DNA of 64,000 bases, from assembly GCF_003002955.1 (NCBI RefSeq), contig NZ_PVTJ01000010.1, forward strand, positions 62,001-126,000. The letters are read 5' to 3'. This document shows, piece after piece, positions 1 through 64,000 of this stretch. The first letter of the stretch is position 1; every line of letters begins with the position of its first letter. The notes beneath the pieces were generated by a model. It saw only the letters and a program-made list of their open reading frames with translations, ran no database searches and had not been told where the DNA came from. The DNA comes from Glycomyces artemisiae (GTDB taxonomy: Bacteria > Actinomycetota > Actinomycetes > Mycobacteriales > Micromonosporaceae). Made by a program: the position numbers and the translations under genes.

Positions 1-219
1 GACGAGCTCCGCGGCGCCCCCGACCGGTTCGACGTCGACGCCGCGATCCTCGAACGCGCCCTTCGCAAACGCCTCGGCGCCGAGCCCTTCGAGGCGGCGG
101 CGCGGCACGGCCGCGCCCTCGACCGGGACGCGGCCCTCGCCCGTCTGGAGCGGGCGTGCAAAGCGCGAGAGCCGGACCCGGAGGCCCGGCGCTCGCGCGG
201 TGCTTCCCAGTTGGATTAG
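1..219 (+). CDS. C-terminal end of a regulator/ATPase-like protein (5' end outside window)
   Basis: An open frame enters at base 1 and stops at TAG 217-219, giving 72 residues. The tail (LGAEPFEAAARHGRALD, then DAALARL) looks like the extreme C-terminus of the large BTAD/LuxR-type regulators with TPR repeats, where a 'fexAwxeGralsleeA' pattern precedes a short end. The N-terminal domains are not visible, so the class is an inference from the tail alone. It converges on the DrrAB-type exporter downstream, which such regulators often accompany. Confidence 0.5.
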   Translation, partial: DELRGAPDRFDVDAAILERALRKRLGAEPFEAAARHGRALDRDAALARLERACKAREPDPEARRSRGASQLD

Positions 220-223
220 TCCC

Positions 224-257
224 GATCCCTCTGCGCCCCTTGCCAGGCGCAGGGATC
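224..257. terminator. bidirectional stem-loop between converging genes
   Basis: GATCCC at 224-229 pairs with GGGATC at 252-257, and GCGCC/GGCGC pair inside. It sits between the stop at 219 and the permease stop at 256, so it can end both transcripts. There is no clear T run. Confidence 0.5.
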
Positions 258-1074
258 AGGTGCGCCGCCGGTAGGCCGCGACCGCGAGCGGCGCGAACAC
301 CGCGATGATCCCGGCGATCCACGCGAGGGTCACCGCGACCGGCGTGGCGACCGGCCCGCCGACCATGAGCCCGCGCGCCGCGTCCATCGCGTACACCGAC
401 GGGTTCACGTCCATCCACGCCTGGAGCCAGCCGGGCATCGACGCGGTCGGGGTGAGCATGTTCGTGCCGAACGTCAGCGGGAACGTCACGATGAACGCGA
501 TGCCCTGCACCGACCCCGGCTCCTTCATGACCGCACCGAGCAGCAGGAACACCCAGCTCAGCGCGAACCCGAGCCCGATCGCGAGCAGGCACGCCGCGAG
601 CGCCCGCGCCGGGTCGGTCTCGATCCGGAACCCCAGCAGGTACGAGAACCCGAGCAGCACGACGATGGTGACCACGTACCGGATCGCGTCCCCGAGCACC
701 GCGCCGATGAGCGGTGCGGACCGCCCGATCGGCATCGACCGGAACCGGTCGAACAGGCCGCTCTTCAGGTCCGTGGAGAAGTTCGTGCCCGACTGGATCG
801 ACGCGAACAGCGTCAGCATCACCATCAGCGCGGGCACGAGCGTCTGGAGGTACGCGGCGGTGTCGCCCGCGAGCGCGCCGCCGAGGAGGAACCCGAACAT
901 CGCGGTGAAGATGATCGGCTGGAGCGTCACGTCGAGCAGCTGCTCGGGGTTCCGCATGGTCTTGACGAGGTTGCGCCAGGCGAGCGCGAGCGAGTGCCGC
1001 GCGAGCGCGAACGGGCGCTTGACGGCCGCGGCGTCGAGGCCGGGCGCGGCGGGCGCGGTGAGGACGGCGGTCAT
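256..1074 (-). CDS. DrrB-type ABC-2 transporter permease
   Basis: A 272-residue integral membrane protein, the permease half of a daunorubicin-resistance-type (ABC-2) exporter. The N-terminal amphipathic part contains RNLVKTMRNPEQLLD, followed by about six hydrophobic segments. The cytoplasmic loop has FDRFRSMPIGR, the typical 'dRfrslPi' signature of the family. The ATG (1072-1074) overlaps the TGA of the ATPase gene (1071-1073) by four bases, so the two are translationally coupled. Substrate is unknown; close relatives export antibiotics or lipids. Confidence 0.88.
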   Translation of the reverse strand: MTAVLTAPAAPGLDAAAVKRPFALARHSLALAWRNLVKTMRNPEQLLDVTLQPIIFTAMFGFLLGGALAGDTAAYLQTLVPALMVMLTLFASIQSGTNFSTDLKSGLFDRFRSMPIGRSAPLIGAVLGDAIRYVVTIVVLLGFSYLLGFRIETDPARALAACLLAIGLGFALSWVFLLLGAVMKEPGSVQGIAFIVTFPLTFGTNMLTPTASMPGWLQAWMDVNPSVYAMDAARGLMVGGPVATPVAVTLAWIAGIIAVFAPLAVAAYRRRT

Positions 1075-2036
1075 GCCGGCACCTCCGTTTTCTGGTCGTT
1101 GCTGCTGGTGACGTGCCCGGTGAGCTTGAAGAACACGTCGTCGAGGTCGGGGAGGCGGAGCGCCAGCTCGGTGACGCCGATCCCGGCGAGCGCGAGCTCG
1201 GCGACGATCGCGGTGAACACGAGCTCGTTCTCCGCGGGCACGGCGAGCACGCCGCGCTGCGGCGACTCGGGCTCGTGCCCGGTGAACTTCCGCAGCAGGC
1301 CGGCGACGGCGTCGATGGAGCCGGCCTCGCTGGGCCGCACCACGATCGACTGCCCGCCGACGATCCGCTTCAGCTCGGCGGGCGTGCCGTGCGCGATGAC
1401 GCGGCCGTGGTCGAACACGCTGATCTCGTCGGCGAGCGCGTCGGCCTCTTCGAGGTACTGCGTGGTGAGCAGGACCGTGGTGCCGTCGGCGACGAGCCTG
1501 CGCACGACGCCCCACAGCTCCTCGCGCTTGACCGGGTCGAGCCCCGTCGTCGGCTCGTCGAGGAAGACGGTGCGCGGGCGGCCCATGAGGCTCGCGGCGA
1601 GGTCGAGGCGGCGGCGCATCCCGCCGGAGTAGGTCTTGACGGTGCGCTTCGCGGCGTCGGCGAGGTCGAAATCGGCCAGGAGCTGCTTCGTGCGGGACCG
1701 GATCTCGCTGCCGCGCAGGTCGAGGAGCCTGCCGATGAGCTGGAGGTTCTCCATCCCGGTCAGGTCGTCGTCGACGGACGCGAACTGCCCGGTGAGCCCG
1801 ATCCGGCGCCGCACCTCGTCGGGGCGGCGCGTGACGTCGATGCCGTCGACCCGCGCGGCGCCGCCGTCGGGGCGCAGGAGCGTCGCGAGGACGCGCACCA
1901 TGGTGGTCTTGCCCGCGCCGTTGGGCCCGAGCACGCCGAGGACGGTGCCCTCCTCGGCGGCCAGGTCGACCCCGGCGAGGGCGGTGAAGTCGCCGAAGCG
2001 CTTGACGAGCCCTTCGGTCTCGAATGCGGTGGACAT
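1071..2036 (-). CDS. DrrA-type ABC transporter ATP-binding protein
   Basis: A 321-residue nucleotide-binding subunit that pairs with the permease just downstream. Walker A is GPNGAGKTT, the signature motif is YSGGMRRRLDLA, Walker B is TVFLDEPTTGLDP, and a C-terminal DrrA extension ends in a LPDLDDVFFKLTG-type motif. Typical length for the daunorubicin-resistance ATPase family is 310-330 residues. The start ATG at 2034-2036 has a GAAGGGAAACCC stretch in front. The upstream region holds a short GAACC/GGTTC inverted repeat (about 2069-2081) that could be an operator. Confidence 0.92.
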   Translation of the reverse strand: MSTAFETEGLVKRFGDFTALAGVDLAAEEGTVLGVLGPNGAGKTTMVRVLATLLRPDGGAARVDGIDVTRRPDEVRRRIGLTGQFASVDDDLTGMENLQLIGRLLDLRGSEIRSRTKQLLADFDLADAAKRTVKTYSGGMRRRLDLAASLMGRPRTVFLDEPTTGLDPVKREELWGVVRRLVADGTTVLLTTQYLEEADALADEISVFDHGRVIAHGTPAELKRIVGGQSIVVRPSEAGSIDAVAGLLRKFTGHEPESPQRGVLAVPAENELVFTAIVAELALAGIGVTELALRLPDLDDVFFKLTGHVTSSNDQKTEVPA

Positions 2037-2136
2037 GCGGGTTTCCCTTCGAACCTTGTCGGTTGACGGAACCCATGGTTCGCGGCCCGCATGTCATCGG
2101 CGGTGCACGCGCGTGTCACCCCCGCACGCGCCCGTG

Positions 2137-2931
2137 TCAGACCCTGACGAACGGCCTGGTCAAGTGCGGTGTAGCCAGGTGGATCGCGGCGTCGGTGGCG
2201 AGGATCGCCTCGCGGGAGCGCTTGGCGGCGGGGCGGTCCATCTCGTGGGCGTATTCGAGGGCGGGGTGGGCGAGCTGGATGGCGTGGACCAGCAGGTCGC
2301 CGGTGACGACGGCGAGGTCGCGGCCCGATTCGACGAGGACGCTTTGGTGGCCGGGGGTGTGCCCCGGGGTCGCCACGACGCGCTCGCCGGTGGGCAGCCG
2401 CGTGTCGCCGTCGAGGAGGCGCAGGCGCTCGGCGCCGAGCAGCGGCGCGATGATCTGGCCCTCCAGCTTCGGGTTGATCGCCTCGATCGCTTCGAACTCC
2501 TTGCGCTGCAACAGGTACTCGGCGTTCGGGAAGTAAGGGTGCTTATCGTCGCCCACCACGGCCCAGCCGATGTGGTCCGAGTGCAGATGGGTCAGCACGA
2601 CCCGGTCGACCTCGGCCGGGTCGATCCCGGCCGCCGCCAGCTCCTCCGGGAGCCGCCCCGGCACCGGCGTCCACGAGGCCGCCGGGGCCCCGGCCGGACC
2701 GATCCCGGTGTCCACCAGCGTGACGCCCCGGTCCGAGCGGATCGCGAAGGCCCGGAACTGGAGCACCCACTCGCCGTTCGCGTCCACCGCATCGGGATCG
2801 AGCGCGTCCGCGTCCGCCCACTGCTCCGGCGTCGCGTCCGGGAACGCCTCCGCCCGCGAGGAGAGGAACGGCCCCACCCCGTCGGTCAAAGCGATGATCT
2901 GATGCGACCCGAGGTCCAGCGTTGCCGTCAT
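2137..2931 (-). CDS. MBL-fold metallo-hydrolase (lactonase/glyoxalase II-like)
   Basis: A 264-residue metallo-beta-lactamase-fold enzyme. HLHSDHIGW supplies the HxHxDH metal site, GHTPGHQSV is the second histidine motif, and VVTGDLLVH carries the bridging Asp. The N-acyl-homoserine-lactonase-like group has this layout, but substrate cannot be read from the sequence. I chose the ATG at 2931 because AGGA lies eight bases before it; in-frame starts at 2937 and 2961 have poor spacing. It is divergent from the epimerase gene at 2986. Confidence 0.85.
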   Translation of the reverse strand: MTATLDLGSHQIIALTDGVGPFLSSRAEAFPDATPEQWADADALDPDAVDANGEWVLQFRAFAIRSDRGVTLVDTGIGPAGAPAASWTPVPGRLPEELAAAGIDPAEVDRVVLTHLHSDHIGWAVVGDDKHPYFPNAEYLLQRKEFEAIEAINPKLEGQIIAPLLGAERLRLLDGDTRLPTGERVVATPGHTPGHQSVLVESGRDLAVVTGDLLVHAIQLAHPALEYAHEMDRPAAKRSREAILATDAAIHLATPHLTRPFVRV

Positions 2932-2985
2932 TCGCATGATCCTGCCACACTGGTGTCGCACAGGCCACGATCAAGGGGAGGCGCG

Positions 2986-3840
2986 ATGGCGCGCGCAGCG
3001 GTCACCGGAGGCAGCGGCAAGCTCGGCAGGGCGGTCGTCCGCCACCTTGTCGAGCACGGCTGGGACGTCGTCAACCTCGACCGGCGCCCCTCGCCCGACG
3101 GCCACGACCCCTACTCCCAGATCGACCTCACCGACTACGGTCAGGCGGTCGAGGCGCTCACCCGCATCGACGACCGCTACGACGGCGTCGACGCCCTCGT
3201 CCACCTCGCCGCGATCCCCGCCCCCGGCCTCCAGCCGAACTCCGCGGTCTTCCGCAACAACATGCTCGCGAGCTACAACGTGTTCGCCGCCGCCCGCCTC
3301 GCCGGGATCGACAACATCGTCTGGGCCTCAAGCGAAACTGTCCTCGGCCTCCCCTTCGAGACCCCGCCCCCGTACCTCCCCGTCGACGAGGAGTACGCCC
3401 CGCGCCCCGAATCCACCTACTCCCTCGTCAAGACCATGGAGGAGACCATGGTCGACCAGTTCTGCCGCTGGAACCCGGACCTGAAGGCCACCGGCCTGCG
3501 GTTCTCCAACGTCATGTACCCCGAGGACTACGCGAAGTTCCCGTCCTTCAACGACGATCCCGCACTGCGCCAGTGGAACCTCTGGTCCTACATCGACGCC
3601 CGCGACGGCGCGCTGGCCGTGCGCCTCGGCCTCGAACGCGAGGGCACCGGCAAGGAGGTCTTCGTGATCGCCTCCCCCGACACGGTCATGACTACTCCGA
3701 CCGCCGACCTCGTCGCCGCCCACTACCCGGACCTCGAACTCAAGCGGCCCGTCTCCGGCCACGAGACGCTCCTCTCGATCGACAAGGCCCGCAGGCTCCT
3801 CGGCTACGACCCGAACCACACCTGGCGCGACCACGTCTGA
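2986..3840 (+). CDS. NAD(P)-dependent epimerase/reductase, extended SDR family
   Basis: A 284-residue Rossmann-fold protein. TGGSGKLG near residue 7 is the dinucleotide site, DRRP at the end of beta-2 (about residue 30) suggests an NAD(H) preference, and YSLVK is the catalytic YxxxK. The ATG follows AAGGGGAGG at good spacing. Relatives act on sugar nucleotides, uronates or similar alcohols; the exact substrate is open. It stands alone on the plus strand, divergent from the MBL gene. Confidence 0.85.
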   Translation: MARAAVTGGSGKLGRAVVRHLVEHGWDVVNLDRRPSPDGHDPYSQIDLTDYGQAVEALTRIDDRYDGVDALVHLAAIPAPGLQPNSAVFRNNMLASYNVFAAARLAGIDNIVWASSETVLGLPFETPPPYLPVDEEYAPRPESTYSLVKTMEETMVDQFCRWNPDLKATGLRFSNVMYPEDYAKFPSFNDDPALRQWNLWSYIDARDGALAVRLGLEREGTGKEVFVIASPDTVMTTPTADLVAAHYPDLELKRPVSGHETLLSIDKARRLLGYDPNHTWRDHV

Positions 3841-3883
3841 GCCGCCCCCTGCAGGTGGCCGTACCTCCATATAGTGGGCGATA

Positions 3884-3902
3884 GGGCCCGCCCCTCGGGC
3901 CC
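3884..3902 (+). terminator. GC stem-loop after the epimerase gene
   Basis: GGGCCCG, a five-base loop and CGGGCCC form a perfect seven-base stem 44 bases after the stop. It has no T run and lies just in front of the WXG100-like pair. Confidence 0.4.
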
Positions 3903-3926
3903 GTCGCGCACCCGGGGAGACCGTCC

Positions 3927-4412
3927 ATGGGACACAACGGCTTCCAAGTCAATACCTCCGCCGTCCGCGAGACCGCCGCGCGGCTGCGCGCCCTCGCCCC
4001 CGAGTTCGACGAGGTCGCCTCCTATGCGGCCGAAGCGGACCCGCCCGGATGGGCGTGGGGACCCGCGGGGTTGCTCTTCGCCGGATCGTACGGGGACGCG
4101 GCCGCTCGGACGGTCGCCGTCCTCGGCAGGCTCGGCCCGGCCCTCGACGGCCTCGCCTCCGGCATCGACGGCTCCTGCGGCGACTACGAACACGCGGACG
4201 GCAAGGCCGGCATCGACTTCGGCGCGATCGTCGACCTGTTCCGCCCCGGCCCGGGCCCCGGCACCGGCAGCCATCCGGGCCCCGGCCCGGCCACGCAGCC
4301 CGGCCCCGGCACCGGCTCCCACCCCGGACCGGGCCCGACCACGCAACCGGGTCCCGGCACCGGCGGCGACCCGCAAGGCAGCGACGGCGCCTACCCGAGG
4401 ACCGCGCCGTGA
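3927..4412 (+). CDS. WXG100-like protein with Pro/Gly repeat tail (probable type VII secretion substrate)
   Basis: A 161-residue protein. Residues 1-100 look like the helical hairpin of actinobacterial ESX-type proteins (FQVNTSAVRETAARLRAL, then ALDGLASGIDGSCGDYE), with Trp-Ala-Trp-Gly near the turn. From residue 109 the chain becomes two 16-residue copies of a PGPGTGSHPGPGP-type unit plus a partial third. The stop overlaps the GTG of the next gene by four bases (GTGA), so the two are a coupled pair, as is usual for type VII substrates and partners. No ESX ATPase or membrane component is in this window. Confidence 0.6.
   Translation: MGHNGFQVNTSAVRETAARLRALAPEFDEVASYAAEADPPGWAWGPAGLLFAGSYGDAAARTVAVLGRLGPALDGLASGIDGSCGDYEHADGKAGIDFGAIVDLFRPGPGPGTGSHPGPGPATQPGPGTGSHPGPGPTTQPGPGTGGDPQGSDGAYPRTAP
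4251..4373 (+). repeat. 48-bp in-frame tandem repeat encoding PGPGTGSHPGPGP units
   Basis: Copies occupy 4251-4298 and 4299-4346, with a partial third copy at 4347-4373. The protein copies differ at a single residue (Ala versus Thr), while the DNA has drifted at synonymous sites. This suggests selection on the protein repeat rather than a fresh duplication. Confidence 0.85.
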
Positions 4413-5317
4413 CCGACCCGATCGACATGTCCGACAAGCCCCGCCACACCGGCTGGGGCAGCCAGACGAGCGCCGAGGGCGACACCGACTACGGCATCGA
4501 CGACCTCGTGCGCGCCCGCCGCGACGGCGACCCGTACTACAAGCGGATCAAGAACATCCGCGACCAGCTCGACGCTGGGGATGAACCCCTCGACCGGCTC
4601 TTCGACGGCGACGCCAGCCACGACGACCTGCTCGTCCTCGCCCAGTCGCTGGTCGCGCTGTATCTGCAGATGTCGGAGATCGTGGACCTCGCCTACGCCA
4701 ACTACGACGGTCCCGACCCCGCCTCCATCGCGGGCGAGGTCGTGAGCATGGGCCTCGACATCCTGCTCGCCGCCGCCCAGCCGCTCCAGGACGCGGTCGG
4801 CCTGGCGCTGTGCAACCCCGAGCGGCTCGGCCTCTCCGCGACCATGTGGCGCGAGACCGAGGCCGCTCTGAACACGTTGTCGCAGCATCTCAGCGGCGCG
4901 GTCGCCGACATGCTCGATGTCCAATGGCAAGGCGCCGCAAGGGACGCCGCCGTCCAGCGTCTTGCCGAGTACCAGGACGCCGTGTTCACCGCGCGCCTCG
5001 TCGCCGCTCTCCTGCAAGAGCTCATGGAGCGCACCGCCGAATTCGCGCAGGCCCTCAACAACCGCGCGAAGACCCTCTACGTGGAGTCCATCATGGATGC
5101 CGTCAGCCTGATCTCCATGATCCTCGGGAACCCCTCGTCCGTGATCGACGTGCTGCTGTCCACCCGCAGCAAGCTCACCCGGCTCGCCTTGGACATCGTG
5201 AACACGCTCCTCGCCGCCGGCCGCATCTACGAGGCCCTGTCCCTGCTCACCGACAAGCTCGCCGACGAGTTCGAGAAGACCACCGCCCTCCTCGACCGCC
5301 TCGCCGCCTGCCGCTGA
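4409..5317 (+). CDS. large WXG100-domain protein, partner of the preceding gene
   Basis: A 302-residue, mostly helical protein of unknown function. A charged N-terminus (residues 1-60) is followed by long amphipathic helices. WQG at residues 173-175 sits between two helices in the position expected for a WXG motif. The GTG start overlaps the previous stop (GTGA), so the pair is made together. The C-terminal helices (residues 210-300) are long and hydrophobic on one face but have no clear membrane span. A secreted toxin-like carrier or an ESX partner are both possible; no nuclease or other catalytic motif was seen. Confidence 0.6.
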   Translation: MTDPIDMSDKPRHTGWGSQTSAEGDTDYGIDDLVRARRDGDPYYKRIKNIRDQLDAGDEPLDRLFDGDASHDDLLVLAQSLVALYLQMSEIVDLAYANYDGPDPASIAGEVVSMGLDILLAAAQPLQDAVGLALCNPERLGLSATMWRETEAALNTLSQHLSGAVADMLDVQWQGAARDAAVQRLAEYQDAVFTARLVAALLQELMERTAEFAQALNNRAKTLYVESIMDAVSLISMILGNPSSVIDVLLSTRSKLTRLALDIVNTLLAAGRIYEALSLLTDKLADEFEKTTALLDRLAACR

Positions 5318-5395
5318 TCCCGGCCGCTCGTGCAACCTTCGGGCGGTTTCGGCGCATCTACTCTGATGTCCGCCTCCCCGTCGAAGGGCCACTCC

Positions 5396-6523
5396 ATGCG
5401 CCGACCCGCACTCGCGCTCCTGTCGCTCCCGCTCCTCCTGACCGCCTGCGGCGGTGAGGAGCCCGTCGAGGTCACCGATGAAGACATCGAGGCGATCGAG
5501 CAGAGCATCGTCAACATCTCCACCTTCAGTTGGGAACTGGTCCAGGCGGAGTACCGCGTCGGCTCCATGTGCATGCAGGACGAGGGCTACACGGTCCACG
5601 ACCCGCTCGCCCTCTTCGGGAACGCCGTCCCGAACCGCTTCACCGGCTTCGCCTCCCCGTACGCCCGCATCCCCACGGTCGAGCAGGCCGAGAAGTTCGC
5701 CTTCGGCGACTGGGTCACCTGGACCGACACCGATGCGGCCCTTGAGATGCGCGAGGACCCCGACTACCTGGCCGCCCACGCCGAGGACCAGGGCTACTGG
5801 GAGCCCGCCTGGGACGCCGAGCACGAGGAGTTCGAGGCCCAGGGCGAGGAGTACACGGTCGCTTGGGAGAAGGCGTGGAAGGGCCCCGAGCGCTACGAGT
5901 ACGACCAGGCGTTCGAGGAGGCGATGGAGTCCGCCGGGGACCCCGCGGAGATCGATCTCGAACAGCCGCCGTTCGGCGGCTGCGAGCTGGAGACCATCGA
6001 GACGGTCTACGGCGAGCCCGAGCAGCGCGAGTACGACGACGGCTCGACATACTGGCTCAAGCCCGGCAACGACGAGAGCCCGCTGACGCAGATCGGCGAC
6101 GGCGAGATCTACGGGGAGATGCTCGGCGAGTACGCCGACGAGGAGGACTCGTTCCTCGGCTGCCTCGCCGACCGCGGCTACGGCGAATGGGAGTTCAGCG
6201 AGCTGGGCTGGCTGGCGACCGACCAGTACATCACGGTGAACCTGTACGGCGACACCACGATCGCCTACGAAGGCGACGAGCGCGTCGAAGTCCCCGAACT
6301 CCCCGACGGCCTCGACACCACCGACCCCGTGGCCGCCGAGTTCGCGATCGCCCTCGACTTCGCGCAGTGCGCCGAGGACTCGGGCCTCCGGGACGGCTCC
6401 GAGGAGCTCTACGCGCGCCTGTACGTGGAGAAGCTCATGCCGAACCAGACCGAGATCTACGCCCAGGAGCAGCAGGTCAAGGACCACTTGGCGAACGCCC
6501 AGTCCTACATCGAGGGGGAGTAG
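5396..6523 (+). CDS. secreted lipoprotein, unknown function
   Basis: A 375-residue protein with an N-terminal signal (MRRPALALLSLPLLL) ending in the lipobox LTAC, so Cys20 should be lipidated and the protein held on the outer face of the membrane. The mature part is strongly acidic, rich in Glu, Asp and Tyr, and contains few Cys (CMQDEGY, GCELET, GCLADRGY, FAQCAED), which may form disulphides. A similar pattern of spaced cysteines occurs in uncharacterised actinobacterial lipoproteins. AAGGG lies eight bases before the ATG. No enzymatic motif was recognised. Confidence 0.8.
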   Translation: MRRPALALLSLPLLLTACGGEEPVEVTDEDIEAIEQSIVNISTFSWELVQAEYRVGSMCMQDEGYTVHDPLALFGNAVPNRFTGFASPYARIPTVEQAEKFAFGDWVTWTDTDAALEMREDPDYLAAHAEDQGYWEPAWDAEHEEFEAQGEEYTVAWEKAWKGPERYEYDQAFEEAMESAGDPAEIDLEQPPFGGCELETIETVYGEPEQREYDDGSTYWLKPGNDESPLTQIGDGEIYGEMLGEYADEEDSFLGCLADRGYGEWEFSELGWLATDQYITVNLYGDTTIAYEGDERVEVPELPDGLDTTDPVAAEFAIALDFAQCAEDSGLRDGSEELYARLYVEKLMPNQTEIYAQEQQVKDHLANAQSYIEGE

Positions 6524-6563
6524 CGGAAGCGGCCGGAGGGGCGAAAGGGGAACGGCTGTCGGT

Positions 6564-6584
6564 CCCCCGATCTACGATCGGGGG
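6564..6584 (+). promoter_or_regulatory. perfect 9-bp inverted repeat over the -10 and start region of the VOC gene
   Basis: CCCCCGATC (6564-6572), TAC, GATCGGGGG (6576-6584) end one base before the ATG at 6586. TACGAT at 6573-6578 fits a -10 seven bases before the start. If transcription starts at the ATG, this is an operator; if it starts further upstream, the hairpin would hide the ribosome site. Confidence 0.5.
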
Positions 6585-6585
6585 C

Positions 6586-7038
6586 ATGGCCGTACCGTTC
6601 AAGATCTGCATCGACTGCACCGACCCGCACCGCTTGGCCGACTTCTGGGCCGCCGCGATGGACTACGTCGTCGAGGACCACTCGGCGCTCATCGCGATGC
6701 TCCTCGAACAGGGGGTCGTCACCGAGGAGCACACCGTGGAGGTCCACGGCCGCAAGGGATGGAAGACCGCCGCCGCGGTCCGCGACCCCGAAGCGCCCTT
6801 CGACCCGGTGCGCGGAACGGGCAAGGGCATGCGGCTGCTGTTCCAGGTCGTGCCCGAGCCGAAGACCGTCAAGAACCGCCTCCACCTGGACCTCCACTAC
6901 GGTCCCGACAATTACGAGGCCGAAGCCGACCGCCTCGAAAGCCTCGGCGCGACCCGCCTGGGCGCCTACGACGAGGACGGCGCCAAGTGGATCCTCATGG
7001 CCGACCCCGAAGGCAACGAGTTCTGCTGCCACGCCTGA
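6586..7038 (+). CDS. glyoxalase-fold (VOC superfamily) protein
   Basis: A 150-residue protein with the two beta-alpha-beta-beta-beta units of the VOC fold. FKICIDCTDPHRLADFWAAAM is the standard opening of glyoxalase-like proteins in actinobacteria, and NRLHLDLH and DPEGNEFCCH are the usual metal-site strands of the second half. The closing 'DPEGNEFC' pattern is typical of this subfamily, whose substrates are mostly unknown. The start lies directly behind the inverted repeat at 6564-6584. Confidence 0.85.
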   Translation: MAVPFKICIDCTDPHRLADFWAAAMDYVVEDHSALIAMLLEQGVVTEEHTVEVHGRKGWKTAAAVRDPEAPFDPVRGTGKGMRLLFQVVPEPKTVKNRLHLDLHYGPDNYEAEADRLESLGATRLGAYDEDGAKWILMADPEGNEFCCHA

Positions 7039-7167
7039 GCACCGGCGGCGGCCGCGAGGCCGCCGCCGACGTCGCCCGCGGGCTCGCGACCACGGGCTGA
7101 GCGGCCTATCGCGCCGACCCGACCGGGCGGTAAATTCGTTCGCGGAACCAGTAGAAGGTGAACCGCG

Positions 7168-7755
7168 ATGCCCGAACCAGACCCGAACGTCCGCCTCTCC
7201 AACGCCGAACGCGAGGCCCTCATCGCCCGGCTCCAGGCCGCCACCGAAGAGGGCCGCCTCGACCTGGACGAGTTCGCCGAGCGCTCCCGCGAGGTCTACG
7301 AAGCGAAGACCTACGCCGAGGTCGAGCGCCTCCTCACCGACCTCCCCGCCGAGGACCGCGCCCTCGCGGTCCCGGGCCGCGCCAAGGTCGGCGGCAACGC
7401 GCCCGACCTGGAACTGAACCCCTCCCACTCGCACGTCAAGCGGCAGGGCGAATGGCGGGTCCCGGCGCGCATCAAGGCCAAGGCGGCCCACAGCGCGATC
7501 ACGCTCGACTGCCGCACTGCCGTGTTCACCGCCGCGGACATCGACCTCGACGTCGACCTCCGGCACTCCAAGATCACGCTCATCCTCCCGCCGAACGCCT
7601 CCGCGATCGACGAGGGCGTCGAGCTCCACGGCGGCGCGGTGGTCAACCGCTGCCACTCGGCCTCCGGCGGCCCCCGGTTCCACATCTCCGGAAAGAACGC
7701 GTGGAGCAAGGTCGTCGTGCGCCGGGAACGCCGCTTCCTGTGGTGGCGTTGGTAA
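7168..7755 (+). CDS. DUF1707 domain protein with cell-wall-sensing-type C-terminus
   Basis: A 195-residue protein. Residues 7-60 (VRLSNAEREALIARLQ, then GRLDLDEFAERS) are the DUF1707/SHOCT-like helical domain. Residues 85-180 form a beta-rich domain (ITLDCRTAVFT, DVDLRHSKITLILPP) resembling the LiaF/YvqF C-terminal domain. It has no membrane span of its own. GAAGGTG precedes the ATG. A role in envelope stress signalling is only inferred from the LiaF similarity. Confidence 0.8.
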   Translation: MPEPDPNVRLSNAEREALIARLQAATEEGRLDLDEFAERSREVYEAKTYAEVERLLTDLPAEDRALAVPGRAKVGGNAPDLELNPSHSHVKRQGEWRVPARIKAKAAHSAITLDCRTAVFTAADIDLDVDLRHSKITLILPPNASAIDEGVELHGGAVVNRCHSASGGPRFHISGKNAWSKVVVRRERRFLWWRW

Positions 7756-7783
7756 GACCCTCCCAGACCGTCCGACCGCTGCA

Positions 7784-7816
7784 GCGGCGTCGCCGAGTAA
7801 TCGGCGGCGCCGCTTT
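7784..7816 (+). terminator. terminator after the DUF1707 gene
   Basis: A 13-bp stem with one mismatch (7784-7796 with 7801-7813), a GTAA loop and then TTT, starting 28 bases after the stop. Confidence 0.7.
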
Positions 7817-7860
7817 CCGGTGTCACCCGGTCCAGTAACGGGTTGTTCACTATTTGCCAT

Positions 7861-7918
7861 GGGATGTCCCTCGAATGGCGTAACTCGCGCGCCCGAGGCT
7901 CGTTAATCACGACATCCC
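7861..7918 (+). promoter_or_regulatory. inverted repeat / structured leader in front of the LuxR regulator
   Basis: GGGATGTC (7861-7868) pairs with GACATCCC (7911-7918), and CCTCG/CGAGG (7869-7873, 7894-7898) extend the stem. It lies about 100 bases before the regulator start and could be an RNA leader structure or a binding site. Confidence 0.35.
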
Positions 7919-7942
7919 TTTCCGATCCACCCATTCACATCC

Positions 7943-7962
7943 ATTCCCACCGATTCCCACCG
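7943..7962 (+). repeat. tandem ATTCCCACCG repeat
   Basis: Two exact 10-bp copies, with a degenerate third (TCCCCACCGG) near 7972. They are part of the leader of the LuxR gene. Confidence 0.5.
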
Positions 7963-8015
7963 GTCGCGCCGTCCCCACCGGCGGCGCGCTCAACTCATCG
8001 AAAGCGAGAAGGACC

Positions 8016-8636
8016 ATGAGCACCATGGTTGTCTGCGTCCCGACCGTGCAAGCGGCCAGGGCCATATCCGCAAGCGCCTCCCGCATGGGCCAGGCGCTGT
8101 CCGTCAGGACCGTCGACTGCGCCGCGTCGCTGCTCGTCGAGCTGCGGCGCAAGTTCGTCGAGACCGCGATCATCGACTTCCGCCTGGCCGCGCCGAACCC
8201 CGTCATCTTCGCGCAGAACCTGCGCTCCCGGTTCCCGCAGACGTCCCTGGTCATGTGCGGCGACGCCGAGCCGCGGATCGCGGCGATGGTCGTCGCCGCG
8301 GGCGCGAAGGGGGTGCTGCGGGCGCCCTCGCCGGGCGGCGACGCGCTGCTGGTCGCCTTCGCGCAGGCGTACCAGTTCGCCTGTCGCGCAGCCGCGGAGG
8401 CGAAGGAGGTGATGCCGCGCCAGCGCGCGGGTCGCGGGGGCTCGCTGCTGAGCAACCGCGAGCTGGAGGTCCTCTGGGCGATGTGCGAGGGGATGACCAA
8501 CGCGGAGATCGGTGCGCGCCTGCACGTCTCGGAGGACACCGTGAAGACCCATGCGAAGCGCATGTACGGGAAGCTCGGGGCGCGGGACCGGGCGCAGGCC
8601 GTGGCGCGGGCGTTCCGGTCGGGCCTGGTCGCTTGA
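8016..8636 (+). CDS. LuxR-family regulator with an atypical receiver domain
   Basis: A 206-residue DNA-binding regulator. Residues 1-115 keep the receiver outline, and AIIDFRL is placed like the phospho-acceptor strand. The acidic pair expected after beta-1 is missing (MVVCVPT), so normal Mg-dependent phosphorylation is doubtful. Residues 140-200 (LSNRELEVLWAMCEGMTNAEIGARL, then VKTHAKRMYGKLGARDRAQA) are a standard LuxR helix-turn-helix. GAGAAGGACC lies before the ATG. No sensor kinase is adjacent, which fits an orphan regulator of the BldM/WhiI kind. Confidence 0.85.
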   Translation: MSTMVVCVPTVQAARAISASASRMGQALSVRTVDCAASLLVELRRKFVETAIIDFRLAAPNPVIFAQNLRSRFPQTSLVMCGDAEPRIAAMVVAAGAKGVLRAPSPGGDALLVAFAQAYQFACRAAAEAKEVMPRQRAGRGGSLLSNRELEVLWAMCEGMTNAEIGARLHVSEDTVKTHAKRMYGKLGARDRAQAVARAFRSGLVA

Positions 8637-8729
8637 GGGGGGCGGGGCCCGGTTGGCGGTTGACTACCGAGCGTCCCTGCTGCGATACTCGGCAGCTTCC
8701 GGACCTCCGGCAGAAACGAGGCGATGCCC

Positions 8730-9869
8730 ATGGCGCTCAATGAGGAACACCGCGAGGAGTGGTTCAGGATCCTCGACGGCTACCCCGACGACCAGAAGCC
8801 CGACCCGGAGGACCGGCTGGCGGTCGAGACGTCGTGCTCGGGGTTCCTCGGCAACATGTGGACGCGCGCGACGATGCCCGAGGTCCAGGGGGTGTCCCTG
8901 GCGGAGCTGGAGCTCGTGTTCATCCAGTTCTACCTGGGGCGCCCGGACCCGTTCTCGGCGGCGATGCTCGCGGCGATGACGGAGCTGGCGGACGCCCCGG
9001 GCGGGCGGCGCGCGGCGGTGAAGGCCCTGGAGCGGCTGGAGGCGCTCGGGGTGTCGCCGCCGTCGTGGTACGGCGAGGACATGAAGCTCGCGGAGTGCTG
9101 GAAGGCCGGCGACGTGTACGGCGACCAGTTGACGTTCTTCTGCGCGTTCCGCGCGCCGAGCGGGGACCAGGCGCTGTCGTTCACGGTGGACTACTCGGAG
9201 TACCACTTCGACATGGTCGTGGACTGCGATGCGACCGACGACGTGGAGCGGCTGCTGGCGCTGCACCGCGAGCGGAACGGGAAGTCGCCGGACCGGCTGT
9301 TCCAGCCGGTGGAGGCCGGTCCGGCGGAGGTGTTCGCGGGGACGCGGCGGGCGCTCGACGACTGGGACCTGTTCTGCGTCGAGGGCGACGCGCGGCGGCT
9401 CGCGCCGCGGTTCCTGATGCTGCGGGAGCTGTGGCGCTCGCGCCTGCGCGCGTTCCCGCAGGTGGAGCCGGAGGAGGTGCGGCAGCCGACGGACGACGAG
9501 CTGTCGCTGTTCGCCTCGGGGTTCCTGAGCCACATGCTCGGGAAGCTGATGCTGGAGGCGGCGCATTTCGAGGCGATCAAGGAGCTGTGCTGGTTCCATG
9601 CGGTCAACGGGCCCAAGGTGAGTCCGACGCGGGCGTACGTGTTCCTGGAGCGCTGGATGCCCGCGAAGTTCGAGCCCGACGACCCGGTGGTGGAGGCGGT
9701 GCGGGAGCTGTTCATCCCGTTCCTGCGCTGGACGGCCTCCGCCACGGACCTCGACCCGGCGGCGTGGCCGTACCTGAAGTTCAAGGCCGAGAAGTACTTG
9801 GGGGAGTTCCCGGCCTGGTCGTCGAAGGACCCGGACGTGGCGCGCCTCCCGCGCCCGCGGTCCCTCTGA
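8730..9869 (+). CDS. unrecognised cytoplasmic protein
   Basis: A 379-residue acidic soluble protein that I do not recognise. It has no signal peptide, membrane span or repeat. Features include several Trp-rich stretches (DDWDLFCVEGD, ELCWFHAV) and long helices. I prefer the ATG at 8730, because GAGG lies eight bases before it; the ATG at 8724 is too close. A strong terminator follows the gene, so it appears monocistronic. Confidence 0.75.
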   Translation: MALNEEHREEWFRILDGYPDDQKPDPEDRLAVETSCSGFLGNMWTRATMPEVQGVSLAELELVFIQFYLGRPDPFSAAMLAAMTELADAPGGRRAAVKALERLEALGVSPPSWYGEDMKLAECWKAGDVYGDQLTFFCAFRAPSGDQALSFTVDYSEYHFDMVVDCDATDDVERLLALHRERNGKSPDRLFQPVEAGPAEVFAGTRRALDDWDLFCVEGDARRLAPRFLMLRELWRSRLRAFPQVEPEEVRQPTDDELSLFASGFLSHMLGKLMLEAAHFEAIKELCWFHAVNGPKVSPTRAYVFLERWMPAKFEPDDPVVEAVRELFIPFLRWTASATDLDPAAWPYLKFKAEKYLGEFPAWSSKDPDVARLPRPRSL

Positions 9870-9903
9870 GGCCGGACCGCTTCCGGACCCCTGGCGCGCG
9901 GAC

Positions 9904-9933
9904 GAAGGCGGGCCGCCGGAGCGGCCCGCCTTC
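9904..9933. terminator. strong bidirectional terminator
   Basis: A perfect 13-bp stem (9904-9916 with 9921-9933) with a CGGA loop. It lies between the unknown gene and the converging permease gene and can serve both. Confidence 0.85.
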
Positions 9934-9963
9934 GGGGTGTTGGGAGTGCGGTTTCCGGTGCGC

Positions 9964-10749
9964 CTAGCGCTTGTTGAACTTCTTCTTCGAGATGGTGTAG
10001 CCCAGGAGCGCCAGGCCGATCGACCATGCGGCCGTGAGGATCAGGTCGGCGCCCTCGACCGGGTTGTCGAACAGGAGGGCGCGGACGACCTCGATGAACG
10101 GGGTGAAGGGCTGGTAGTCGGCGAAGTACTGGATGACCGTGGGCATCGACTCGGTGGGCACGAACGCGGAGCCGAGGAACGGCAGGAGCATCAGGATCAT
10201 CGGGGTGTTCGACGCCTCTTCGACCGACTTGGCGCTCATGCCCATGCCGACGGTCAGCCAGGTGAGGCCGAAGGAGATCAGGGCCAGGACGCCGACCAGG
10301 CCGAGCCAGCCGAGCGGGGTCGCCTCGGGCCGGAACCCGATCGCGACGGCGACGGCCAGGAGCACCGCCATGCACAGGAAGGACTGGAGCACCGAGGCGA
10401 TGACGTGTCCGGTGAGGACGGAGACCCGGGCGATCTTCATGGTGCGGAAGCGGTCGACGATGCCTTCGGTCATGTCCATGGCGACGCTGATCGCGGTGCC
10501 CTGCACCGCGGCGACGATCGCCATCAGCAGCATGCCGGGTGTCAGATAGGTCAGGTACGCCTCGCGGCCGCCGGTGGGGCCGCCGAGGCCGTCGCCGATC
10601 GTGCCGCCGAAGACGTACACGAACAGCAGGAGGAAGACCACCGGCATGCCCACGAGCATGACCGTCAGGGACGGGTAGCGCAGCATGTGCTTGAGCTGGC
10701 GGTTCAGCATGGTGGAAGTGTCGGAGACGGTGTGCGCGAGCGTGCTCAT
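9964..10749 (-). CDS. DrrB-type ABC-2 transporter permease (second exporter)
   Basis: A 261-residue membrane protein with the ABC-2 layout. It has an N-terminal segment (MLNRQLKHMLRYPS), a GIVDRFRTMKIAR loop corresponding to the family 'dRfrslPi' motif, and about six membrane spans ending in a basic tail (SKKKFNKR). It follows the ATPase gene by 42 bases and must be its partner. It is only distantly similar to the permease at 256-1074, so this is a separate exporter rather than a recent copy. Confidence 0.9.
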   Translation of the reverse strand: MSTLAHTVSDTSTMLNRQLKHMLRYPSLTVMLVGMPVVFLLLFVYVFGGTIGDGLGGPTGGREAYLTYLTPGMLLMAIVAAVQGTAISVAMDMTEGIVDRFRTMKIARVSVLTGHVIASVLQSFLCMAVLLAVAVAIGFRPEATPLGWLGLVGVLALISFGLTWLTVGMGMSAKSVEEASNTPMILMLLPFLGSAFVPTESMPTVIQYFADYQPFTPFIEVVRALLFDNPVEGADLILTAAWSIGLALLGYTISKKKFNKR

Positions 10750-10791
10750 CTGAGTTCTCTTTCTCGGAGTTTCGGTCTGGGGCGGAAGGGG

Positions 10792-11736
10792 TTACGCGTC
10801 GGCCTTGGCCTGGCCGGTGAGGGACAGGAAGACGTCGTCGAGGTCGGGGGTGTGGACGGTGAACTCGTCCACTTCGATGCCCTCCCGGTCGAGGGTGTCG
10901 AGGATCTTGCGCAGCGAGTCGACGGACGCGTCGGTGGGGACCTGCACGGTGAGCTGGTCGGCGTCGAACGAGCCGGCGTCGAGGACGCGGGCGGCGTGCT
11001 CGACCTGGTCGGCGCGGTGGAGGCGCAGGCCCACGTGGCCGCCGGGGATGAGCCGCTTGAGCTGCTCGGGCGTGCCCTCGGCGACGATCCTGCCGCCGTC
11101 GAGGACCGCGATGCGGTCGGCGAGCTCGTCGGCCTCTTCGAGGTACTGGGTGGTCAGGAAGATCGTGGTGCCGGCCTTGACGAGGTCGCGGATGATCTGC
11201 CACATGGTGCGGCGGCTGCGCGGGTCCAGGCCGGTGGTGGGCTCGTCGAGGAAGATGATCTTCGGGTCGCCCATGAGGCACATCGCGATGTCGAGGCGGC
11301 GCTTCATGCCGCCGGAGTAGGTGGCCGGCGGGCGCTTGGCGGCGTCGACCAGGTCGAACCGCTCCAGGAGGTCCTCGGTGCGGCGGCGGATCTCCTGCTT
11401 GGGCAGGTGGTTGAGGCGGCCCATGAGCCGGAGGTTCTCGCGGCCGGTCAGCAGGCCGTCGACGGCCGCGAACTGGCCGGTGACGCCGATGGCGCCGCGG
11501 ACCGAGTCGGCCTGGCCGGCCACGTCGAACCCGCCGACGCGCGCCTGGCCGCCGGAGGCGGGGATGAGGGTCGACAGGATGTTCACGGTGGTGGTCTTGC
11601 CGGCGCCGTTGGGGCCCAGGAGCGAGAAGATCGTGCCCTCGGGGACGGCGATGTCGATGCCCTTGAGGACCTCGTTCTCGCCGTACGACTTGGTGAGGTT
11701 CGCGGCTTCGATCGCCAGGGTCTTGGTGGTGGTCAT
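10792..11736 (-). CDS. DrrA-type ABC transporter ATP-binding protein (second exporter)
   Basis: A 314-residue ATPase with Walker A GPNGAGKTTT, signature YSGGMKRRLDIA, Walker B IIFLDEPTTGLDP, and the DrrA C-terminal end TPDLDDVFLSLTG. The ATG at 11734-11736 is preceded by GAAAGAAGGAATC. An in-frame upstream start at 11802 would add 22 residues with no family match. About 90-115 bases upstream lie three CTGAC repeats at 11-bp intervals, and the EXLDI-family gene lies upstream on the same strand. Confidence 0.92.
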   Translation of the reverse strand: MTTTKTLAIEAANLTKSYGENEVLKGIDIAVPEGTIFSLLGPNGAGKTTTVNILSTLIPASGGQARVGGFDVAGQADSVRGAIGVTGQFAAVDGLLTGRENLRLMGRLNHLPKQEIRRRTEDLLERFDLVDAAKRPPATYSGGMKRRLDIAMCLMGDPKIIFLDEPTTGLDPRSRRTMWQIIRDLVKAGTTIFLTTQYLEEADELADRIAVLDGGRIVAEGTPEQLKRLIPGGHVGLRLHRADQVEHAARVLDAGSFDADQLTVQVPTDASVDSLRKILDTLDREGIEVDEFTVHTPDLDDVFLSLTGQAKADA

Positions 11737-12035
11737 GATTCCTTCTTTCGGGGGTATTCGCGGTGGTCTTCGGTTTCCGGTTCGGTGTCCCTCGCCGGGC
11801 ATGTGAGTACTTTGGCGGCGGGCGCTGACACGGGGCTGACACGGCTCTGACGAGTCGGGCCGGGCGCTGTCAGGGGCCGCGGCGGCGGGTAGAGGGTGAG
11901 GATCAGGCCGAGGTCGAGCACGGGTCCGCCTCCTGAATTAGAGTCCAATGTGGACGTTCGCAGGGCAGGGCTCCGCCCCAGTGGACTCAGGTGCGGATCG
12001 AGTCGAGAGCCGTTGCTGCCCTGACGGAGCGGTCG
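11737..12035. other. 299-base non-coding region between the EXLDI gene and the exporter
   Basis: No gene is seen here. It holds the CTGAC repeat array (11825-11851), an inverted copy (CTGTCAG at about 11877-11883) and presumably the exporter promoter. The length suggests that the exporter has its own promoter rather than simply following the EXLDI gene. Confidence 0.6.
11825..11851 (-). promoter_or_regulatory. three CTGAC repeats phased at 11 bp (SARP/OmpR-style site)
   Basis: CTGAC starts at 11825, 11836 and 11847, and the first two sit in an exact 10-bp copy (GCTGACACGG). Read on the exporter strand this is TGTCAG/GTCAG at 11-bp steps. Direct heptamers at 11-bp steps are the known DNA target style of SARP (BTAD) regulators. 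Which regulator binds here is inference. Confidence 0.5.
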
Positions 12036-12554
12036 CTAGATGTCGAGGTCCTGGACGGGCGGCGCCTCGGCGCTGGCCGCGACCATCTCGTACAGCTCGG
12101 CCGGGATCTTCGCCTTGAGCTCCTGGAGCGTCTCGACCACTTCGAGGGTCGAGTCGCCGGTGTTCATCGCGAAGGTCTGCTCGCCGAGGCCCAGGAGCTT
12201 GCGCCAGCCGGTCTCCTCGGTCAGGTGCGTGTAGTCGGGGGTCTTCTCGGTGTGGAGCACGAACTTGCCGGACTTCGAGCGGTAGACGCGGAGGATCTCG
12301 GCCTTCTGGTTGTTCGAGCTGACCCACTCGCCGAGCTTGACCCCGGTGAAGCGCTGCCGCGGCCGGTTGCGGCCGGTGCCCGGGCCGACGCGGACGGTGA
12401 TCTCCTCGTAGCCCTCCTGGCGCCCCTCCTCGGCGTCGACGTAGCGCCGCAGCGCGGTCGAGATGGCCTTGGACAGGTTGCCTCCGGCGAGCTCCTGCGC
12501 CCGGTTGTAGATCGGCAGGTCGCTGTCGGAGACGTAGATCGTCTTGTTGGGCAT
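12036..12554 (-). CDS. EXLDI-family protein
   Basis: A 172-residue protein that ends in QDLDI, matching the C-terminal E/Q-x-L-D-I end that names the EXLDI family. The N-terminus (MPNKTIYVSDSDLPIYNRA, then GGNLSKAISTALRRYVD) looks like a ribbon-helix-helix DNA-binding segment, so a regulatory role is likely. Genes of this family often sit beside DrrAB-type exporters, as here. GGAAGGAGG precedes the ATG. In front is an AT-rich site with GTATACG repeats, well placed for autoregulation. Function of the family is not established. Confidence 0.8.
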   Translation of the reverse strand: MPNKTIYVSDSDLPIYNRAQELAGGNLSKAISTALRRYVDAEEGRQEGYEEITVRVGPGTGRNRPRQRFTGVKLGEWVSSNNQKAEILRVYRSKSGKFVLHTEKTPDYTHLTEETGWRKLLGLGEQTFAMNTGDSTLEVVETLQELKAKIPAELYEMVAASAEAPPVQDLDI

Positions 12555-12590
12555 AGCGGCATCTTAACCTCCTTCCAGGGGTCGCCCTCG

Positions 12591-12618
12591 GTATACGCAT
12601 AGACTATACGTATACGTA
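12591..12618 (-). promoter_or_regulatory. AT-rich operator-like site with GTATACG repeats
   Basis: GTATACG occurs at 12591-12597 and 12610-12616, and the second copy lies inside a 12-bp palindrome TACGTATACGTA (12607-12618). Such sequence is unusual in a GC-rich genome. It is 37-64 bases upstream of the EXLDI start, where RNA polymerase would bind. Confidence 0.55.
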
Positions 12619-12674
12619 GAGATGCGCAAGCCCCGGTCCGGAGTTTCACGCCGGCCCTTCCGCGGGCACGCGGA

Positions 12675-12708
12675 AAGGCGGCCCCGCGAACTGTCGCGGA
12701 ACCGCCTT
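12675..12708 (-). terminator. terminator after the spoOM gene
   Basis: AAGGCGG/CCGCCTT and CCGCGA/TCGCGG form a two-part stem with an ACTG loop. It begins 58 bases downstream of the spoOM stop on the minus strand. Confidence 0.6.
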
Positions 12709-12719
12709 GATCTGCGGAA

Positions 12720-12745
12720 ATCCTACATCCTATATCCTATAGGAT
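12720..12745. repeat. ATCCTAC/ATCCTAT tandem heptamers ending in a 12-bp palindrome
   Basis: Three heptamers stand at 12720, 12727 and 12734. The last continues into AGGAT to form the palindrome ATCCTATAGGAT (12734-12745). It lies between the spoOM stop and its terminator. Confidence 0.6.
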
Positions 12746-12765
12746 GCACGATTCCAGGGCCGGGA

Positions 12766-13539
12766 TCAGACGCCCTTCTGCGCCGCCAGCTGCGTCAGCT
12801 GCGCCTTCACGGTCTCGACCACGTCCGCCGAGTCGGTGGGCACCGAGAAGCGGATCGTCGAGTTCAGGTCCGGGGCCAGCAGCTCCGCGGAGTTGTCGGC
12901 CGCGAACACCACGTCCGTGCTCGCCTCGCCGACCACGAACACGACCTCCAACTCGCGGATGCGCTCGTGGAACTCGCCCTCGGTCGCCCAGAACTCGACC
13001 TCCTGGTAGAACGGCACCGTCGCGCCCTGGATCGTGCCGAGTTCGAGGTCCGTCTCCTGGAACGCGAACCCGAGCGACTCCAGCGCCTCCCACACCGCCT
13101 TGTGGACCGGCAGCGCCTCCACCGTCAGCCAGTCCAGGTCGCCCTTGTCCAGGGCCTGGTCCAGCGCCAGGTGCGTCGAGACGCCGAGCTTCATGCCGCC
13201 CACCAGCGGGCGCACGTCCACGTTGTTGAACGGGGTCTCCCAAGGGACCTGCACCTCGAACGGGATCGGGTGCGCCGTGCCCTTCGCGAGGTCGAACTTG
13301 CCCGACACCTCGGCCTTGAAGTAGTCGTGGACGGCGCCGGGCTCGTCCTCGCCCTTCGAGTCGTCCTCGACCAGGGCGGTGAACTCGATCTCGACGCTCT
13401 CGACGGAGGCGTCCACTTCGGCGCCGGAGATGCGAACCTCGCCCTTGAGGGTCCCGCCGGGGACGACGTGCTTCTCGTGCAGGAGCGTGTCGACTTGGAT
13501 GCCACTACCGAGGATGGCTTTGAGCTTGCTGAAGACCAT
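12766..13539 (-). CDS. SpoOM family sporulation-control protein
   Basis: A 257-residue arrestin-like beta-sandwich protein. MVFSKLKAILGSG, then VDTLL, then PGGTLKGEVRISGG-type strands and a WETPFN loop are typical of the Spo0M family, known in Bacillus as a sporulation-control protein and common in actinobacteria. The ATG at 13537-13539 has AAAGGAAC upstream, and a longer reading to 13605 adds only basic low-complexity residues. The tail is a short helix (VKAQLTQLAAQ). The role in this organism is inferred. Confidence 0.85.
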   Translation of the reverse strand: MVFSKLKAILGSGIQVDTLLHEKHVVPGGTLKGEVRISGAEVDASVESVEIEFTALVEDDSKGEDEPGAVHDYFKAEVSGKFDLAKGTAHPIPFEVQVPWETPFNNVDVRPLVGGMKLGVSTHLALDQALDKGDLDWLTVEALPVHKAVWEALESLGFAFQETDLELGTIQGATVPFYQEVEFWATEGEFHERIRELEVVFVVGEASTDVVFAADNSAELLAPDLNSTIRFSVPTDSADVVETVKAQLTQLAAQKGV

Positions 13540-13679
13540 TGGGGCGGTTCCTTTCGGAGGATCGCGGGAACGTCGCGGGGGAACACGGACAGGGGGCAAC
13601 CGCATCGTATCCCGGAAGCGCAGGCCACCGTGTGACAGCCACCTGATCCAGCGTCAACTTACATGGGCCGCAAAAGGAA

Positions 13680-14975
13680 CTATTCGCCCCCGTGCCGCTG
13701 CACGACCGGGATCGCCGGATCGCCGGGCGACAGTTTCAGTCCCTCCCAAGGGATCGAGATGAGGCGCTGGCGCAGCAGCTCCCGCGACTCGTCGAGCGTC
13801 GGCTGGTTCACGAGCTCGCCGCCGCGGAACAGCGGGGTCTGGAGCGGCTTGTCGCCCGGCTGCGCGTCCGGTTCCCCCTGGGACACCACGACTTCCTCGA
13901 CCGCGGTCCCGGTCGGCTTGTGGCGGCGCACCGCGATCTTGCGGCCCCCGTTGGTGCCCTTGTGCTCCGAGCGCTTCGCGACCGCCCGGCCCTCCACTTC
14001 GACGAGCTTGTAGACCAGCTGCGCCGTCGGCGCGCCCGACCCGACCACGACCGCCGTGCCCGCGCCGTAGATGTCCACCGGCGCTGCCGCGAGCGCCGCG
14101 ATGGAGTACTCGTCCAGGTCGCCCGAGACCACGATCTTCGTGTCCTTCGCGCCCAGCTCGTCGAGCAGTTCCCTTGCGCTCGTGGCCATCACGTCGAGGT
14201 CGCCGGAGTCGATGCGGATCGCCCGCAGCCGCGGGCCCGCCACCGCCACGGCGTTGCGGATGCCCTGCGTGATGTCGTACGTGTCCACCAGGAGGGTCGT
14301 GTCCGTGCCGAACGCGTCGATCTGCGCCTGGAACGCCGCCACCTCCGACTTGTGCAGCAGCGTGAACGCGTGCGCGCTCGTCCCCGAGGTCGGCACCCCG
14401 TACCGGCGGCCCGCCTCCAGGTTCGACGTCGCCGCGAACCCCGCGAGGTACGCCGCCCGCGACGAGGCGATGGCCGCGGCCTCGTGCGTGCGCCGCGACC
14501 CCATCTCCAGGATCGGGCGCCCGCGCGCGGCCGTGACCATGCGCGCCGCCGCGCTCGCGACCGCGCTGTCGTGGTTGAGGATCGAGAGCGTCAGCGTCTC
14601 CAGCAGCACGCACTCGGCGAACGTCCCGGTCACCGTGACGATCGGGGAGCCGGGGAAGTACAGCTCGCCCTCGGGGTAGACGTCGATGTCGCCCTTGAAG
14701 CGGTAGTCGGCGAGCCATTCGGCGGTCGACTGCTTGACGACGCCGCGGGAGGTGAGGTCCTCCAGGTCGCTGTCCTCGAAGCGGAAGCGCTCGATGGCCT
14801 CGCCGAGGCGGCCGATCCCGGCGACGACGCCGTAGCGGCGGCCGGTGGGCAGGCGGCGCCCGAACACCTCGAACACGCACGGCAGCGAGGCGGTCCCGTC
14901 GCGGAGCGCGGCCTCCAGCATCGTGTACTCGTAGTGGTCGGTGTACAGGGGCGTGCGGGGGAGCGTGACGGACAT
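13680..14975 (-). CDS. pncB: nicotinate phosphoribosyltransferase
   Basis: A 431-residue enzyme that joins nicotinate to PRPP to form nicotinate mononucleotide in NAD salvage. LYTDHYEYTMLEAAL near the N-terminus is the family hallmark, GSRRTHEAAAIASSRAAYLAG and GTSAHAFTLL carry the conserved active-site His region, and RIDSGDLDVMA and VSGDLDEYSI form the phosphate-binding strands. Length matches the actinobacterial family. TACGCT lies seven bases before the ATG, so the mRNA may be leaderless. Confidence 0.93.
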   Translation of the reverse strand: MSVTLPRTPLYTDHYEYTMLEAALRDGTASLPCVFEVFGRRLPTGRRYGVVAGIGRLGEAIERFRFEDSDLEDLTSRGVVKQSTAEWLADYRFKGDIDVYPEGELYFPGSPIVTVTGTFAECVLLETLTLSILNHDSAVASAAARMVTAARGRPILEMGSRRTHEAAAIASSRAAYLAGFAATSNLEAGRRYGVPTSGTSAHAFTLLHKSEVAAFQAQIDAFGTDTTLLVDTYDITQGIRNAVAVAGPRLRAIRIDSGDLDVMATSARELLDELGAKDTKIVVSGDLDEYSIAALAAAPVDIYGAGTAVVVGSGAPTAQLVYKLVEVEGRAVAKRSEHKGTNGGRKIAVRRHKPTGTAVEEVVVSQGEPDAQPGDKPLQTPLFRGGELVNQPTLDESRELLRQRLISIPWEGLKLSPGDPAIPVVQRHGGE

Positions 14976-15119
14976 AGAGGTGAGCGTAATGCACCCCGGC
15001 CCGGTCCGGGCCCGGTGCGCGAGCGGCCCTCGCGGACCCCGGATTATTCCCTCCCGCCGCAGGTCGGGAGGTTCGTCTCACGCTCTGAACGGAGGCTGGA
15101 GCGCACGTGCCGCCGCGTG

Positions 15120-15125
15120 TACGCT
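15120..15125 (+). promoter_or_regulatory. -10 hexamer TACGCT for leaderless mec transcript
   Basis: TACGCT ends seven bases before the GTG at 15133, which places the transcription start at or next to the start codon. Confidence 0.5.
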
Positions 15126-15132
15126 TGCTGAC

Positions 15133-15615
15133 GTGTTGCGGATCGCGCATGAGCTGGTCGAAGCGATGGTCGCGCACGCCCGCGCGGACCACCCCGACGA
15201 GGCGTGCGGCATCATCGCCGGCCCCGAGGGCACGGGAGCGCCGGAGAGGCACGTCCCGATGACGAACGCTGCCCGCTCCACCACCTTCTACGAGTTCGAC
15301 TCCGAAGAGTGGAAGCGCGAGTACGACCGCATGTGGGACAACGACGAGGAAGTGGTCGTCGCCTACCACTCCCACACCCACACCGAGGCCTACCCGTCGC
15401 GCTCCGACGCGAAGATCGCCTCCGAGCTGGGGCTGCCCGGCGCCCACTACGTGCTCGTCACCACGAAGGACCCCGAGACCGCCGAGGTCCGGTCCTTCCG
15501 CATCGCCGACGGCGTCATCACCGAGGAGCCCATCGAGGTCACCGGCGCGCCCGAGGCGGTCCAGAGCTACAAGTTCGCGCACACCCCCGACTCCACGGTC
15601 TACGACTGTCACTGA
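15133..15615 (+). CDS. mec: JAMM/MPN+ metallopeptidase, Mec-type (CysO-cysteine hydrolase)
   Basis: A 160-residue zinc peptidase. The JAMM motif is complete: Glu in DEACGII, then YHSHTHTEAYPSRSD (HxHx7SxxD). In Mycobacterium tuberculosis the homologue releases cysteine from the carrier protein CysO. The next two genes are cysO and cysM, so the full route is here. I chose the GTG at 15133 because it follows a TACGCT -10; a TTG one codon on is also possible. The protein is cytoplasmic. Confidence 0.9.
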   Translation: MLRIAHELVEAMVAHARADHPDEACGIIAGPEGTGAPERHVPMTNAARSTTFYEFDSEEWKREYDRMWDNDEEVVVAYHSHTHTEAYPSRSDAKIASELGLPGAHYVLVTTKDPETAEVRSFRIADGVITEEPIEVTGAPEAVQSYKFAHTPDSTVYDCH

Positions 15616-15713
15616 GCGCCCGCCCCCGGGCGGACCAGGTCCATGCAGCGTTCGGCTGCGCGCCAGACAATTCGAGCGTCCACGAGGCTGCTCACGGAAC
15701 AAAGGAAACCCGC

Positions 15714-15992
15714 ATGTCCATCGAAGTCCGCATCCCGACCATCCTCCGCCCCCAGACCAAGGGCGAGAAGCTCGTCACCGGCGAGGGCGAGACCATCGGC
15801 GAGCTGTTCACCGACCTCGACTCCCGCTACACCGGGCTGCGCGCGCGCGTGGTCACCGACGAGGGCGCGCTCCACCGCTTCGTGAACGTCTACATCAACG
15901 ACGAGGACGTGCGCTTCATCGGCGGCCTCGAAGCGAAGCTGGCCGACGGCGACTCCGTGACCATCCTGCCCGCCGTCGCGGGCGGCATGTAA
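15714..15992 (+). CDS. cysO: sulfur-carrier protein CysO (ThiS/MoaD fold)
   Basis: A 92-residue ubiquitin-like carrier that becomes a thiocarboxylate and gives sulfur to O-phosphoserine. IPTILRPQTKGEK and FVNVYINDEDVRF are nearly identical to mycobacterial CysO. The C-terminus is VAGGM: one Met follows the active Gly-Gly, which must be removed before adenylation, and the neighbouring JAMM peptidase is the obvious candidate. AAAGGAAACCC precedes the ATG. The 98-base gap after mec shows no strong terminator. Confidence 0.92.
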   Translation: MSIEVRIPTILRPQTKGEKLVTGEGETIGELFTDLDSRYTGLRARVVTDEGALHRFVNVYINDEDVRFIGGLEAKLADGDSVTILPAVAGGM

Positions 15993-16958
<966 letters not shown>

Positions 16959-16972
16959 CACATCGATTCCAT

Positions 16973-17005
16973 GGGCCGGGCCCGCGCTCAGCGCGGGCCC
17001 GGCCC
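16973..17005. terminator. strong bidirectional terminator after cysM
   Basis: A perfect 15-bp GC stem (16973-16987 with 16991-17005) and a TCA loop, between cysM and the converging gene at 17010. Confidence 0.88.
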
Positions 17006-17009
17006 GCTG

Positions 17010-17597
17010 CTATCCCAGATTCGCCTGCGCGGCGAAGGCCGGGTCGATGCGCATGGTGCGGCCGATGTGGCCGGCCCAGGCCCGGGCCCGTGAGAGCGGG
17101 TGGTCGGGGAACTGGCGGTCGAAGGCCGGATCGTCGCCGCGGTGGTAGGGGAGGCGGGTGCGCAGGGACGGGTCGAAGGGGTGCGGCCGGGTCCAGTCGG
17201 CGGGCATGCCGAGCTGGGCCATGAGGGTGGCTTCGCGGATGCCGGTCATGCCGGATTCAGCGGCGGCGTAGATCAACTGGGCGTAGACCGGGGTCTTCGG
17301 GAGGGTGTAGATCGCCATGAAGACCTGCCCGGCGGGCAGGGCGGGGTGGGGGACCTTGACGACCTGGTAGATGACCGGGACGCCGACGATCTCGTAGCGC
17401 TCCAGCTCGATGAGGCACCCGGCCTCGCCGTACATGCCGGCGAATCCGCGCCGCAGCGCCCCGAGGTCGTGCATCCAGGAGGGCTCGAAGGCCTGGCCCT
17501 CGACGGTCTTGACCTCGATCTTGTCGTCGCTGCCCGGGTTGGCCCAAGCGGTGGGCCCGGTCTGCTGGAGACCGGTGGTGTCGAAGGAGATCGGCAT
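17010..17597 (-). CDS. conserved protein of unknown function
   Basis: A 195-residue soluble protein that I do not recognise. The first half is beta-rich (FEPSWMHDLGALRRG, VGVPVIYQVVKVPHP, VFMAIYTLPKTP) and the second half has a Pro/Arg/Asp-rich stretch (PYHRGDDPAFDRQFPDHPLSR). I chose the ATG at 17597 because TAGGCT lies seven bases before it, fitting a leaderless start; a longer form from 17618 is possible. It shares the terminator at 16973-17005 with cysM but is not part of that operon. Confidence 0.75.
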   Translation of the reverse strand: MPISFDTTGLQQTGPTAWANPGSDDKIEVKTVEGQAFEPSWMHDLGALRRGFAGMYGEAGCLIELERYEIVGVPVIYQVVKVPHPALPAGQVFMAIYTLPKTPVYAQLIYAAAESGMTGIREATLMAQLGMPADWTRPHPFDPSLRTRLPYHRGDDPAFDRQFPDHPLSRARAWAGHIGRTMRIDPAFAAQANLG

Positions 17598-17898
17598 TCG
17601 GCGGAGCCTAGTCCACATCGATGCGTGTCCATTCGCTCACGGCGCACCGTGCTCATCCGTCACAGCGGCCACGGACTGCTACGGCCGACGCGGTCGGGAG
17701 TGTCGGCGCGGAGTCGCCCCCGGTTTCAACGATGCCCCGGGGGGTGCGACACAGGGCTGCGACGGCACCCGGCCCGGCTTCCCGTCGTGCGTACCGCGTC
17801 TGCCCGTCGCGCGTACCGCGGCCGCTCGCCGTGCGCAGCGCGCCGCACCGCTCCAGTCCACTCCTGAGCAGTCCTCAGTGGGTTGCTAGCCTGGGCGG

Positions 17899-18327
17899 AT
17901 GACCACCGGCGACCAGCGAACCCTGACCATCGGCGCGGCGAACGGCGCGGCCAGCGGGCTCCCGCGCCAAGGCGCTGCACCGCAACCGGAGTCGGCTCCA
18001 CGGCAGGGCCTGTCGATCCCGGTCGCCCCGGCGCCGCCGAAGGTCCGCGCCGACTCCCCGGAGGTGCGGCTGCGCCGCCTCGCGGGCGTCGCGGCGTGGG
18101 CCCTCGTGCTCGTCCTCGCGGGGGTCGCCTCCGCGATCGTGGGCCTGTTCAAGGTGTTCGGGGACGGCCCGGACTGGTTCACGCCCGCGTTCATCTCCGT
18201 CGGCGTCGTGGGGATGCTGCTGGCGATGATGGCGTTCGCGACGGTGCGCTTCAAGGGCGTGCCGTGGATCTTCATGGCGGCCTCGACGGTGACGCTCCTG
18301 GCCGCGTTCGCGATGCTCCGGGCCTAG
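17899..18327 (+). CDS. small membrane protein, three spans
   Basis: A 142-residue protein. Residues 1-58 are a Pro/Ala-rich cytoplasmic tail, followed by three hydrophobic helices (about 63-86, 94-115 and 120-140). No known domain was identified. TAGCCT lies six bases before the ATG, consistent with a leaderless mRNA. The 249 bases after it, before murI, contain GC-rich stem-forming sequence but no gene. Confidence 0.75.
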   Translation: MTTGDQRTLTIGAANGAASGLPRQGAAPQPESAPRQGLSIPVAPAPPKVRADSPEVRLRRLAGVAAWALVLVLAGVASAIVGLFKVFGDGPDWFTPAFISVGVVGMLLAMMAFATVRFKGVPWIFMAASTVTLLAAFAMLRA

Positions 18328-18576
18328 AGGCCCGACCGGCAGGAGAGGCCCGGCGCAGAGCGGCCGGGCGCCCGGCGGAGGCGGGGCGCGCGCACGCTCC
18401 CGCCCAGGGTGGGGAACCCTCCCTCGGGTGGGACCGCCCCTCGATCGTCCGCCCCGGGGGCGACGAAAACCGCTTGCGTCCAGCGAAAATGTGGCGAGCG
18501 CCACGTTGTCATTTTGGCGACATTCCCGTGGCGAGCAGGGGCGCTGAACGGCGGTTTGGACGTACTCTCGGAGCCC

Positions 18577-19389
18577 ATGAACGACGCGCCCATCGGGATC
18601 TTCGACTCCGGTGTCGGAGGTTTGACCGTCGCCCGGGCGATCAGCGAACTGCTGCCGGCCGAGCGACTCGTCTACGTCGGCGACACCGCCCATGTCCCGT
18701 ACGGTCCCAGGCCCATCGCCGAGGTCCGCAAGCTGTCCCTCGACGTCTGCGACCACCTGGTCGAACAGGAGGTCAAGGCGCTCGTGATCGCCTGCAACTC
18801 AGCTTCTGCGGCAAGCCTGGCCGACATCCGCGACCGCTACGACATACCCGTCGTGGAGGTCATCCGGCCCGCCGTCCGCCGCGCCGTCGCCACGACGCGG
18901 ACCGGCCGGGTCGGGGTGATCGGGACGGTCTCCACGATCTCGTCGGGCGCGTACCTGGACGCCTTCAACGCCGTCCCGGACGTCGAGGTGACCGCCGTCG
19001 CCTGCCCGGCGTTCGTGGATTTCGTGGAACGCGGTGTGACAACCGGCCGACAGCTCCTAGGGCTCGCCCAGGGGTACCTTGAGCCGCTACAGCAATCCGA
19101 CGTCGACACGGTCGTGTTGGGCTGCACCCACTATCCGCTGCTGTCGGGACTCATAGGACTGGTGATGGGAGAGGACGTGACACTGGTGAACTCCGCGAGC
19201 GAGTGCGCCCGCGAACTCTACCGCGTGCTCACCGAGCGCGAACTGCTGACCGCCAGCGATGTCCCGCCCGTGCACCGGTTCCTCGCCACGGGGGACCCGG
19301 AGGCGTTCACCAGGACCTCAAGGCGGTTCCTGGGGAACCTGTTCCCGAGCGCGGCCGCAGCCGTACTGGACAAGGTGGATCTGCCATGA
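18577..19389 (+). CDS. murI: glutamate racemase
   Basis: A 270-residue cytoplasmic enzyme that makes D-glutamate for peptidoglycan. Both catalytic cysteines are present, Cys73 in VIACNSASA and Cys183 in LGCTHYPLL. The substrate region [15 protein letters not shown] at residues 7-21 and [11 protein letters not shown] are standard. TACTCT lies eight bases before the ATG. The gene overlaps the following MBL gene by four bases (ATGA). Confidence 0.95.
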
Positions 19390-20144
19390 AACTGACGGTC
19401 ATCGGCTGCGCCGGCTCCTTCCCGGCGCCCGACACGCCCTGCTCGGCCTACCTGGTCGAGGCGGGCGGCTACCGGCTGCTGATCGACTTCGGCACCGGAT
19501 CGCTCGGTGAGCTCCAGAAGCACCTCGATCCGCACCTGGTGGACGCGGTCATCGTGACCCACCTGCACGCCGACCACTTCTTCGACGCGTGCGCCTACGC
19601 CGTCATGCGCCGCTACGCGCCCGAGGCCCCGAAGGAGCCGCTGCCCATGTACGGGCCCGCCGGGGTCGGCGAGCGCATCGTCGCCGCCTACGGCGGCCAG
19701 GGCGAGCTGTGCCACCCGTCGCTGCGCGACGTCTACGACTTCCGCGAGCTCGCGCCGGGCAGCTTCGATCTGGGCCCGCTGAGCATCACCGTCGACCGGG
19801 TCGCGCACCCGGTGGAGACCTACGGCATCCGCGTCGAGCACGCCGGGTCGTCCCTGGCGTACACCTCCGACTCCGGGCCCTGCCAGGCCCTGGAGACCCT
19901 CGCCGCGCACTGCGACGTGCTCCTCGCCGAGGCGTCCTACATCGAGGGCCGCGAGAACCCGAAGGACGTGCACCTCACCGGGAAGGAGGCGGGGGAGTAC
20001 GCCACGAAGACCGGCGCCGGACGCCTCCTGCTCACCCACCTGGTGGAGCCGTGGAACTCCCGCGAGGCGACCCTCGCCGAGGCCAAGGCCGCCTACACCG
20101 GGCCCGTGGACGTCGTCCGCCCCGGCCAGGTCTTCGAGTTCTGA
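19386..20144 (+). CDS. MBL-fold hydrolase, Rv1339-type (cAMP phosphodiesterase-like)
   Basis: A 252-residue metallo-beta-lactamase-fold protein. HLHADHFFD at residues 59-67 is the metal site, and the RNase Z-like strands [10 protein letters not shown] and [12 protein letters not shown] follow. In mycobacteria the gene next to murI (Rv1339) encodes an enzyme of this type reported to cleave cAMP. The four-base overlap with murI keeps the same coupling. The rph gene that follows in mycobacteria is absent here. Substrate is therefore inferred from synteny and fold. Confidence 0.85.
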
Positions 20145-20267
20145 AGCGACCGGGAGTCCAAGCCCTCCGAGGCGACCAGGTCCTGAAGCGGCGCACCACC
20201 GTCCGCTGAGGCCGGTTTGGCACGTTCCCGGGATACGGCTGTTGCACGCGCGCCGTAGCGTCGAAGG

Positions 20268-22070
20268 ATGTCGAGTCAACCCAGCCCCCCGCCGTACCAG
20301 GGACCGCCCAGCGGCCCCCCGTACCAGCAGCCTCCCGCGCCGCAGCAGTACTACCAGCCGGGCCCCGCCCAGCCGGTCCCGTACGTGGAAGCCGGTGCGC
20401 CCGGCGCGCCCGGGCAGCCCCCGTACCTCCCGCCGGGCGCGTACACGCCCGCGCCGCCGCCCCCGCCCCGCGGCGGGCGCGGCGCGAAGGTCGCCATCGC
20501 GACGATCCTCTCCGTGGTCCTCCTCGCCGCCGTCGGCGCCGTGGTCCTCTTCAAGTTCGTCCTCAAGGGCGGACCCGACCCGGCCGAGAGCTTCCCCGCC
20601 TCCGCGAGCATGTACATGGAGCTCAACCTCGACCCGTCGTTCGACCAGACCCCGAAGCTCCTGGAGCACCTCTCCAAGTTCGAGGACCTCGACTACGACT
20701 CCACCGACGACCTCCTCGCCGACCTCATCGAGGAGTCCGGCCTCGAAGGCGTCGACGCCGAGAAGGACCTCAGCTCCTGGCTCGGCGGCCGCCACGGCGC
20801 CGCCATGTGGGAGTACGACGGCCAGCCGTACGCGGTCGTGAGCCTCGCCAGCACCGACGCGGGCGCCGCCGAGGACGGCCTCGCGAACCTCCGCGCCGCC
20901 GCGGGCGTCGACGAGGACCAGATGGCCTACACCGTCGAGGACGACCACGTCCTCATGGTCGTCGGCGAGACGGGCGCGGCCGCCGCGCTCGACGCCGCGA
21001 AGTCCGAGGCCGGATCCGAGCCGCTCTCCGCCTCCGCCTCCTACGAGGAGGCCCGCGCCTGGCTCGACGGCGACCAGCTCGCCGTCTACTGGGTCGACAT
21101 GGACTCCGTCGCCGAGCTCGCCGAGCTCACCGGCGAGGACGCCGACATGTTCTCCGAGTTCTACTCCGGCCAGCTCATCGCGGGCTTCTCCGCGTTCGAC
21201 GACGGCTTCGAGCTGACCTACCGCCTCTTCGGCGGCGAGGACGACCCGTGGACCGGCTCCGAGGACCTCCTCGCGAACATGGGCGAGCTGCCCGCCGCCG
21301 ACGTCGCCGCCACCGCGCACATCCCCGAGAACATCGGCGACCTCACCAGTGAATGGCTCGAAGCCTACGAGGGCCTCTACGGCGTCGACGACTACGCGGC
21401 CGAACCGGCCGAGCCCGCCGGAGACCCGCTCACCGCCGAGGAGTACACCGAGTACCTCGAACTCCAGGACGGCTACTACAACGGCACCCTCACCGCCGAA
21501 GAGGAGACCCGCTACCTCGAACTCGACACCCGCTACTGGACCGCGGGCACCGTCGAGGACCCGTGGGTCGACGACTCCGACGACTACGACTACGGCCCCT
21601 CCGCCGAGGAGATCGAAGCCATGGTCACCGAGTTCACCGACCTCCTCGCCGGGGCCGACCTCTCCTTCGCGGGCGACTTCGACGCCGAGGAGGGCATGAA
21701 CCCCGACTCCGTGCTCGCCTCCGCGCACCTCGCCGAGGACCGCGCCGCCGACCTCCAGGCGCTCATCGACGAGTCGCTCACCGAGGAAGGGGCCGAACTC
21801 CCCGAGGGCGTCACCGCCGACGGCTCCGAGATCTCCTACACCGGCAGCGAGACCGCGTCCGGGACCCTCAGCGAGGACTCCCGGTTCAGCGACTTCGCCG
21901 CCGCCGCACCCGAGCAGTCCGCCGTCGCGGTCTGGGTCGACCTCGCCGCGGCCGCCGAGACCTTCCCCGACGAGTTCGAAGGCGCCCAAGCGCTCTCGGC
22001 CTTCGCGTGGGCCCACGGCTCCGACGGGGGCGACGGCACCGGCGTCCTGCGCCTGTACCTGACGGATTAG
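20268..22070 (+). CDS. DUF3352 membrane-anchored protein
   Basis: A 600-residue protein. Residues 1-70 are a Pro/Gln/Tyr-rich cytoplasmic tail, a single membrane span follows (about 75-98, VAIATILSVVLLAAVGAVVLF), and the rest is a large, very acidic outer domain. The opening SASMYMELNLDPSFDQ is the DUF3352 signature. The extracellular part is rich in Asp, Glu and Tyr (two EYTEYLELQDGYY-like stretches near residue 390-420). TAGCGT lies six bases before the ATG. Its function is unknown. Confidence 0.8.
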   Translation: MSSQPSPPPYQGPPSGPPYQQPPAPQQYYQPGPAQPVPYVEAGAPGAPGQPPYLPPGAYTPAPPPPPRGGRGAKVAIATILSVVLLAAVGAVVLFKFVLKGGPDPAESFPASASMYMELNLDPSFDQTPKLLEHLSKFEDLDYDSTDDLLADLIEESGLEGVDAEKDLSSWLGGRHGAAMWEYDGQPYAVVSLASTDAGAAEDGLANLRAAAGVDEDQMAYTVEDDHVLMVVGETGAAAALDAAKSEAGSEPLSASASYEEARAWLDGDQLAVYWVDMDSVAELAELTGEDADMFSEFYSGQLIAGFSAFDDGFELTYRLFGGEDDPWTGSEDLLANMGELPAADVAATAHIPENIGDLTSEWLEAYEGLYGVDDYAAEPAEPAGDPLTAEEYTEYLELQDGYYNGTLTAEEETRYLELDTRYWTAGTVEDPWVDDSDDYDYGPSAEEIEAMVTEFTDLLAGADLSFAGDFDAEEGMNPDSVLASAHLAEDRAADLQALIDESLTEEGAELPEGVTADGSEISYTGSETASGTLSEDSRFSDFAAAAPEQSAVAVWVDLAAAAETFPDEFEGAQALSAFAWAHGSDGGDGTGVLRLYLTD

Positions 22071-22096
22071 ACCCGAGCACAAGGGATCGGTCGCGC

Positions 22097-22102
22097 TAGG
22101 CT
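22097..22102 (+). promoter_or_regulatory. -10 hexamer TAGGCT for leaderless dgt transcript
   Basis: TAGGCT is followed by seven bases and then GTG at 22110. There is no ribosome site in the gap. Confidence 0.5.
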
Positions 22103-22109
22103 CGACAGC

Positions 22110-23354
22110 GTGACCGATCCCGCTCTGCACCCGCTGGCCAAGCGCTGGCCGTCCGCGGCGCGGCTCGTGCCCGAGCCCGGCTCGACGCGCTCGCCGTTCC
22201 AGCGCGACCGCGCGCGGCTCCTCCACTCGGCCGGGTTCCGGCGCCTCGCCGACAAGACCCAGGTGCACACCGCGGGCACCGACGACTTCCTGCGGACCCG
22301 CCTCACCCACTCCCTCGAAGTCGCCCAGATCTCCCGTGAGCTCGGGTCCGCGCTCGGCTGCGACGCCGACGTCGTCGACGTCGCCGGCCTCGCCCACGAC
22401 CTGGGCCACCCGCCGTTCGGCCACAACGGGGAGGACGCCCTCCACGAGGTGGCCGGGCCCTGCGGCGGCTACGAGGGCAACGCCCAGACCCTCCGCGTCC
22501 TCACCCGCCTCGAAGCGAAGGTGGTCGGCCCCGACGGCGGGTCGGCGGGCCTCAACCTCACCCGCGCCTCCCTCGACGCGACCTGCAAGTACCCGTGGCC
22601 CGCCCGGCCCGGGGTGCGCAAGTTCGGCGTCTACGAGGACGACCGGCCCGTGTTCGACTGGGTCCGCGGCGGCGTCCCCGAAGGCGTCACCTGCCTCGAA
22701 GCGCAGGTCATGGACTGGTCCGACGACGTCGCCTACTCCGTGCACGACGTCGAGGACGGCCTCCACGGCGGCTACATCAACCTCGCGAAGCTCATGGACG
22801 ACGCCGACGAGCAGGCCGCGGTCTGCGCCGACGTCGCCGGGCGCTACTCCGACGAGTCCACTGCGGCCCTCGGCGAGGCCCTGCGCGACCTGCTGCGCGA
22901 CCCCGTCACCGAGGGCCTCCACGACTACGACGGCTCGTTCGCCGCGATGGTCGTCCTCAAGGACTTCACCTCGAACATGGTGGGCCGCTTCGTGAACGGC
23001 GCGGTCCGCGCCACCCGCGACCGGTTCGGCGAGGGGCCGCTGCGCCGCTACGACGCCGACCTGGTCGTGCCCGAGCGCGAGCGCATCCAGTGCGCGCTCC
23101 TCAAGGGGATCGCCTGGCGGTACGTGATGCGCCCGCGCACCGACGAGTCCTGGTACACGCGCCAGCGGGAGATCCTCCACGACCTCGTGGCGCTGCTGTG
23201 CGACCGCGGGCCCGAGGCGATGGAGCCGATGTTCGCAGAGCTGTGGCAGCGGGCCGCCGACGACGCCGCGAGACTCAGAGCTGTCATCGACCAGGTCGCG
23301 TCGCTGACCGACGCCTCGGCCCAGTCCTGGCACCGCCGCCTCACCGCGGCCTGA
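22110..23354 (+). CDS. dgt: deoxyguanosinetriphosphate triphosphohydrolase-like protein
   Basis: A 414-residue HD-domain enzyme that splits dNTPs to nucleosides and triphosphate. The HD motif is AHDLGHPPFGHNGE, preceded by TRLTHSLEVAQ, which gives the first metal His. FRRLADKTQV and VMDWSDDVAYSVHDVED complete the conserved sites. The stop at 23354 is two bases from the stop of the converging trmB gene, with no room for a separate terminator. Confidence 0.92.
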   Translation: MTDPALHPLAKRWPSAARLVPEPGSTRSPFQRDRARLLHSAGFRRLADKTQVHTAGTDDFLRTRLTHSLEVAQISRELGSALGCDADVVDVAGLAHDLGHPPFGHNGEDALHEVAGPCGGYEGNAQTLRVLTRLEAKVVGPDGGSAGLNLTRASLDATCKYPWPARPGVRKFGVYEDDRPVFDWVRGGVPEGVTCLEAQVMDWSDDVAYSVHDVEDGLHGGYINLAKLMDDADEQAAVCADVAGRYSDESTAALGEALRDLLRDPVTEGLHDYDGSFAAMVVLKDFTSNMVGRFVNGAVRATRDRFGEGPLRRYDADLVVPERERIQCALLKGIAWRYVMRPRTDESWYTRQREILHDLVALLCDRGPEAMEPMFAELWQRAADDAARLRAVIDQVASLTDASAQSWHRRLTAA

Positions 23355-23356
23355 CC

Positions 23357-24046
23357 TTATTTCTTGCGGAACACCAGGTCGAAGATGTCGCGCCCGGCCT
23401 TGACGCCGCGCCGCTCGAACTTGGTGACGGGCCGCCGGTCCGGGCGGGCCGCGAAGCCGTCCTCGGTGTTCTCCAGCGTCGGCTCCGCCGTGAGCACGTC
23501 GAGCATCTGCTCCGCGTAGTCGGCGATGTCGGTGGCGCAGTGGAACAGCCCGTCCGAATGCAGCAGGCCCGCGAGGGTCGCCACGTGCTCGGCCTGGATG
23601 ATCCGGCGCTTGTGGTGGCGCTTCTTCGGCCACGGGTCCGGGAAGTACACGCGGACCTCGTCGAGGGACTCCGGGGCGAGCCCGCGCCACAGCAGCGGCA
23701 GCGCGTCCCCCTGGTAGATCCGCAGGTTGTCGAGCCCGCGCTCCTCGGCCCGGTCCATGAGGTCGGCGATCCCCTGCGGGTACACCTCGACGGCGAGGAG
23801 GTCCCGGCCGCGGTCGGCGTCGGCCATCGCGGCGGCGGCCTCGCCGTTCCCCGAGCCGATCTCCAGCACCAGGGGCGCGGTGCGGCCGAACAGGGCCGCG
23901 GTGTCGATGCGGCCGTCCTCGGGCGTCCACTCCAGGCCGTAGCGCGGCCACAGGCGCGCGAACGCCTCGTCGTGGCGGGGCTTGTTGCGGCCCTGGCGGA
24001 AGTTGAACGTCAGGATGTGGCGGTGCTGGGATTCCTCGTCAGGCAT
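23357..24046 (-). CDS. trmB: tRNA (guanine-N7-)-methyltransferase
   Basis: A 229-residue SAM enzyme that makes m7G46 in tRNA. LEIGSGNGE is the SAM site, VEVYPQGIADLM follows, and PDPWPKKRHHKRR is the hallmark loop of TrmB. CATDIADYAEQML and RPVTKFERRG form the C-terminal motifs. TAGACT lies nine bases before the ATG. The gene ends against dgt. Confidence 0.95.
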   Translation of the reverse strand: MPDEESQHRHILTFNFRQGRNKPRHDEAFARLWPRYGLEWTPEDGRIDTAALFGRTAPLVLEIGSGNGEAAAAMADADRGRDLLAVEVYPQGIADLMDRAEERGLDNLRIYQGDALPLLWRGLAPESLDEVRVYFPDPWPKKRHHKRRIIQAEHVATLAGLLHSDGLFHCATDIADYAEQMLDVLTAEPTLENTEDGFAARPDRRPVTKFERRGVKAGRDIFDLVFRKK

Positions 24047-24100
24047 AACCGCGCAAGTCTAGCGGTGCGACCGCTGTGACCTGCCCCCGAACGACCCGCT

Positions 24101-24934
24101 TCAGCGTTCGAGCTTCGCCGGGGCCTCGTAGGAGCGGCCGCGCACGCCCGCGGGCCCGTCGGGGCGACGCGGGTCCGGCCGCGGCGGGGGAGCGGGCTCG
24201 TCGTCATCGTCCTCGGCGAACAGGAACGACTCGCGCGTGTCCTCCTCGACGTACCCGCCGTCGCCCGCGTAGTCGCCGTCGGGCTGCTCGGGCACGTACG
24301 TCGGCGGGCCGACCTCCTCGTGCTCGGGCTCAGCGGTGATCATCGCCTTGGGTCGCCTGGGCCGCAGGCGCTTCGCGCGCTCGCGCAGGAACCACACGTA
24401 AGCGCCCAGCGCCGCGAGCGACAGGCCCGCGCCGATCCAGAACCCGGGCCCCGCGATGGCGACGCCCGCGAGCTCCAGCAGCGCAAGGGCTATGAGCACG
24501 TAGAGGATGCGGCGGTGTCGCCGCCGCCACCACTCGGCGCGCATCTGCCGGAGCCTGGCCTGCTCGTGCATCTCGGGGTCCTCGCCGGTCAACGACTGGT
24601 CGGACACCAACCGTACCGACCCGCCGCTGCGAGCGCCGCGCCGCTCCCACCCGCGGGCGCCCGAAACGCCGTGAGATCGTTGGGAGTCAACGGGATCTGA
24701 GTACGGGTCGTCCGTTTCGCCCGGTTCTGAAGGCGCGGCGGCATCGTCCAGCGGGACGGTCCGGTGCGAGGCGGGACGAGGCGGCCTGTGCCCGTCGCGG
24801 TCGAGGACGCGGGCGTCCGAGGAGGCGCGGTCGGCGATCATCCGCTCGTCGGGGTCGTACCGGCGCACCAGGGCCGGGGTCAGGGCCAGCAGGGCGGTTC
24901 CGACCAGAAGCGCCAGCAGTACCGATGCGGGCAT
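24101..24934 (-). CDS. SepX/GlpR-like membrane protein
   Basis: A 277-residue protein with an N-terminal span (MPASVLLALLVGTALLALTPAL) ending in VRRYD, a polar middle part, then a basic WWRRRHRRILYVLIALALL-type second span with a third span (about 165-185) and a long acidic/Pro-rich tail. This layout matches the divisome-associated GlpR/SepX proteins of actinomycetes. The assignment rests on layout and the RRRR-ILYVL block, so it is tentative. GAAGGAGGTGAGCG precedes the ATG. Confidence 0.6.
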   Translation of the reverse strand: MPASVLLALLVGTALLALTPALVRRYDPDERMIADRASSDARVLDRDGHRPPRPASHRTVPLDDAAAPSEPGETDDPYSDPVDSQRSHGVSGARGWERRGARSGGSVRLVSDQSLTGEDPEMHEQARLRQMRAEWWRRRHRRILYVLIALALLELAGVAIAGPGFWIGAGLSLAALGAYVWFLRERAKRLRPRRPKAMITAEPEHEEVGPPTYVPEQPDGDYAGDGGYVEEDTRESFLFAEDDDDEPAPPPRPDPRRPDGPAGVRGRSYEAPAKLER

Positions 24935-25301
24935 CGCTCACCTCCTTCGCGTCGTCTGCATCACACCATGCGTCGTCCCACGGTACGCAATGGCCTGACG
25001 TATTTCCGACAGTTGCCTGGAACCCGGGCGGGAAGTCCCAATACCATCACACCTGGTCACAATCGCATCACAATTCACGACTATGACGGGTTTTTGCCCT
25101 AAACTCCGAGAAATGTCCTGTTCGCTGCCTGCCCGAACGTCGGCCGCGCGGGGCGCAACCGGAGGCCGACTCGATCGTTAACCCAAGGGAGACAGCGAGA
25201 ACTCCTCCAATCAAGTCGACCCGAACGCCTCGCACGCAAGACGCCTCCGAGCCCCCTGATCGTACGAGCTCGGCGCAACCAGGAAGGAGCACCGGCGCAC
25301 G
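24935..25301. other. 367-base non-coding region between divergent genes
   Basis: No gene is seen. It holds the promoters of the SepX-like gene (minus) and the fused sigma factor gene (plus). It is AT-richer than its surroundings and carries the phased TCACA repeats at 25047-25078. A possible -10 for the sigma gene is TAAACT at 25100-25105, which would give a leader of about 190 bases. AGGAAGGAG lies about 13 bases before the start. Confidence 0.6.
25047..25078 (+). promoter_or_regulatory. helically phased TCACA repeats
   Basis: TCACA starts at 25047, 25057 and 25068 (the last two extended to TCACAAT), and TTCAC follows at 25074-25078. The 10-11 bp steps put them on one face of the helix. They lie just upstream of a possible -10 at 25100. 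Confidence 0.5.
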
Positions 25302-27779
25302 ATGCCCGAGACCGTCCCCGCCGGCGATCCGCGCGGCCCCGGACCCGACGCCCCCGGCGACACCCCAGACGCGCTCTCCGACCCCGAGCTCATCGCGGCC
25401 ACCCGCCGCGGCGACACCACCGCCTACGCGGTCCTCTACGAGCGCCACGTCCACGCCGCCCGCCGCCTCTCGCGCATCCTCAGCCGCGACCCCGCGGGCG
25501 CCGACGACCTCGTCTCCGAGACGTTCGCGAAGCTCCTCCACACCTTCCGCGAAGGCGGCGGCCCCGACCTCGCCTTCCGGCCCTACATGCTCCAGACCCT
25601 CCGCAACACCTTCTACGACCGCGTGCGCCGCGACAAGAAGGTCGAGTTCACCGACGACCTCTCGCCCCACGACTCCGGCGAGATCTACGTCGACCCCGCT
25701 GTCGAGGGCCAGGAGCGCCGCTACGCCGCCCTCGCCTTCGGGAAGCTCCCCGAGCGGTGGCGGATGGTCCTGTGGCACACCGAGGTCGAGGAGGACTCCC
25801 CGGCCAAGATCGCCACGATGCTCGGCATGACCCCGAACGGGGTGTCCGCGCTCGCGTACCGGGCCCGCGAGAAGCTCCGCCAGAACTACCTGACCGAGCA
25901 CGCCGCCGACTCCCCGCGCGAGGAGTGCCGCTGGACCGTCGACCGCCTGGGTGCGCGCGTGCGCGGCAAGCTCGGCGAGCGCGACATGCAGAAGGTCGAC
26001 GACCACCTCGACTCGTGCGTCACCTGCAACCTCCTGTTCGCGGAGCTGACGGAGCTGAACTCCGGCCTGCGCGTCGTCATCGCCTGGGTGTTCCTCGGAC
26101 AGACCGCCAGCCCGTACCTCGCGGCGGGCGCCGTCTCGGCCGCGGGGCTCGCCGTCGGCGGGGTGCTCGCGTTCTTCGCCGCGCCGTTCATCAGGGTGTT
26201 CAACTGGATGCGCCGGATCGTGCAGCAGCTCGGCACGAAGGGCACCGTCGCCACCGGGACCGCCGTGGCGGTGGTCGCCGCCGTCGCGGTCTTCGCGCTC
26301 ACCTCCGGCGAGGAGGAGGAGCCGCCGCAGGCCGCGCCCGACGAGCCCGCGGTCACCGAGCCCGCCGACCCCGGCCCCGAGGCCGAGGACGACCCGGTCC
26401 CCGACCCCGACGACCCCGCGGAGGAGGACCCGGACGACCCCGAGCCCGAACCGGACCCCGACGACCCGGCGGAGGAGCCCGCGCCCGACGAGGAGGACCC
26501 GACGGCGTACGCCATCGCGCACGGCCTCGGCACGAGCGGCCTCGTCGCCGGGGGCGAAGCGGTGCTGCCGATCCGCCTCGAAGCGCCAGAGAACGCCGGC
26601 GGCGCCTACGCGCCGCGCACCGAGCGGACCGCCGAGTCCGCGGTCGTCGGCCACGGCCAGGCGGCCTCGACCGACCGCGTCACGCTCGACATCGTCTTCC
26701 CCGCGGGGATCACGCTCGCCTCCGAGACCGCCGACCCCGGCTGGACCTGCATCGAAGGGGACGCCGTGCACTGCACCATCCCCGAGATGCCGTCGCCCGC
26801 GGAGGCGAACCTGCGGATCAATATCGCCGACGACGTCTCCGGCTACCAGACTTTCGAGGTCACCGTGGACGGCCCGGGGATCTCCGGGACCACCCGGCTC
26901 CAGGTGCCGATCGCCCCGGCCGGGTCCACCGTCGGGTACGCGAGCCTCGACGCCACCGGCGTCACGGCCTCCGGGAACACCTGGATGACCTGCTCGATCC
27001 CCGGCTGCCGGGAGGCCACGCTGCTCGGCGCGGGCGACCGCTGGCCGATGAAGGCGTACAAGCCGCAGACCGCGCCCGCCGGGCGCGAGGGCGAGGCCGC
27101 CTCCGGCGCGGTCCTCGACGTCCCCGGCGGCGCCACCGTGACATGGGCGGGCCTGTACTGGGCGGGCGCCCACGAGGACCTGCCGACCGAGGTGTCGCTG
27201 CACGGGCCGGGCGGGTCCTGGACCTCGCTGTCCGCCGACTCGATCACCGACACGACGCCGGGCGTGCAGGCGTTCGCCGACGTCACGGGCCTGGTGAGCG
27301 GCGGCGGCGAGTACTGGGTCTCCACCGACAACCACCAGCTGCCGACCTCCGACTGCGGCACCTGGCCGATCGGCGCGGACGCGCACTGCATCGCGGAGCA
27401 GCACTGGGCGGGCTGGTCCCTCACGGTGGTCTACGCGGAGCCGGGCGCGGACGCGAAGGAGGTCGCGGTCTACGACGGCGCGGACGCGGCGGACACGGAG
27501 ATCGAGATCGAGAACGGCGGGGAAGTCGACATCGCCGCGACCCTGTGGGGCGGCTCGGCGAACCGCCGCGGCGACAGCGTCTCCGCGGGCGACCAGCACC
27601 TGGGCCAGGCGGCCTCGTGCTACGCGAACGGCGCGGTGGACAACCCGAACTGGTACGCGTTCGGCGTCGACGTGCAGGTCTACACCGCGCACACCGGCCA
27701 GGCCGGGGTGATCCGCTTCGAGCGCGGCGACGACCCGTTCATCGTCGGCGTGGTCGCCGTCGCGCAGCCGCACGTGTAA
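25302..27779 (+). CDS. ECF-type sigma factor fused to zinc finger, membrane helices and an extracellular domain
   Basis: A single 825-residue chain. Residues 27-95 are sigma region 2 (DLVSETFAKLLHTF, then PYMLQTLRNTFYDRVRR). Residues 140-197 are region 4 (LPERWRMVLWHTEVE, then IATMLGMTPNGVSALAYRA). Residues 207-245 form an anti-sigma-type zinc finger with Cys209, His235, Cys239 and Cys242. Two or three membrane spans lie at about 255-300 and 314-335. Residues 336-400 are an acidic Pro-rich linker. Residues 401-825 are beta-rich, with VTWAGLYWAGA, FADVTGLV and GWSLTVVYAEPG strands typical of surface proteins. Three spans would place the C-terminus outside. Fused sigma/anti-sigma proteins with extracellular domains are known among actinobacterial ECF groups, but the surface domain and its ligand here are unassigned. 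Confidence 0.9.
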   Translation: MPETVPAGDPRGPGPDAPGDTPDALSDPELIAATRRGDTTAYAVLYERHVHAARRLSRILSRDPAGADDLVSETFAKLLHTFREGGGPDLAFRPYMLQTLRNTFYDRVRRDKKVEFTDDLSPHDSGEIYVDPAVEGQERRYAALAFGKLPERWRMVLWHTEVEEDSPAKIATMLGMTPNGVSALAYRAREKLRQNYLTEHAADSPREECRWTVDRLGARVRGKLGERDMQKVDDHLDSCVTCNLLFAELTELNSGLRVVIAWVFLGQTASPYLAAGAVSAAGLAVGGVLAFFAAPFIRVFNWMRRIVQQLGTKGTVATGTAVAVVAAVAVFALTSGEEEEPPQAAPDEPAVTEPADPGPEAEDDPVPDPDDPAEEDPDDPEPEPDPDDPAEEPAPDEEDPTAYAIAHGLGTSGLVAGGEAVLPIRLEAPENAGGAYAPRTERTAESAVVGHGQAASTDRVTLDIVFPAGITLASETADPGWTCIEGDAVHCTIPEMPSPAEANLRINIADDVSGYQTFEVTVDGPGISGTTRLQVPIAPAGSTVGYASLDATGVTASGNTWMTCSIPGCREATLLGAGDRWPMKAYKPQTAPAGREGEAASGAVLDVPGGATVTWAGLYWAGAHEDLPTEVSLHGPGGSWTSLSADSITDTTPGVQAFADVTGLVSGGGEYWVSTDNHQLPTSDCGTWPIGADAHCIAEQHWAGWSLTVVYAEPGADAKEVAVYDGADAADTEIEIENGGEVDIAATLWGGSANRRGDSVSAGDQHLGQAASCYANGAVDNPNWYAFGVDVQVYTAHTGQAGVIRFERGDDPFIVGVVAVAQPHV

Positions 27780-27814
27780 CCCGTTCGGCCCTCCCGCGAG
27801 GGGCCTGCGGCGGG

Positions 27815-27820
27815 TATCCT
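27815..27820 (+). promoter_or_regulatory. -10 hexamer TATCCT before gtrA
   Basis: TATCCT ends eight bases before the ATG at 27829, suggesting a leaderless mRNA independent of the sigma gene. Confidence 0.4.
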
Positions 27821-27828
27821 GGCGCTTG

Positions 27829-28338
27829 ATGACCACCACCGACACCCCGGCGCGTACGGGCCTCTTCGCACGGGCCCTGGGGCTGATCAAGCGACACTCC
27901 CGCGAGCTCAGCGGGTTCCTCAGCATCGGCGGCGCCGCCTTCATCGTCGACGCGGGACTGTTCAATCTGCTGTACATCGGCTACGACTGGTCCTACTGGT
28001 ACGCGAAGATCCTCTCCGCGGTCGTCTCGATGACCCTCGCGTTCTTCGGCAACCGGCACTGGACCTGGCGCGAGCGCCGCGGCTCGGCCGCCGCGCACCG
28101 CCAGTACGCGCTGTACTTCTTCTTCAACGGCATCGGCCTGCTCATCAGCATGGGCTGCCTGTGGATCAACAGCCGCCTCGCCGAGGTCTGGCCGCACATC
28201 TTCGACACGAAGATCGCGGTCAACGTCGCCGCCCTGCTCTTCGGCGTCGGCATCGCCTCGGTCTTCCGGTTCTTCGCCTACCGCACCTGGGTGTTCCGGC
28301 GCCTGCCGCAGCTCCAGGAGGCCCCGGAGACCGCCTGA
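27829..28338 (+). CDS. GtrA-family membrane protein
   Basis: A 169-residue protein with four membrane spans. FLSIGGAAFIVDAGLFNLLY and the loop FFGNRHWTWRER are typical of GtrA-like proteins, which take part in moving lipid-linked sugars across the membrane. The last span ends in FRFFAYRTWVFRR, also characteristic. It follows the sigma gene by 49 bases but has its own -10-like TATCCT. Confidence 0.88.
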   Translation: MTTTDTPARTGLFARALGLIKRHSRELSGFLSIGGAAFIVDAGLFNLLYIGYDWSYWYAKILSAVVSMTLAFFGNRHWTWRERRGSAAAHRQYALYFFFNGIGLLISMGCLWINSRLAEVWPHIFDTKIAVNVAALLFGVGIASVFRFFAYRTWVFRRLPQLQEAPETA

Positions 28339-28350
28339 GCGGCAAAGCAG

Positions 28351-28383
28351 AAGGCCCGCACCTGCCGTGCGGGCCTTGTTTTT
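28351..28383 (+). terminator. intrinsic terminator after gtrA
   Basis: An 11-bp perfect stem (28351-28361 with 28367-28377), CTGCC loop, then GTTTTT. It is one of the few classical T-run terminators in the window. Confidence 0.92.
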
Positions 28384-28396
28384 GCGTCTTGCGGGC

Positions 28397-28921
28397 TTAT
28401 GAGCCGTCGCCCTGGCTGGCGCGGCGCGAGCGGTCGTCCTCGGCGAGCTGGTAGAGCAGCGCCTTGGTCTTGTCGACGCTCGGGACGTCGATGAGGTTGA
28501 TCTCGCCCTCGTCGGAGGCCGAGTCGATGTTCATGTCGCCGAAGCCGAAGATCCGCTCCCAGACGTTCTGGGTGTAGGACACGGTGTTGACGCGGGCGAG
28601 CGGGATGTGGCGGCTCTCGCGGGTCACGAGGCCCTCGCGCCACATGACGCGCTGGTCGGTGATGACGTAGTGGGTGGAGCGCCAGCGGATCCAGGGGATC
28701 ACCGACAGCCAGATCAGCAGGATCAGGGTGAGGACGACCTCGGCGAGGATCAGCCAGATCTTCCCGTCCCAGTCGAGCTTCGCGGTGTAGGTGACGGCGA
28801 TGGCGCCGATCGCGAGGAAGACCACGAACCAGAGGACCGGGCCGACGCCTTCCTTCCAGTGCGGGTGGGTGTGGAGCTTGACAACCTCGTCACGGGCGAG
28901 CTGGTCGTCGGGATATCCCAC
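28397..28921 (-). CDS. bacterial PH-domain membrane protein
   Basis: A 174-residue protein with two membrane spans (about 28-48 and 55-78) followed by a bacterial PH (bPH2) domain: STHYVITDQRVMWREGLVTRES, then IPLARVNTVSYTQNVWERIFGFGDM. The 'G-D-i-n-I-d-S' strand and the arginine-rich entrance match the YdbT-like family. GGAGGTCCGCA lies before a GTG start. Members of this family are widespread and of unknown function. Confidence 0.88.
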   Translation of the reverse strand: MGYPDDQLARDEVVKLHTHPHWKEGVGPVLWFVVFLAIGAIAVTYTAKLDWDGKIWLILAEVVLTLILLIWLSVIPWIRWRSTHYVITDQRVMWREGLVTRESRHIPLARVNTVSYTQNVWERIFGFGDMNIDSASDEGEINLIDVPSVDKTKALLYQLAEDDRSRRASQGDGS

Positions 28922-29036
28922 TGCGGACCTCCAGGAGTGAGAAATACGGGCCGGGGGCGGTACGAATGTTCAAAAGCACAGTACAACACTTCGTCACCGG
29001 CCCCGTGACCACGATTGCGCGACCCCGCCCGGGGGG

Positions 29037-30038
29037 CTAAGGGACCCAGCCGTTCTTCGCGGCGTGCCAGCCGAGCTGGATGCGGGTGTCCACATCGGCC
29101 AGGTCCATGAGCTCGCGGACGCGCCGCTGCACGGTGCGCAGCCCGATGCCCAGTTTGGACGCGATGGACTGGTCCGTCAGGCCCGCGATGAGCAGGCCGA
29201 GGAGCACCGCGTCGTCCTCGTCGATGCGCACGCCGCCTTCGGCGGCGGTGGTCGCGGGGACGCCCGCGGTCCACAGCTGCTCGAAGAGGGTCGCGGCGAG
29301 CCCGGCGATGGACCGGTTGCCGGTGACGATCGCGCGGGGCCGCTCGCCGCCGGGCTCCTCCATGAACACGGTGCGGTCGTCGACGATGAGGACCTTGAGC
29401 GGCAGGCGCTTGGCGAAGCGGACCTCGTCGCCGGATTCGAGGGCGTGGCGCACGTAGTCGGCGTACGGGTCGATGTCGAGGACGGCGCGGTCGAAGAGGA
29501 TGCGGTGGACGACCCCGCGGGCCTGGAGGTCCTGGTGCAGTTCGTCCTCGGGGACGGGCAGCACCATCGGCGGGCGCACGAACGTGCAGAGGGTCCGCTC
29601 GGCGGCGGCCTTGAGCTGGCGGATGCGCGAGCGGATCGCGGTGGCGCCGGTGACGACCTCCCACTGGGCGCCGCCCGCGTCGGCGGGGCCGGCGCGGTGG
29701 ATGCCGAGGAGTTCGCGCAGGGCCTCGTACTCGCCGAGGACCTCGCCGAGCTGGGAGGCGATGCGGCCGCCGAGGACGGCGTCGGGGCCGACGGCGCGGA
29801 ACCGCGAGTCGGCGACCATGGTCGCGAATCCTTCGTCGACGAGGTGCGCGAGGACGTCGCGGACGTGGTCGACCGAGCGTGCGGCGTCGGCGGCGAGCTG
29901 CGCCACCGTGGCCTCGGACCGGGTCAGCAGGAGGCGGTAGAGCGCCTCGGACTCAGGGTCGAGCCCGGTCGCGCCCGGCGGCTGCCGGGCCGGCCGGGTG
30001 CCTGGATGCGGGGCGTTCGGATGCTCCGGGTCGGTCAA
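29037..30038 (-). CDS. LuxR/TrmB-like transcriptional regulator
   Basis: A 333-residue regulator. Residues 25-90 contain a winged-helix segment (LDPESEALYRLLL, then VDHVRDVLAHLVDEGFATM). The middle part (ITGA-like TGATAIRSRIRQLKAAAERTL) resembles TrmB-type effector domains. Residues 275-325 are a LuxR helix-turn-helix (LGLLIAGLTDQSIASKLGIGLRTVQRRV). Proteins of this build are common orphan regulators in actinomycetes. The start is TTG with GGGAG in front. Its targets are unknown. Confidence 0.82.
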   Translation of the reverse strand: MTDPEHPNAPHPGTRPARQPPGATGLDPESEALYRLLLTRSEATVAQLAADAARSVDHVRDVLAHLVDEGFATMVADSRFRAVGPDAVLGGRIASQLGEVLGEYEALRELLGIHRAGPADAGGAQWEVVTGATAIRSRIRQLKAAAERTLCTFVRPPMVLPVPEDELHQDLQARGVVHRILFDRAVLDIDPYADYVRHALESGDEVRFAKRLPLKVLIVDDRTVFMEEPGGERPRAIVTGNRSIAGLAATLFEQLWTAGVPATTAAEGGVRIDEDDAVLLGLLIAGLTDQSIASKLGIGLRTVQRRVRELMDLADVDTRIQLGWHAAKNGWVP

Positions 30039-30056
30039 TGCGCCACTCCCTCGGGT

Positions 30057-30860
30057 TCACGCCCGCGGCCGCAGGTGGACGACGTCGCCCGCGGCGACCG
30101 TCTCCACCGGCCCGTCGCCCGGGTCGACCTGTAGGCGGCCGTCGGCGTCGATGGCGACGGCGCGGCCGGTGAGGTTGCGGCCGTTCGGGAACGATACCGC
30201 GACTCGTCTCCCCAGCGTGTCGGAGTTTTCCTCCCAGCGCGCGACCACGTGGCCGGGGCCCTGGTCCTCCCAGGTGCGGTAGACGGCCGCGACGTGCGCG
30301 AGGAACGTCGCGGCGATGAGCTCCCGGTCGAGGGTCGCGGCGCCCGCGAGGAGCAGCGAGGTCGCCTGCTCGACGGGCAGCTCCTCCTCGGTGAGGGACA
30401 CGTTGAGTCCGGCGCCGACGACGACGGCGTCGCCTTCGGCCTGCGCGAGGATGCCGCAGACCTTGCGACCGCCGATGAGGACGTCGTTGGGCCACTTGAG
30501 CTTCGCGTGGACCCCGCACACGGCGCGCAGGGCCTCTTCGAGCGCGACGGCGGTCGCGAGGCCGAGCGTCCCCCACTGCTCGCGCGGCGCTTTCGGGCGC
30601 AGCAGGAACGAGATCGCGAGCCCGGCGCGCGCGGGGCTCTCCCAGCGCCGGTCGAGGCGCCCGCGCCCGCTGGACTGCTCCTCGGCGATGAGCACGCGGC
30701 CCTGCTCCGCCCCGCGCTTCGCGGCGGCGGCGAGGTCCGCGTTCGTCGACCCGGTGACCGGGACCACATCAAGCCGGGTCCAGAAGTCGGACTTCTCCGA
30801 CAACAGCGACCACAGCGCGTCGCGGTCCAGTGGCTTTCTCGTCGGTGTGTCCACGCGCAT
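30057..30860 (-). CDS. birA: biotin--[acetyl-CoA-carboxylase] ligase
   Basis: A 267-residue cytoplasmic enzyme that attaches biotin to the carboxylase carrier protein. The biotinyl-AMP loop is [25 protein letters not shown] is the catalytic region, and GLNVS follows. There is no N-terminal DNA-binding domain, so this is the monofunctional actinobacterial type. It is divergent from accD5 with only 36 bases between the starts, matching the conserved order in mycobacteria and streptomycetes. Confidence 0.93.
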
Positions 30861-30883
30861 AGCGTAGCCACTCGGGAAGTCGA

Positions 30884-30889
30884 TACGAT
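30884..30889 (+). promoter_or_regulatory. -10 hexamer TACGAT in the 36-base birA/accD5 gap
   Basis: TACGAT is followed by seven bases and the GTG of accD5. Any birA promoter must overlap the accD5 promoter in this short gap, so the two may compete. Confidence 0.45.
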
Positions 30890-30896
30890 CCGAAGC

Positions 30897-32471
30897 GTGA
30901 CCGACATCGACTTCCACACGACCGCCGGGCGGCTCGCCGACCTGGCCGAGCGCCTCTCCGAATCGGCCACCGGGAACCCCCGGGCGATCGAGAAGCAGCA
31001 CGAGAAGGGCAAGCGCACCGCGCGCGAGCGGTTGGAGCAACTGCTCGACGAGGGGTCGTTCGTCGAACTCGACAGCCTGCGGCGCCACCACTCCACGAGC
31101 TTCGGCATGGAGGCCAACCGGCCCTACGGCGACGGCGTGGTGACCGGGTACGGCACCATCGAGGGCCGCGAGGTGTGCGTGTACGCGCAGGACTTCACCG
31201 TCCTCGGCGGGTCCCTCGGGCAGGTCTCGGGCGAGAAGATCACGAAGATCCAGGAGCTGGCGCTGCGCACCGGCCGCCCGATCATCGGCATCTCCGACTC
31301 CGGCGGGGCCCGCATCCAGGAGGGCGTCGCCTCGCTCGGCGGGTACGCCGACATCTTCTTCCGCAACGTGCGCGCCTCCGGGGTCATCCCGCAGATCTCG
31401 CTCATCATGGGCCCGTGCGCGGGCGGCGCGGTCTACTCGCCCGCGATCACCGACTTCACCGTGATGGTCGACCAGACCAGCCACATGTTCATCACCGGCC
31501 CGGACGTGGTCCGCGCGGTGACCGGCGAGGACGTCGGCATGGAGGAGCTGGGCGGGGCCCGCACCCACAACGCGGTCGCCGGGAACGCGCACTACCTCGC
31601 CTCCGACGAGGACGACGCGCTCGAATACGTCAAGCACCTCCTGTCGTACCTGCCGTCGAACAACCTCGACGAGCCCCCGGCGTACGAGTCGAAGGACTTC
31701 GAGCTCGACATCACCGCCGACGACCTGGCCCTCGACACGGTCATCCCGAACTCGGCGAACCAGCCGTACGACATGCACAAGGTCGTCGAGTCCGTCCTCG
31801 ACGACGGCGAGTTCCTGGAGACGCAGGCGCTGTTCGCGAAGAACATCCTCACCGGCTTCGGGCGCCTCGACGGCAAGCCCGTCGGCGTCGTCGCGAACCA
31901 GCCCATGCACTTCGCGGGCTGCCTCGACATCGACGCCTCCGAGAAGGCCGCCCGGTTCATCCGGTTCTGCGACGCGTTCAACATCCCGATCATCTCGTTC
32001 GTCGACGTCCCCGGGTTCCTCCCGGGCACCTCGCAGGAGCACGACGGGATCATCCGCCGCGGCGCGAAGCTCATCTACGCGTACGCCGAGGCCACCGTCC
32101 CGAAGCTCACCGTCGTGTGCCGCAAGGACTACGGCGGCGCGTACTGCGTCATGGGCTCCAAGGGCGTGGGCGCCGACCTGTGCCTGGCGTGGCCGACCGC
32201 GGAGATCGCGGTCATGGGCTCGCAGGGCGCGGTCAACATCCTGTACCGCCGCGAGCTGGCGAAGGCCGACGACGAGCAGGCCAAGCGCGCCGAGCTCATG
32301 TCGGAGTACGAGGAGAAGCTGAACAACCCGTACGTCGCGGCCGAGCTGGGCCTCATCGACGCGGTCATCCAGCCGCGCGAGACCCGCGCGCAGCTCGTGC
32401 GCGGCCTGCGCATGAACGCCTCCAAGCGCGACGAGCTCCCCGCGAAGAAGCACGGGAACATCCCGCTCTAG
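30897..32471 (+). CDS. accD5: acyl-CoA carboxylase beta subunit (propionyl/acetyl-CoA carboxyltransferase)
   Basis: A 524-residue carboxyltransferase with two crotonase-fold halves. [20 protein letters not shown] and [15 protein letters not shown] form the first acyl-CoA site, and [20 protein letters not shown] with [11 protein letters not shown] forms the carboxybiotin site. It makes methylmalonyl-CoA or malonyl-CoA with a biotinylated alpha subunit encoded elsewhere. Identity as the AccD5/PccB type rests on the birA-accD5-accE-maf order. The GTG is preceded by a TACGAT -10. Confidence 0.93.
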
Positions 32472-32480
32472 GACCCATGC

Positions 32481-32541
32481 GGGACGCGCGGGACCCTCAC
32501 GTCCTCGGATCACTCAATCCGGTGAGGGACCCGCGCGTCCC
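32481..32541 (+). terminator. long hairpin after accD5
   Basis: Two 20-base arms (32481-32500 and 32522-32541) pair with a single A-A mismatch around a 21-base loop. It begins nine bases after the stop. There is no T run, but the stem is the longest in the window and should stop or stabilise the accD5 transcript. Confidence 0.7.
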
Positions 32542-32691
32542 GCCCTGCGCCCACCCCGGCTACCGGGGGAAACCGCATTTCCCGCCGAAGCGGCGTGCAC
32601 CACTCCCAACCCAGGGGTCCGATCCGGGTACCGTCTATACAGCTGGGGAAAGCGGGACGAAACGTCCCGCCGGATATCGGGAGTGTGGGCG

Positions 32692-33705
32692 ATGACACCA
32701 ATCGGAGGAATGCTTCCAGGACTGCCGTCCCGGCGGTACGCGATCCTCATCGACGTCGGCTACCTCTACGCGGCCGCGGCGGAGCTCCTGCTCGACGCCA
32801 CCTCCAGGCGCGACTACCGGGTCGACGCCGAGAAGCTCATCAAGTCCCTCATCGAGCGCGCCGCGATCCGCCTCTCCGACGGCGAGCTGCTGCGCCTCTA
32901 CTGGTTCGACGCCGCCCGCGACCGGGTCCCCACCGTGGACCAGCGCGTGATCGCCAACATGGACTACGTCAAGGTCCGCCTCGGGAACCTCAACTCGCGC
33001 GGCCAGCAGAAGGGCGTCGACGCGCAGATCCGCTCCGACCTGGAACTGCTCGCCCGCCACCGCGCCATCCACGAGGCGATCCTCCTCGCGGGCGACGAGG
33101 ACATGGTCCCGGCCGTCGAGGTCGCGCAGGCCTACGGCGTGCGCGTCCACCTCTGGGGCGTCGAGCCGCCCTACGGGACCAACCAGGCCGAGCGCCTCGT
33201 CTGGGAGTCCGACACCGTCGAGACCATCGAGGCCGAGGAGCTGAAGGCCTACTTCACCAAGAGCGGCACCGCCGCCGCGGCCACCCACGGCATGGTCGGC
33301 GCCCCCATGGCGCAGCCCGCGCCCACCGTCCCCAACCCGGCGATGGTCTTCGGCACCCGCCAGTCCGTGGCCGTGACGATGACGGCCGCCGACGCGCTCG
33401 CGCAAGCGGAGTCGGCGCGGCCCAAATTCGTGCGCACCACGCAGACCGGCGAGAAGCTCGACCCCGAGACCGTCCGGTCCATCGGCGAGTACGTGGGCCA
33501 CAAGTGGCTCCTGACCAGGGGCGCCGACAACATAGCGGATCTCCTGCCGGGCCCGCAGCTCCCCACCGTCATCGACAAGGAGCTGCTGGTGGAAGCCGAG
33601 AAGGAACTCGGCTACTCTCTACGCGACCACCCCGAAGCGCGGATCTGGGTCCGCGACGGGTTCTGGGAGCGGGTGCACCGCGAGTTCGACTACGACGAGG
33701 AGTAG
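32692..33705 (+). CDS. NYN-domain (PIN-like) putative ribonuclease
   Basis: A 337-residue protein. Residues 15-180 form an NYN domain: AILIDVGYLYAAAAELL gives the first Asp, KGVDAQIRSDLELLARH the second, and ILLAGDEDMVPAVEVAQAYG the third acidic site. These are the metal-binding residues of the fold, so RNase activity is likely. The remainder (220-337) is a helical domain of unknown role. I chose the ATG at 32692, with GGGAG ahead. Its stop is four bases from the accE start, so it is in the accE-maf operon. Confidence 0.85.
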   Translation: MTPIGGMLPGLPSRRYAILIDVGYLYAAAAELLLDATSRRDYRVDAEKLIKSLIERAAIRLSDGELLRLYWFDAARDRVPTVDQRVIANMDYVKVRLGNLNSRGQQKGVDAQIRSDLELLARHRAIHEAILLAGDEDMVPAVEVAQAYGVRVHLWGVEPPYGTNQAERLVWESDTVETIEAEELKAYFTKSGTAAAATHGMVGAPMAQPAPTVPNPAMVFGTRQSVAVTMTAADALAQAESARPKFVRTTQTGEKLDPETVRSIGEYVGHKWLLTRGADNIADLLPGPQLPTVIDKELLVEAEKELGYSLRDHPEARIWVRDGFWERVHREFDYDEE

Positions 33706-33709
33706 CACG

Positions 33710-33919
33710 ATGGGACTGGAGCTCAAGGTCCTCCGAGGCAACCCCACGGATGAAGAGCTGGCCGCCCTGGTCGGCCTCATCACCGCGCTCCCGCGGCCCG
33801 CCGAGGAGTCCGAGGCGCCGGCCCGCCGCGCCGCCTGGTCCGACCCCGGCCTGAAGCTGCGCGTGCGCCGCTCCTGGCGCGACACCGCCGTCCCGGCCCG
33901 CCGGGGGACCGAGCGTTGA
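33710..33919 (+). CDS. accE: acyl-CoA carboxylase epsilon subunit
   Basis: A 69-residue protein. LKVLRGNPTDEELAALVGLI is the family hallmark, followed by a Pro/Glu-rich stretch and WSDPGLKLRVRRSW at the end. In actinobacteria this small subunit binds the AccD5-type beta subunit and improves activity. It starts four bases after the NYN gene, with GAGGAG ahead, and overlaps maf by four bases (TTGA). Confidence 0.9.
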   Translation: MGLELKVLRGNPTDEELAALVGLITALPRPAEESEAPARRAAWSDPGLKLRVRRSWRDTAVPARRGTER

Positions 33920-34509
33920 CCCGGCCGTTCGTCCTGGCCTCCCAGTCGCCTGCGCGACGGGCGCTGCTGGAGGCCGCCGGGATCGACCCGCTCGTCATCG
34001 TCTCCGGCGTCGACGAGTCCCGTGTCATGGGCCACGACCCCGCCGACCTCGCCAACGCGCTCGCCGAACTCAAAGCCCAGGCCGTCCTCGACCAGGTCAG
34101 CCCCGGCTCACTCGTCCTCGGCTGCGACTCGGTGCTCCACTTCGGGCACGAGATCCTCGGCAAGCCCGACGGCCCCGAAGAGGCCGCCTCGCGCTGGAAG
34201 CGCATGCGCGGCAACAACGGGACGCTCTACACCGGCCACTGCCTCATCGACACCGCCGCCGACCGCCAGATCGTGCGCGCCTCCGGCACCGCCGTCCACT
34301 TCGCCGAAGTCTCCGACGAGGAGATCGCCGCGTACGTCGCCACGGGCGAACCGCTGCACGTCGCCGGGTCCTTCACCCTCGACGGCTACGGCTCCGCGTT
34401 CATCGACCGCATCGACGGCGACCCGGGTACCGTGATCGGCCTCTCGATGCCGCTGCTGCGCAGCATGCTCGGTGAACTGGAGATCGCGCTCCACCAGCTC
34501 TGGCGGTAA
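33916..34509 (+). CDS. maf: Maf-family nucleoside triphosphate pyrophosphatase
   Basis: A 197-residue enzyme that hydrolyses nonstandard or dTTP/UTP nucleotides. LASQSPARRALLEAAGI is the substrate-binding start, LGCDSVLHFGHEILGKP is the central acidic motif, and LYTGHCLI follows. It uses a TTG start overlapping the accE stop. The antisense strand carries an open frame from the GntR gene. Confidence 0.92.
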   Translation: MTRPFVLASQSPARRALLEAAGIDPLVIVSGVDESRVMGHDPADLANALAELKAQAVLDQVSPGSLVLGCDSVLHFGHEILGKPDGPEEAASRWKRMRGNNGTLYTGHCLIDTAADRQIVRASGTAVHFAEVSDEEIAAYVATGEPLHVAGSFTLDGYGSAFIDRIDGDPGTVIGLSMPLLRSMLGELEIALHQLWR

Positions 34510-35181
34510 CTCCACGTCGACTCGGCGGCGCCTGGTGCGGGTCGCCTCGTAGGCGTCGACGGCCTCCAGCTGCCACCTGCGGGCTGCTTCGAGGGTGAAC
34601 GCCCGGCCGTCCTCCACGTGCGCGTGAGCGACCGCAGCGGCCCGGTCCGGGTCCGGCGCGACCAGTGCTTCCAGCAGCTCGGCGTGCTCCTGGCGCTGGC
34701 GCTCGGGGTCGCGCTCGACGGTGAGGTGGAAGACCCAGCGCATCCGCGCTTCGAGGGGCTCCATGATCTGCGCGAGCAGCGGATTGCGCGCGGCGGCCAC
34801 CAGTTCGCGGTGGAACGCGGCGTTCGCCTCGGTGCGCGAGTCGGCCCGGTCGCGGGGGAGCACGCACGCCTGGAGCTTCAGCAGGTCCTCGGGCGCCGCG
34901 TTCGCGGCGGCGAGGCGCGCGGCGACCGGTTCGAGCCCCGCGCGCACGTCGAACAGGTCCGCGATGTCCTTCGGCGTCGGCACCGTGACGATGCTGCCCT
35001 GGCCCGGCACGGCCGTGACCAGGCCGTCGGCGGCCAGCCGCTGGAGCGCCTCGCGCAGCGGGATGCGGGAGACCTCGAACTCGGCGGCGAGGTCCCGCTC
35101 GATCAGGCGCGCGCCCGGGCGCAGCCCCACGGTGACGATGCGCTCGCGCAGCGCCTGGTAGACCTGATCGGCTCGGCTCAT
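34108..35181 (-). CDS. GntR-family (FCD) transcriptional regulator with read-through C-terminus
   Basis: Residues 1-65 are a winged-helix GntR domain (YQALRERIVTVGLRPGARL, then SRIPLREALQRL). Residues 75-215 form an FCD ligand domain (RAGLEPVAARLAA, then FHRELVAAARNPLLAQIM). Normal FCD regulators end at about 215-235 residues. Here no stop occurs; the frame runs on antisense through maf to 34108 (357 residues), and residue 225 is a TTA codon made by the maf stop. The extension is low-complexity and probably not conserved. GAGGAG precedes the ATG. It faces the amidohydrolase gene across a paired operator. Confidence 0.75.
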   Translation of the reverse strand: MSRADQVYQALRERIVTVGLRPGARLIERDLAAEFEVSRIPLREALQRLAADGLVTAVPGQGSIVTVPTPKDIADLFDVRAGLEPVAARLAAANAAPEDLLKLQACVLPRDRADSRTEANAAFHRELVAAARNPLLAQIMEPLEARMRWVFHLTVERDPERQRQEHAELLEALVAPDPDRAAAVAHAHVEDGRAFTLEAARRWQLEAVDAYEATRTRRRRVDVELPPELVERDLQFTEHAAQQRHREADHGTRVAVDAVDERGAVAVEGEGPGDVQRFARGDVRGDLLVGDFGEVDGGAGGAHDLAVGGGVDEAVAGVERPVVAAHALPARGGLFGAVGLAEDLVPEVEHRVAAEDE

Positions 35182-35212
35182 GGTGCTCCTCGGAGGTGGA
35201 CGGAGGCCCGTC

Positions 35213-35246
35213 AACGGTATACGGTCCAAGATAGTGGTATACCGTT
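35213..35246. promoter_or_regulatory. operator of the GntR regulator
   Basis: AACGGTATAC (35213-35222) and GTATACCGTT (35237-35246) form a perfect inverted pair 14 bases apart. The GTATAC centres are 20 bp apart, two helical turns. It lies between the divergent GntR and amidohydrolase starts and resembles FadR/GntR half-sites. Confidence 0.75.
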
Positions 35247-35279
35247 AACGGCGGGGACCGTGAGGAAAGGACCGACACC

Positions 35280-36458
35280 ATGACCGACCTTCTGCTGCGC
35301 GACGCCCGGCTCTGGGGCCGCGACGGACGCACCGACGTGCTCGTCAAGGACGGCCGCATCGCCGCACTCGGCGACTCGCTCGAAGCCGAAGGCGCCCAGG
35401 TGGAGGACCTCGACGGCGCCGTCGTCGTCCCCGGCCTCGTCGACTCCCACGCCCACGTCGACAAGACCCTCTGGGGCGGCCCCTGGGTCCCCCGCACCGC
35501 GGGCCCCGGCCTCGCCGCCGCCATCGCGTACGGCCGCGACCGCCGCGCCGAGTTCGGCGTCCCCAACCCCGACTTCATCACCGCCCTCCTCACCAACATG
35601 GTCGCCTCCGGCACCACCCACGCGCGCTCGCACGTCGACATCGACCCCGGCATCGGCATCGGCGCCGTCGACGCCGTCCTCGAAGGCGTGCTGCGCCTCG
35701 AAGGCCGCATCGACGTCGAACTCGTCGCCTTCCCCCAGACCGGCATCCTCGTCAGCCCCGGCACCGCCGAACTCCTCGAAGAGGCCCTCAAAGCCGGCGT
35801 CAAGTCCATCGGCGGCATCGACCCCGCCGGGTTCGACCTCGACGCCGAGACCCACCTCGACCTCGTGTTCGCGCTGGCCGCGCAGTACGGCGCCGAGATC
35901 GACATCCACCTCCACGACGGCGGCGACCTCGGCATCCGCGAATTCGACCTCATCATCGAGCGCACCCGCGCCCTCGGCTACGCGGGCAAAGTGGTCATCA
36001 GCCACGCCTTCGCCCTCTGCGACGCCGACGACGCCACCCGCGAGCGCCTCATCGCCGACCTCGCCGAACTCAGGATCGGCCTGACCTCCGTGGCGCCCAA
36101 GAAGATCCTGCCGCTGCGCGAGCTCGACGCCGCGGGCGTCACCATGGGCATCGGCAACGACGGCGTGCGCGACCTGTGGAGCCCGTACGGCACCGGCGAC
36201 ATGCTCCAGCGCACCCAGTGGTTCGCCCGCAACGCCGGGTTCAGCCGCGACTCCGACATCGAACTGGCCCTTGAGGCCGCCACCTTCGGCGGCGCGCGCC
36301 TGCTCAAGATCGACGGCTACGGCCTCGCGGTCGGCGACACCGCCGACCTCGTCGCCGTGCCCGGCCGCACGCCTTCCGAGGCGGTCCTGGAGCACCGCCC
36401 GCGCACGCTCGTGGTCAAGAACGGCCGCGTGGTCGCCCGGAACGGTTCACTCGTCTAG
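35280..36458 (+). CDS. amidohydrolase of the cytosine-deaminase-like family
   Basis: A 392-residue metal-dependent deaminase. HAHVDKT at residues 57-63 is the first metal motif, IHLHDGGDLG near residue 210 the second, VISHAFAL the third, and GNDGVRDLWSPYGTGDML near 293 the catalytic Asp region. Compared with E. coli CodA (HCDE), the catalytic Glu position reads Asp (HLHD), so the substrate may not be cytosine. GGAAAGGACC lies before the ATG. Control by the divergent GntR gene is likely. Confidence 0.85.
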   Translation: MTDLLLRDARLWGRDGRTDVLVKDGRIAALGDSLEAEGAQVEDLDGAVVVPGLVDSHAHVDKTLWGGPWVPRTAGPGLAAAIAYGRDRRAEFGVPNPDFITALLTNMVASGTTHARSHVDIDPGIGIGAVDAVLEGVLRLEGRIDVELVAFPQTGILVSPGTAELLEEALKAGVKSIGGIDPAGFDLDAETHLDLVFALAAQYGAEIDIHLHDGGDLGIREFDLIIERTRALGYAGKVVISHAFALCDADDATRERLIADLAELRIGLTSVAPKKILPLRELDAAGVTMGIGNDGVRDLWSPYGTGDMLQRTQWFARNAGFSRDSDIELALEAATFGGARLLKIDGYGLAVGDTADLVAVPGRTPSEAVLEHRPRTLVVKNGRVVARNGSLV

Positions 36459-36466
36459 CGCTTCCC

Positions 36467-37006
36467 CTAGCGCCACTTGATGCCGCAGCCCATCGACGGG
36501 TAGTGCGGCTCGGGCACCGGCTCGCCCTTGCGGACCCGCTCGATTGCCGACGCCAGGTACTCCCCGGTGACGGGCACGCCGTTGCCGGGGGTCGAGCCGT
36601 CGAACGCGCCGCGGTAGGCGAGTTTGCGGTCCGGGCCGTACAGGAAGAAGTCGGGGGTGCAGACCGCCTGGTAGGCGCGGGCGACCTCCTGTGACTCGTC
36701 GATCAGGTACGGGAACGCCCACTGGGCGCGCGCGACCTGCTCGGCGAGCCCGGCCGGGCCGTCCTCGGAATGCGAGGCGGTGTCGTTGGAGCAGATGGCG
36801 ACCGTGTCGAGGTCGGCCTGGCCCGCGGTGAACGCGCCAAAGGCCTGCTCGATGTGGCGCACGTACGGGCAGTGGTTGCAGACGAAGGCGATCAGCAGCG
36901 CGGGCGCCTCGAAGCCTTCGAGCGACCGCACCTCGCCGTCGAGGTCCGGAAGGGAGAAGTCCGGCGCGGCCGTGCCGAGCGGGACCATGGACGAGTTGAG
37001 GGCCAC
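36467..37006 (-). CDS. thioredoxin-fold peroxiredoxin-like protein
   Basis: A 179-residue protein with an AhpC/TSA-like thioredoxin fold. LGTAAPDFSLPDLDG is the usual opening, CNHCPYV is the redox CxxC-type site, and CTPDFFLYGPDRKLAYRG supplies the cis-Pro and the following strand. The family comprises uncharacterised thioredoxin-like proteins. I chose the GTG at 37006, which gives the family-like MALNSS start; a GTG at 37018 is possible but lacks a spaced ribosome site. It converges on the amidohydrolase gene, eight bases apart. Confidence 0.85.
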   Translation of the reverse strand: MALNSSMVPLGTAAPDFSLPDLDGEVRSLEGFEAPALLIAFVCNHCPYVRHIEQAFGAFTAGQADLDTVAICSNDTASHSEDGPAGLAEQVARAQWAFPYLIDESQEVARAYQAVCTPDFFLYGPDRKLAYRGAFDGSTPGNGVPVTGEYLASAIERVRKGEPVPEPHYPSMGCGIKWR

Positions 37007-37344
37007 GGGAAATCGCACTCCAGAGCTAGGTGGTGGGTTCCATCGTAGAGATTGGAGTGCCCTGGCTCAACCGTCGCAAAACGAAAAGGCGGCGGGGCTC
37101 CGGGCCAGGTGATCGGAGCCCCGCCGCGGGCCGCCCGTCTACCCCACTTCGGCGGACGGCCTCCTGGTGATGGCGGCGAAGTCGCTTGTCGAGCAGGCTT
37201 GGAAGCTCGCCGCCGCGCCATTACCGGGCGTTGGAATAAGCCTAGAACCACCCAATCGACTTGCGAAGTCAAAAACCCGACAAGTGCAGACATTGTCATT
37301 CGTGCATGGAACGGGGTGGTGGAGAGGGGAGTGCGGTCCCGGAG
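37007..37344. other. non-coding region between thioredoxin-like and MerR genes
   Basis: About 340 bases with no supported gene. It contains a strong minus-strand terminator at 37089-37127 followed on that strand by TTTT runs, and a moderately AT-rich block at 37225-37310 with a TTGACT-like hexamer on the minus strand (37272-37267). A short minus-strand transcript starting in this block and ending at the terminator is possible, but the -10 is not convincing. Confidence 0.5.
37089..37127 (-). terminator. intrinsic terminator, minus strand
   Basis: A 14-bp perfect stem (37089-37102 with 37114-37127); on the minus strand it runs into TTTTCGTTTTG. It is 218 bases beyond the MerR stop, so it may serve MerR or a separate small transcript. 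Confidence 0.75.
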
Positions 37345-38019
37345 TCACTCCCCAGTGGACGAATCTTCTTCGTCTTGCACTGATTCCCGTTGTGCCGGTG
37401 GGTATACCCGTGACGACACCTCGACCTGCGCTATCCGCCGCAGCGCCTCGAAGATCGCGTCTCCGAGCACGGTCCCCACGACCATCGCCTCCAGAATCTC
37501 GTCGCGGTCGCTCCGCATCTGGAGCAGCGCGAGGTCGAACTCTGCGACGATCTCGGCCGCCCGCGCGTACTCGCCGGTCATGTCGACCATGTCCCCGAGC
37601 CCGAGCTCCCGCAGCCGTCCGATCGCGTCCGCGAGCGTCCAGACGTAGCCGTGCTCCAGTGGAACCGCGTTCCAGCCGCGGCCGCGGACGATCGCCTTCG
37701 CGGTCTCGACGTCGACCGCCGCGGGCTCCTCGGCCGGGACCTTGTGCTGCGAGAGGGCCCGGCTGGCGACGCCGAGGGTGGAGTCCAGGTCCCGGCGCGG
37801 GTCCTCGATCTCGGTGAGCACCTCGCGGACCTTCGCGATCGGGACCGACCCGACCTCGACCATCGCCCGCACCAGCCGCAGCCGCCGCACGTGCTCCTCG
37901 CCGTACTCGACCTGGTTGTGGCCGCGGCGCTCGCCGCCGGAGAGCAGGCCCTCGCGCACGTAGTACTTGATGGTGGCCGCAGGGACCCCGGTCCTGGCGC
38001 TGAGCTCTCCGATTCGCAT
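37345..38019 (-). CDS. MerR-family transcriptional regulator
   Basis: A 224-residue regulator. MRIGELSARTGVPAATIKYYVREGLLSGG is the MerR winged helix, followed by a VRRLRLVRAMVEVGSVPIAKVREVL dimerisation helix. The effector domain (100-200) is longer than in metal-responsive MerR proteins and helical, with no Cys cluster, so a hydrophobic ligand is likely. It is divergent from the DUF2306 gene, and a perfect 24-bp palindrome lies between them. Confidence 0.88.
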   Translation of the reverse strand: MRIGELSARTGVPAATIKYYVREGLLSGGERRGHNQVEYGEEHVRRLRLVRAMVEVGSVPIAKVREVLTEIEDPRRDLDSTLGVASRALSQHKVPAEEPAAVDVETAKAIVRGRGWNAVPLEHGYVWTLADAIGRLRELGLGDMVDMTGEYARAAEIVAEFDLALLQMRSDRDEILEAMVVGTVLGDAIFEALRRIAQVEVSSRVYPPAQRESVQDEEDSSTGE

Positions 38020-38043
38020 GGGTCTTTCTTACCCGAAGCGGCG

Positions 38044-38074
38044 TTGACTCCGGCTCGTCTCAAGTGATAGTTTC
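38044..38074 (+). promoter_or_regulatory. promoter of the DUF2306 gene
   Basis: TTGACT at 38044-38049 is followed after 18-19 bases by TAGTTT (about 38068-38073), which overlaps the palindrome at 38069-38092. Confidence 0.5.
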
Positions 38075-38092
38075 ACTATCGATAGTGAAACT
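38069..38092. promoter_or_regulatory. perfect 24-bp palindromic operator
   Basis: The left half is AGTTTCACTATC and the right half its exact complement. It overlaps the -10 of the DUF2306 gene and lies 50-73 bases from the MerR start, so it is the likely MerR site; a TetR-type repressor encoded elsewhere could also fit so perfect a palindrome. Confidence 0.8.
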
Positions 38093-38111
38093 CACACCAG
38101 GAGACACCCCC

Positions 38112-38813
38112 ATGACCGCCACCCTCGGGCGTCCGCCCGCCGCCCGCAAAGGCCGGGCCGCCGTGCTCGTCGTCGCGATCCTCAGCGTCGCGATCGTCCT
38201 GTACGCCGTGCCCGCCTACCTCGTGCCCGACGTCGACTCCCGCGTCGGCATCCGCGAGGACGTGCCGTTCCACCTCCCGTTCCTCGTCGTCCACGCCGCC
38301 ACCGCCGGGATCGCGCTGCTCGTCGGCCCGTTCCAGTTCTTCGCGTCGATCCGCGGCAACCACCCGAAGGTCCACCGGATCCTCGGCCGCACCTACCTCC
38401 TCGCGGGGGTCCTGCCCGCCAGCCTGAGCGGGATCGTCGTCGCGCTCCTCACCACCGCCGGGCCGATCCCCATGGCGACCTTCGTGCTGCTCGACGTGTG
38501 GTGGTTCTACTCGGCGCTGCGCGCCTACCGCGCCGTGCGCGCGCGGGACTTCGCGTCGCACCAGGAGTGGATGCTGCGGAACTTCGCGGCGACCTTCGCC
38601 GCGGTCAACTTGCGGGTCTACCTGGGCCTGTTCATCGCGCTCCAGCTGCCGCTGCTCGACGGGTACTACGGCGGGGACTTCGAGCCGCTGTTCGACACCG
38701 CCTACACCTCGGCGGTCGTCTCCTCGATCGTGCTCAACGTGGTATTCATGGAAATCTACTTGCGGCGCAAGCGGAACCGGAGCAACGTCGTCGTGAGCAC
38801 CGCCGAGGCCTGA
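38112..38813 (+). CDS. DUF2306 membrane protein
   Basis: A 233-residue protein with about six membrane spans. FHLPFLVVHAATAGIALLVGPFQF, then HPKVHRILGRTYLLAGVLPA and SHQEWMLRNFAATFAAVNLRVYL are the DUF2306 pattern, with conserved His residues that suggest a redox or metal site. CAGGAG precedes the ATG, and the gene is followed 15 bases later by the acetyltransferase gene, so these two form a small operon under the palindromic operator. Confidence 0.85.
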   Translation: MTATLGRPPAARKGRAAVLVVAILSVAIVLYAVPAYLVPDVDSRVGIREDVPFHLPFLVVHAATAGIALLVGPFQFFASIRGNHPKVHRILGRTYLLAGVLPASLSGIVVALLTTAGPIPMATFVLLDVWWFYSALRAYRAVRARDFASHQEWMLRNFAATFAAVNLRVYLGLFIALQLPLLDGYYGGDFEPLFDTAYTSAVVSSIVLNVVFMEIYLRRKRNRSNVVVSTAEA

Positions 38814-38828
38814 CCACGAGGGAGCAGC

Positions 38829-39254
38829 ATGGGCAGCGAAGCGTACGAGATCTCCACCGACCCCGACCGGCTCGACCGCGACTGGGTCCACCAGGTCATC
38901 TCCACGGACACGTACTGGGCGAAGGGCCGCACCCGCGAGGACATGGACCGCGCGATCGACCACTCGCTCCCGTACGGCGTCTACGGGCCCGGCGGGCAGG
39001 TCGCGTTCGGGCGGCTCGTGACCGACCGGACCTACTTCGCGTGGCTCAGCGACGTGTTCGTGGACCGCTCCGTGCGCGGGCAGGGGATCAGCAAGCTGCT
39101 CATGACGCGGATCGTCGCCGACGCCGAGGAGATGGGCCTCAAGCGGATCCTCCTCGCCACCGGCGACGCGCAGGGCCTGTACCGGCAGTTCGGGTTCGAC
39201 GACATCGGCGACGACTACTCGTGGATGTACCGGGTCTGGGACGCGCGGCCTTAA
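38829..39254 (+). CDS. GNAT-family N-acetyltransferase
   Basis: A 141-residue enzyme. DVFVDRSVRGQGISKLLMTRI is the acetyl-CoA-binding R/QxxGxG/A motif, and LATGDAQGLYRQFGF is the usual C-terminal part. The substrate is unknown. GAGGGAGCAGC precedes the ATG. It is co-transcribed with the DUF2306 gene. Confidence 0.88.
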   Translation: MGSEAYEISTDPDRLDRDWVHQVISTDTYWAKGRTREDMDRAIDHSLPYGVYGPGGQVAFGRLVTDRTYFAWLSDVFVDRSVRGQGISKLLMTRIVADAEEMGLKRILLATGDAQGLYRQFGFDDIGDDYSWMYRVWDARP

Positions 39255-39356
39255 CGCCTTCGCAGGGTGTCCGAGCACTCGCCGGTCCATGATCGGCGGA
39301 CGGGCGTCGCACGGGCGCGCTAGGCTGGTGCGTCCCGAATTCGAGCGAGGAGCGCC

Positions 39357-41498
39357 GTGTCCCAGGAACCAGGCCCCGCCGACGCCCGCCCGGCGGAGGA
39401 CGTCGACACGTCCCACGCCGTGCCCGATCCCGACCCTTCCAGCACGCCCGAGCAGGAGATCGCGATCGAGCAGGCGTTCGTCGACCGCGTCTACGGCCGG
39501 GTCGACGTGCTCCGCGGCGAAGCCGAAGGCAACCGCGAGTCCGGCTACGCCCACCTCGCCGCCACCGTGCCCGGCGCGCGCTATGAGCGCGACGTCTTCG
39601 TGTACCAGGCCGCCCGCCGCATCGCCGACCTCGACTCGCAGCACGAAGGACTCGTGTTCGGGCGGCTCGACTTCGACGACGGGAAGGTCCGCCACATCGG
39701 ACGCCTCGGCGTGCGCGACGAGGAGTACCGCACGCTCCTGGTCGACTGGCGCGCCCCCGCCGCCGCCCCGTTCTACCGCGCGACCGCCGTCGACCGCCAG
39801 GAGGTGGCCCGGCGGCGCGTCATCCGCTCGTTCGGCCGCTCGGTCGAGGAGATCAGCGACGACCTGCTCAACGAGGACGCCGCCGACCGCCTGCCCGTGA
39901 TCGGCGACGGCGCGCTCATGGCCGCCTTGGGCCGCAAGCGGACCGGGCGGATGCGCGACATCGTCGCGACCATCCAGGCCGAGCAGGACGCCGCGATCCG
40001 CGCGCCCGGGCGCGGCGCCACGATCATCACCGGCGGGCCCGGCACCGGCAAGACCGTCGTGGCCCTGCACCGCGCCGCGTACCTGCTGTACCAGGACCGC
40101 AGCCGCTACGAGGCCGCGGGCATCCTCGTCGTCGGCCCTTCCGCGGTGTTCATGAAGTACATCGGCCGCGTCCTCCCCAGCCTCGGCGAGGAGACCGCCG
40201 CCCTGTACTCCCTCGGCGAGCTGTACGCCGGGGTCGAGGCCACCCGCCAGGACCTGCCGCAGGTCGCGGCCGTCAAGGGCGGCACCGTCATGCTGCCGAT
40301 CCTGCGCCGCCTGGTCCGCCAGACCCCGCCCGACGCGCCCGACGAGCTGCGCATGGTCTACCGCGGCGACGTGTTCCGCCTCGACGCCGCCGAGCTCGCC
40401 GCCGCCCGCGCCCGCGTCTTCGAGAAGGAGCCGCGCCCCAACCTCGCCAAGACCGAGGCGGGCCGGGCGCTCCTCATCGCCCTGTGGCGCAAGATCAAGC
40501 CGGGGATCCCCGACGCCGAGCCCGCGAAGTTCTCGCGCGACGTGGGCTCGCGCGGCGAGTTCCTCACGTTCCTCGACCACTGGTGGCCCGACCTCGACCC
40601 CGCCGAGGTCCTCGGCTGGGCCGGCGACCCGCGCCGCCTCGCGTCCGCCGCCGAAGGGCACCTCAAGCACGAGTCCGTGGAGGCCGTCGCCGCGTCGCTG
40701 CGCGAGACCGACTTCTCCATCCCGGATGTGGCGCTCCTCGACGAGCTGCGCATCCTCCTCGGCGTCAAGCCCCAGCCGCGCGGAAGGGACCGCATCCGCT
40801 CCTGGGACGGCATCCAGGAGGTCTCGACCGCTCAGGACCGCTTCTACGACCGGCCCGAGCGCCAGGCCCGCGACGCGTTCTACGAGGACTACGCGCACGT
40901 CATCGTCGACGAGGCCCAGGACCTCTCGCCGATGCAGTGGCGGATGCTGTCGCGCCGCGGCCGCGCCGCCGGATGGACCATCGTCGGCGACGAGGCCCAG
41001 TCGAGCTGGCCGCGCCCCAAGGAGTCGGCCGACGCCCGCCGCCGCGCCGTCCCGCGCGGCAAGATCCACGAGTTCCACCTCACGAAGAACTACCGGAACT
41101 CCATGGAGGTCTTCGAGTACGCCGCCGAGTGGGCCAAGCCCCGCCTGCGCAACATCGACCTCCCCGAGGCCGTGCGCGAGACCGGCATCCCCGTCGAGTC
41201 CAAGTCCGTCGACGCCGACGCGCTCCTCCCCGAGCTCGCCAGCGCCGTCGCCGAAGCCCTCGGCGCCGTCGAAGGCACCGTCGGCGTCATCGCCCCGTAC
41301 GCCCGCCACGCGGAGCTCGCCGCCGTCGTCACCGACGACCGCGTGACGCTGGTGGGCCCCTTGGAGTCCAAGGGCCTCGAATGGGACGCCGTGATCGCCG
41401 TCGACCTCGACGCGGTCGCCGCCGCCCACGGCGCGGGCGTCGCCTACGTGGTCCTCACCCGGGCCACGCAGCGCCTCAAGCGGATCGACCCGCTCTAG
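39357..41498 (+). CDS. HelD-like superfamily 1 helicase
   Basis: A 713-residue ATPase. An N-terminal coiled-coil arm (residues 30-90) precedes GRLDF and DWRAPAAAPFYRA, which mark the HelD/HelR group. Walker A GGPGTGKT is at 226-233, VDEAQDLSPMQWRML near 517 is motif II, and the C-terminal half has ESKGLEWDAVIAVD and VVLTRATQRL. HelD proteins remove stalled RNA polymerase from DNA, and some actinobacterial members (HelR) protect against rifamycins; that role here is inference. GAGGAGCGCC lies before the GTG. The stop overlaps the convergent gene by four bases. Confidence 0.88.
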   Translation: MSQEPGPADARPAEDVDTSHAVPDPDPSSTPEQEIAIEQAFVDRVYGRVDVLRGEAEGNRESGYAHLAATVPGARYERDVFVYQAARRIADLDSQHEGLVFGRLDFDDGKVRHIGRLGVRDEEYRTLLVDWRAPAAAPFYRATAVDRQEVARRRVIRSFGRSVEEISDDLLNEDAADRLPVIGDGALMAALGRKRTGRMRDIVATIQAEQDAAIRAPGRGATIITGGPGTGKTVVALHRAAYLLYQDRSRYEAAGILVVGPSAVFMKYIGRVLPSLGEETAALYSLGELYAGVEATRQDLPQVAAVKGGTVMLPILRRLVRQTPPDAPDELRMVYRGDVFRLDAAELAAARARVFEKEPRPNLAKTEAGRALLIALWRKIKPGIPDAEPAKFSRDVGSRGEFLTFLDHWWPDLDPAEVLGWAGDPRRLASAAEGHLKHESVEAVAASLRETDFSIPDVALLDELRILLGVKPQPRGRDRIRSWDGIQEVSTAQDRFYDRPERQARDAFYEDYAHVIVDEAQDLSPMQWRMLSRRGRAAGWTIVGDEAQSSWPRPKESADARRRAVPRGKIHEFHLTKNYRNSMEVFEYAAEWAKPRLRNIDLPEAVRETGIPVESKSVDADALLPELASAVAEALGAVEGTVGVIAPYARHAELAAVVTDDRVTLVGPLESKGLEWDAVIAVDLDAVAAAHGAGVAYVVLTRATQRLKRIDPL

Positions 41499-42187
41499 GC
41501 CTGCGCCGGCCGCCGGCGCTTGAGGAACCTGATGACGCCGAGGGTCAGGAGGAGCTGGGCCGCGGCGTAGGTGGACATGACGGCGAGGCCGGAGGCGGGG
41601 ATGTCGTAGCCCGCGACGCCGAGGCCGAGGACGGTGTCGGAGACGACGAAGAGGAGGCCGCCCCAGCCGAGGGGGTGCTTCAGGGTGTTCCAGAATCCGA
41701 GCACTCCGGCGAGGGCGGCCATGCCGACGAGGAGCAGGCTGTAGACCGCGACGGGGGCGGCGAGGGGGCCGAGGTCCGTCCACAGCGCGGTGATGAGCCC
41801 GGCCCAGAACGCGAAGTAGCAGATGAGGACGACGCGGCGGTCGGCGAACGCGCGGACGGCGCCGAGCTTGATGAACGCGGCGATGTAGAGGACCTGCATG
41901 ACCGCGAAGAGGCCCATGCCGGTGAGGAACGCGGGCGTGCCGTCGACCAGGAGCGCGATGTCGGCGGCGCAGGCGAACAGCAGGCCCGCCGCGAACAGGC
42001 GGGCGGCGGTCTGGCCCGGGGCGACGGCGGTGAGCAGGTGGCCGAGGAGCAGGAGCGTCAAGGCGCTCTTGCTGACCCACCTGACGGCGTCCCAGCCGAA
42101 GGCGACGGCGAGGAGCTCCACGGCGAGGACTGCGGCGAAGGCCCGGAGCCAGGTGCGGGCGGGGATGCGGGCGAGGGGTTCGGTCAT
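41495..42187 (-). CDS. YhhN/TMEM86-family lysoplasmalogenase
   Basis: A 230-residue protein with eight membrane spans. KSALTLLLLGHLL, FACAADIALLVDG and GGLLFVVSDTVLGL are the conserved family strands, the last two with the acidic residues thought to be catalytic. The family cleaves lysoplasmalogens. TAGCGT lies eight bases before the ATG, so the mRNA may be leaderless. It converges on the helicase gene and overlaps it by four bases. Confidence 0.88.
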   Translation of the reverse strand: MTEPLARIPARTWLRAFAAVLAVELLAVAFGWDAVRWVSKSALTLLLLGHLLTAVAPGQTAARLFAAGLLFACAADIALLVDGTPAFLTGMGLFAVMQVLYIAAFIKLGAVRAFADRRVVLICYFAFWAGLITALWTDLGPLAAPVAVYSLLLVGMAALAGVLGFWNTLKHPLGWGGLLFVVSDTVLGLGVAGYDIPASGLAVMSTYAAAQLLLTLGVIRFLKRRRPAQA

Positions 42188-42215
42188 GGACCGGGACGCT
42201 ACCTGATGCCGCGGG

Positions 42216-42584
42216 TCAGCCGAGGTTCTGGATGTTGATCGTCTCGCCCTGGACGACGTTGCTCGGGGCGCCGTTGTAGAAGTTGTTCTGGAACGTGACC
42301 TGCTGCCCGGCCTGGTTCACCTGCGTCACTTCGATCTTGCGGCCCGCGAGGGATTCGAGCTGCGCGAGGAAGGCGGGGTCGGCGGCGGCGGTCTCCTCGA
42401 TGGCGGCGGCGAGGTCCTCGACGGGGACGCGGCCGGTCTCGGCGCGCATGAGGACCGCTTCCCGCTCGTCGTCCTTGCCGAACCGCTCCTTGACGAAGCG
42501 TCCGGCGGCGACGATGCCGCGGGCCGCCTCTTCGGCGAGCTTCCCGGCTGCGGCGGTGGCGATCGAGACGAGAACCGGATCCAT
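42216..42584 (-). CDS. small helical protein with Asn/Gln-rich end, adaptor-like
   Basis: A 122-residue protein. Residues 1-30 (VSIATAAAGKLAEEAARGIVAAGRFVKERF) are a helical opening seen in many actinomycete proteins of unknown function. Residues 35-78 form a charged helical domain. The end NNFYNGAPSNVVQGETINIQ resembles the 'NVVQG' tails found next to effector-associated adaptor modules of STAND-type systems. That link is tentative. No NTPase partner is adjacent. Confidence 0.7.
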   Translation of the reverse strand: MDPVLVSIATAAAGKLAEEAARGIVAAGRFVKERFGKDDEREAVLMRAETGRVPVEDLAAAIEETAAADPAFLAQLESLAGRKIEVTQVNQAGQQVTFQNNFYNGAPSNVVQGETINIQNLG

Positions 42585-42617
42585 GAGCGTGCCCCTTCGT
42601 CGAGTGCACCGCCCAGC

Positions 42618-43214
42618 TTATTCCTGTGCGGCAACGGCCTCGGCGGTGAGGTTCCAGAGGGTCACGGCGTGGCCGCCGTGCTCGTAGCCGAGGGCGCCGA
42701 TCGAGGCGGTGTCGATGGTGAAGTCGCGGCCGTCGCGGGGCGGGCGGCCGAGCCAGCGGGCGGCGGCGACGCGGAGGCTGTGGCCGTGGGCGACGAACGC
42801 GACGTCGCCTTGGACGAGGAGCGGTTCGGCTTCGGCGAGCGCCCGGTCGAGGCGCTCGGCGACCTGCGCGGGGCTCTCCCCTTCCGGCCCCTTGCCGCCG
42901 TCGGTCCACAGCGACCAGTCGGGGTCGGCGGCGGCGATCTCGTCGCTGGTGCGGCCCTCGTAGTCGCCGTACGCCCATTCGGCGAGGTCGGGGATGACGG
43001 CGTCGACGTCGAGCCCGGCGAGGTCGGCGGTGACCAGGGCGCGTTTGCGCGGGCTCGACCAGACCGCGGCGAAGCGGCGGCCCGCGAGGAGCGGCGCGAG
43101 CGCCTTCGCCTGGGCCGCACCGCGTTCGGTGAGGTCGAGGTCGGTCACGGACGTGTGCTGGCCGGAGGCCGACCAGGTCGTCTCGCCGTGGCGGATGAGC
43201 ACGATCTCTCCCAT
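42618..43214 (-). CDS. histidine phosphatase (phosphoglycerate mutase-like)
   Basis: A 198-residue enzyme. IVLIRHGETTWS carries the phospho-accepting His, SSPRKRALVTADL the second Arg, and VAFVAHGHSLRV the second His. EWAYGDYEGRTSDEI is typical of the actinobacterial branch. I chose the ATG at 43214 because TAGGGT is seven bases upstream; a GTG three codons earlier (43223) is possible. The substrate is unknown. Confidence 0.88.
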   Translation of the reverse strand: MGEIVLIRHGETTWSASGQHTSVTDLDLTERGAAQAKALAPLLAGRRFAAVWSSPRKRALVTADLAGLDVDAVIPDLAEWAYGDYEGRTSDEIAAADPDWSLWTDGGKGPEGESPAQVAERLDRALAEAEPLLVQGDVAFVAHGHSLRVAAARWLGRPPRDGRDFTIDTASIGALGYEHGGHAVTLWNLTAEAVAAQE

Positions 43215-43254
43215 GCCCGCCACCCTAGCCGCCGGGCGCGGCCGCCATGCGCGT

Positions 43255-44232
43255 TCAGGCCGCCTCGGCGAGGAACACGCCCATGCAGCCGCGCTCGTCG
43301 GTCCAGCACGCCTCGGGCGCGAACCCGGCGGCGCGCAGCTGCGACTCCAGTTCGCCGCGGTGGAACTTCACGGAGATGCCGGTGCGGATCTCCTCGCCGA
43401 CGTCGAGCGACACCTCCAGGTCCAGGTCCGCGACGGCGACGCGCATCGGCTTCATGGCGCGCAGCCGCATGTCGACCGTGTCGGTCCCGCCGTCCCACAG
43501 GGCGACGTGCTCGAAGTGCGCGGGCTCGAAGTCGGCGCCGAGGCGGTGGTTGACGACGTCGAGGACGTTCCGGTTGAACTCGGCGGTGACGCCCGCGGCG
43601 TCGTTGTAGGCCGCGAGGATCACCTCCGGGTCCTTGACCAGGTCGGCGCCGACGAGGAACCGGTCCCCGGGGCGCAGGGCCTCGCGCAGGTCCTGGAGGA
43701 ACCGGCCGCGCTCGGGGCCGGTGAAGTTCCCGAAGGTGCCGCCGAGGAACGCGACGAGGCGCGCGGCCCCGGTGTCGGGCAGCTGGGAGAGGTGGCGGGT
43801 GAAGTCGCCGACGATCCCGCCGAGCCGCACGCCGGGGTAGGCCGCCGACAGCTCCGCGAGCACGTCCCGGACCTCGCCTTCGGCGACGTCGAAGGGCCAG
43901 AACGCCTCCAGGCGCCCGGCCGCGGCGAGCGCGTCGAGGACGGGGCGGATCTTCTCGGCGCGGCCCGCGCCCAGCTCGATGACGGAGACCGGTCCGGTGC
44001 CGAAGGCGGCGATGCCGGCGGCGTTGTCGCGCAGGACGGCGCGCTCGCTGCGGGTCTGGTAGTACTCCGGCTGCCGCGTCAGCTCGCCGAAGAGGCGGGA
44101 GCCGCGGCCGTCGTAGTGCAGGCGCATCGGGAGGTGCTTGGGCCGCGAGGTCAGGCCGTGCCCGACGTCGAGGCGCAGCGCGGCGTCGAGGTCGTCCTCG
44201 GCGATGCAGATCCGCAGTTCCTGGTGTGACAC
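43255..44232 (-). CDS. egtD: L-histidine N-alpha-methyltransferase
   Basis: A 325-residue SAM enzyme that trimethylates histidine to hercynine in ergothioneine biosynthesis. PKHLPMRLHYDGRGSRLFGEL, then TRQPEYYQTRSE is the hallmark, and SVIELGAGRAEK is the SAM site. The usual neighbours egtA, egtB, egtC and egtE are not in this window, and the nearby genes do not belong to the pathway. TAAACT lies six bases before the GTG. Confidence 0.93.
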   Translation of the reverse strand: MSHQELRICIAEDDLDAALRLDVGHGLTSRPKHLPMRLHYDGRGSRLFGELTRQPEYYQTRSERAVLRDNAAGIAAFGTGPVSVIELGAGRAEKIRPVLDALAAAGRLEAFWPFDVAEGEVRDVLAELSAAYPGVRLGGIVGDFTRHLSQLPDTGAARLVAFLGGTFGNFTGPERGRFLQDLREALRPGDRFLVGADLVKDPEVILAAYNDAAGVTAEFNRNVLDVVNHRLGADFEPAHFEHVALWDGGTDTVDMRLRAMKPMRVAVADLDLEVSLDVGEEIRTGISVKFHRGELESQLRAAGFAPEACWTDERGCMGVFLAEAA

Positions 44233-44238
44233 GAGTCC

Positions 44239-44244
44239 AGTTTA
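44239..44244 (-). promoter_or_regulatory. -10 hexamer TAAACT for leaderless egtD transcript
   Basis: TAAACT on the minus strand, six bases before the GTG at 44232. Confidence 0.5.
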
Positions 44245-44285
44245 TGCCGCTCGTGTCCGGGTTTCCGGCGTGTGGACGGCGCGGC

Positions 44286-45182
44286 TCAGGGCGCGCCGGG
44301 GACGGTGCACGCGTGGGCGGCGATCTGGCTCGCGTACCGCAGGGCCGCGGCGACCACCGTGCTGTTGCCCCAGGACGCGAGGCGGTCGAGGCGCATCCAG
44401 CCCGCGGAGGTGAGCCAGCCGATGAGGCCCGAGGTGTAGGCGTCGCCCGCGCCGATCGCGTCGACGAGGTCGACGGGCGGGGCGGTGGCCTCGGTGGTGT
44501 GGTTGCGGTGGAACGCGACCGACCCGGCGTCGCCGAGGGTGACGACGACGAGGACGGGCCCGAGTTCGAGCCATTCGCGGGCGACCCGGTCGACGGGGGC
44601 GCCCGGGTAGATCTGGGCGAGGTCGCGTTCGGAGACGCGTACGAGCGTGGAGAGGCCCACGAGCCGCTCGGTGCGCTCGCGGACCTTCGCGGCCTCGCCC
44701 ATGGCGCTGAGGCGGATGTTCGGGTCGAAGGTGATCGGCACGGCGCCGCGGGCGCGGTTGACCCAGTGCTCGATGGCGCGCGCGGAGGGCTCCAGGTACG
44801 CGGCGAGGGACCCGAAGTGGACGAGGTCGACCGCGCCCGGGTCGGGCTTGGGCAGGGCCCGGCCCTCCCATGCGAAGTCGGCGGTGCCGGTCGTCCAGTA
44901 GTCGTAGTGGGCGGTGCCGTCGCCGTTGACGACGGCGAGGCCGAGCGTCGAGGGCAGGTCGGTGCGCTGGAGCCAGTCGCGGCGCACGCCCGCGGAGATG
45001 TGGCGGCGCCACACGCGGCGGCCGAAGTGGTCGCCGCCGACGGAGCCGACGAGTGCGGTGGGGATGCCGCGCCTGGCGAGGGCGACGGCGGTGTTCGCGG
45101 GGCCGCCGCCGCAGGTGGGGCGGAGCTCGCCGCCGGGCGCGGGCACGAGGTCGATGACGTTCTCGCCTGCCACGAGGATCAA
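44286..45182 (-). CDS. PfkB-family carbohydrate kinase
   Basis: A 298-residue sugar kinase. LVAGENVIDLVPAPGG opens the Rossmann-like fold, CGGGPANTAVALARRG is the substrate motif, and DAIGAGDAYTSGLIGWL carries the catalytic Asp and anion hole. Fructokinase is the closest broad group, but the substrate is not fixed. I chose the TTG at 45182, because GGAAGGAG lies six bases before it; the longer frame to 45521 has no family support. Confidence 0.85.
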   Translation of the reverse strand: MILVAGENVIDLVPAPGGELRPTCGGGPANTAVALARRGIPTALVGSVGGDHFGRRVWRRHISAGVRRDWLQRTDLPSTLGLAVVNGDGTAHYDYWTTGTADFAWEGRALPKPDPGAVDLVHFGSLAAYLEPSARAIEHWVNRARGAVPITFDPNIRLSAMGEAAKVRERTERLVGLSTLVRVSERDLAQIYPGAPVDRVAREWLELGPVLVVVTLGDAGSVAFHRNHTTEATAPPVDLVDAIGAGDAYTSGLIGWLTSAGWMRLDRLASWGNSTVVAAALRYASQIAAHACTVPGAP

Positions 45183-45402
45183 CGGGGGCTCCTTCCGGTC
45201 GGGCGCGATGCCGCTGCCCGAAAGGTTATTGCAGTGCCTGGCGGGCCCGGAAGTCGGATTCGCGCCTCGTTGGCGGCGTGCGTCCCGGTTCGGCCGCATC
45301 GGGCCCGTGGCGGAGCCGGGCCGGTGCCGGGGTCGAGCCTCGTGGGCCACGCCGCGGCGGGGCGGCTCGCGGCGCCGCGGCGGGGTCGTCCAGGATGGGG
45401 GC

Positions 45403-45993
45403 ATGTCCAGCGAAGAGGTCAAGGGCGCCGCAGAGGTCGACATCGAGGCCCTGGCGGCCGCGGAGGCGAACGCCGAGTCCGCGAAGGCCAAGCGGCCCAA
45501 GCCGCGGCGGATGCGCGACATGGCGCTGTCGATGGCGGTCCTGCTGGTGCCGCTCGGCCTGTTCTACTGGGCGTGGAGCTGGCTCGCCGAGGACCGGCAG
45601 GTGAGCGTGGTCGACACCGCCGAGAACTACGCGACGGCCGCGAGCCTGGGCCTGCCCGCGATCGAGCCGGAGCTGGGGGAGGACTGGAAGCCGATCTCCA
45701 CGCACCTCGCCGCGGACGGGACCGTGACGACGCTGCGCACCGGCTGGTACTCGCCGGACGGCAACGGCCTCCAGATGTCCGAGACCTCCGGCGACGCGAC
45801 CGAGGTCGACGAGGGCCTCACCGGCGCCGGGACGCCCGTCGAGTCCGCCGGGATCGAATGGGCCTCCTACGAGCTCGACTCCGGCGAGGCGTGGGTCGCG
45901 GTCATCGACGGCGCCACGGTCGTGCTGTCGGCCGAGACCGACGGCACGGCCGACCTCGACGACCTCGCGGCGGGCGTCGCCGCCGCGTCCTAG
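45403..45993 (+). CDS. DUF4245 membrane protein
   Basis: A 196-residue protein. The first 45 residues are cytoplasmic and basic, with one span following (MALSMAVLLVPLGLFYWAW). The outer domain (VSVVDTAENYATAASLGLPAIEP, then LRTGWYSPDG and WASYELDSGEAWVAVIDG) is the DUF4245 pattern. In many actinobacteria this gene lies beside xseB, xseA and ispH, as it does here. Function unknown. Confidence 0.82.
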   Translation: MSSEEVKGAAEVDIEALAAAEANAESAKAKRPKPRRMRDMALSMAVLLVPLGLFYWAWSWLAEDRQVSVVDTAENYATAASLGLPAIEPELGEDWKPISTHLAADGTVTTLRTGWYSPDGNGLQMSETSGDATEVDEGLTGAGTPVESAGIEWASYELDSGEAWVAVIDGATVVLSAETDGTADLDDLAAGVAAAS

Positions 45994-46017
45994 ACGCGCG
46001 CCGCCCGAAGGGCGTGG

Positions 46018-46058
46018 GCGGGTGGGCTGGGAGTACTGCCATCCCTAACCCCCACCCA
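46018..46058. terminator. possible bidirectional terminator
   Basis: GGGTGGG (46020-46026) can pair with CCCACCC (46051-46057) across a 24-base loop between the converging DUF4245 and xseB genes. The stem is short and the assignment is weak. Confidence 0.3.
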
Positions 46059-46152
46059 CCCGGGGAACGGGTAGCGCCCATCCTGCCGGGCGGGTCCGAC
46101 AAGAACGGCCTCCCGGGGCCGGGATGTCGCCCGGACGGGCGAGCGCCCGCGA

Positions 46153-46365
46153 TCAGTCCTCGTCTTCTCCCGCTTCGGGTTCCGTGCGGGCCTTGAGGCG
46201 CTCGCGGGCGCCTTCCAGGTGGGACTGGCAGCGGTCGGCGAGGGCCTCGCCGCGCTCCCAGAGCTTCAGGGACTCCTCCAGGGTCGCCCCGCCCGCCTCC
46301 AGCCGCTCCACCGTCGCCACCAGCTCGGCGCGGGCCTCCTCGTACGTCAACCGCTCGTCGCTCAC
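46153..46365 (-). CDS. xseB: exodeoxyribonuclease VII small subunit
   Basis: A 70-residue helical protein. LTYEEARAELVATVERLEAGG, then LEESLKLWERGEALADRCQ is the standard XseB pattern. It binds the large subunit to make the single-strand exonuclease. The GTG overlaps the xseA stop by four bases (GTGA). Confidence 0.93.
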   Translation of the reverse strand: MSDERLTYEEARAELVATVERLEAGGATLEESLKLWERGEALADRCQSHLEGARERLKARTEPEAGEDED

Positions 46366-47660
46366 GCGTCGTCCTCCCTCGTGTCCGTTGCCGTCTCCGT
46401 CGTCGTCGCCACGACCGCCGCGCGCAGCGAGCCCGCCGCGAGGCGCACCTCCACGGCCTCCCCGGCGTCGGCCGCGTCCCGCAGGACCGCCCCCGACGCC
46501 GTGTCCGTGACGATCGCATAACCGCGGTCCAGTGTGGACTGCGGTGAGAGGGTGCGCAGCCGCGCCCGCAGGTGCTCCAGCTCGTCCGCCGACCGCTCCA
46601 GGCGCGAATCCACGCGGGACCGCATGCGGTGCACCAGGTTCGCGACCGCCTCCGAGCGGGCCTCCAGCATCGACTCGGGCCTTGCGAGCACCGGCCGCGC
46701 GCGCATCGCCGCGAGCGCGTCGGATTCGCGCACGAGCATCGCGTTCAGGGCCTGGCGCAGCCGGGTGCGGCTGATGTTGAGGCCGCGCTGCTCCTCGGCG
46801 AGGTCCGGGACCACTTTCTTCCCGGCCTCGGTGGGCGTGGAGGCGCGCCAGTCGGCGACGTAGTCGAGGATCGGCGTGTCCGGCTCGTGCCCGATCGCCG
46901 ACACCACCGGCGTGACGGCCTCGGCGACGGCCCGGCACAGCGTCTCGTCGGAGAACGGCAGCAGGTCCTCCATCGAGCCGCCGCCGCGGGCGATGACGAT
47001 GACCTCGACGTCGGGATCGCGGTCGAGCTCGGCGAGCGCCGCGCACACCTCGGTGACCGCGCGCGGCCCCTGCACGGCGACCTCGCGGACTTCGAAGTCC
47101 GCGGACGGGAGGCGGGCCTTCGCGTTCTTCAGCACGTCGCGCATCGCGTCGGAGGCGCGGCCGGTGATGAGCCCGATCCGGTACGGCAGGAACGGCAGCG
47201 GCTTCTTCCGGTCGGCCGCGAACAGGCCCTCCGCGGCCAGGAGCTTCTTGAGCCGCTCCAGCCGCGCGAGCAGCTCCCCGAGCCCGACCTGCCGGATCTC
47301 GCGCACGTGCAGCGACAGCGATCCGTTCTTGTCCCACCACTGCGCCTGCGCCCGGATGACGACCTGCGCGCCGTCGCGCAGCGGCGGGTCGCACGCGGCG
47401 ACCGCGCCGGTGAAGTCGACGACCCGCATCGAGACCTCGGCGGACGGGTCGCGCAGCGTCAGGTACACCGTGCGGCCCCGGTGGCTGATCTCGGTGATCT
47501 GCCCCTCGGTCCACACCTCCCCGAGCCGCGCCAGCCAGTCGCCGATCTTCTTCGACACGACCCGCAGCGGCCACGGGTTCTCGGCGCTCATCGGCGCGCC
47601 CGGTCCGACGGCCGGTGCCTCCCGGCCCTGGGCTGCGCTGCTCTGCTCTGCGGCGGTCAC
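46362..47660 (-). CDS. xseA: exodeoxyribonuclease VII large subunit
   Basis: A 432-residue enzyme for mismatch repair and DNA clean-up. Residues 28-125 are an OB fold (EISHRGRTVYLTLRD, then VDFTGAV). The catalytic core holds RIGLITGRASDAMRDVL, VIVIARGGGSMEDLLPF and VVSAIGHEPDTPILDYVAD. The C-terminal coiled coil binds XseB. TACTCT lies six bases before the GTG. It is divergent from ispH across 56 bases. Confidence 0.94.
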   Translation of the reverse strand: MTAAEQSSAAQGREAPAVGPGAPMSAENPWPLRVVSKKIGDWLARLGEVWTEGQITEISHRGRTVYLTLRDPSAEVSMRVVDFTGAVAACDPPLRDGAQVVIRAQAQWWDKNGSLSLHVREIRQVGLGELLARLERLKKLLAAEGLFAADRKKPLPFLPYRIGLITGRASDAMRDVLKNAKARLPSADFEVREVAVQGPRAVTEVCAALAELDRDPDVEVIVIARGGGSMEDLLPFSDETLCRAVAEAVTPVVSAIGHEPDTPILDYVADWRASTPTEAGKKVVPDLAEEQRGLNISRTRLRQALNAMLVRESDALAAMRARPVLARPESMLEARSEAVANLVHRMRSRVDSRLERSADELEHLRARLRTLSPQSTLDRGYAIVTDTASGAVLRDAADAGEAVEVRLAAGSLRAAVVATTTETATDTREDDA

Positions 47661-49798
47661 GTGGCCAGAGTAACTGGGGGGTGTGACGAAACCGGGCGTC
47701 CGGTTACCATCGAGGCGTGGCAGACCCGAAGCGAGTGTTGTTGGCCAAGCCGCGCGGGTACTGCGCGGGCGTGGACCGGGCCGTGGTGACCGTCGAGAAG
47801 GCGCTGGAGCTCTACGGCGCTCCCGTCTACGTGCGCAAGGAGATCGTGCACAACCGGCACGTCGTGGACACCCTCGCCGCGAAGGGCGCGGTGTTCGTGG
47901 AGGAGAACGAGGAGGTCCCGCACGGGTCCGTCGTCGTGTTCTCCGCGCACGGCGTGGCGCCCGAGGTCCACGACCAGGCCGCCGAGCGCGGCCTCAAGGC
48001 GATCGACGCGACCTGCCCCCTGGTGACCAAGGTCCACAAGGAGGCCCGCCGGTACGCCGAGGAGGACTACGACATCCTGCTCATCGGCCACGAGGGCCAC
48101 GAGGAGGTCGTGGGCACCTCCGGGGAGGCCCCCGAGCACATCCAGCTCGTCGACGGGCCCGACGGGGTCGACGGCGTCCAGATTCGTGACCCGGAGAAAG
48201 TGGTGTGGCTCTCGCAGACCACGCTGTCGGTGGACGAGACCATGGAGACCGTCGACCGGCTGAAGAAGCGCCTGCCGATGCTCCAGAGCCCGCCGAGCGA
48301 CGACATCTGCTACGCGACGCAGAACCGCCAGCAGGTCGTCAAGGACATCGCCGCCGAATGCGACGTCATGCTCGTCGTCGGCTCCAAGAACTCCTCGAAC
48401 TCGGTGCGGCTCGTCGAGGTCGCCGTCCAGCACGGCGCGCGCTCCGGCCACCTCATCGACTTCGCGCACGAGATCCAGGAGGACTGGCTCGACGGCGCCT
48501 CCACCGTGGGGCTCTCCTCGGGCGCGTCGGTGCCCGACAACCTCGTGCAGGACGTCCTCGCGCACCTCGCCCAGCGCGGGTTCACCAGCGTCGAGGAGTT
48601 CGAGCCGGTCACCGAGAAGATCACCTTCCAGCTCCCGCGCGAACTCGTCACCGACCTCCGCGCCGCCGGGCGCGCCTAACTCGTCCCAGGACGGGCGCCG
48701 GGCCGGCGTCACCACCGGGGCCGGGGACTCCGGCGGGTCGCCCGCGACCTCCAGTTCGCTGAAGCGCCGCGCCGTCACCAGGAGCCGCGACTCGACGCTG
48801 GCGACCGCCGCGTTGTACGACCCGACCGCGGCCTCCAGGGACGAGCCGAGCCGCGCGAAGTGGCCCGCGACCGCGCCGAGGCGCTCGTGGAGCTCGCGGC
48901 CCAGCTTGTGGACCTCCTTCGCGTGCCTCGCCAGAGCCTCCTGGCGCCACGTGTGCGCCACCGTCCGCAGCAGCGCCATGAGCGTCGCCGGGGACGCGAT
49001 GACCACGCCGCGCGCGAACGCGTCCTCCAGCAGCAGCGGGTCCCCGCGCAGGGCCGCGTCGAGGAACGCGTCCGCGGGCACGAACAGCACCACCAGCTCC
49101 GGCGTGTCGTCGAACGCCCGCCAGTACTCCTTGCCCGCCAACGCCTCCGCGTGCCGCCGCAGGTGCTTCGCGTGCGCCTTCAGCAGCTGGTCCCTCGCCG
49201 CCTCGTCCTCGACTTCGAGGGCCTGGAGGTACGCCTGGAGCGGGGCCTTCGCGTCGACCACGAGCGTCCGCCCGCCCGACAGCCGCACCACCAGGTCGGG
49301 GCGCACGCCGCGCCCGTCCACCGAACCGGTGTGCTGCTCGGAGAAGTCGCAGTGCTCGACCATCCCCGCGGCCTCCACGATCCGCCGCAGCTGCACCTCG
49401 CCCCACTGGCCCCGCACCTGCGGGGACCTGAGCGCGCCCAGGAGCCGCCCGGTCTGCTCGCGCAGGCCCTCCGAGATGTCCGCGACGCCCGAGAGCTGGA
49501 TGCGCAGCTGCGCGTAGGCGTCCACGCGCGCCTTCTCCACGTCCCCCAGTCGCGTCTCGTAGCGCTGCAACGTGTCCGCGATCGGCGCGAGGACCTGCCC
49601 GACGGCCTCCCGCGAATGGTCGGTCGCCTCGTACGCCACGGTCCGCAGGGTCGCTTCGAGCCGGTGCTCGTTCTCCGCGGCGGCCTCCAGGCGGGCCGTC
49701 GCCGCCGCCAGCTCGGCCGCCTGGCGCGACCGCCCGGCGAACCACCCCCCGACCCCGCCCGCCGCGAGGCACACCGCCGCCAATAGGACCCACGTCAT
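47657..49798 (-). CDS. rmuC: RmuC-family protein with read-through C-terminus
   Basis: Residues 1-25 are a membrane anchor and a coiled coil follows to about 100. Residues 125-345 are the RmuC nuclease-like core: [36 protein letters not shown], and [17 protein letters not shown]. Actinobacterial RmuC proteins usually end near 350-430 residues. Here no stop is present: residue 374 is a TTA made by the ispH stop codon, and the frame runs antisense through all of ispH to 47657 (713 residues). I support only the first 370 or so residues as RmuC. TAGACT lies seven bases before the ATG. Confidence 0.7.
47661..47716. promoter_or_regulatory. divergent leaderless promoters of xseA and ispH
   Basis: On the minus strand TACTCT (47672-47667) is six bases before the xseA GTG. 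On the plus strand TACCAT (47705-47710) is six bases before the ispH GTG. The 56-base gap must carry both promoters, with overlapping -35 regions. Confidence 0.5.
47717..48679 (+). CDS. ispH: 4-hydroxy-3-methylbut-2-enyl diphosphate reductase
   Basis: A 320-residue [4Fe-4S] enzyme, the last step of the MEP isoprenoid pathway. The three cluster cysteines are in [22 protein letters not shown] and [26 protein letters not shown] and [13 protein letters not shown] complete the active site. The GTG follows a TACCAT -10. It is divergent from xseA, and the rmuC frame runs opposite it. Confidence 0.95.
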
Positions 49799-49839
49799 AG
49801 AGGCCAGTCTAAGCGGGCGGCCGCAGGTAGAGTCGGTAC

Positions 49840-50610
49840 ATGTTGCTGTGGTTGACCCTCCTGGTGGTGGCCATCCTGGTCATCGCCTTCCTCGTCCAGT
49901 CCAACAAGAAGCGCGCCCAGGCCGAGCTGGCCGACGCGCAGGCCGAGGCCCGCCGCCTGCACGAGCGGCTCGGCGGCCAGACGATGAACCTCGTGGCGCC
50001 GGGGGACAACCTGCCCGCCGCACAGGCCCTCGCCGACGCGGGCGAGCGCTACACCGCGACCGGCTCCCAGATCGAGCAGGCGCAGACGATCCACCAGTAC
50101 CGGCTCGCCGCCCAGACCGCGATCGAGGGCCTCCACTACGTGCGGGCCGCCCGCACCGCCATGGACCTCGACCCCGGGCCCGAGATCCCGCAGCTGCGCG
50201 GCCACCGCAGCACCGGCGCGCTCACCGAGCCGGTGAGCGCCGAGGTCGAGGGCCGCCGGTACACCGGCTCGCCGAACCCGAGCGACGAGAACCGCCACTA
50301 CTACCCGGGCGGCACTGTGGACGGACGCCCGGTCCCGTCCGGCTGGTACAACACGCCGTGGTGGCAGCCCGCGCTGGCGGGCGCGGGCGGCGCGCTCGTG
50401 GGCATGATGATCTTCGACGCGATGATCTCGCCCGCGTATTCCATGGGCGCCATCGAGGGCGGGTACGCCGACGGCTACCAGGACGGCTTCGCCGACGGCG
50501 GCGCGGACGCGTCCGCGGACGGGGGCGGCGACGGTGGCGGCGATTACGGCGGGGGCGACTTCGGCGGCGGGGACTTCGGGGGCGGAGGCGACTTCGGCGG
50601 GTTCGAGTAG
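49840..50610 (+). CDS. membrane protein with Gly-rich end (DUF1542-like)
   Basis: A 256-residue protein. One N-terminal span (residues 2-18) is followed by a charged coiled coil, a soluble domain with HYVRAARTAMDLDPGP, and a probable second span (about 180-198). The last 60 residues are Gly/Asp/Phe repeats (GGGDFGG units). I relate it to DUF1542-type proteins by layout only. TAGAGT lies six bases before the ATG. A terminator follows. Confidence 0.75.
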   Translation: MLLWLTLLVVAILVIAFLVQSNKKRAQAELADAQAEARRLHERLGGQTMNLVAPGDNLPAAQALADAGERYTATGSQIEQAQTIHQYRLAAQTAIEGLHYVRAARTAMDLDPGPEIPQLRGHRSTGALTEPVSAEVEGRRYTGSPNPSDENRHYYPGGTVDGRPVPSGWYNTPWWQPALAGAGGALVGMMIFDAMISPAYSMGAIEGGYADGYQDGFADGGADASADGGGDGGGDYGGGDFGGGDFGGGGDFGGFE

Positions 50611-50630
50611 CCTCCCGACGCGAGTGCTCC

Positions 50631-50657
50631 GGCCCCCGCCCACAGTGGGCGGGGGCC
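50631..50657 (+). terminator. terminator after the membrane protein gene
   Basis: GGCCCCCGCCC and GGGCGGGGGCC form an 11-bp perfect stem with a five-base loop, 20 bases after the stop. Confidence 0.8.
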
Positions 50658-50745
50658 GTTCGCGTGCCTGGGGGTGCAGAAGGGGTAATGCGGCCACTAC
50701 TCGACGTGAGTCCCAAGCGCCCCAGCGACTTTGTGCAACCTTGTT

Positions 50746-50761
50746 TGTGATCTTGATCACT
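50746..50761. promoter_or_regulatory. CRP/GlxR-like palindrome
   Basis: TGTGATCTTGATCACT fits TGTGA-N6-TCACx and contains a perfect GTGATC/GATCAC pair. It is 332 bases before the protease start. Confidence 0.5.
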
Positions 50762-50783
50762 TGATTGGGTCTACGTTCCGTTT

Positions 50784-50946
50784 CCGGAGTGTTGACGAAG
50801 CGTTACTTCACGTCCCGCGCCGTCCCGCTTCCGCCGGGCTGCGCGGGAATCTCCCGAGTTCAGGGGCTCTGCCGCTCACTCCCGGTTCGGGCCCTTCGCC
50901 CGCTGCGCCGCAAAGGCGCGTTACCGGAGTTCTGTCGAAGCGTGAC
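50784..50946 (+). repeat. two 23-base direct repeats
   Basis: Copies at 50784-50806 and 50924-50946 share 19 of 23 bases (CCGGAGT, then CGAAGCGT and AC) and are 140 bp apart. Both lie in the long leader/promoter region of the protease gene. Confidence 0.6.
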
Positions 50947-51092
50947 CGAACCGTGCGAAGTGGGGCCTTGTGCGTTCGTTTGTGGACTGGAATCGTGTCC
51001 TCGTCGGCGTCCGCGCATCCACGCGAGGCGCCGCTCGACCCCCCACTCCGGGCACTACCCAACGCCCGGAGCCCAACAGAACAGGAGCCGTC

Positions 51093-54000
51093 GTGACGAA
51101 TCCGCAACGACGATGGCGCAGGGCGCTCGCGGCTGCGGCCGCGGGACTGCTGGTATCGGCCATGCCCGGTACCGCGGCCTTCGCCGAGTCCGACACCGAC
51201 GCACTCATCGAGGACAAGGCCGCGGCCGACCTCCTCACGGCGATCGAGTCAGAGGGCGAGGCCGAGATCTGGGTGCGCTTCGAAGGAGCCCCCGATTTCA
51301 GCCCCGCCCTCGCAGCAGACACCAAGACCGAGAAGGGCTCCGAAGCCGTTGCAGCGGCTCAGGAGTTCGCCGAGGCCTCGCAGAAGGACGTGATCGACCT
51401 CCTGGAGCAGTCCGGTGCCGACTACGAATCCTACTGGGGTTCCAACACCGTGCGCACCACCGGCGGCAAGGACCTCGTCGCCGACCTCGTGCAGGTCGCC
51501 AATGTGGACGCCCTCGTCCAGGCGCCCGAGTACGAGCTCATCGACCCCGTCCCCGAGAGCGGCTTCGGGACCACCGCCACCGAATGGGGCGTCGACGCGA
51601 TCAACGCGCCCGACGTGTGGGACCTCGGCTACGACGGGACCGGCGTCGTCGTCGCCTCGATCGACACCGGCGTCGACTACGACCACCCGGCCCTGGTGAA
51701 CCAGTACCGCGGCAACAACGGCGACGGCACCTTCACGCACGACTACAACTTCTACGACGTCGCGAACTCGTGCGCCGGGGACGCCCCCTGCGACACCAAC
51801 GGCCACGGCACCCACACCATGGGCACCATGGTCGGCGACGACGGCGCGGGGAACCAGATCGGCGTCGCCCCCGGCGCCGAGTGGATCGCCGTCAACGGCT
51901 GCTGCCCCAGCGCCGACGCGCTCCTGGACGCCGGGCAGTGGATCGCCGCGCCCACCAAGGCCGACGGCTCCGACCCCGACCCGTCCAAGGCGCCCGACGT
52001 CGTCAACAACTCGTGGGGCACCACGGCCTCCGTGGACGACCCGTTCTACGAGGACGTCGTGGCCCTGTGGCACGCCGCCGGGATCATCCCCGTGATGTCC
52101 CTGGGCAACAACGGCGAAGAGGGCTGCGAGTCGGCCGGCTCGCCCGGCCTGTACCCGAACGTGATCGGCGTCGGCGCCTACGACGAGGCCGGCGAGATCG
52201 CGTACTTCTCCGCCCGCGGCCCCGGCCGCGACGGGCAGGTCAAGCCCGACCTGGCCGCCCCCGGCGTCGCGGTCCGCTCCGCGATCCCCGGGACCGGCTA
52301 CGGCCTCAAGAGCGGCACCTCCATGGCCGCACCGCACGTCGTCGGCGCCGTGGCCCTGATCCTCTCGGCCGCACCGGCACTCGACGGCGACTACGAGGGC
52401 GTCTACGAGGCCCTCACCGGCACCGCCGTGCCCGTCGACGACGACCAGTGCGGCGGCACCGCCGAACTGAACAACGTGTGGGGCAACGGCAAACTCGACG
52501 CGCTCGCGGCGGTCCTCGCGTCCCCGATCGGCGACACCGGCTCGGTCTCGGGCACCGTCACCGACCAGGACGGCGCGCCCGTCGCCGACGCCGACCTGGT
52601 GTTCACCGGCGACTTCACCCGCCGCGCCACCTCCGGCGAGGACGGGGCGTTCGCGCTCCCCGTCGTCCCCACCGGCACGTACGCGGTCACGGTGAACAAG
52701 TTCGGGTACGCCGAGACCACCGGCACCGTCACCGTCGAAGCGGACCAGGCCGCGGTCTTCGACCCCGTCCTCACCGCCGTCGACTCGGCCACCGTGAGCG
52801 GCACCGTCGTCGACGGCTCCGGCCACGGCTGGCCCCTCGCGGCCACCGTCTCCACCGAAGGCGGCGAGGTCTCGACCGCGACCGACCCGCTGACCGGCGA
52901 GTTCTCGCTGACCCTCCCGGTCGGCGAGTGGGACCTGGTGGTCGAGGCCGACTACCCCGGCTACCAGACCGTCACCACCAGCGTCGTCTCCGCGAACGAC
53001 CTCGTCATCGAAGTGCCGATCACCGAGGACTGCACCGCGCCCGGCTACGGGTACGAGCCCCTCGGCAACGGCTTCGAGGGCGGCACGACCCCCGCGGGCT
53101 GGACCGTCGTCAACCGCGCCCAGAACCCGTGGACGTTCGACGACCCCGGCGGGCGCGGCAACCGCACCCCCGGCTCCGGCGGGTTCGCCATCGCCGACTC
53201 CGACGAGCAGGGCTCGGGCGGGAAGCTCCTCGACTCCGACCTCGTCTCCCCGGTGTTCGACCTGTCCGCCGCCGACGAGCCGGTCCTGTCCTTCGCGACC
53301 GACTACTACAAGGGCTCCTACAACACCGTCGCCGAGGTCCTCTTCAGCCCCGACGCCGGCGCCACGTGGGAGACCGTGTGGGCCCCGACCGCGAACGCCC
53401 GCAACCAGACCGTGGAGATCGACTTGTCCGAGTGGGCCGACTCCACCGCCGCGCAGGTGAAGTTCCACTACAACGACAACACCACGTGGGCGTGGTGGTG
53501 GGAGATCGACGACGTGTTCGTCGGCACCTCCCGCGACTGCACCGCCATCGAGGGCGGCCTGGTGCGCGGCACCGTCACCGACCTGGAGTCCGGCGAACCG
53601 TTCGCGGGCGCCACCGTCACCCACACCGCGTCCGGCTACTCGGCCGTCACCGACGAGGACGGCTCCTACTGGACGTTCGCGCCCGGCACGGGCCCGAGCG
53701 AGTTCAAGGCCGTCGTCGCCGAGTACGGCTCCGCCACCGAAGACGTCGCGATCGTCCCCGACGCCGTGACGACCGCGGACTTCGCGATCGGCGTGGCGGA
53801 CATCAGCATCTCGGCGACCTCGGTCAGCACCTACGTCCAGCAGGGCGCGACCTGGTCGACCCGCCTGCGGCTCACCAACACCGGGACCGCCGACGGCGAC
53901 GTCACGTTCTCGGTCTCGGACGGCGGCTTCGCGATCCTCGGCTACGGCTACCCCGGCGACACCTCGTGGCTCACCACGAGCGTCGACGCGGTCACCGTCC

Positions 54001-54431
54001 CCGCCGGGGCCACCGTCACCGTCACGGTGAAGACCAGCGCCACCGCTGAAGCGGGCGTCGACCAGCCGGGCACCTACACGGCCACGCTGACGGCGAACTA
54101 CGTCAGCCCCAACGAATCGCCCTCAGTGGACGTGTCCATGCTCGTCGTCCCCACGGCCGAGCAGGGCAAGGTCACCGGGACGGTCCTGGCCGCCACCTGC
54201 GAGGGCGACACCGTCCCGCTCGGCGACGTCCAGGTCCAGGTCCGCGGCGCCGACGGCGACCGGTTCCACTTCTGGACCGACGACAACGGCGACTACTCCT
54301 ACTGGTTCCCCGAGGGCGACTTCACGATCATCGCCTCCAAGGACGGCTACGCCGCCGACTTCGGGAGCCTCGCGCTCCCGGCCGGCGACACCGCCGACCT
54401 GAGCTTCACCCTGGAGGAGCTGAACTGCTGA
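51093..54431 (+). CDS. secreted subtilisin-family protease, bacillopeptidase F-like, with accessory domains
   Basis: A 1112-residue secreted serine protease. The signal peptide ends at about Ala31 (MTNPQRRWRRALAAAAAGLL). Residues 40-150 are an inhibitor-I9-like propeptide. The S8 domain (about 165-480) has Asp191 in VASIDTGVDYDHPAL, His238 in NGHGTHTMG and Ser410 in SGTSMAAPHV. WIAVNGCC and NNSWGT match the bacillopeptidase F group. Behind it come two carboxypeptidase-regulatory-like folds, a jelly-roll segment (GFEGGTTPAGWTVVN), another such fold, an Ig-like stretch and a final one. The GTG at 51093 has AGGAG six bases ahead. Confidence 0.9.
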   Translation: MTNPQRRWRRALAAAAAGLLVSAMPGTAAFAESDTDALIEDKAAADLLTAIESEGEAEIWVRFEGAPDFSPALAADTKTEKGSEAVAAAQEFAEASQKDVIDLLEQSGADYESYWGSNTVRTTGGKDLVADLVQVANVDALVQAPEYELIDPVPESGFGTTATEWGVDAINAPDVWDLGYDGTGVVVASIDTGVDYDHPALVNQYRGNNGDGTFTHDYNFYDVANSCAGDAPCDTNGHGTHTMGTMVGDDGAGNQIGVAPGAEWIAVNGCCPSADALLDAGQWIAAPTKADGSDPDPSKAPDVVNNSWGTTASVDDPFYEDVVALWHAAGIIPVMSLGNNGEEGCESAGSPGLYPNVIGVGAYDEAGEIAYFSARGPGRDGQVKPDLAAPGVAVRSAIPGTGYGLKSGTSMAAPHVVGAVALILSAAPALDGDYEGVYEALTGTAVPVDDDQCGGTAELNNVWGNGKLDALAAVLASPIGDTGSVSGTVTDQDGAPVADADLVFTGDFTRRATSGEDGAFALPVVPTGTYAVTVNKFGYAETTGTVTVEADQAAVFDPVLTAVDSATVSGTVVDGSGHGWPLAATVSTEGGEVSTATDPLTGEFSLTLPVGEWDLVVEADYPGYQTVTTSVVSANDLVIEVPITEDCTAPGYGYEPLGNGFEGGTTPAGWTVVNRAQNPWTFDDPGGRGNRTPGSGGFAIADSDEQGSGGKLLDSDLVSPVFDLSAADEPVLSFATDYYKGSYNTVAEVLFSPDAGATWETVWAPTANARNQTVEIDLSEWADSTAAQVKFHYNDNTTWAWWWEIDDVFVGTSRDCTAIEGGLVRGTVTDLESGEPFAGATVTHTASGYSAVTDEDGSYWTFAPGTGPSEFKAVVAEYGSATEDVAIVPDAVTTADFAIGVADISISATSVSTYVQQGATWSTRLRLTNTGTADGDVTFSVSDGGFAILGYGYPGDTSWLTTSVDAVTVPAGATVTVTVKTSATAEAGVDQPGTYTATLTANYVSPNESPSVDVSMLVVPTAEQGKVTGTVLAATCEGDTVPLGDVQVQVRGADGDRFHFWTDDNGDYSYWFPEGDFTIIASKDGYAADFGSLALPAGDTADLSFTLEELNC

Positions 54432-54448
54432 GACCTGAGTGAACACCC

Positions 54449-54479
54449 GCCCCCTGCCGCACCGCGGCAGGGGGCTTTT
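54449..54479 (+). terminator. intrinsic terminator after the first protease gene
   Basis: A 12-bp perfect stem (54449-54460 with 54464-54475), ACC loop, then TTTT. Confidence 0.92.
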
Positions 54480-54656
54480 CCATGTGCCTAAAACCGATCG
54501 AATGCAACCGCAACCGGCCTTCGGGGCGTACGTCCGTTGGGGACCCCAAAGTGGAGCTACCCCTGCCAACATGTCAATAGTCACCAAACCCACTACTCCG
54601 GACAGCACACCCAAACGGCCCCGGCGCCGCCGGGGCCATCCCCCCAAGGAGAGTTC

Positions 54657-57380
54657 GTGACAGTTGCACCGCGGCGCACGCGCCGCATCCTCGCCGCCGC
54701 CCTCGCGGGCGCGCTGGTCCCCGCCGGTCTCGCGACCGGCGCGGCCGCCCAGGACACCGAAGCGGCCCTGGTCGTGGAGAAGACCGCCCCCGAGATCCTC
54801 GCCGAGATCGGCGCCGAAGGGGACGCCGAAGCGTGGCTCCTCTTCACCGGGTCCCCCGACTACGGCGCCGCGTTCGACGCCGCCGCGAAGGAGCAGAAGG
54901 GCGCCGCGGCCGTCGCCGCCGCCAAGGCCTACGCCGAGACCTCGCAGCGCGACGCCGTCGACGTGCTCGACGCCGCGGGCGCCGACTACGAGTCCTACTG
55001 GGGCGCATCGACGATCAAGGTCCAGGCCGACGAGGACCTCCTCGCCGACCTCGCCGCGCTCGACACCGTCGAAGCGGTCGTCGCCGCACCCGAGTACGAC
55101 ATGATCGAGCCCGTCGCCCCCGACGGCAAGGACGAGGCGGGCGGCGGCTTCCAGACCTGGGACGCCGTGCAGACCGCGGCCGTGGAATGGGGCGTCGCCG
55201 ACGTCGGCGCCCCCGAGGTCTGGGACGAGGGCTTCACCGGCGAGGGCATCACCGTCGCCTCCATCGACACCGGCGTCCAGTACGACCATCCCGCGCTCGC
55301 CGACTCCTACCGCGGCAACAACGGCGACGGCACCTACACGCACGACTACAACTTCTACGACATCCAGGACGTGTGCGCAGGCGACGCGCCCTGCGACGAC
55401 GACGGCCACGGCACCCACACCATGGGCACCATGGTCGGCAACGGCGGCATCGGCGTCGCACCCGACGCCGAGTGGATCGCCGTCAACGGCTGCTGCCCCA
55501 GTATCGAGACGCTCATCCTCGCAGGGCAGTGGATCGCCGCGCCCACCGATGCGGAGGGCCGCAACCCCGACCCGCTGAAGGCGCCGCACGTCGTCAACAA
55601 CTCGTGGGGGACCACGATCCCGGGCTACGACCCGATCTACGCCGAGGTCGTGGACCTGTGGCACGCCTCGGGGATCATCCCGGTGTTCGCCGCGGGCAAC
55701 AACGGGCCCGCGTGCCTGACCATGAGCACCCCCGGCGTGTACGAGAACGTCATCGCCGTCGGCGCCTACGACGAGGACCACGTGGTCGCCGAGTTCTCCT
55801 CCCGCGGCCACGGCCTCGGCGGGACGCTCAAGCCCGACGTGTCCGCGCCCGGCGTCGCCGTCCGCTCCTCGCTCCCCGGCGACGAGTACGGGCTCGGCGA
55901 CGGGACCTCGATGGCCGCACCGCATGTCGCGGGCGCGATCGCGCTCCTCATGTCCGCTTCGCCCACATTGGAGGGCGATTACGAGGCGGTCTACGAGACG
56001 ATCACCGGCACCGCCGTCGACACCCCCGACGACCAGTGCACCGGCGACGACGAGGCCAACAACGTGTACGGGCACGGCCGCATCGACGTCGAGGACGCCG
56101 TGGACGAAGCGCCCGCGGGCAAGTTCGGGTCCCTCTCGGGCACGGTGACCGACCAGCACGGCGACCCCGTCGCCGGGGCCCGGCTCGTCTTCGAAGGCGG
56201 CGTCGTCCGCGAGGCCACCACGAACGCCGACGGCGAGTACGCGTTCGAGCGCATCCCCGCCGGGCGGTACCGCGTGAGCGCCACGAAGTTCCTGTACGGC
56301 GACGCCACCGGCACCGTCCGCGTCAACCGCAACGCGGCCGCCGTGTTCGACACAGAGATGGAGCTTCTGGAGACCCGCACCGTCGCAGGCCAAGTCGTGG
56401 ACGGCGGCGGCCAGGGCTGGCCGCTCGACGCCACCGTCTCGACCGCCGCAGGCGAGGCCGTCGCCGACACCGACCCGCTCACCGGCGAGTACAGCCTCGT
56501 CATCCCCGACGAAGGGGACTGGCCGCTCACCGTCGAGACCGCTTACCCCGGTTATGAGACCGTCACCGTCGACCCGGACGATGCGGCCCTCATCGAGGTG
56601 CCGACCGCGGACGGGTGCCTCGCGCCCGGCTTCGGGTCCACCACACTGGACGAGCGCTTCGAGACCCTCGCGGCGCCCACCGGCTGGGAGGTCGTCAACA
56701 ACGGCGACGACGACTTCCCGTGGGTCTTCGACGACCCGTGGGGCTACGGCAACATGACGCCCGGCTCCGGCGGGTACGCCGAGGCCAACTCCGACGCCTC
56801 CGACATCGAGGCCCTCACCGACACCGACCTCATCACGGCGCCGTTCGACCTCAGCGCCGCGAGCGAACCGACGCTGTCGTGGGCGAACTTCTTCGTCGAC
56901 GGCGGCATCGGCTCCGAGGCCGAAGTGCTCCTGAGCGCCGACGGCGGCGCCACCTGGGAGCAGGTCTGGTACACCAACGAGGACCTCGAAGCCACGGTCG
57001 AGACCGTCGACCTCACCGAATGGGCCGACCAGACCGCCGTCCAGCTCAAGTTCCACTTCACCGACAACGCGACCTGGGCGTACTGGTGGATGGTCGACAA
57101 CGTGCGCGTCGGCGGCTGCGAGGCCCTCGACGGCGGGCTCGTCCGCGGCCACGTCACCGACACCGCCACCGGCGCCCCCATCGAGGGCGCGCGCGTCGTC
57201 GACCCGGCCTCCGGGTCCGGCGCCATCACCGACGCCTCGGGCATGTACGTCCTGTTCACCGACCCCGGCGACCGCACCCTGGAGGTGAGCGCCCCCGGCT
57301 ACGCGGCCGGGACCGCCGCCGCCACCGTGGCCGACGGCGCCGTGACGGGCGCCGACGCCGAACTGGAGGCCGAATCCTGA
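54657..57380 (+). CDS. secreted subtilisin-family protease, tandem paralogue
   Basis: A 907-residue paralogue of the preceding protease. The signal peptide ends near Ala31, followed by a propeptide. The catalytic residues are Asp204 (VASIDTGVQYDHP), His251 (DGHGTHTMG) and Ser418 (DGTSMAAPHV), again with WIAVNGCCPS. It keeps two carboxypeptidase-regulatory-like folds, the jelly-roll and a third fold, but lacks the last 190 or so residues of its neighbour. The GTG has AAGGAG six bases ahead. Terminators on both sides mean that each gene has its own transcript. Confidence 0.9.
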   Translation: MTVAPRRTRRILAAALAGALVPAGLATGAAAQDTEAALVVEKTAPEILAEIGAEGDAEAWLLFTGSPDYGAAFDAAAKEQKGAAAVAAAKAYAETSQRDAVDVLDAAGADYESYWGASTIKVQADEDLLADLAALDTVEAVVAAPEYDMIEPVAPDGKDEAGGGFQTWDAVQTAAVEWGVADVGAPEVWDEGFTGEGITVASIDTGVQYDHPALADSYRGNNGDGTYTHDYNFYDIQDVCAGDAPCDDDGHGTHTMGTMVGNGGIGVAPDAEWIAVNGCCPSIETLILAGQWIAAPTDAEGRNPDPLKAPHVVNNSWGTTIPGYDPIYAEVVDLWHASGIIPVFAAGNNGPACLTMSTPGVYENVIAVGAYDEDHVVAEFSSRGHGLGGTLKPDVSAPGVAVRSSLPGDEYGLGDGTSMAAPHVAGAIALLMSASPTLEGDYEAVYETITGTAVDTPDDQCTGDDEANNVYGHGRIDVEDAVDEAPAGKFGSLSGTVTDQHGDPVAGARLVFEGGVVREATTNADGEYAFERIPAGRYRVSATKFLYGDATGTVRVNRNAAAVFDTEMELLETRTVAGQVVDGGGQGWPLDATVSTAAGEAVADTDPLTGEYSLVIPDEGDWPLTVETAYPGYETVTVDPDDAALIEVPTADGCLAPGFGSTTLDERFETLAAPTGWEVVNNGDDDFPWVFDDPWGYGNMTPGSGGYAEANSDASDIEALTDTDLITAPFDLSAASEPTLSWANFFVDGGIGSEAEVLLSADGGATWEQVWYTNEDLEATVETVDLTEWADQTAVQLKFHFTDNATWAYWWMVDNVRVGGCEALDGGLVRGHVTDTATGAPIEGARVVDPASGSGAITDASGMYVLFTDPGDRTLEVSAPGYAAGTAAATVADGAVTGADAELEAES

Positions 57381-57392
57381 ACTAGCGCATAA

Positions 57393-57426
57393 GGAAGGGG
57401 CTCCCACTGCGACGGGAGCCCCTTCC
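57393..57426. terminator. bidirectional terminator
   Basis: A 13-bp perfect stem (57393-57405 with 57414-57426) with an eight-base loop. It lies between the second protease and the converging OYE gene. Confidence 0.88.
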
Positions 57427-57427
57427 C

Positions 57428-58531
57428 CTATGCCAGGAACGGGTAGTCCGTGAGCGCCTCCGGGCCTCGCCCGTACATCGACACGTCCTCGCGCACCGGG
57501 TTCAGCGCCGCGCCGATGCGATACCGCTCCACCAGGTCCGGGTTCGCCAGGAACGCCCGCCCGAACGCGATCAGGTCAGCGCCCGCCTCCAGCAGCTCCA
57601 CGCCCTTCGACAGGCCGCCGTCCGCCGGGATCGGCAGCTCCTCGCCCAGTTCAGGGTTCGCCACCAGCAGGCCCGTCCACTGCTCGCGCAGCTCCCCGAA
57701 CAGCGCCTCGCCCGGCAGCGCCCGCGCGATGTGGAGGTACGCGAGACCCAAGTGCGACACCGCGTCCAGCAGCGCCGGGAACACCTCGCCGCTGTCCGAC
57801 ACGTCGATCCCGTTGCCCGTGTTCCACGGCGAGATCCGCAGCCCCGTCCGCTCCGCGCCGACCTCCGCGACCACCGCCTCCACGACCTCCACGACGAACC
57901 GGATCTTGTTCGCCGCCGAACCGCCGTACCCGTCGGTCCGCAGGTTCGTGCTCGACGACAGGAACTGGTTGAGCAGGTACCCGTTCGCCGCATGGACCTC
58001 CACGCCGTCCGCGCCCGCCCGCAGCGCGTTCCGCGCCGCCGCGACGAACTCGCCGCGCGTCCGCTCCAGGTCCGCCGCCGTCATCTCCACGGGGACCGGC
58101 GCCTCCTGATGCCCTGTGGGCGTGTGGATCCCGCCCGGCAGCCGCACCGCCGACGGTGCCTGCGGCAGGTGGCCCCCCGGGTTGTTGTCCGGGTGGCCGA
58201 TCCGGCCGCCGTGCTCGATCTGGAGGAACAGCCGCCCGCCGCCCGCATGCACCGCGTCGGCGACGGCCCGCCAGCCCTCGACCTGGTCGTCGCCGTACAG
58301 CCCGGCGATCTCGGGGTAGGTGAACCCGAACGGGCTCGGCGTCGACGCCTCGCCGACGATGAGGCCCGCGGTGGCGCGCTGGCCGTAGTACTCGGCCATG
58401 AGCGGCAGCGGGACGCCCTCGAAGGTGGCGCGGTTGCGCGTCATCGGGGCCATGACCATGCGGTTGGGGAGCTCCAGGGCCCCGAGCTTCACGGGCTCGA
58501 AAAGGCGCCGGGCGGTCGTTTCGTTCGTCAT
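57428..58531 (-). CDS. old yellow enzyme-family alkene reductase
   Basis: A 367-residue FMN/NADPH flavoenzyme that reduces activated C=C bonds. LFEPVKLGALELPNRMVMAPMTRNRA is the FMN-binding start, IEHGGRIGHPDN the loop before the active site, and GVEVHAANGYLLNQFLSSSTN carries the HxxN substrate pair. FGRAFLANPDLVER closes the barrel. It matches the NemA/XenB-like group. It is divergent from a MerR gene with a shared operator. Confidence 0.93.
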   Translation of the reverse strand: MTNETTARRLFEPVKLGALELPNRMVMAPMTRNRATFEGVPLPLMAEYYGQRATAGLIVGEASTPSPFGFTYPEIAGLYGDDQVEGWRAVADAVHAGGGRLFLQIEHGGRIGHPDNNPGGHLPQAPSAVRLPGGIHTPTGHQEAPVPVEMTAADLERTRGEFVAAARNALRAGADGVEVHAANGYLLNQFLSSSTNLRTDGYGGSAANKIRFVVEVVEAVVAEVGAERTGLRISPWNTGNGIDVSDSGEVFPALLDAVSHLGLAYLHIARALPGEALFGELREQWTGLLVANPELGEELPIPADGGLSKGVELLEAGADLIAFGRAFLANPDLVERYRIGAALNPVREDVSMYGRGPEALTDYPFLA

Positions 58532-58543
58532 GAGGGTACGGTA

Positions 58544-58567
58544 GAACCTGACACTGATGTGAGGTTC
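58544..58567. promoter_or_regulatory. imperfect inverted-repeat operator between OYE and MerR
   Basis: GAACCT (58544-58549) and AGGTTC (58562-58567) are the outer arms, and 9 of 12 positions pair. This is the usual MerR-operator size and position. Confidence 0.6.
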
Positions 58568-58587
58568 AAGGGATTGTGAGGCACGCC

Positions 58588-58956
58588 ATGCGAATCGGTG
58601 AGCTCGCGAAGCGGACCGGCGTGAGCGTCAGGTCCCTGCGCTACTACGAGGAGCGCGGACTGCTCGCCTCCGAGCGCACCCCGGGAGGCCATCGCGAGTA
58701 CGCGGAGAAGGCCGTCGACCGGGTCATCCGCATCCAGGTGCTGTTCGCGGCCGGCCTCGACTCGGCCACCGTCGCCTCCGTGCTGCCGTGCATCCACGAC
58801 GAGGACGGCGGCCCGAACGAGATGACCACCGAGAGCCTCGCCCGCGAGCTCATGGCCGAGCGCGACCGCATCGACCGCACGATCGCCGACCTCCACCGCA
58901 CCCGCGCGATCCTCGACGAGGTGATCGCGACCGCGGCGCTCCCGACGACCGCATAG
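58588..58956 (+). CDS. MerR-family regulator
   Basis: A 122-residue regulator. MRIGELAKRTGVSVRSLRYYEERGLL is the MerR DNA-binding start, and GGHREYAEKAVDRVIRIQVL the wing. The short effector part has one Cys (VLPCIHDEDGG), placed as in thiol/electrophile-sensing NmlR/AdhR relatives. It likely controls the divergent OYE gene. I chose the ATG at 58588, with GAGG six bases ahead. Confidence 0.88.
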   Translation: MRIGELAKRTGVSVRSLRYYEERGLLASERTPGGHREYAEKAVDRVIRIQVLFAAGLDSATVASVLPCIHDEDGGPNEMTTESLARELMAERDRIDRTIADLHRTRAILDEVIATAALPTTA

Positions 58957-58959
58957 GGA

Positions 58960-58988
58960 AGGGCCCCAACGCGATGCGCCGGGGCCCT
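58960..58988 (+). terminator. terminator after MerR
   Basis: AGGGCCCC and GGGGCCCT pair across a 13-base loop, directly after the stop. Confidence 0.65.
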
Positions 58989-59002
58989 GCTCCTTCGGGC
59001 CG

Positions 59003-59182
59003 CTACCACTCGGCGAACGTGCCGTCCTTCAGGCGCCACACCTGGTTGCGCCAGCGATGCCCCTGCTCGGCCGCCTTGCGGACCGCCGCCTCGTCGACCT
59101 CGATGCCGAGACCCGGCGTTGTCGGACGTGCGACGTAGCCTTCGTCGAATGCGAACACCGAGGGGTCCACCAGATAGTCCAT
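59003..59182 (-). pseudogene. C-terminal remnant of an enolase-superfamily sugar acid dehydratase
   Basis: Sixty codons and a stop (TAG 59005-59003) encode the end of a mandelate racemase/galactonate dehydratase-like protein: DYLVDPSVFAFDEGYVARP, then PGLGIEVDEAAVRKAAEQG and WRNQVWRLKDGTFAEW. The N-terminal 330 or so residues are missing. Homology stops at about 59180, where a different gene begins in the opposite orientation. It cannot be functional. Confidence 0.75.
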
Positions 59183-59299
59183 GATCTCCAGAACCTCCTG
59201 GCCGCCGGCAGCACCATGTTCATCCTCCCGGTCCTGCTGATGTTCCTGTTCTTCCAGCGCTTCTTCGTCCAGGGCTTCTCGACGTACGGACTCAAAGAA
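59183..59299 (+). pseudogene. C-terminal remnant of a carbohydrate ABC transporter permease
   Basis: Thirty-nine codons encode DLQNLLAAGSTMFILPV, then FLFFQRFFVQGFSTYGLKE, the last membrane helix and end of a MalG/UgpE-type permease. The rest is missing and there is no own stop codon: the frame runs on to 59845 antisense to the next gene. It abuts the dehydratase remnant base to base, marking a rearrangement point. Confidence 0.7.
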
Positions 59300-59341
59300 C
59301 CGTCCGGCGTCTGGAGCCTCGGCCAGGCGCCGGCCACCGCC

Positions 59342-59384
59342 GGGGCGGCGGACCGAACCGGTCAAGACACCGGTCCGCCGCCCC
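59342..59384. terminator. hairpin at the end of the membrane protein gene
   Basis: A 14-bp perfect stem (59342-59355 with 59371-59384). It overlaps the last codons of the minus-strand gene and follows the permease remnant. Confidence 0.7.
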
Positions 59385-59937
59385 GCCGCGAGCACCACCA
59401 CTTCGACCGCGACGCCTCCAGGAACGCGATGATGAGGATCGGCGCGATCACCCCCGTGCAGTCGAGCGAGACGTGCATCGACTCGCCCGAGGCGTCGAAC
59501 TGCGACTGCATCGACCAGAACAGCAGCACGGCGCTCACCCCGAAGTACACGTACTCCGCGATCACCGCGCCCTTCCGCGCCGAAGCACTGCGGCGCCCGA
59601 TCAGGACCGCGAACACGGGCCGCAGCACCAGGAACGCCAGGTTCAACACGACCCCGGCGCCCGCGGCGACGAGGTCGACCACCCCCAGCTCGGCGAGTTC
59701 CGTGCCGAGCGCGAACCTGATGATCCCGAACGACCCCAGCGCCACGGCCGCATTGCAGATCCCCGTGGCGAACCCGACCCAGAGCAGGATTACGGCCGTC
59801 AGCGTCACCCCCGGCATCCGCGGCGGCCCCGGCGGCAGCCCGTAGCCGTAGCCGGGAGGCGGCGGGTACTGCCGAGGCGGTTGCGGATGCCATCGCGGCC
59901 CAGGCGGTTCCGGCTGCGGCTGGGAAGGGTCGGTCAC
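59362..59937 (-). CDS. proline-rich four-span membrane protein
   Basis: A 191-residue protein. Residues 1-40 are Pro/Tyr/Gly-rich, then four hydrophobic spans follow, e.g. MPGVTLTAVILLWVGFATG and AGVVLNLAFLVLRP. The layout is that of DUF4190-like small membrane proteins. I chose the GTG at 59937, as GAGGACG lies upstream. Function unknown. Confidence 0.75.
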   Translation of the reverse strand: MTDPSQPQPEPPGPRWHPQPPRQYPPPPGYGYGLPPGPPRMPGVTLTAVILLWVGFATGICNAAVALGSFGIIRFALGTELAELGVVDLVAAGAGVVLNLAFLVLRPVFAVLIGRRSASARKGAVIAEYVYFGVSAVLLFWSMQSQFDASGESMHVSLDCTGVIAPILIIAFLEASRSKWWCSRRGGGPVS

Positions 59938-60169
59938 CGGTATCGTCCTCGAATCATCCGTGCTGGTCGCCGTGCGGCGCTGGCTTCTTGAACATCGCCT
60001 CCTCCGCTCCGCCCCGAGAGGCTTCGGATCGAGACTGATCCGCCCACCGTGCGCCCCCCTTGCACCCGAACGGCATCCGATCCGCATCCAGGGGCACGCG
60101 GAGCGGGACGCGGCTGCCTATGCTGGAGGGCGTTCGCTTCCGCCGACGGCGCACCACGGAGATGACGGG

Positions 60170-63118
60170 ATGCTCCAGTACCGGATCCTCGGGCCGCCCG
60201 AGGTCCTGCGGGACGGCCGCGCCGTCCCGCTGCCGGGCCTCGTCCCGATCCGGCTCCTCGCGATCCTCCTCCTCGAACCCGACCGGGCCGTCCCCATGCA
60301 CCGCCTCATCGCGGGCCTGTGGGCCGACGACCCGCCCGCGACCGCCCGCCGCCAAGTGCAGAACAAGGCCGCGCTCCTGCGCCGGGCCCTCGGCGCCGAC
60401 GCGATCACCCCCGCCGGGGACGGCTACCGCGCCGCCCTCCGCGACGCCGCCCTCGACGCCGACGACTTCCACCGCGCCCTCCGCGACGCCAAGGCCCGCA
60501 ACGACACCGGCGACCACGCCGCCGCCCTCCAGCACCTGCGCGACGGCCTCGACCTCTGGCGCGGACCCGCCCTCGCGGGCCTCACCGGACCCCTCTTCGA
60601 ATCCGGCGCGCGGCGCCTCGAAGCCGCCCGGCTCGACGCCGTCGAACAGCGCATCGACCTCGAACTCGCACTCGGCGACCCGCCCCCCGTCGCGGAACTG
60701 CGCGAACTCCTCGACGCCGACCCCCTCCGCCAGCGCACCGCCGCACAGCTCATGCGCGCACTCCACGCCACCGGCCGCACCCCCGAAGCGCTCCAGGTCT
60801 ACCGGCAGGTCCGCACCGCACTCGCCGACGACCTCGGCCTCGACCCCGACGCCCGCCTCCAGGCCGTCCACACCGCGATCCTCCGCGCCGACGACACCCC
60901 GGCGCCGCCCGCTCCGATCCCGACCGCGCCCGAACTCCTCCCCGCACCGCCCGCCGCACTCGCCGGACGCGACGACGCCCTCGCCGACCTCGACAAGGCC
61001 CTCCAACTCGGCAACCTCGCGACCCTCTCCGGACCCGGCGGCGTCGGCAAGACCGCACTCGCCCTCACCTGGGCCGACCGGCACCGCGACCGGTACCCCG
61101 ACGGGCAGCTCTACATCGACCTCCACGGCTTCGACGCGGGCGAACCGCTCCCGCCCCGGCAGGCGCTCGCCCAGTTCCTCAAGGCCCTCGGCCAGACCGA
61201 CGCCGCCGACCCCGACGACCTCGACGACGCCGTCAGCACCTACCGCCGCCTCCTCTCCGGCAGGCAGGTCATCGTCGTCCTGGACAACGCCCGCGACGCC
61301 GCACAGATCCGGCCCCTCCTCCCGCGCACCCCCGGCAGCCGCACTATCGTCACCAGCCGCAACCGGCTCACCGGCCTCGAAGCCCTCGACGACGCCCGGC
61401 CCGTCCCCCTCGAACGGCTCGACACGGGCGCGAGCCTGGACCTCCTCGCCGCGACCCTCGGCCCCGAAACCCTCACCGCCGCAACGGAAGCCGTCCGCCG
61501 CCTCGCCGACCTGTGCGGCGGCCTCCCGCTGGCGCTGCGCATCGCCGCCGCCAACTTCACCGCCCAGACCCGGCACGACCTCGCCGGGTTCGCCGCCGAA
61601 CTCGCGGGCGCGGACCGCCTCGACGCGCTGGCGATCGACGGCGACCCGGATGCGGCGGTCACGGCCGTGTTCGACAACTCGCTGCGCGCGCTCGACGCTT
61701 CGTCACGGGATGCGCTGCTGCGCTTGGGTTTCGTGCCCGGCGGCGGGGTCCGCCCCGGCCTCGCGGCGGCGGTGACGGGCCTGCCGCCTGCTGAGGTAGA
61801 GCGGACGCTCCGCCGACTGGAGACGGTCCACCTCCTCGAATCCCCGCGCTCGGGCCGCCTCCGGTTCCACGACCTCGTCGCCGAGTACCTGCGGCGGCGC
61901 TCCACTGCGGAACTGACTGCGGCGCAGCAGGACGCGATCATGGACGGCGCCTGCGACTGGTACGCCGCGCACCAGTACGACCTCGCGTCCGAGGACTACC
62001 CTGAGGTCGAGCGCGTCTTCCGGGCGTGGCGGGCGCACCGTCCCGCCCTGCGGCTCGCGCCGGTCCTCGCCCGGTTCACGACGCTCGGACAGGACGTCGC
62101 CGAAATCCTCGCCCTGGTCGAGTCAGCGGACCGCGAGGCCGCCCGGCACGGCGACGCCGACGACCGGTACCGGATCGCCGTCGCGCTCTCGCATCTCCAC
62201 TGCATGGCAGGGAATCCGCACTCCGGCGCCGACTTCGCCCGCCGCGCGGCCGCCGAAGTCGCCTCGCTCCGCGACGGCGACGCGGAGGGCCGCGCCCGCG
62301 GCAGCCTCGGCGCGACCCTCGGCATCCTCGGCCGACTCGACGAGGCGGAGCCGCTCCTGCGCGAGGCCCTGGCCGCCGCCGAAGCGGCCGGGCAACCGCA
62401 GCAGGCGCTCGGCCATCTCGCGAACCTCGGTGTGACGCACTGGTACCGGGCCCGGTTCACCGAGTCCGAACACGCCTTCGATCGCGCCATCGCCCTGGCG
62501 GACGAGCTCGGCGACGCCGCCGCCGCGATGGAATCGCGCACCGGTCTGGCGATCCTCTGCCTCGACACCGGCCGCCTCGATGCCGCAGCCGCCCGCATCG
62601 CGGAGGTCGCCGCGGCGGCCGACGCGGCCGGGTCCGAGCGGTTCCGCATCATGGCGCTGCTGTGGGGCGGCGAGCTGCACCGGCTCCGCGGCCGATACGA
62701 GGACGGCATCCGCGAGGCGACCTTGGCGCTCGACATGGCGCGCGAGTCCGGTCGGCACCCGACCGCCTGGTCCGCGCAGAACGTCCTCGCCGACCTCCTC
62801 GGCGACGCCGGACGTCCGCACGCCGCCCTTGACCTCCTCCGCCTCGGGCGGACCGAGCGCAGGCAGCTCGCTTATGTGCGCAGTACTCGGCGCGACCACC
62901 TGATCTGCAAGCTCCGCAACGGCATCGGCGATTTCGGCATGGCCGCCGACCACGGCCGCCGCGCCCGCGCCGAATTCGCCGAGATGCCCGCGCCGCTCTG
63001 GCACGCCCGCACCCTCGCCGCACTCGCCGAGTCGCACCGCGGCCTGGGCGAGGAGGAGACCGCAGCGGACCTCGACCGCCGAGCGGAACTGACCTTCACC
63101 GAACTCGGCTGCCGCTGA
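60170..63118 (+). CDS. AfsR/SARP-family transcriptional regulator (BTAD, NB-ARC, TPR)
   Basis: A 982-residue regulator. Residues 1-95 are an OmpR-type DNA-binding domain (LQYRILGPPEVL, then RRQVQNKAALLRRALG). Residues 100-240 are the BTAD domain (DDFHRALRDAKA, EALQVYRQVRTALADDLGLDP). Residues 265-560 form an NB-ARC ATPase, Walker A GPGGVGKT at 288-295 and VIVVLDNARDAAQ near 368. The C-terminal 350 residues are TPR helices. Such proteins switch on antibiotic or developmental gene clusters. GGAG precedes the ATG. No biosynthetic cluster is in this window. Confidence 0.92.
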   Translation: MLQYRILGPPEVLRDGRAVPLPGLVPIRLLAILLLEPDRAVPMHRLIAGLWADDPPATARRQVQNKAALLRRALGADAITPAGDGYRAALRDAALDADDFHRALRDAKARNDTGDHAAALQHLRDGLDLWRGPALAGLTGPLFESGARRLEAARLDAVEQRIDLELALGDPPPVAELRELLDADPLRQRTAAQLMRALHATGRTPEALQVYRQVRTALADDLGLDPDARLQAVHTAILRADDTPAPPAPIPTAPELLPAPPAALAGRDDALADLDKALQLGNLATLSGPGGVGKTALALTWADRHRDRYPDGQLYIDLHGFDAGEPLPPRQALAQFLKALGQTDAADPDDLDDAVSTYRRLLSGRQVIVVLDNARDAAQIRPLLPRTPGSRTIVTSRNRLTGLEALDDARPVPLERLDTGASLDLLAATLGPETLTAATEAVRRLADLCGGLPLALRIAAANFTAQTRHDLAGFAAELAGADRLDALAIDGDPDAAVTAVFDNSLRALDASSRDALLRLGFVPGGGVRPGLAAAVTGLPPAEVERTLRRLETVHLLESPRSGRLRFHDLVAEYLRRRSTAELTAAQQDAIMDGACDWYAAHQYDLASEDYPEVERVFRAWRAHRPALRLAPVLARFTTLGQDVAEILALVESADREAARHGDADDRYRIAVALSHLHCMAGNPHSGADFARRAAAEVASLRDGDAEGRARGSLGATLGILGRLDEAEPLLREALAAAEAAGQPQQALGHLANLGVTHWYRARFTESEHAFDRAIALADELGDAAAAMESRTGLAILCLDTGRLDAAAARIAEVAAAADAAGSERFRIMALLWGGELHRLRGRYEDGIREATLALDMARESGRHPTAWSAQNVLADLLGDAGRPHAALDLLRLGRTERRQLAYVRSTRRDHLICKLRNGIGDFGMAADHGRRARAEFAEMPAPLWHARTLAALAESHRGLGEEETAADLDRRAELTFTELGCR

Positions 63119-63123
63119 CGGGA

Positions 63124-64000
63124 TCAGGCACGCCACCCAGGACGGCGAACCGACCCGCCCGCAAGGGCGTCGGTCCGGTCGCCGTTGTCGATCGCCAAGG
63201 CGCCGTTGACGAAGACGTACGGGATGCCCGCGGCCTGCCGACGGGGCTCGGCGAACGTCGATCGCGCGTCCACAGTGGCGGGATCGAACAGCACGAGGTC
63301 GGCCGCGAAGCCCTCCTTGACGAGGCCGCGGTCGGGGAGTCCGAGGACCGCGGCGGGGCGGCCGGTCAGGTGGGCCACGCATTCCTCGACGGTGAACAGG
63401 CCGAGCTCGCGCGTGTAGTGGCCGAGATAGCGGGCGAATGAGCCCCAGGCGCGGGGATGGATCTTGTCCCCGGCGAGCACGCCGTCGGACGATCCCGTAT
63501 GGACCCCGTGCCGCATGATCGCGCGCACGTTCTCCTCGTTGCCGACGTGCATGAGGCACCCGGTCCCGAAGTCGTCGCGCACCAGCAGGTCCAGGAAGAA
63601 CTCGGCAGGCCGCTGCGCGCCCGCGGCCTCGGCAACGGACCGGCCGACGTAGCCGCGCAGCTCGGGATTCGCGACGCCCGCGATCTCGTACCGGTCCCAG
63701 TGGCCGGGCACGCCGTTCGCACCGTCGGTGCCCGTGACGTCGAGCTCGTGGACGATCCGGGCCCGCGTCTCGGGGCTGCCGAGCCGTTCCCGAAGCGCCC
63801 CATAGCCTCCGGCGAGCGACCAGCTCGGCAGGAGGGCCGCGAGCATCGTCATGCCCGGCAGGTACGGGTAGGTGTCGAGGCTGACGGGCACGCCCTCGTC
63901 GAGCGCCTCGTCGACGAGCTTCAGGAGTTCGGCGGCGCGGCCCGCGTTGACCTCGTAGTTCAAGGTGGCGTGCGCGAGGTGCAGGGCGCAACCGGCCTCG
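63124..64000 (-). CDS. D-aminoacylase/N-acyl-D-amino-acid deacylase-like amidohydrolase (5' part outside window)
   Basis: The C-terminal 291 or so residues of an amidohydrolase. LHLAHATLNYEVNAGRAAELL, then VSLDTYPYLPGMTML and CLMHVGNEENVRAIMRH, then SSDGVLAGDKIHPRAWGSFARYLG are the D-aminoacylase pattern, with metal His and Asp residues (SDG). The end VRRPGWRA with FVNGALAIDNG closes the composite beta-sandwich. It stops five bases after the SARP gene ends. The N-terminal metal-binding HxH is beyond the window. Confidence 0.88.
   Translation of the reverse strand, partial: EAGCALHLAHATLNYEVNAGRAAELLKLVDEALDEGVPVSLDTYPYLPGMTMLAALLPSWSLAGGYGALRERLGSPETRARIVHELDVTGTDGANGVPGHWDRYEIAGVANPELRGYVGRSVAEAAGAQRPAEFFLDLLVRDDFGTGCLMHVGNEENVRAIMRHGVHTGSSDGVLAGDKIHPRAWGSFARYLGHYTRELGLFTVEECVAHLTGRPAAVLGLPDRGLVKEGFAADLVLFDPATVDARSTFAEPRRQAAGIPYVFVNGALAIDNGDRTDALAGGSVRRPGWRA

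Follow-up and report, generated by a model that had tools for sequence, protein, structure and literature searches.

The known system that comes closest to the protein described here is SCO4117 of Streptomyces coelicolor, in which sigma regions 2 and 4, a zf-HC2 anti-sigma domain, a membrane span, a Pro-rich linker and an outer domain are joined in one chain, and whose gene adjoins atrA (PMC5826349). ECF52, the group of SCO4117, had been described previously, and SCO4117 was studied by knockout (PMC5826349). A strain with the sigma domain only sporulated and produced antibiotics later than the wild type and sporulated faster than the knockout, expression of the sigma gene was up 1.3-fold, and the authors name proteolytic release as a possibility (PMC5826349). 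A 2022 review expects proteolysis to release the fused groups ECF48, ECF52 and ECF53, among which it names only SCO4117 as best understood (PMC8999054). The same review presents IutY of Pseudomonas putida (ECF243), a sigma factor fused to a membrane anti-sigma factor and released through cuts by Prc and RseP, as the one fusion whose proteolytic activation has been demonstrated (PMC8999054). Compared with the protein studied here, IutY serves iron-starvation cell-surface signalling in a Gram-negative bacterium and belongs to another ECF group. Some ECF52/53 proteins bear predicted carbohydrate-binding and glycosyl hydrolase domains, as stated in a 2024 review (PMC10766802). The overall design of our protein, that of the ECF52/ECF53 receptor sigma factors, is already known; its outer head and its GtrA neighbour are less expected. 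Because ECF52 had been described and SCO4117 knocked out before, the locus is less novel than the sequence-only reading implied.

One chain from sigma factor to outer domain

The window, by which we mean the whole 64,000-nucleotide stretch of DNA that was analysed, contains a gene for a fused ECF sigma / anti-sigma / membrane / outer-domain protein of 825 residues (25302..27779, forward strand), with the ATG at 25302 and the stop codon at 27777-27779. The gene was searched for in 41 genomes, comprising its own, 20 of the genus with the whole gene, G020 and 19 from outside the genus. It forms a single complete frame in 21/22 Glycomyces genomes, its own included, with lengths of 825-903 residues from the aligned start, while in the twenty-second (G020) it is split by contig ends. 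In the genus alignment the third codon position is the most variable in each of five segments, the linker among them, where differences amount to 0.435 at the third position versus 0.191 at the first and 0.231 at the second. Since this third-position excess runs through the linker, the junction between the sigma and outer parts is coding, and a single translated chain spans both. The unbroken frames in 21/22 genomes, together with the coding linker, rule out a frameshift as well as a pair of separate genes; the family alignment holds one frame, and the claim of a single polypeptide, made earlier from the letters of the DNA, is borne out. The sigma-finger part is the most conserved within the genus (the first and second codon positions show differences of 0.074 and 0.056 there, compared with 0.16-0.20 in the outer part). 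The top relatives among the best 80 of at least 456 are Glycomyces species, with N-terminal parts up to 91% identical, and these best 80 are also the relatives used in the locus comparisons. Some loci of the genus coincide in their BLAST rows with named relatives, as L004 and L034 do, and the genus is taken to be Glycomyces.

The chain begins with Sigma-70 region 2 (residues 45-113, 25434..25640, forward strand; Pfam PF04542 Sigma70_r2, E 2.9e-9) and region 4 (residues 144-192, 25731..25877, forward strand; PF08281 Sigma70_r4_2, E 4.6e-6), followed by a zf-HC2 anti-sigma zinc finger (residues 209-242, 25926..26027, forward strand; PF13490, E 4.9e-7). All three matches exceed the curated Pfam cut-offs, and TIGR02937 (sigma70-ECF) likewise passes its cut-off, which places the protein among the ECF sigma factors. 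The sigma part also matches solved ECF sigma factors, with a best E of 2e-11. The Cys-His-Cys-Cys finger is made up of C209, H235, C239 and C242, which are invariant in 33/33 rows of an alignment (A3) of the window protein with 32 hand-picked loci.

The main membrane span lies at residues 315-333 (26244..26300, forward strand; hydropathy 2.21) and is preceded by a weaker hydrophobic segment, a possible span or hairpin, at residues 273-291 (26118..26174, forward strand; hydropathy 1.95). A strong hydrophobic span just before the linker was found in the window protein and in 21/21 relatives profiled. The 15 residues upstream of it carry a net positive charge in 16 of these 21 relatives, are neutral in four and have a charge of -1 in one (L102). 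A counterpart of segment 273-291 is present in the four Glycomyces proteins profiled and less strong in L070 and L088, and a hydrophobic stretch right after the finger is over the threshold in 15 of the 21 relatives profiled and below it in the window protein. We read these profiles as either one membrane helix or three with a hairpin. Of the two or three helices originally proposed, the strong span at 315-333 stands, and the hydropathy fits one, or three with a hairpin; exactly two would place the C-terminus inside. Behind the span follows the linker (residues 336-398, 26307..26495, forward strand), which contains 19 Pro and 30 Asp/Glu and no Lys or Arg, and then the outer part (residues 399-825). 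The finger, the acidic Pro-rich linker with about 425 outer residues behind it, and the order of sigma, anti-sigma, membrane and outer domains had all been named in the sequence-only reading and are supported by Pfam, hydropathy and linker composition.

The ten cysteines of the window protein comprise three finger ligands and seven residues in the outer part. Two pairs, C483/C491 in the first and C564/C569 in the second half of the outer part, are invariant in 20/20 aligned rows (alignment A2, in which the window protein is joined by 19 of the 22 loci matched in the outer part, L032, L038 and L042 being left out). These invariant pairs and the secreted-looking homologues treated below suggest that the outer part lies outside the cell. 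A topology with the C-terminus inside is indirectly argued against by the single dominant span before the linker, with a net positive charge on its inner side in most relatives profiled, by the position of all non-finger cysteines in the outer part, two pairs of them invariant, and by homologues that look signal-bearing by eye.

The sigma-finger part and its outer heads

For the sigma-finger part a maximum-likelihood tree was computed from 92 of 108 rows, after 13 Lentzea and three incomplete rows had been dropped (midpoint root, for drawing only). The window protein falls into a group that is supported by 96/98 and comprises 73 rows of several actinobacterial families. The neighbours of this group are seven proteins of SCO4117 layout (97/90), with which it shares a branch supported by 100/99. 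The window protein is accordingly sister to, and not within, the SCO4117-like proteins in the midpoint-rooted tree; the tree program flags the placements of L156, L143 and L165 as unsure. By this comparison the sigma-finger part is nearest to proteins of SCO4117 (ECF52) layout, which, through the joint branch of 100/99, supports the earlier suggestion of kinship to fused actinobacterial ECF groups. We infer that the seven genomes of genus g72, from which the SCO4117-like proteins were taken as stand-ins for SCO4117 itself, are Streptomyces and that these proteins are its orthologues, because of their layout, the NPCBM domain (L149, L153) and a TetR-like gene seen by eye upstream in both loci.

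Two ECF52 features, a zf-HC2 anti-sigma domain after region 4 and a transmembrane region followed by a Pro-rich extension, are present in the window protein. The heads differ: NPCBM was found in the two SCO4117-like proteins scanned (L149, L153), whereas the window protein has a DUF11/DUF3344-like head. Pfam gave no NPCBM match in the window protein at E 1, and the carbohydrate-binding C-terminus of ECF52 was thus not found in it. The general layout is also seen in ricin-lectin sigma fusions of g72, which we would guess to be ECF53; these 12 proteins match the N-terminal profile more weakly (E 8.4e-39 to 2.7e-16), and a ricin-type lectin was found in 3/3 of those scanned. A grouping of the window protein with them was rejected, 11/12 falling outside the joint 100/99 branch. 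The one inside (L156) has a very long branch, and no lectin was seen in it. Heads on related sigma-finger parts include NPCBM (L149, L153), a ricin lectin (L102) and DUF7507 (L088), and in L056, L070 and L099 no Pfam family was found past the linker at E 0.1. The lectin head of L102, the Mumia quercus relative, is carried on the same chassis (5995-8157 of its locus).

The outer part of the window protein has two portions. The first (residues 399-540, 26496..26921, forward strand) is weakly DUF11-like, DUF11 (PF01345) matching the window protein at E 0.02 and, in a scan of outer parts, at E 0.0032 with 18.2 bits, below its cut-off of 24.6. The second (residues 541-825, 26922..27776, forward strand) is a DUF3344-related surface-protein module defined by profile A4; DUF3344 (PF11824) itself reaches E 0.04 and, in the scan of outer parts, E 0.0037 with 17.3 bits, below its cut-off of 27.2. 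We call the module DUF3344-related through intermediates because one protein (L136) scores above the DUF3344 cut-off and is also found by profile A4. A Pfam scan of 20 outer parts at E 0.1 returned DUF11 in five and DUF3344 in three, and three DUF11 stretches were found by Pfam in L119, a single-sequence match in the order. NCBIfam returned 0 families in 20 members, and the best match to a solved structure, an OmpA-like-domain protein at E 0.018, was not usable. As a domain general to the relatives the first portion was rejected, since its HMM, which matched no shuffled sequence, matched only 3/81 other C-terminal regions (L023, L068, L066).

Among the best 80 of at least 456 relatives the outer part was matched in 22 loci, from Glycomyces, Stackebrandtia, Phytomonospora, Actinorhabdospora, Phytohabitans, Catelliglobosispora, Allorhizocola, Catellatospora and two metagenome bins; a match was additionally found in L023. 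Its second half was found in 12/249 genomes of the order (single-sequence search) and in 12/296 genomes of the phylum (profile A4, E down to 3.9e-42), the own genome being included in both counts, and the module is therefore uncommon. A search of the own genome at E 10 turned up no further copy of the outer part, and a DUF3344 search there gave no match at E 0.001. Beyond the own genome, 12 of 16 matches of profile A4 follow an N-terminus that looks signal-like by eye, several being followed in turn by repeats, which upholds the earlier view that the outer domain resembles surface-protein modules. These DUF3344-related, secreted-looking surface proteins of Actinomycetota have the outer module in common with the window protein and carry it near the signal-like N-terminus, in many cases with DUF11-like repeats behind it; unlike in the window protein, no sigma part was seen in them by eye. 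Four frames of 393-424 residues (L135, L136, L138, L139), signal-like by eye, consist chiefly of the DUF3344-related domain; we infer their genus to be Streptomyces.

A more distant fusion was found in another class of the phylum (L143 and L147, the same frame, starting at 2106 of L147 on the forward strand). It is a sigma-type fusion of 848 residues in one frame that carries the outer module of the window protein, with E 1e-29 for the N-terminal and E 4e-32 for the outer profile. Its zf-HC2 match is above the cut-off, no Pfam sigma match was obtained at E 0.01, and by eye its finger is without the last two cysteines.

The gtrA neighbour and the upstream region

The sigma gene is followed by a gene for a GtrA/DPMS-family membrane protein (27829..28338, forward strand; Pfam PF04138, E 2.3e-21), whose ATG lies 49 bp past the sigma stop codon, and both genes probably belong to the same operon. 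The neighbourhood was compared in 77 closest relatives with a complete sigma end, taken from the best 80 of at least 456. A GtrA-type frame on the same strand, with its earliest start at most 200 bp downstream, was present in 67 of these 77 and a GtrA-type frame within 3.5 kb in 71; in six the sigma and GtrA frames overlap by 4 bp. Larger distances were found in L037 (257 bp), L076 (306 bp), L079 (1,465 bp) and L053 (3,145 bp), and no GtrA was detected within 3.5 kb in the remaining six (L047, L048, L049, L060, L088, L102). In many of these relatives the first GtrA-type frame is followed by another.

Among ten query proteins, of which the biotin ligase is not counted, seven neighbours from the window were detectable in Glycomyces loci, and GtrA was the sole one of these found in loci outside Glycomycetaceae and Micromonosporaceae; within the flanks of 6 kb that were compared, the sigma-GtrA pair therefore persists longer than the other neighbours. 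The link could be one of inherited gene order. As a feature of SCO4117-like loci the pair was rejected, because no GtrA was found in 6/6 such loci, which extend about 5 kb to either side of the match; in the seventh (L150) the sequence ends inside the gene. Likewise none was found in the 8 kb around the distant L143/L147 fusion (G375). GtrA proteins are regarded as putative flippases of lipid-linked sugars; the same source also reports an opposing view, in which Rv3789 serves as an anchor protein (PMC7389260). Our literature search, in sources other than the primary ECF classification papers, returned no paper on the sigma-gtrA pair and none on a DUF3344-type outer domain in sigma factors. Elsewhere in the window (20268-22070), a 600-residue frame, judged by eye, starts with a region rich in Pro and Gln, probably crosses the membrane once and has a C-terminal part that is long and acidic.

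Upstream, 367 bp separate the start of a divergent gene (24934) from that of the sigma gene and contain blocks conserved in the genus. The region contains the tandem motif GTCACA-N5-ATCACAA (25056..25073, forward strand). Its general form GTCACA-N5-RTCACRA has 21 exact matches in 22 genus genomes, 19 of them at the sigma locus and two elsewhere, with three genomes having no match and the reversed control giving two matches. The MtrA site is given as GTnACn-n5-GTnACn (PMC13189361), which the window motif resembles, deviating at one position of the second half. As a candidate MtrA site it may serve either of the divergent genes. From the upstream alignment of 21 genus genomes we further note, as a lead only, the possible ECF-type promoter GCGCAACC-N15-CGTTA (25153..25180, forward strand), which has three matches in the own genome and none for the reversed control. 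Its two other sites in the own genome have no clear target by eye, and among the outgroups the pattern occurs in 1/16 upstream regions, at -508 (L046).

Proposed signal transfer and its alternatives

We consider it rather probable that the window protein is a one-chain, ECF52-like transmembrane receptor, in which the finger holds the sigma factor until an envelope signal triggers stepwise proteolysis and release. Layout, conservation, kinship and the gtrA neighbour, all read from sequence, speak for the receptor; inhibition by the finger, a head outside the cell, cleavage, release and a signal from glycans or surface assembly are presumed, and the scheme of inhibition, cleavage and release follows SCO4117 and IutY. 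At rest, the finger domain would keep both sigma regions, 2 and 4, at the inner face of the membrane. The outer module would feel a change at the cell surface, be it in wall or surface glycan or in an assembled surface protein, which would expose the chain to a site-1 protease. An M50-family site-2 protease would then cut within the membrane and cytoplasmic proteolysis would set the sigma factor free. The free sigma factor would activate genes of the envelope, its own operon with gtrA plausibly among them. M50 proteases are encoded in the own genome, but also in 14/14 control genomes, and are thus generic.

It is unlikely that signalling proceeds without proteolysis, that is, by a conformational change that loosens the finger so that the tethered sigma factor recruits RNA polymerase at the membrane. 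In favour of such a route, the analysis revealed no cleavage site in the window protein, and other extended ECFs, namely ECF41 and CorE-like ones, are described in the 2022 review as acting through a change of conformation (PMC8999054). However, a single strong span with a long Pro/Asp/Glu-rich linker suits cleavage better, as the comparison with IutY indicates. Moreover, ECF41 and CorE-like ECFs are soluble proteins, which speaks against them as precedents. We give even less credence to a constitutive cut soon after synthesis that would yield a sigma/anti-sigma part and a surface protein, either shed or bound to the wall, regulation then lying elsewhere: the long Pro/Asp/Glu-rich linker and the homology of the outer module to stand-alone, secreted-looking proteins would agree with it, but the fusion is retained in 21/22 genus genomes and in relatives from other genera. 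We regard it as very improbable that the sigma part has decayed to the vestigial cytoplasmic tail of what is chiefly a surface protein, because regions 2 and 4 both exceed their Pfam cut-offs and the sigma-finger is the most conserved part in the genus, even if the L143/L147 fusion gives no Pfam sigma match at E 0.01 and by eye lacks two finger cysteines.

Returning to the proteolytically released receptor, we suppose that lineages would have retained the sigma / anti-sigma / membrane chassis and swapped the outer head. More tentatively, and with a modest chance of being right, we suggest a family of sigma receptors with exchangeable heads in an operon with a GtrA flippase, in which the Glycomyces head would be a captured surface module that reports on surface assembly or glycosylation. 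The combination of a different outer module with a frequent GtrA partner across bacterial families offers a testable hint at the signal, namely surface sugar modification or assembly. If this is true, the cell would monitor the state of its surface coat through a domain of the type that such coats are made of.
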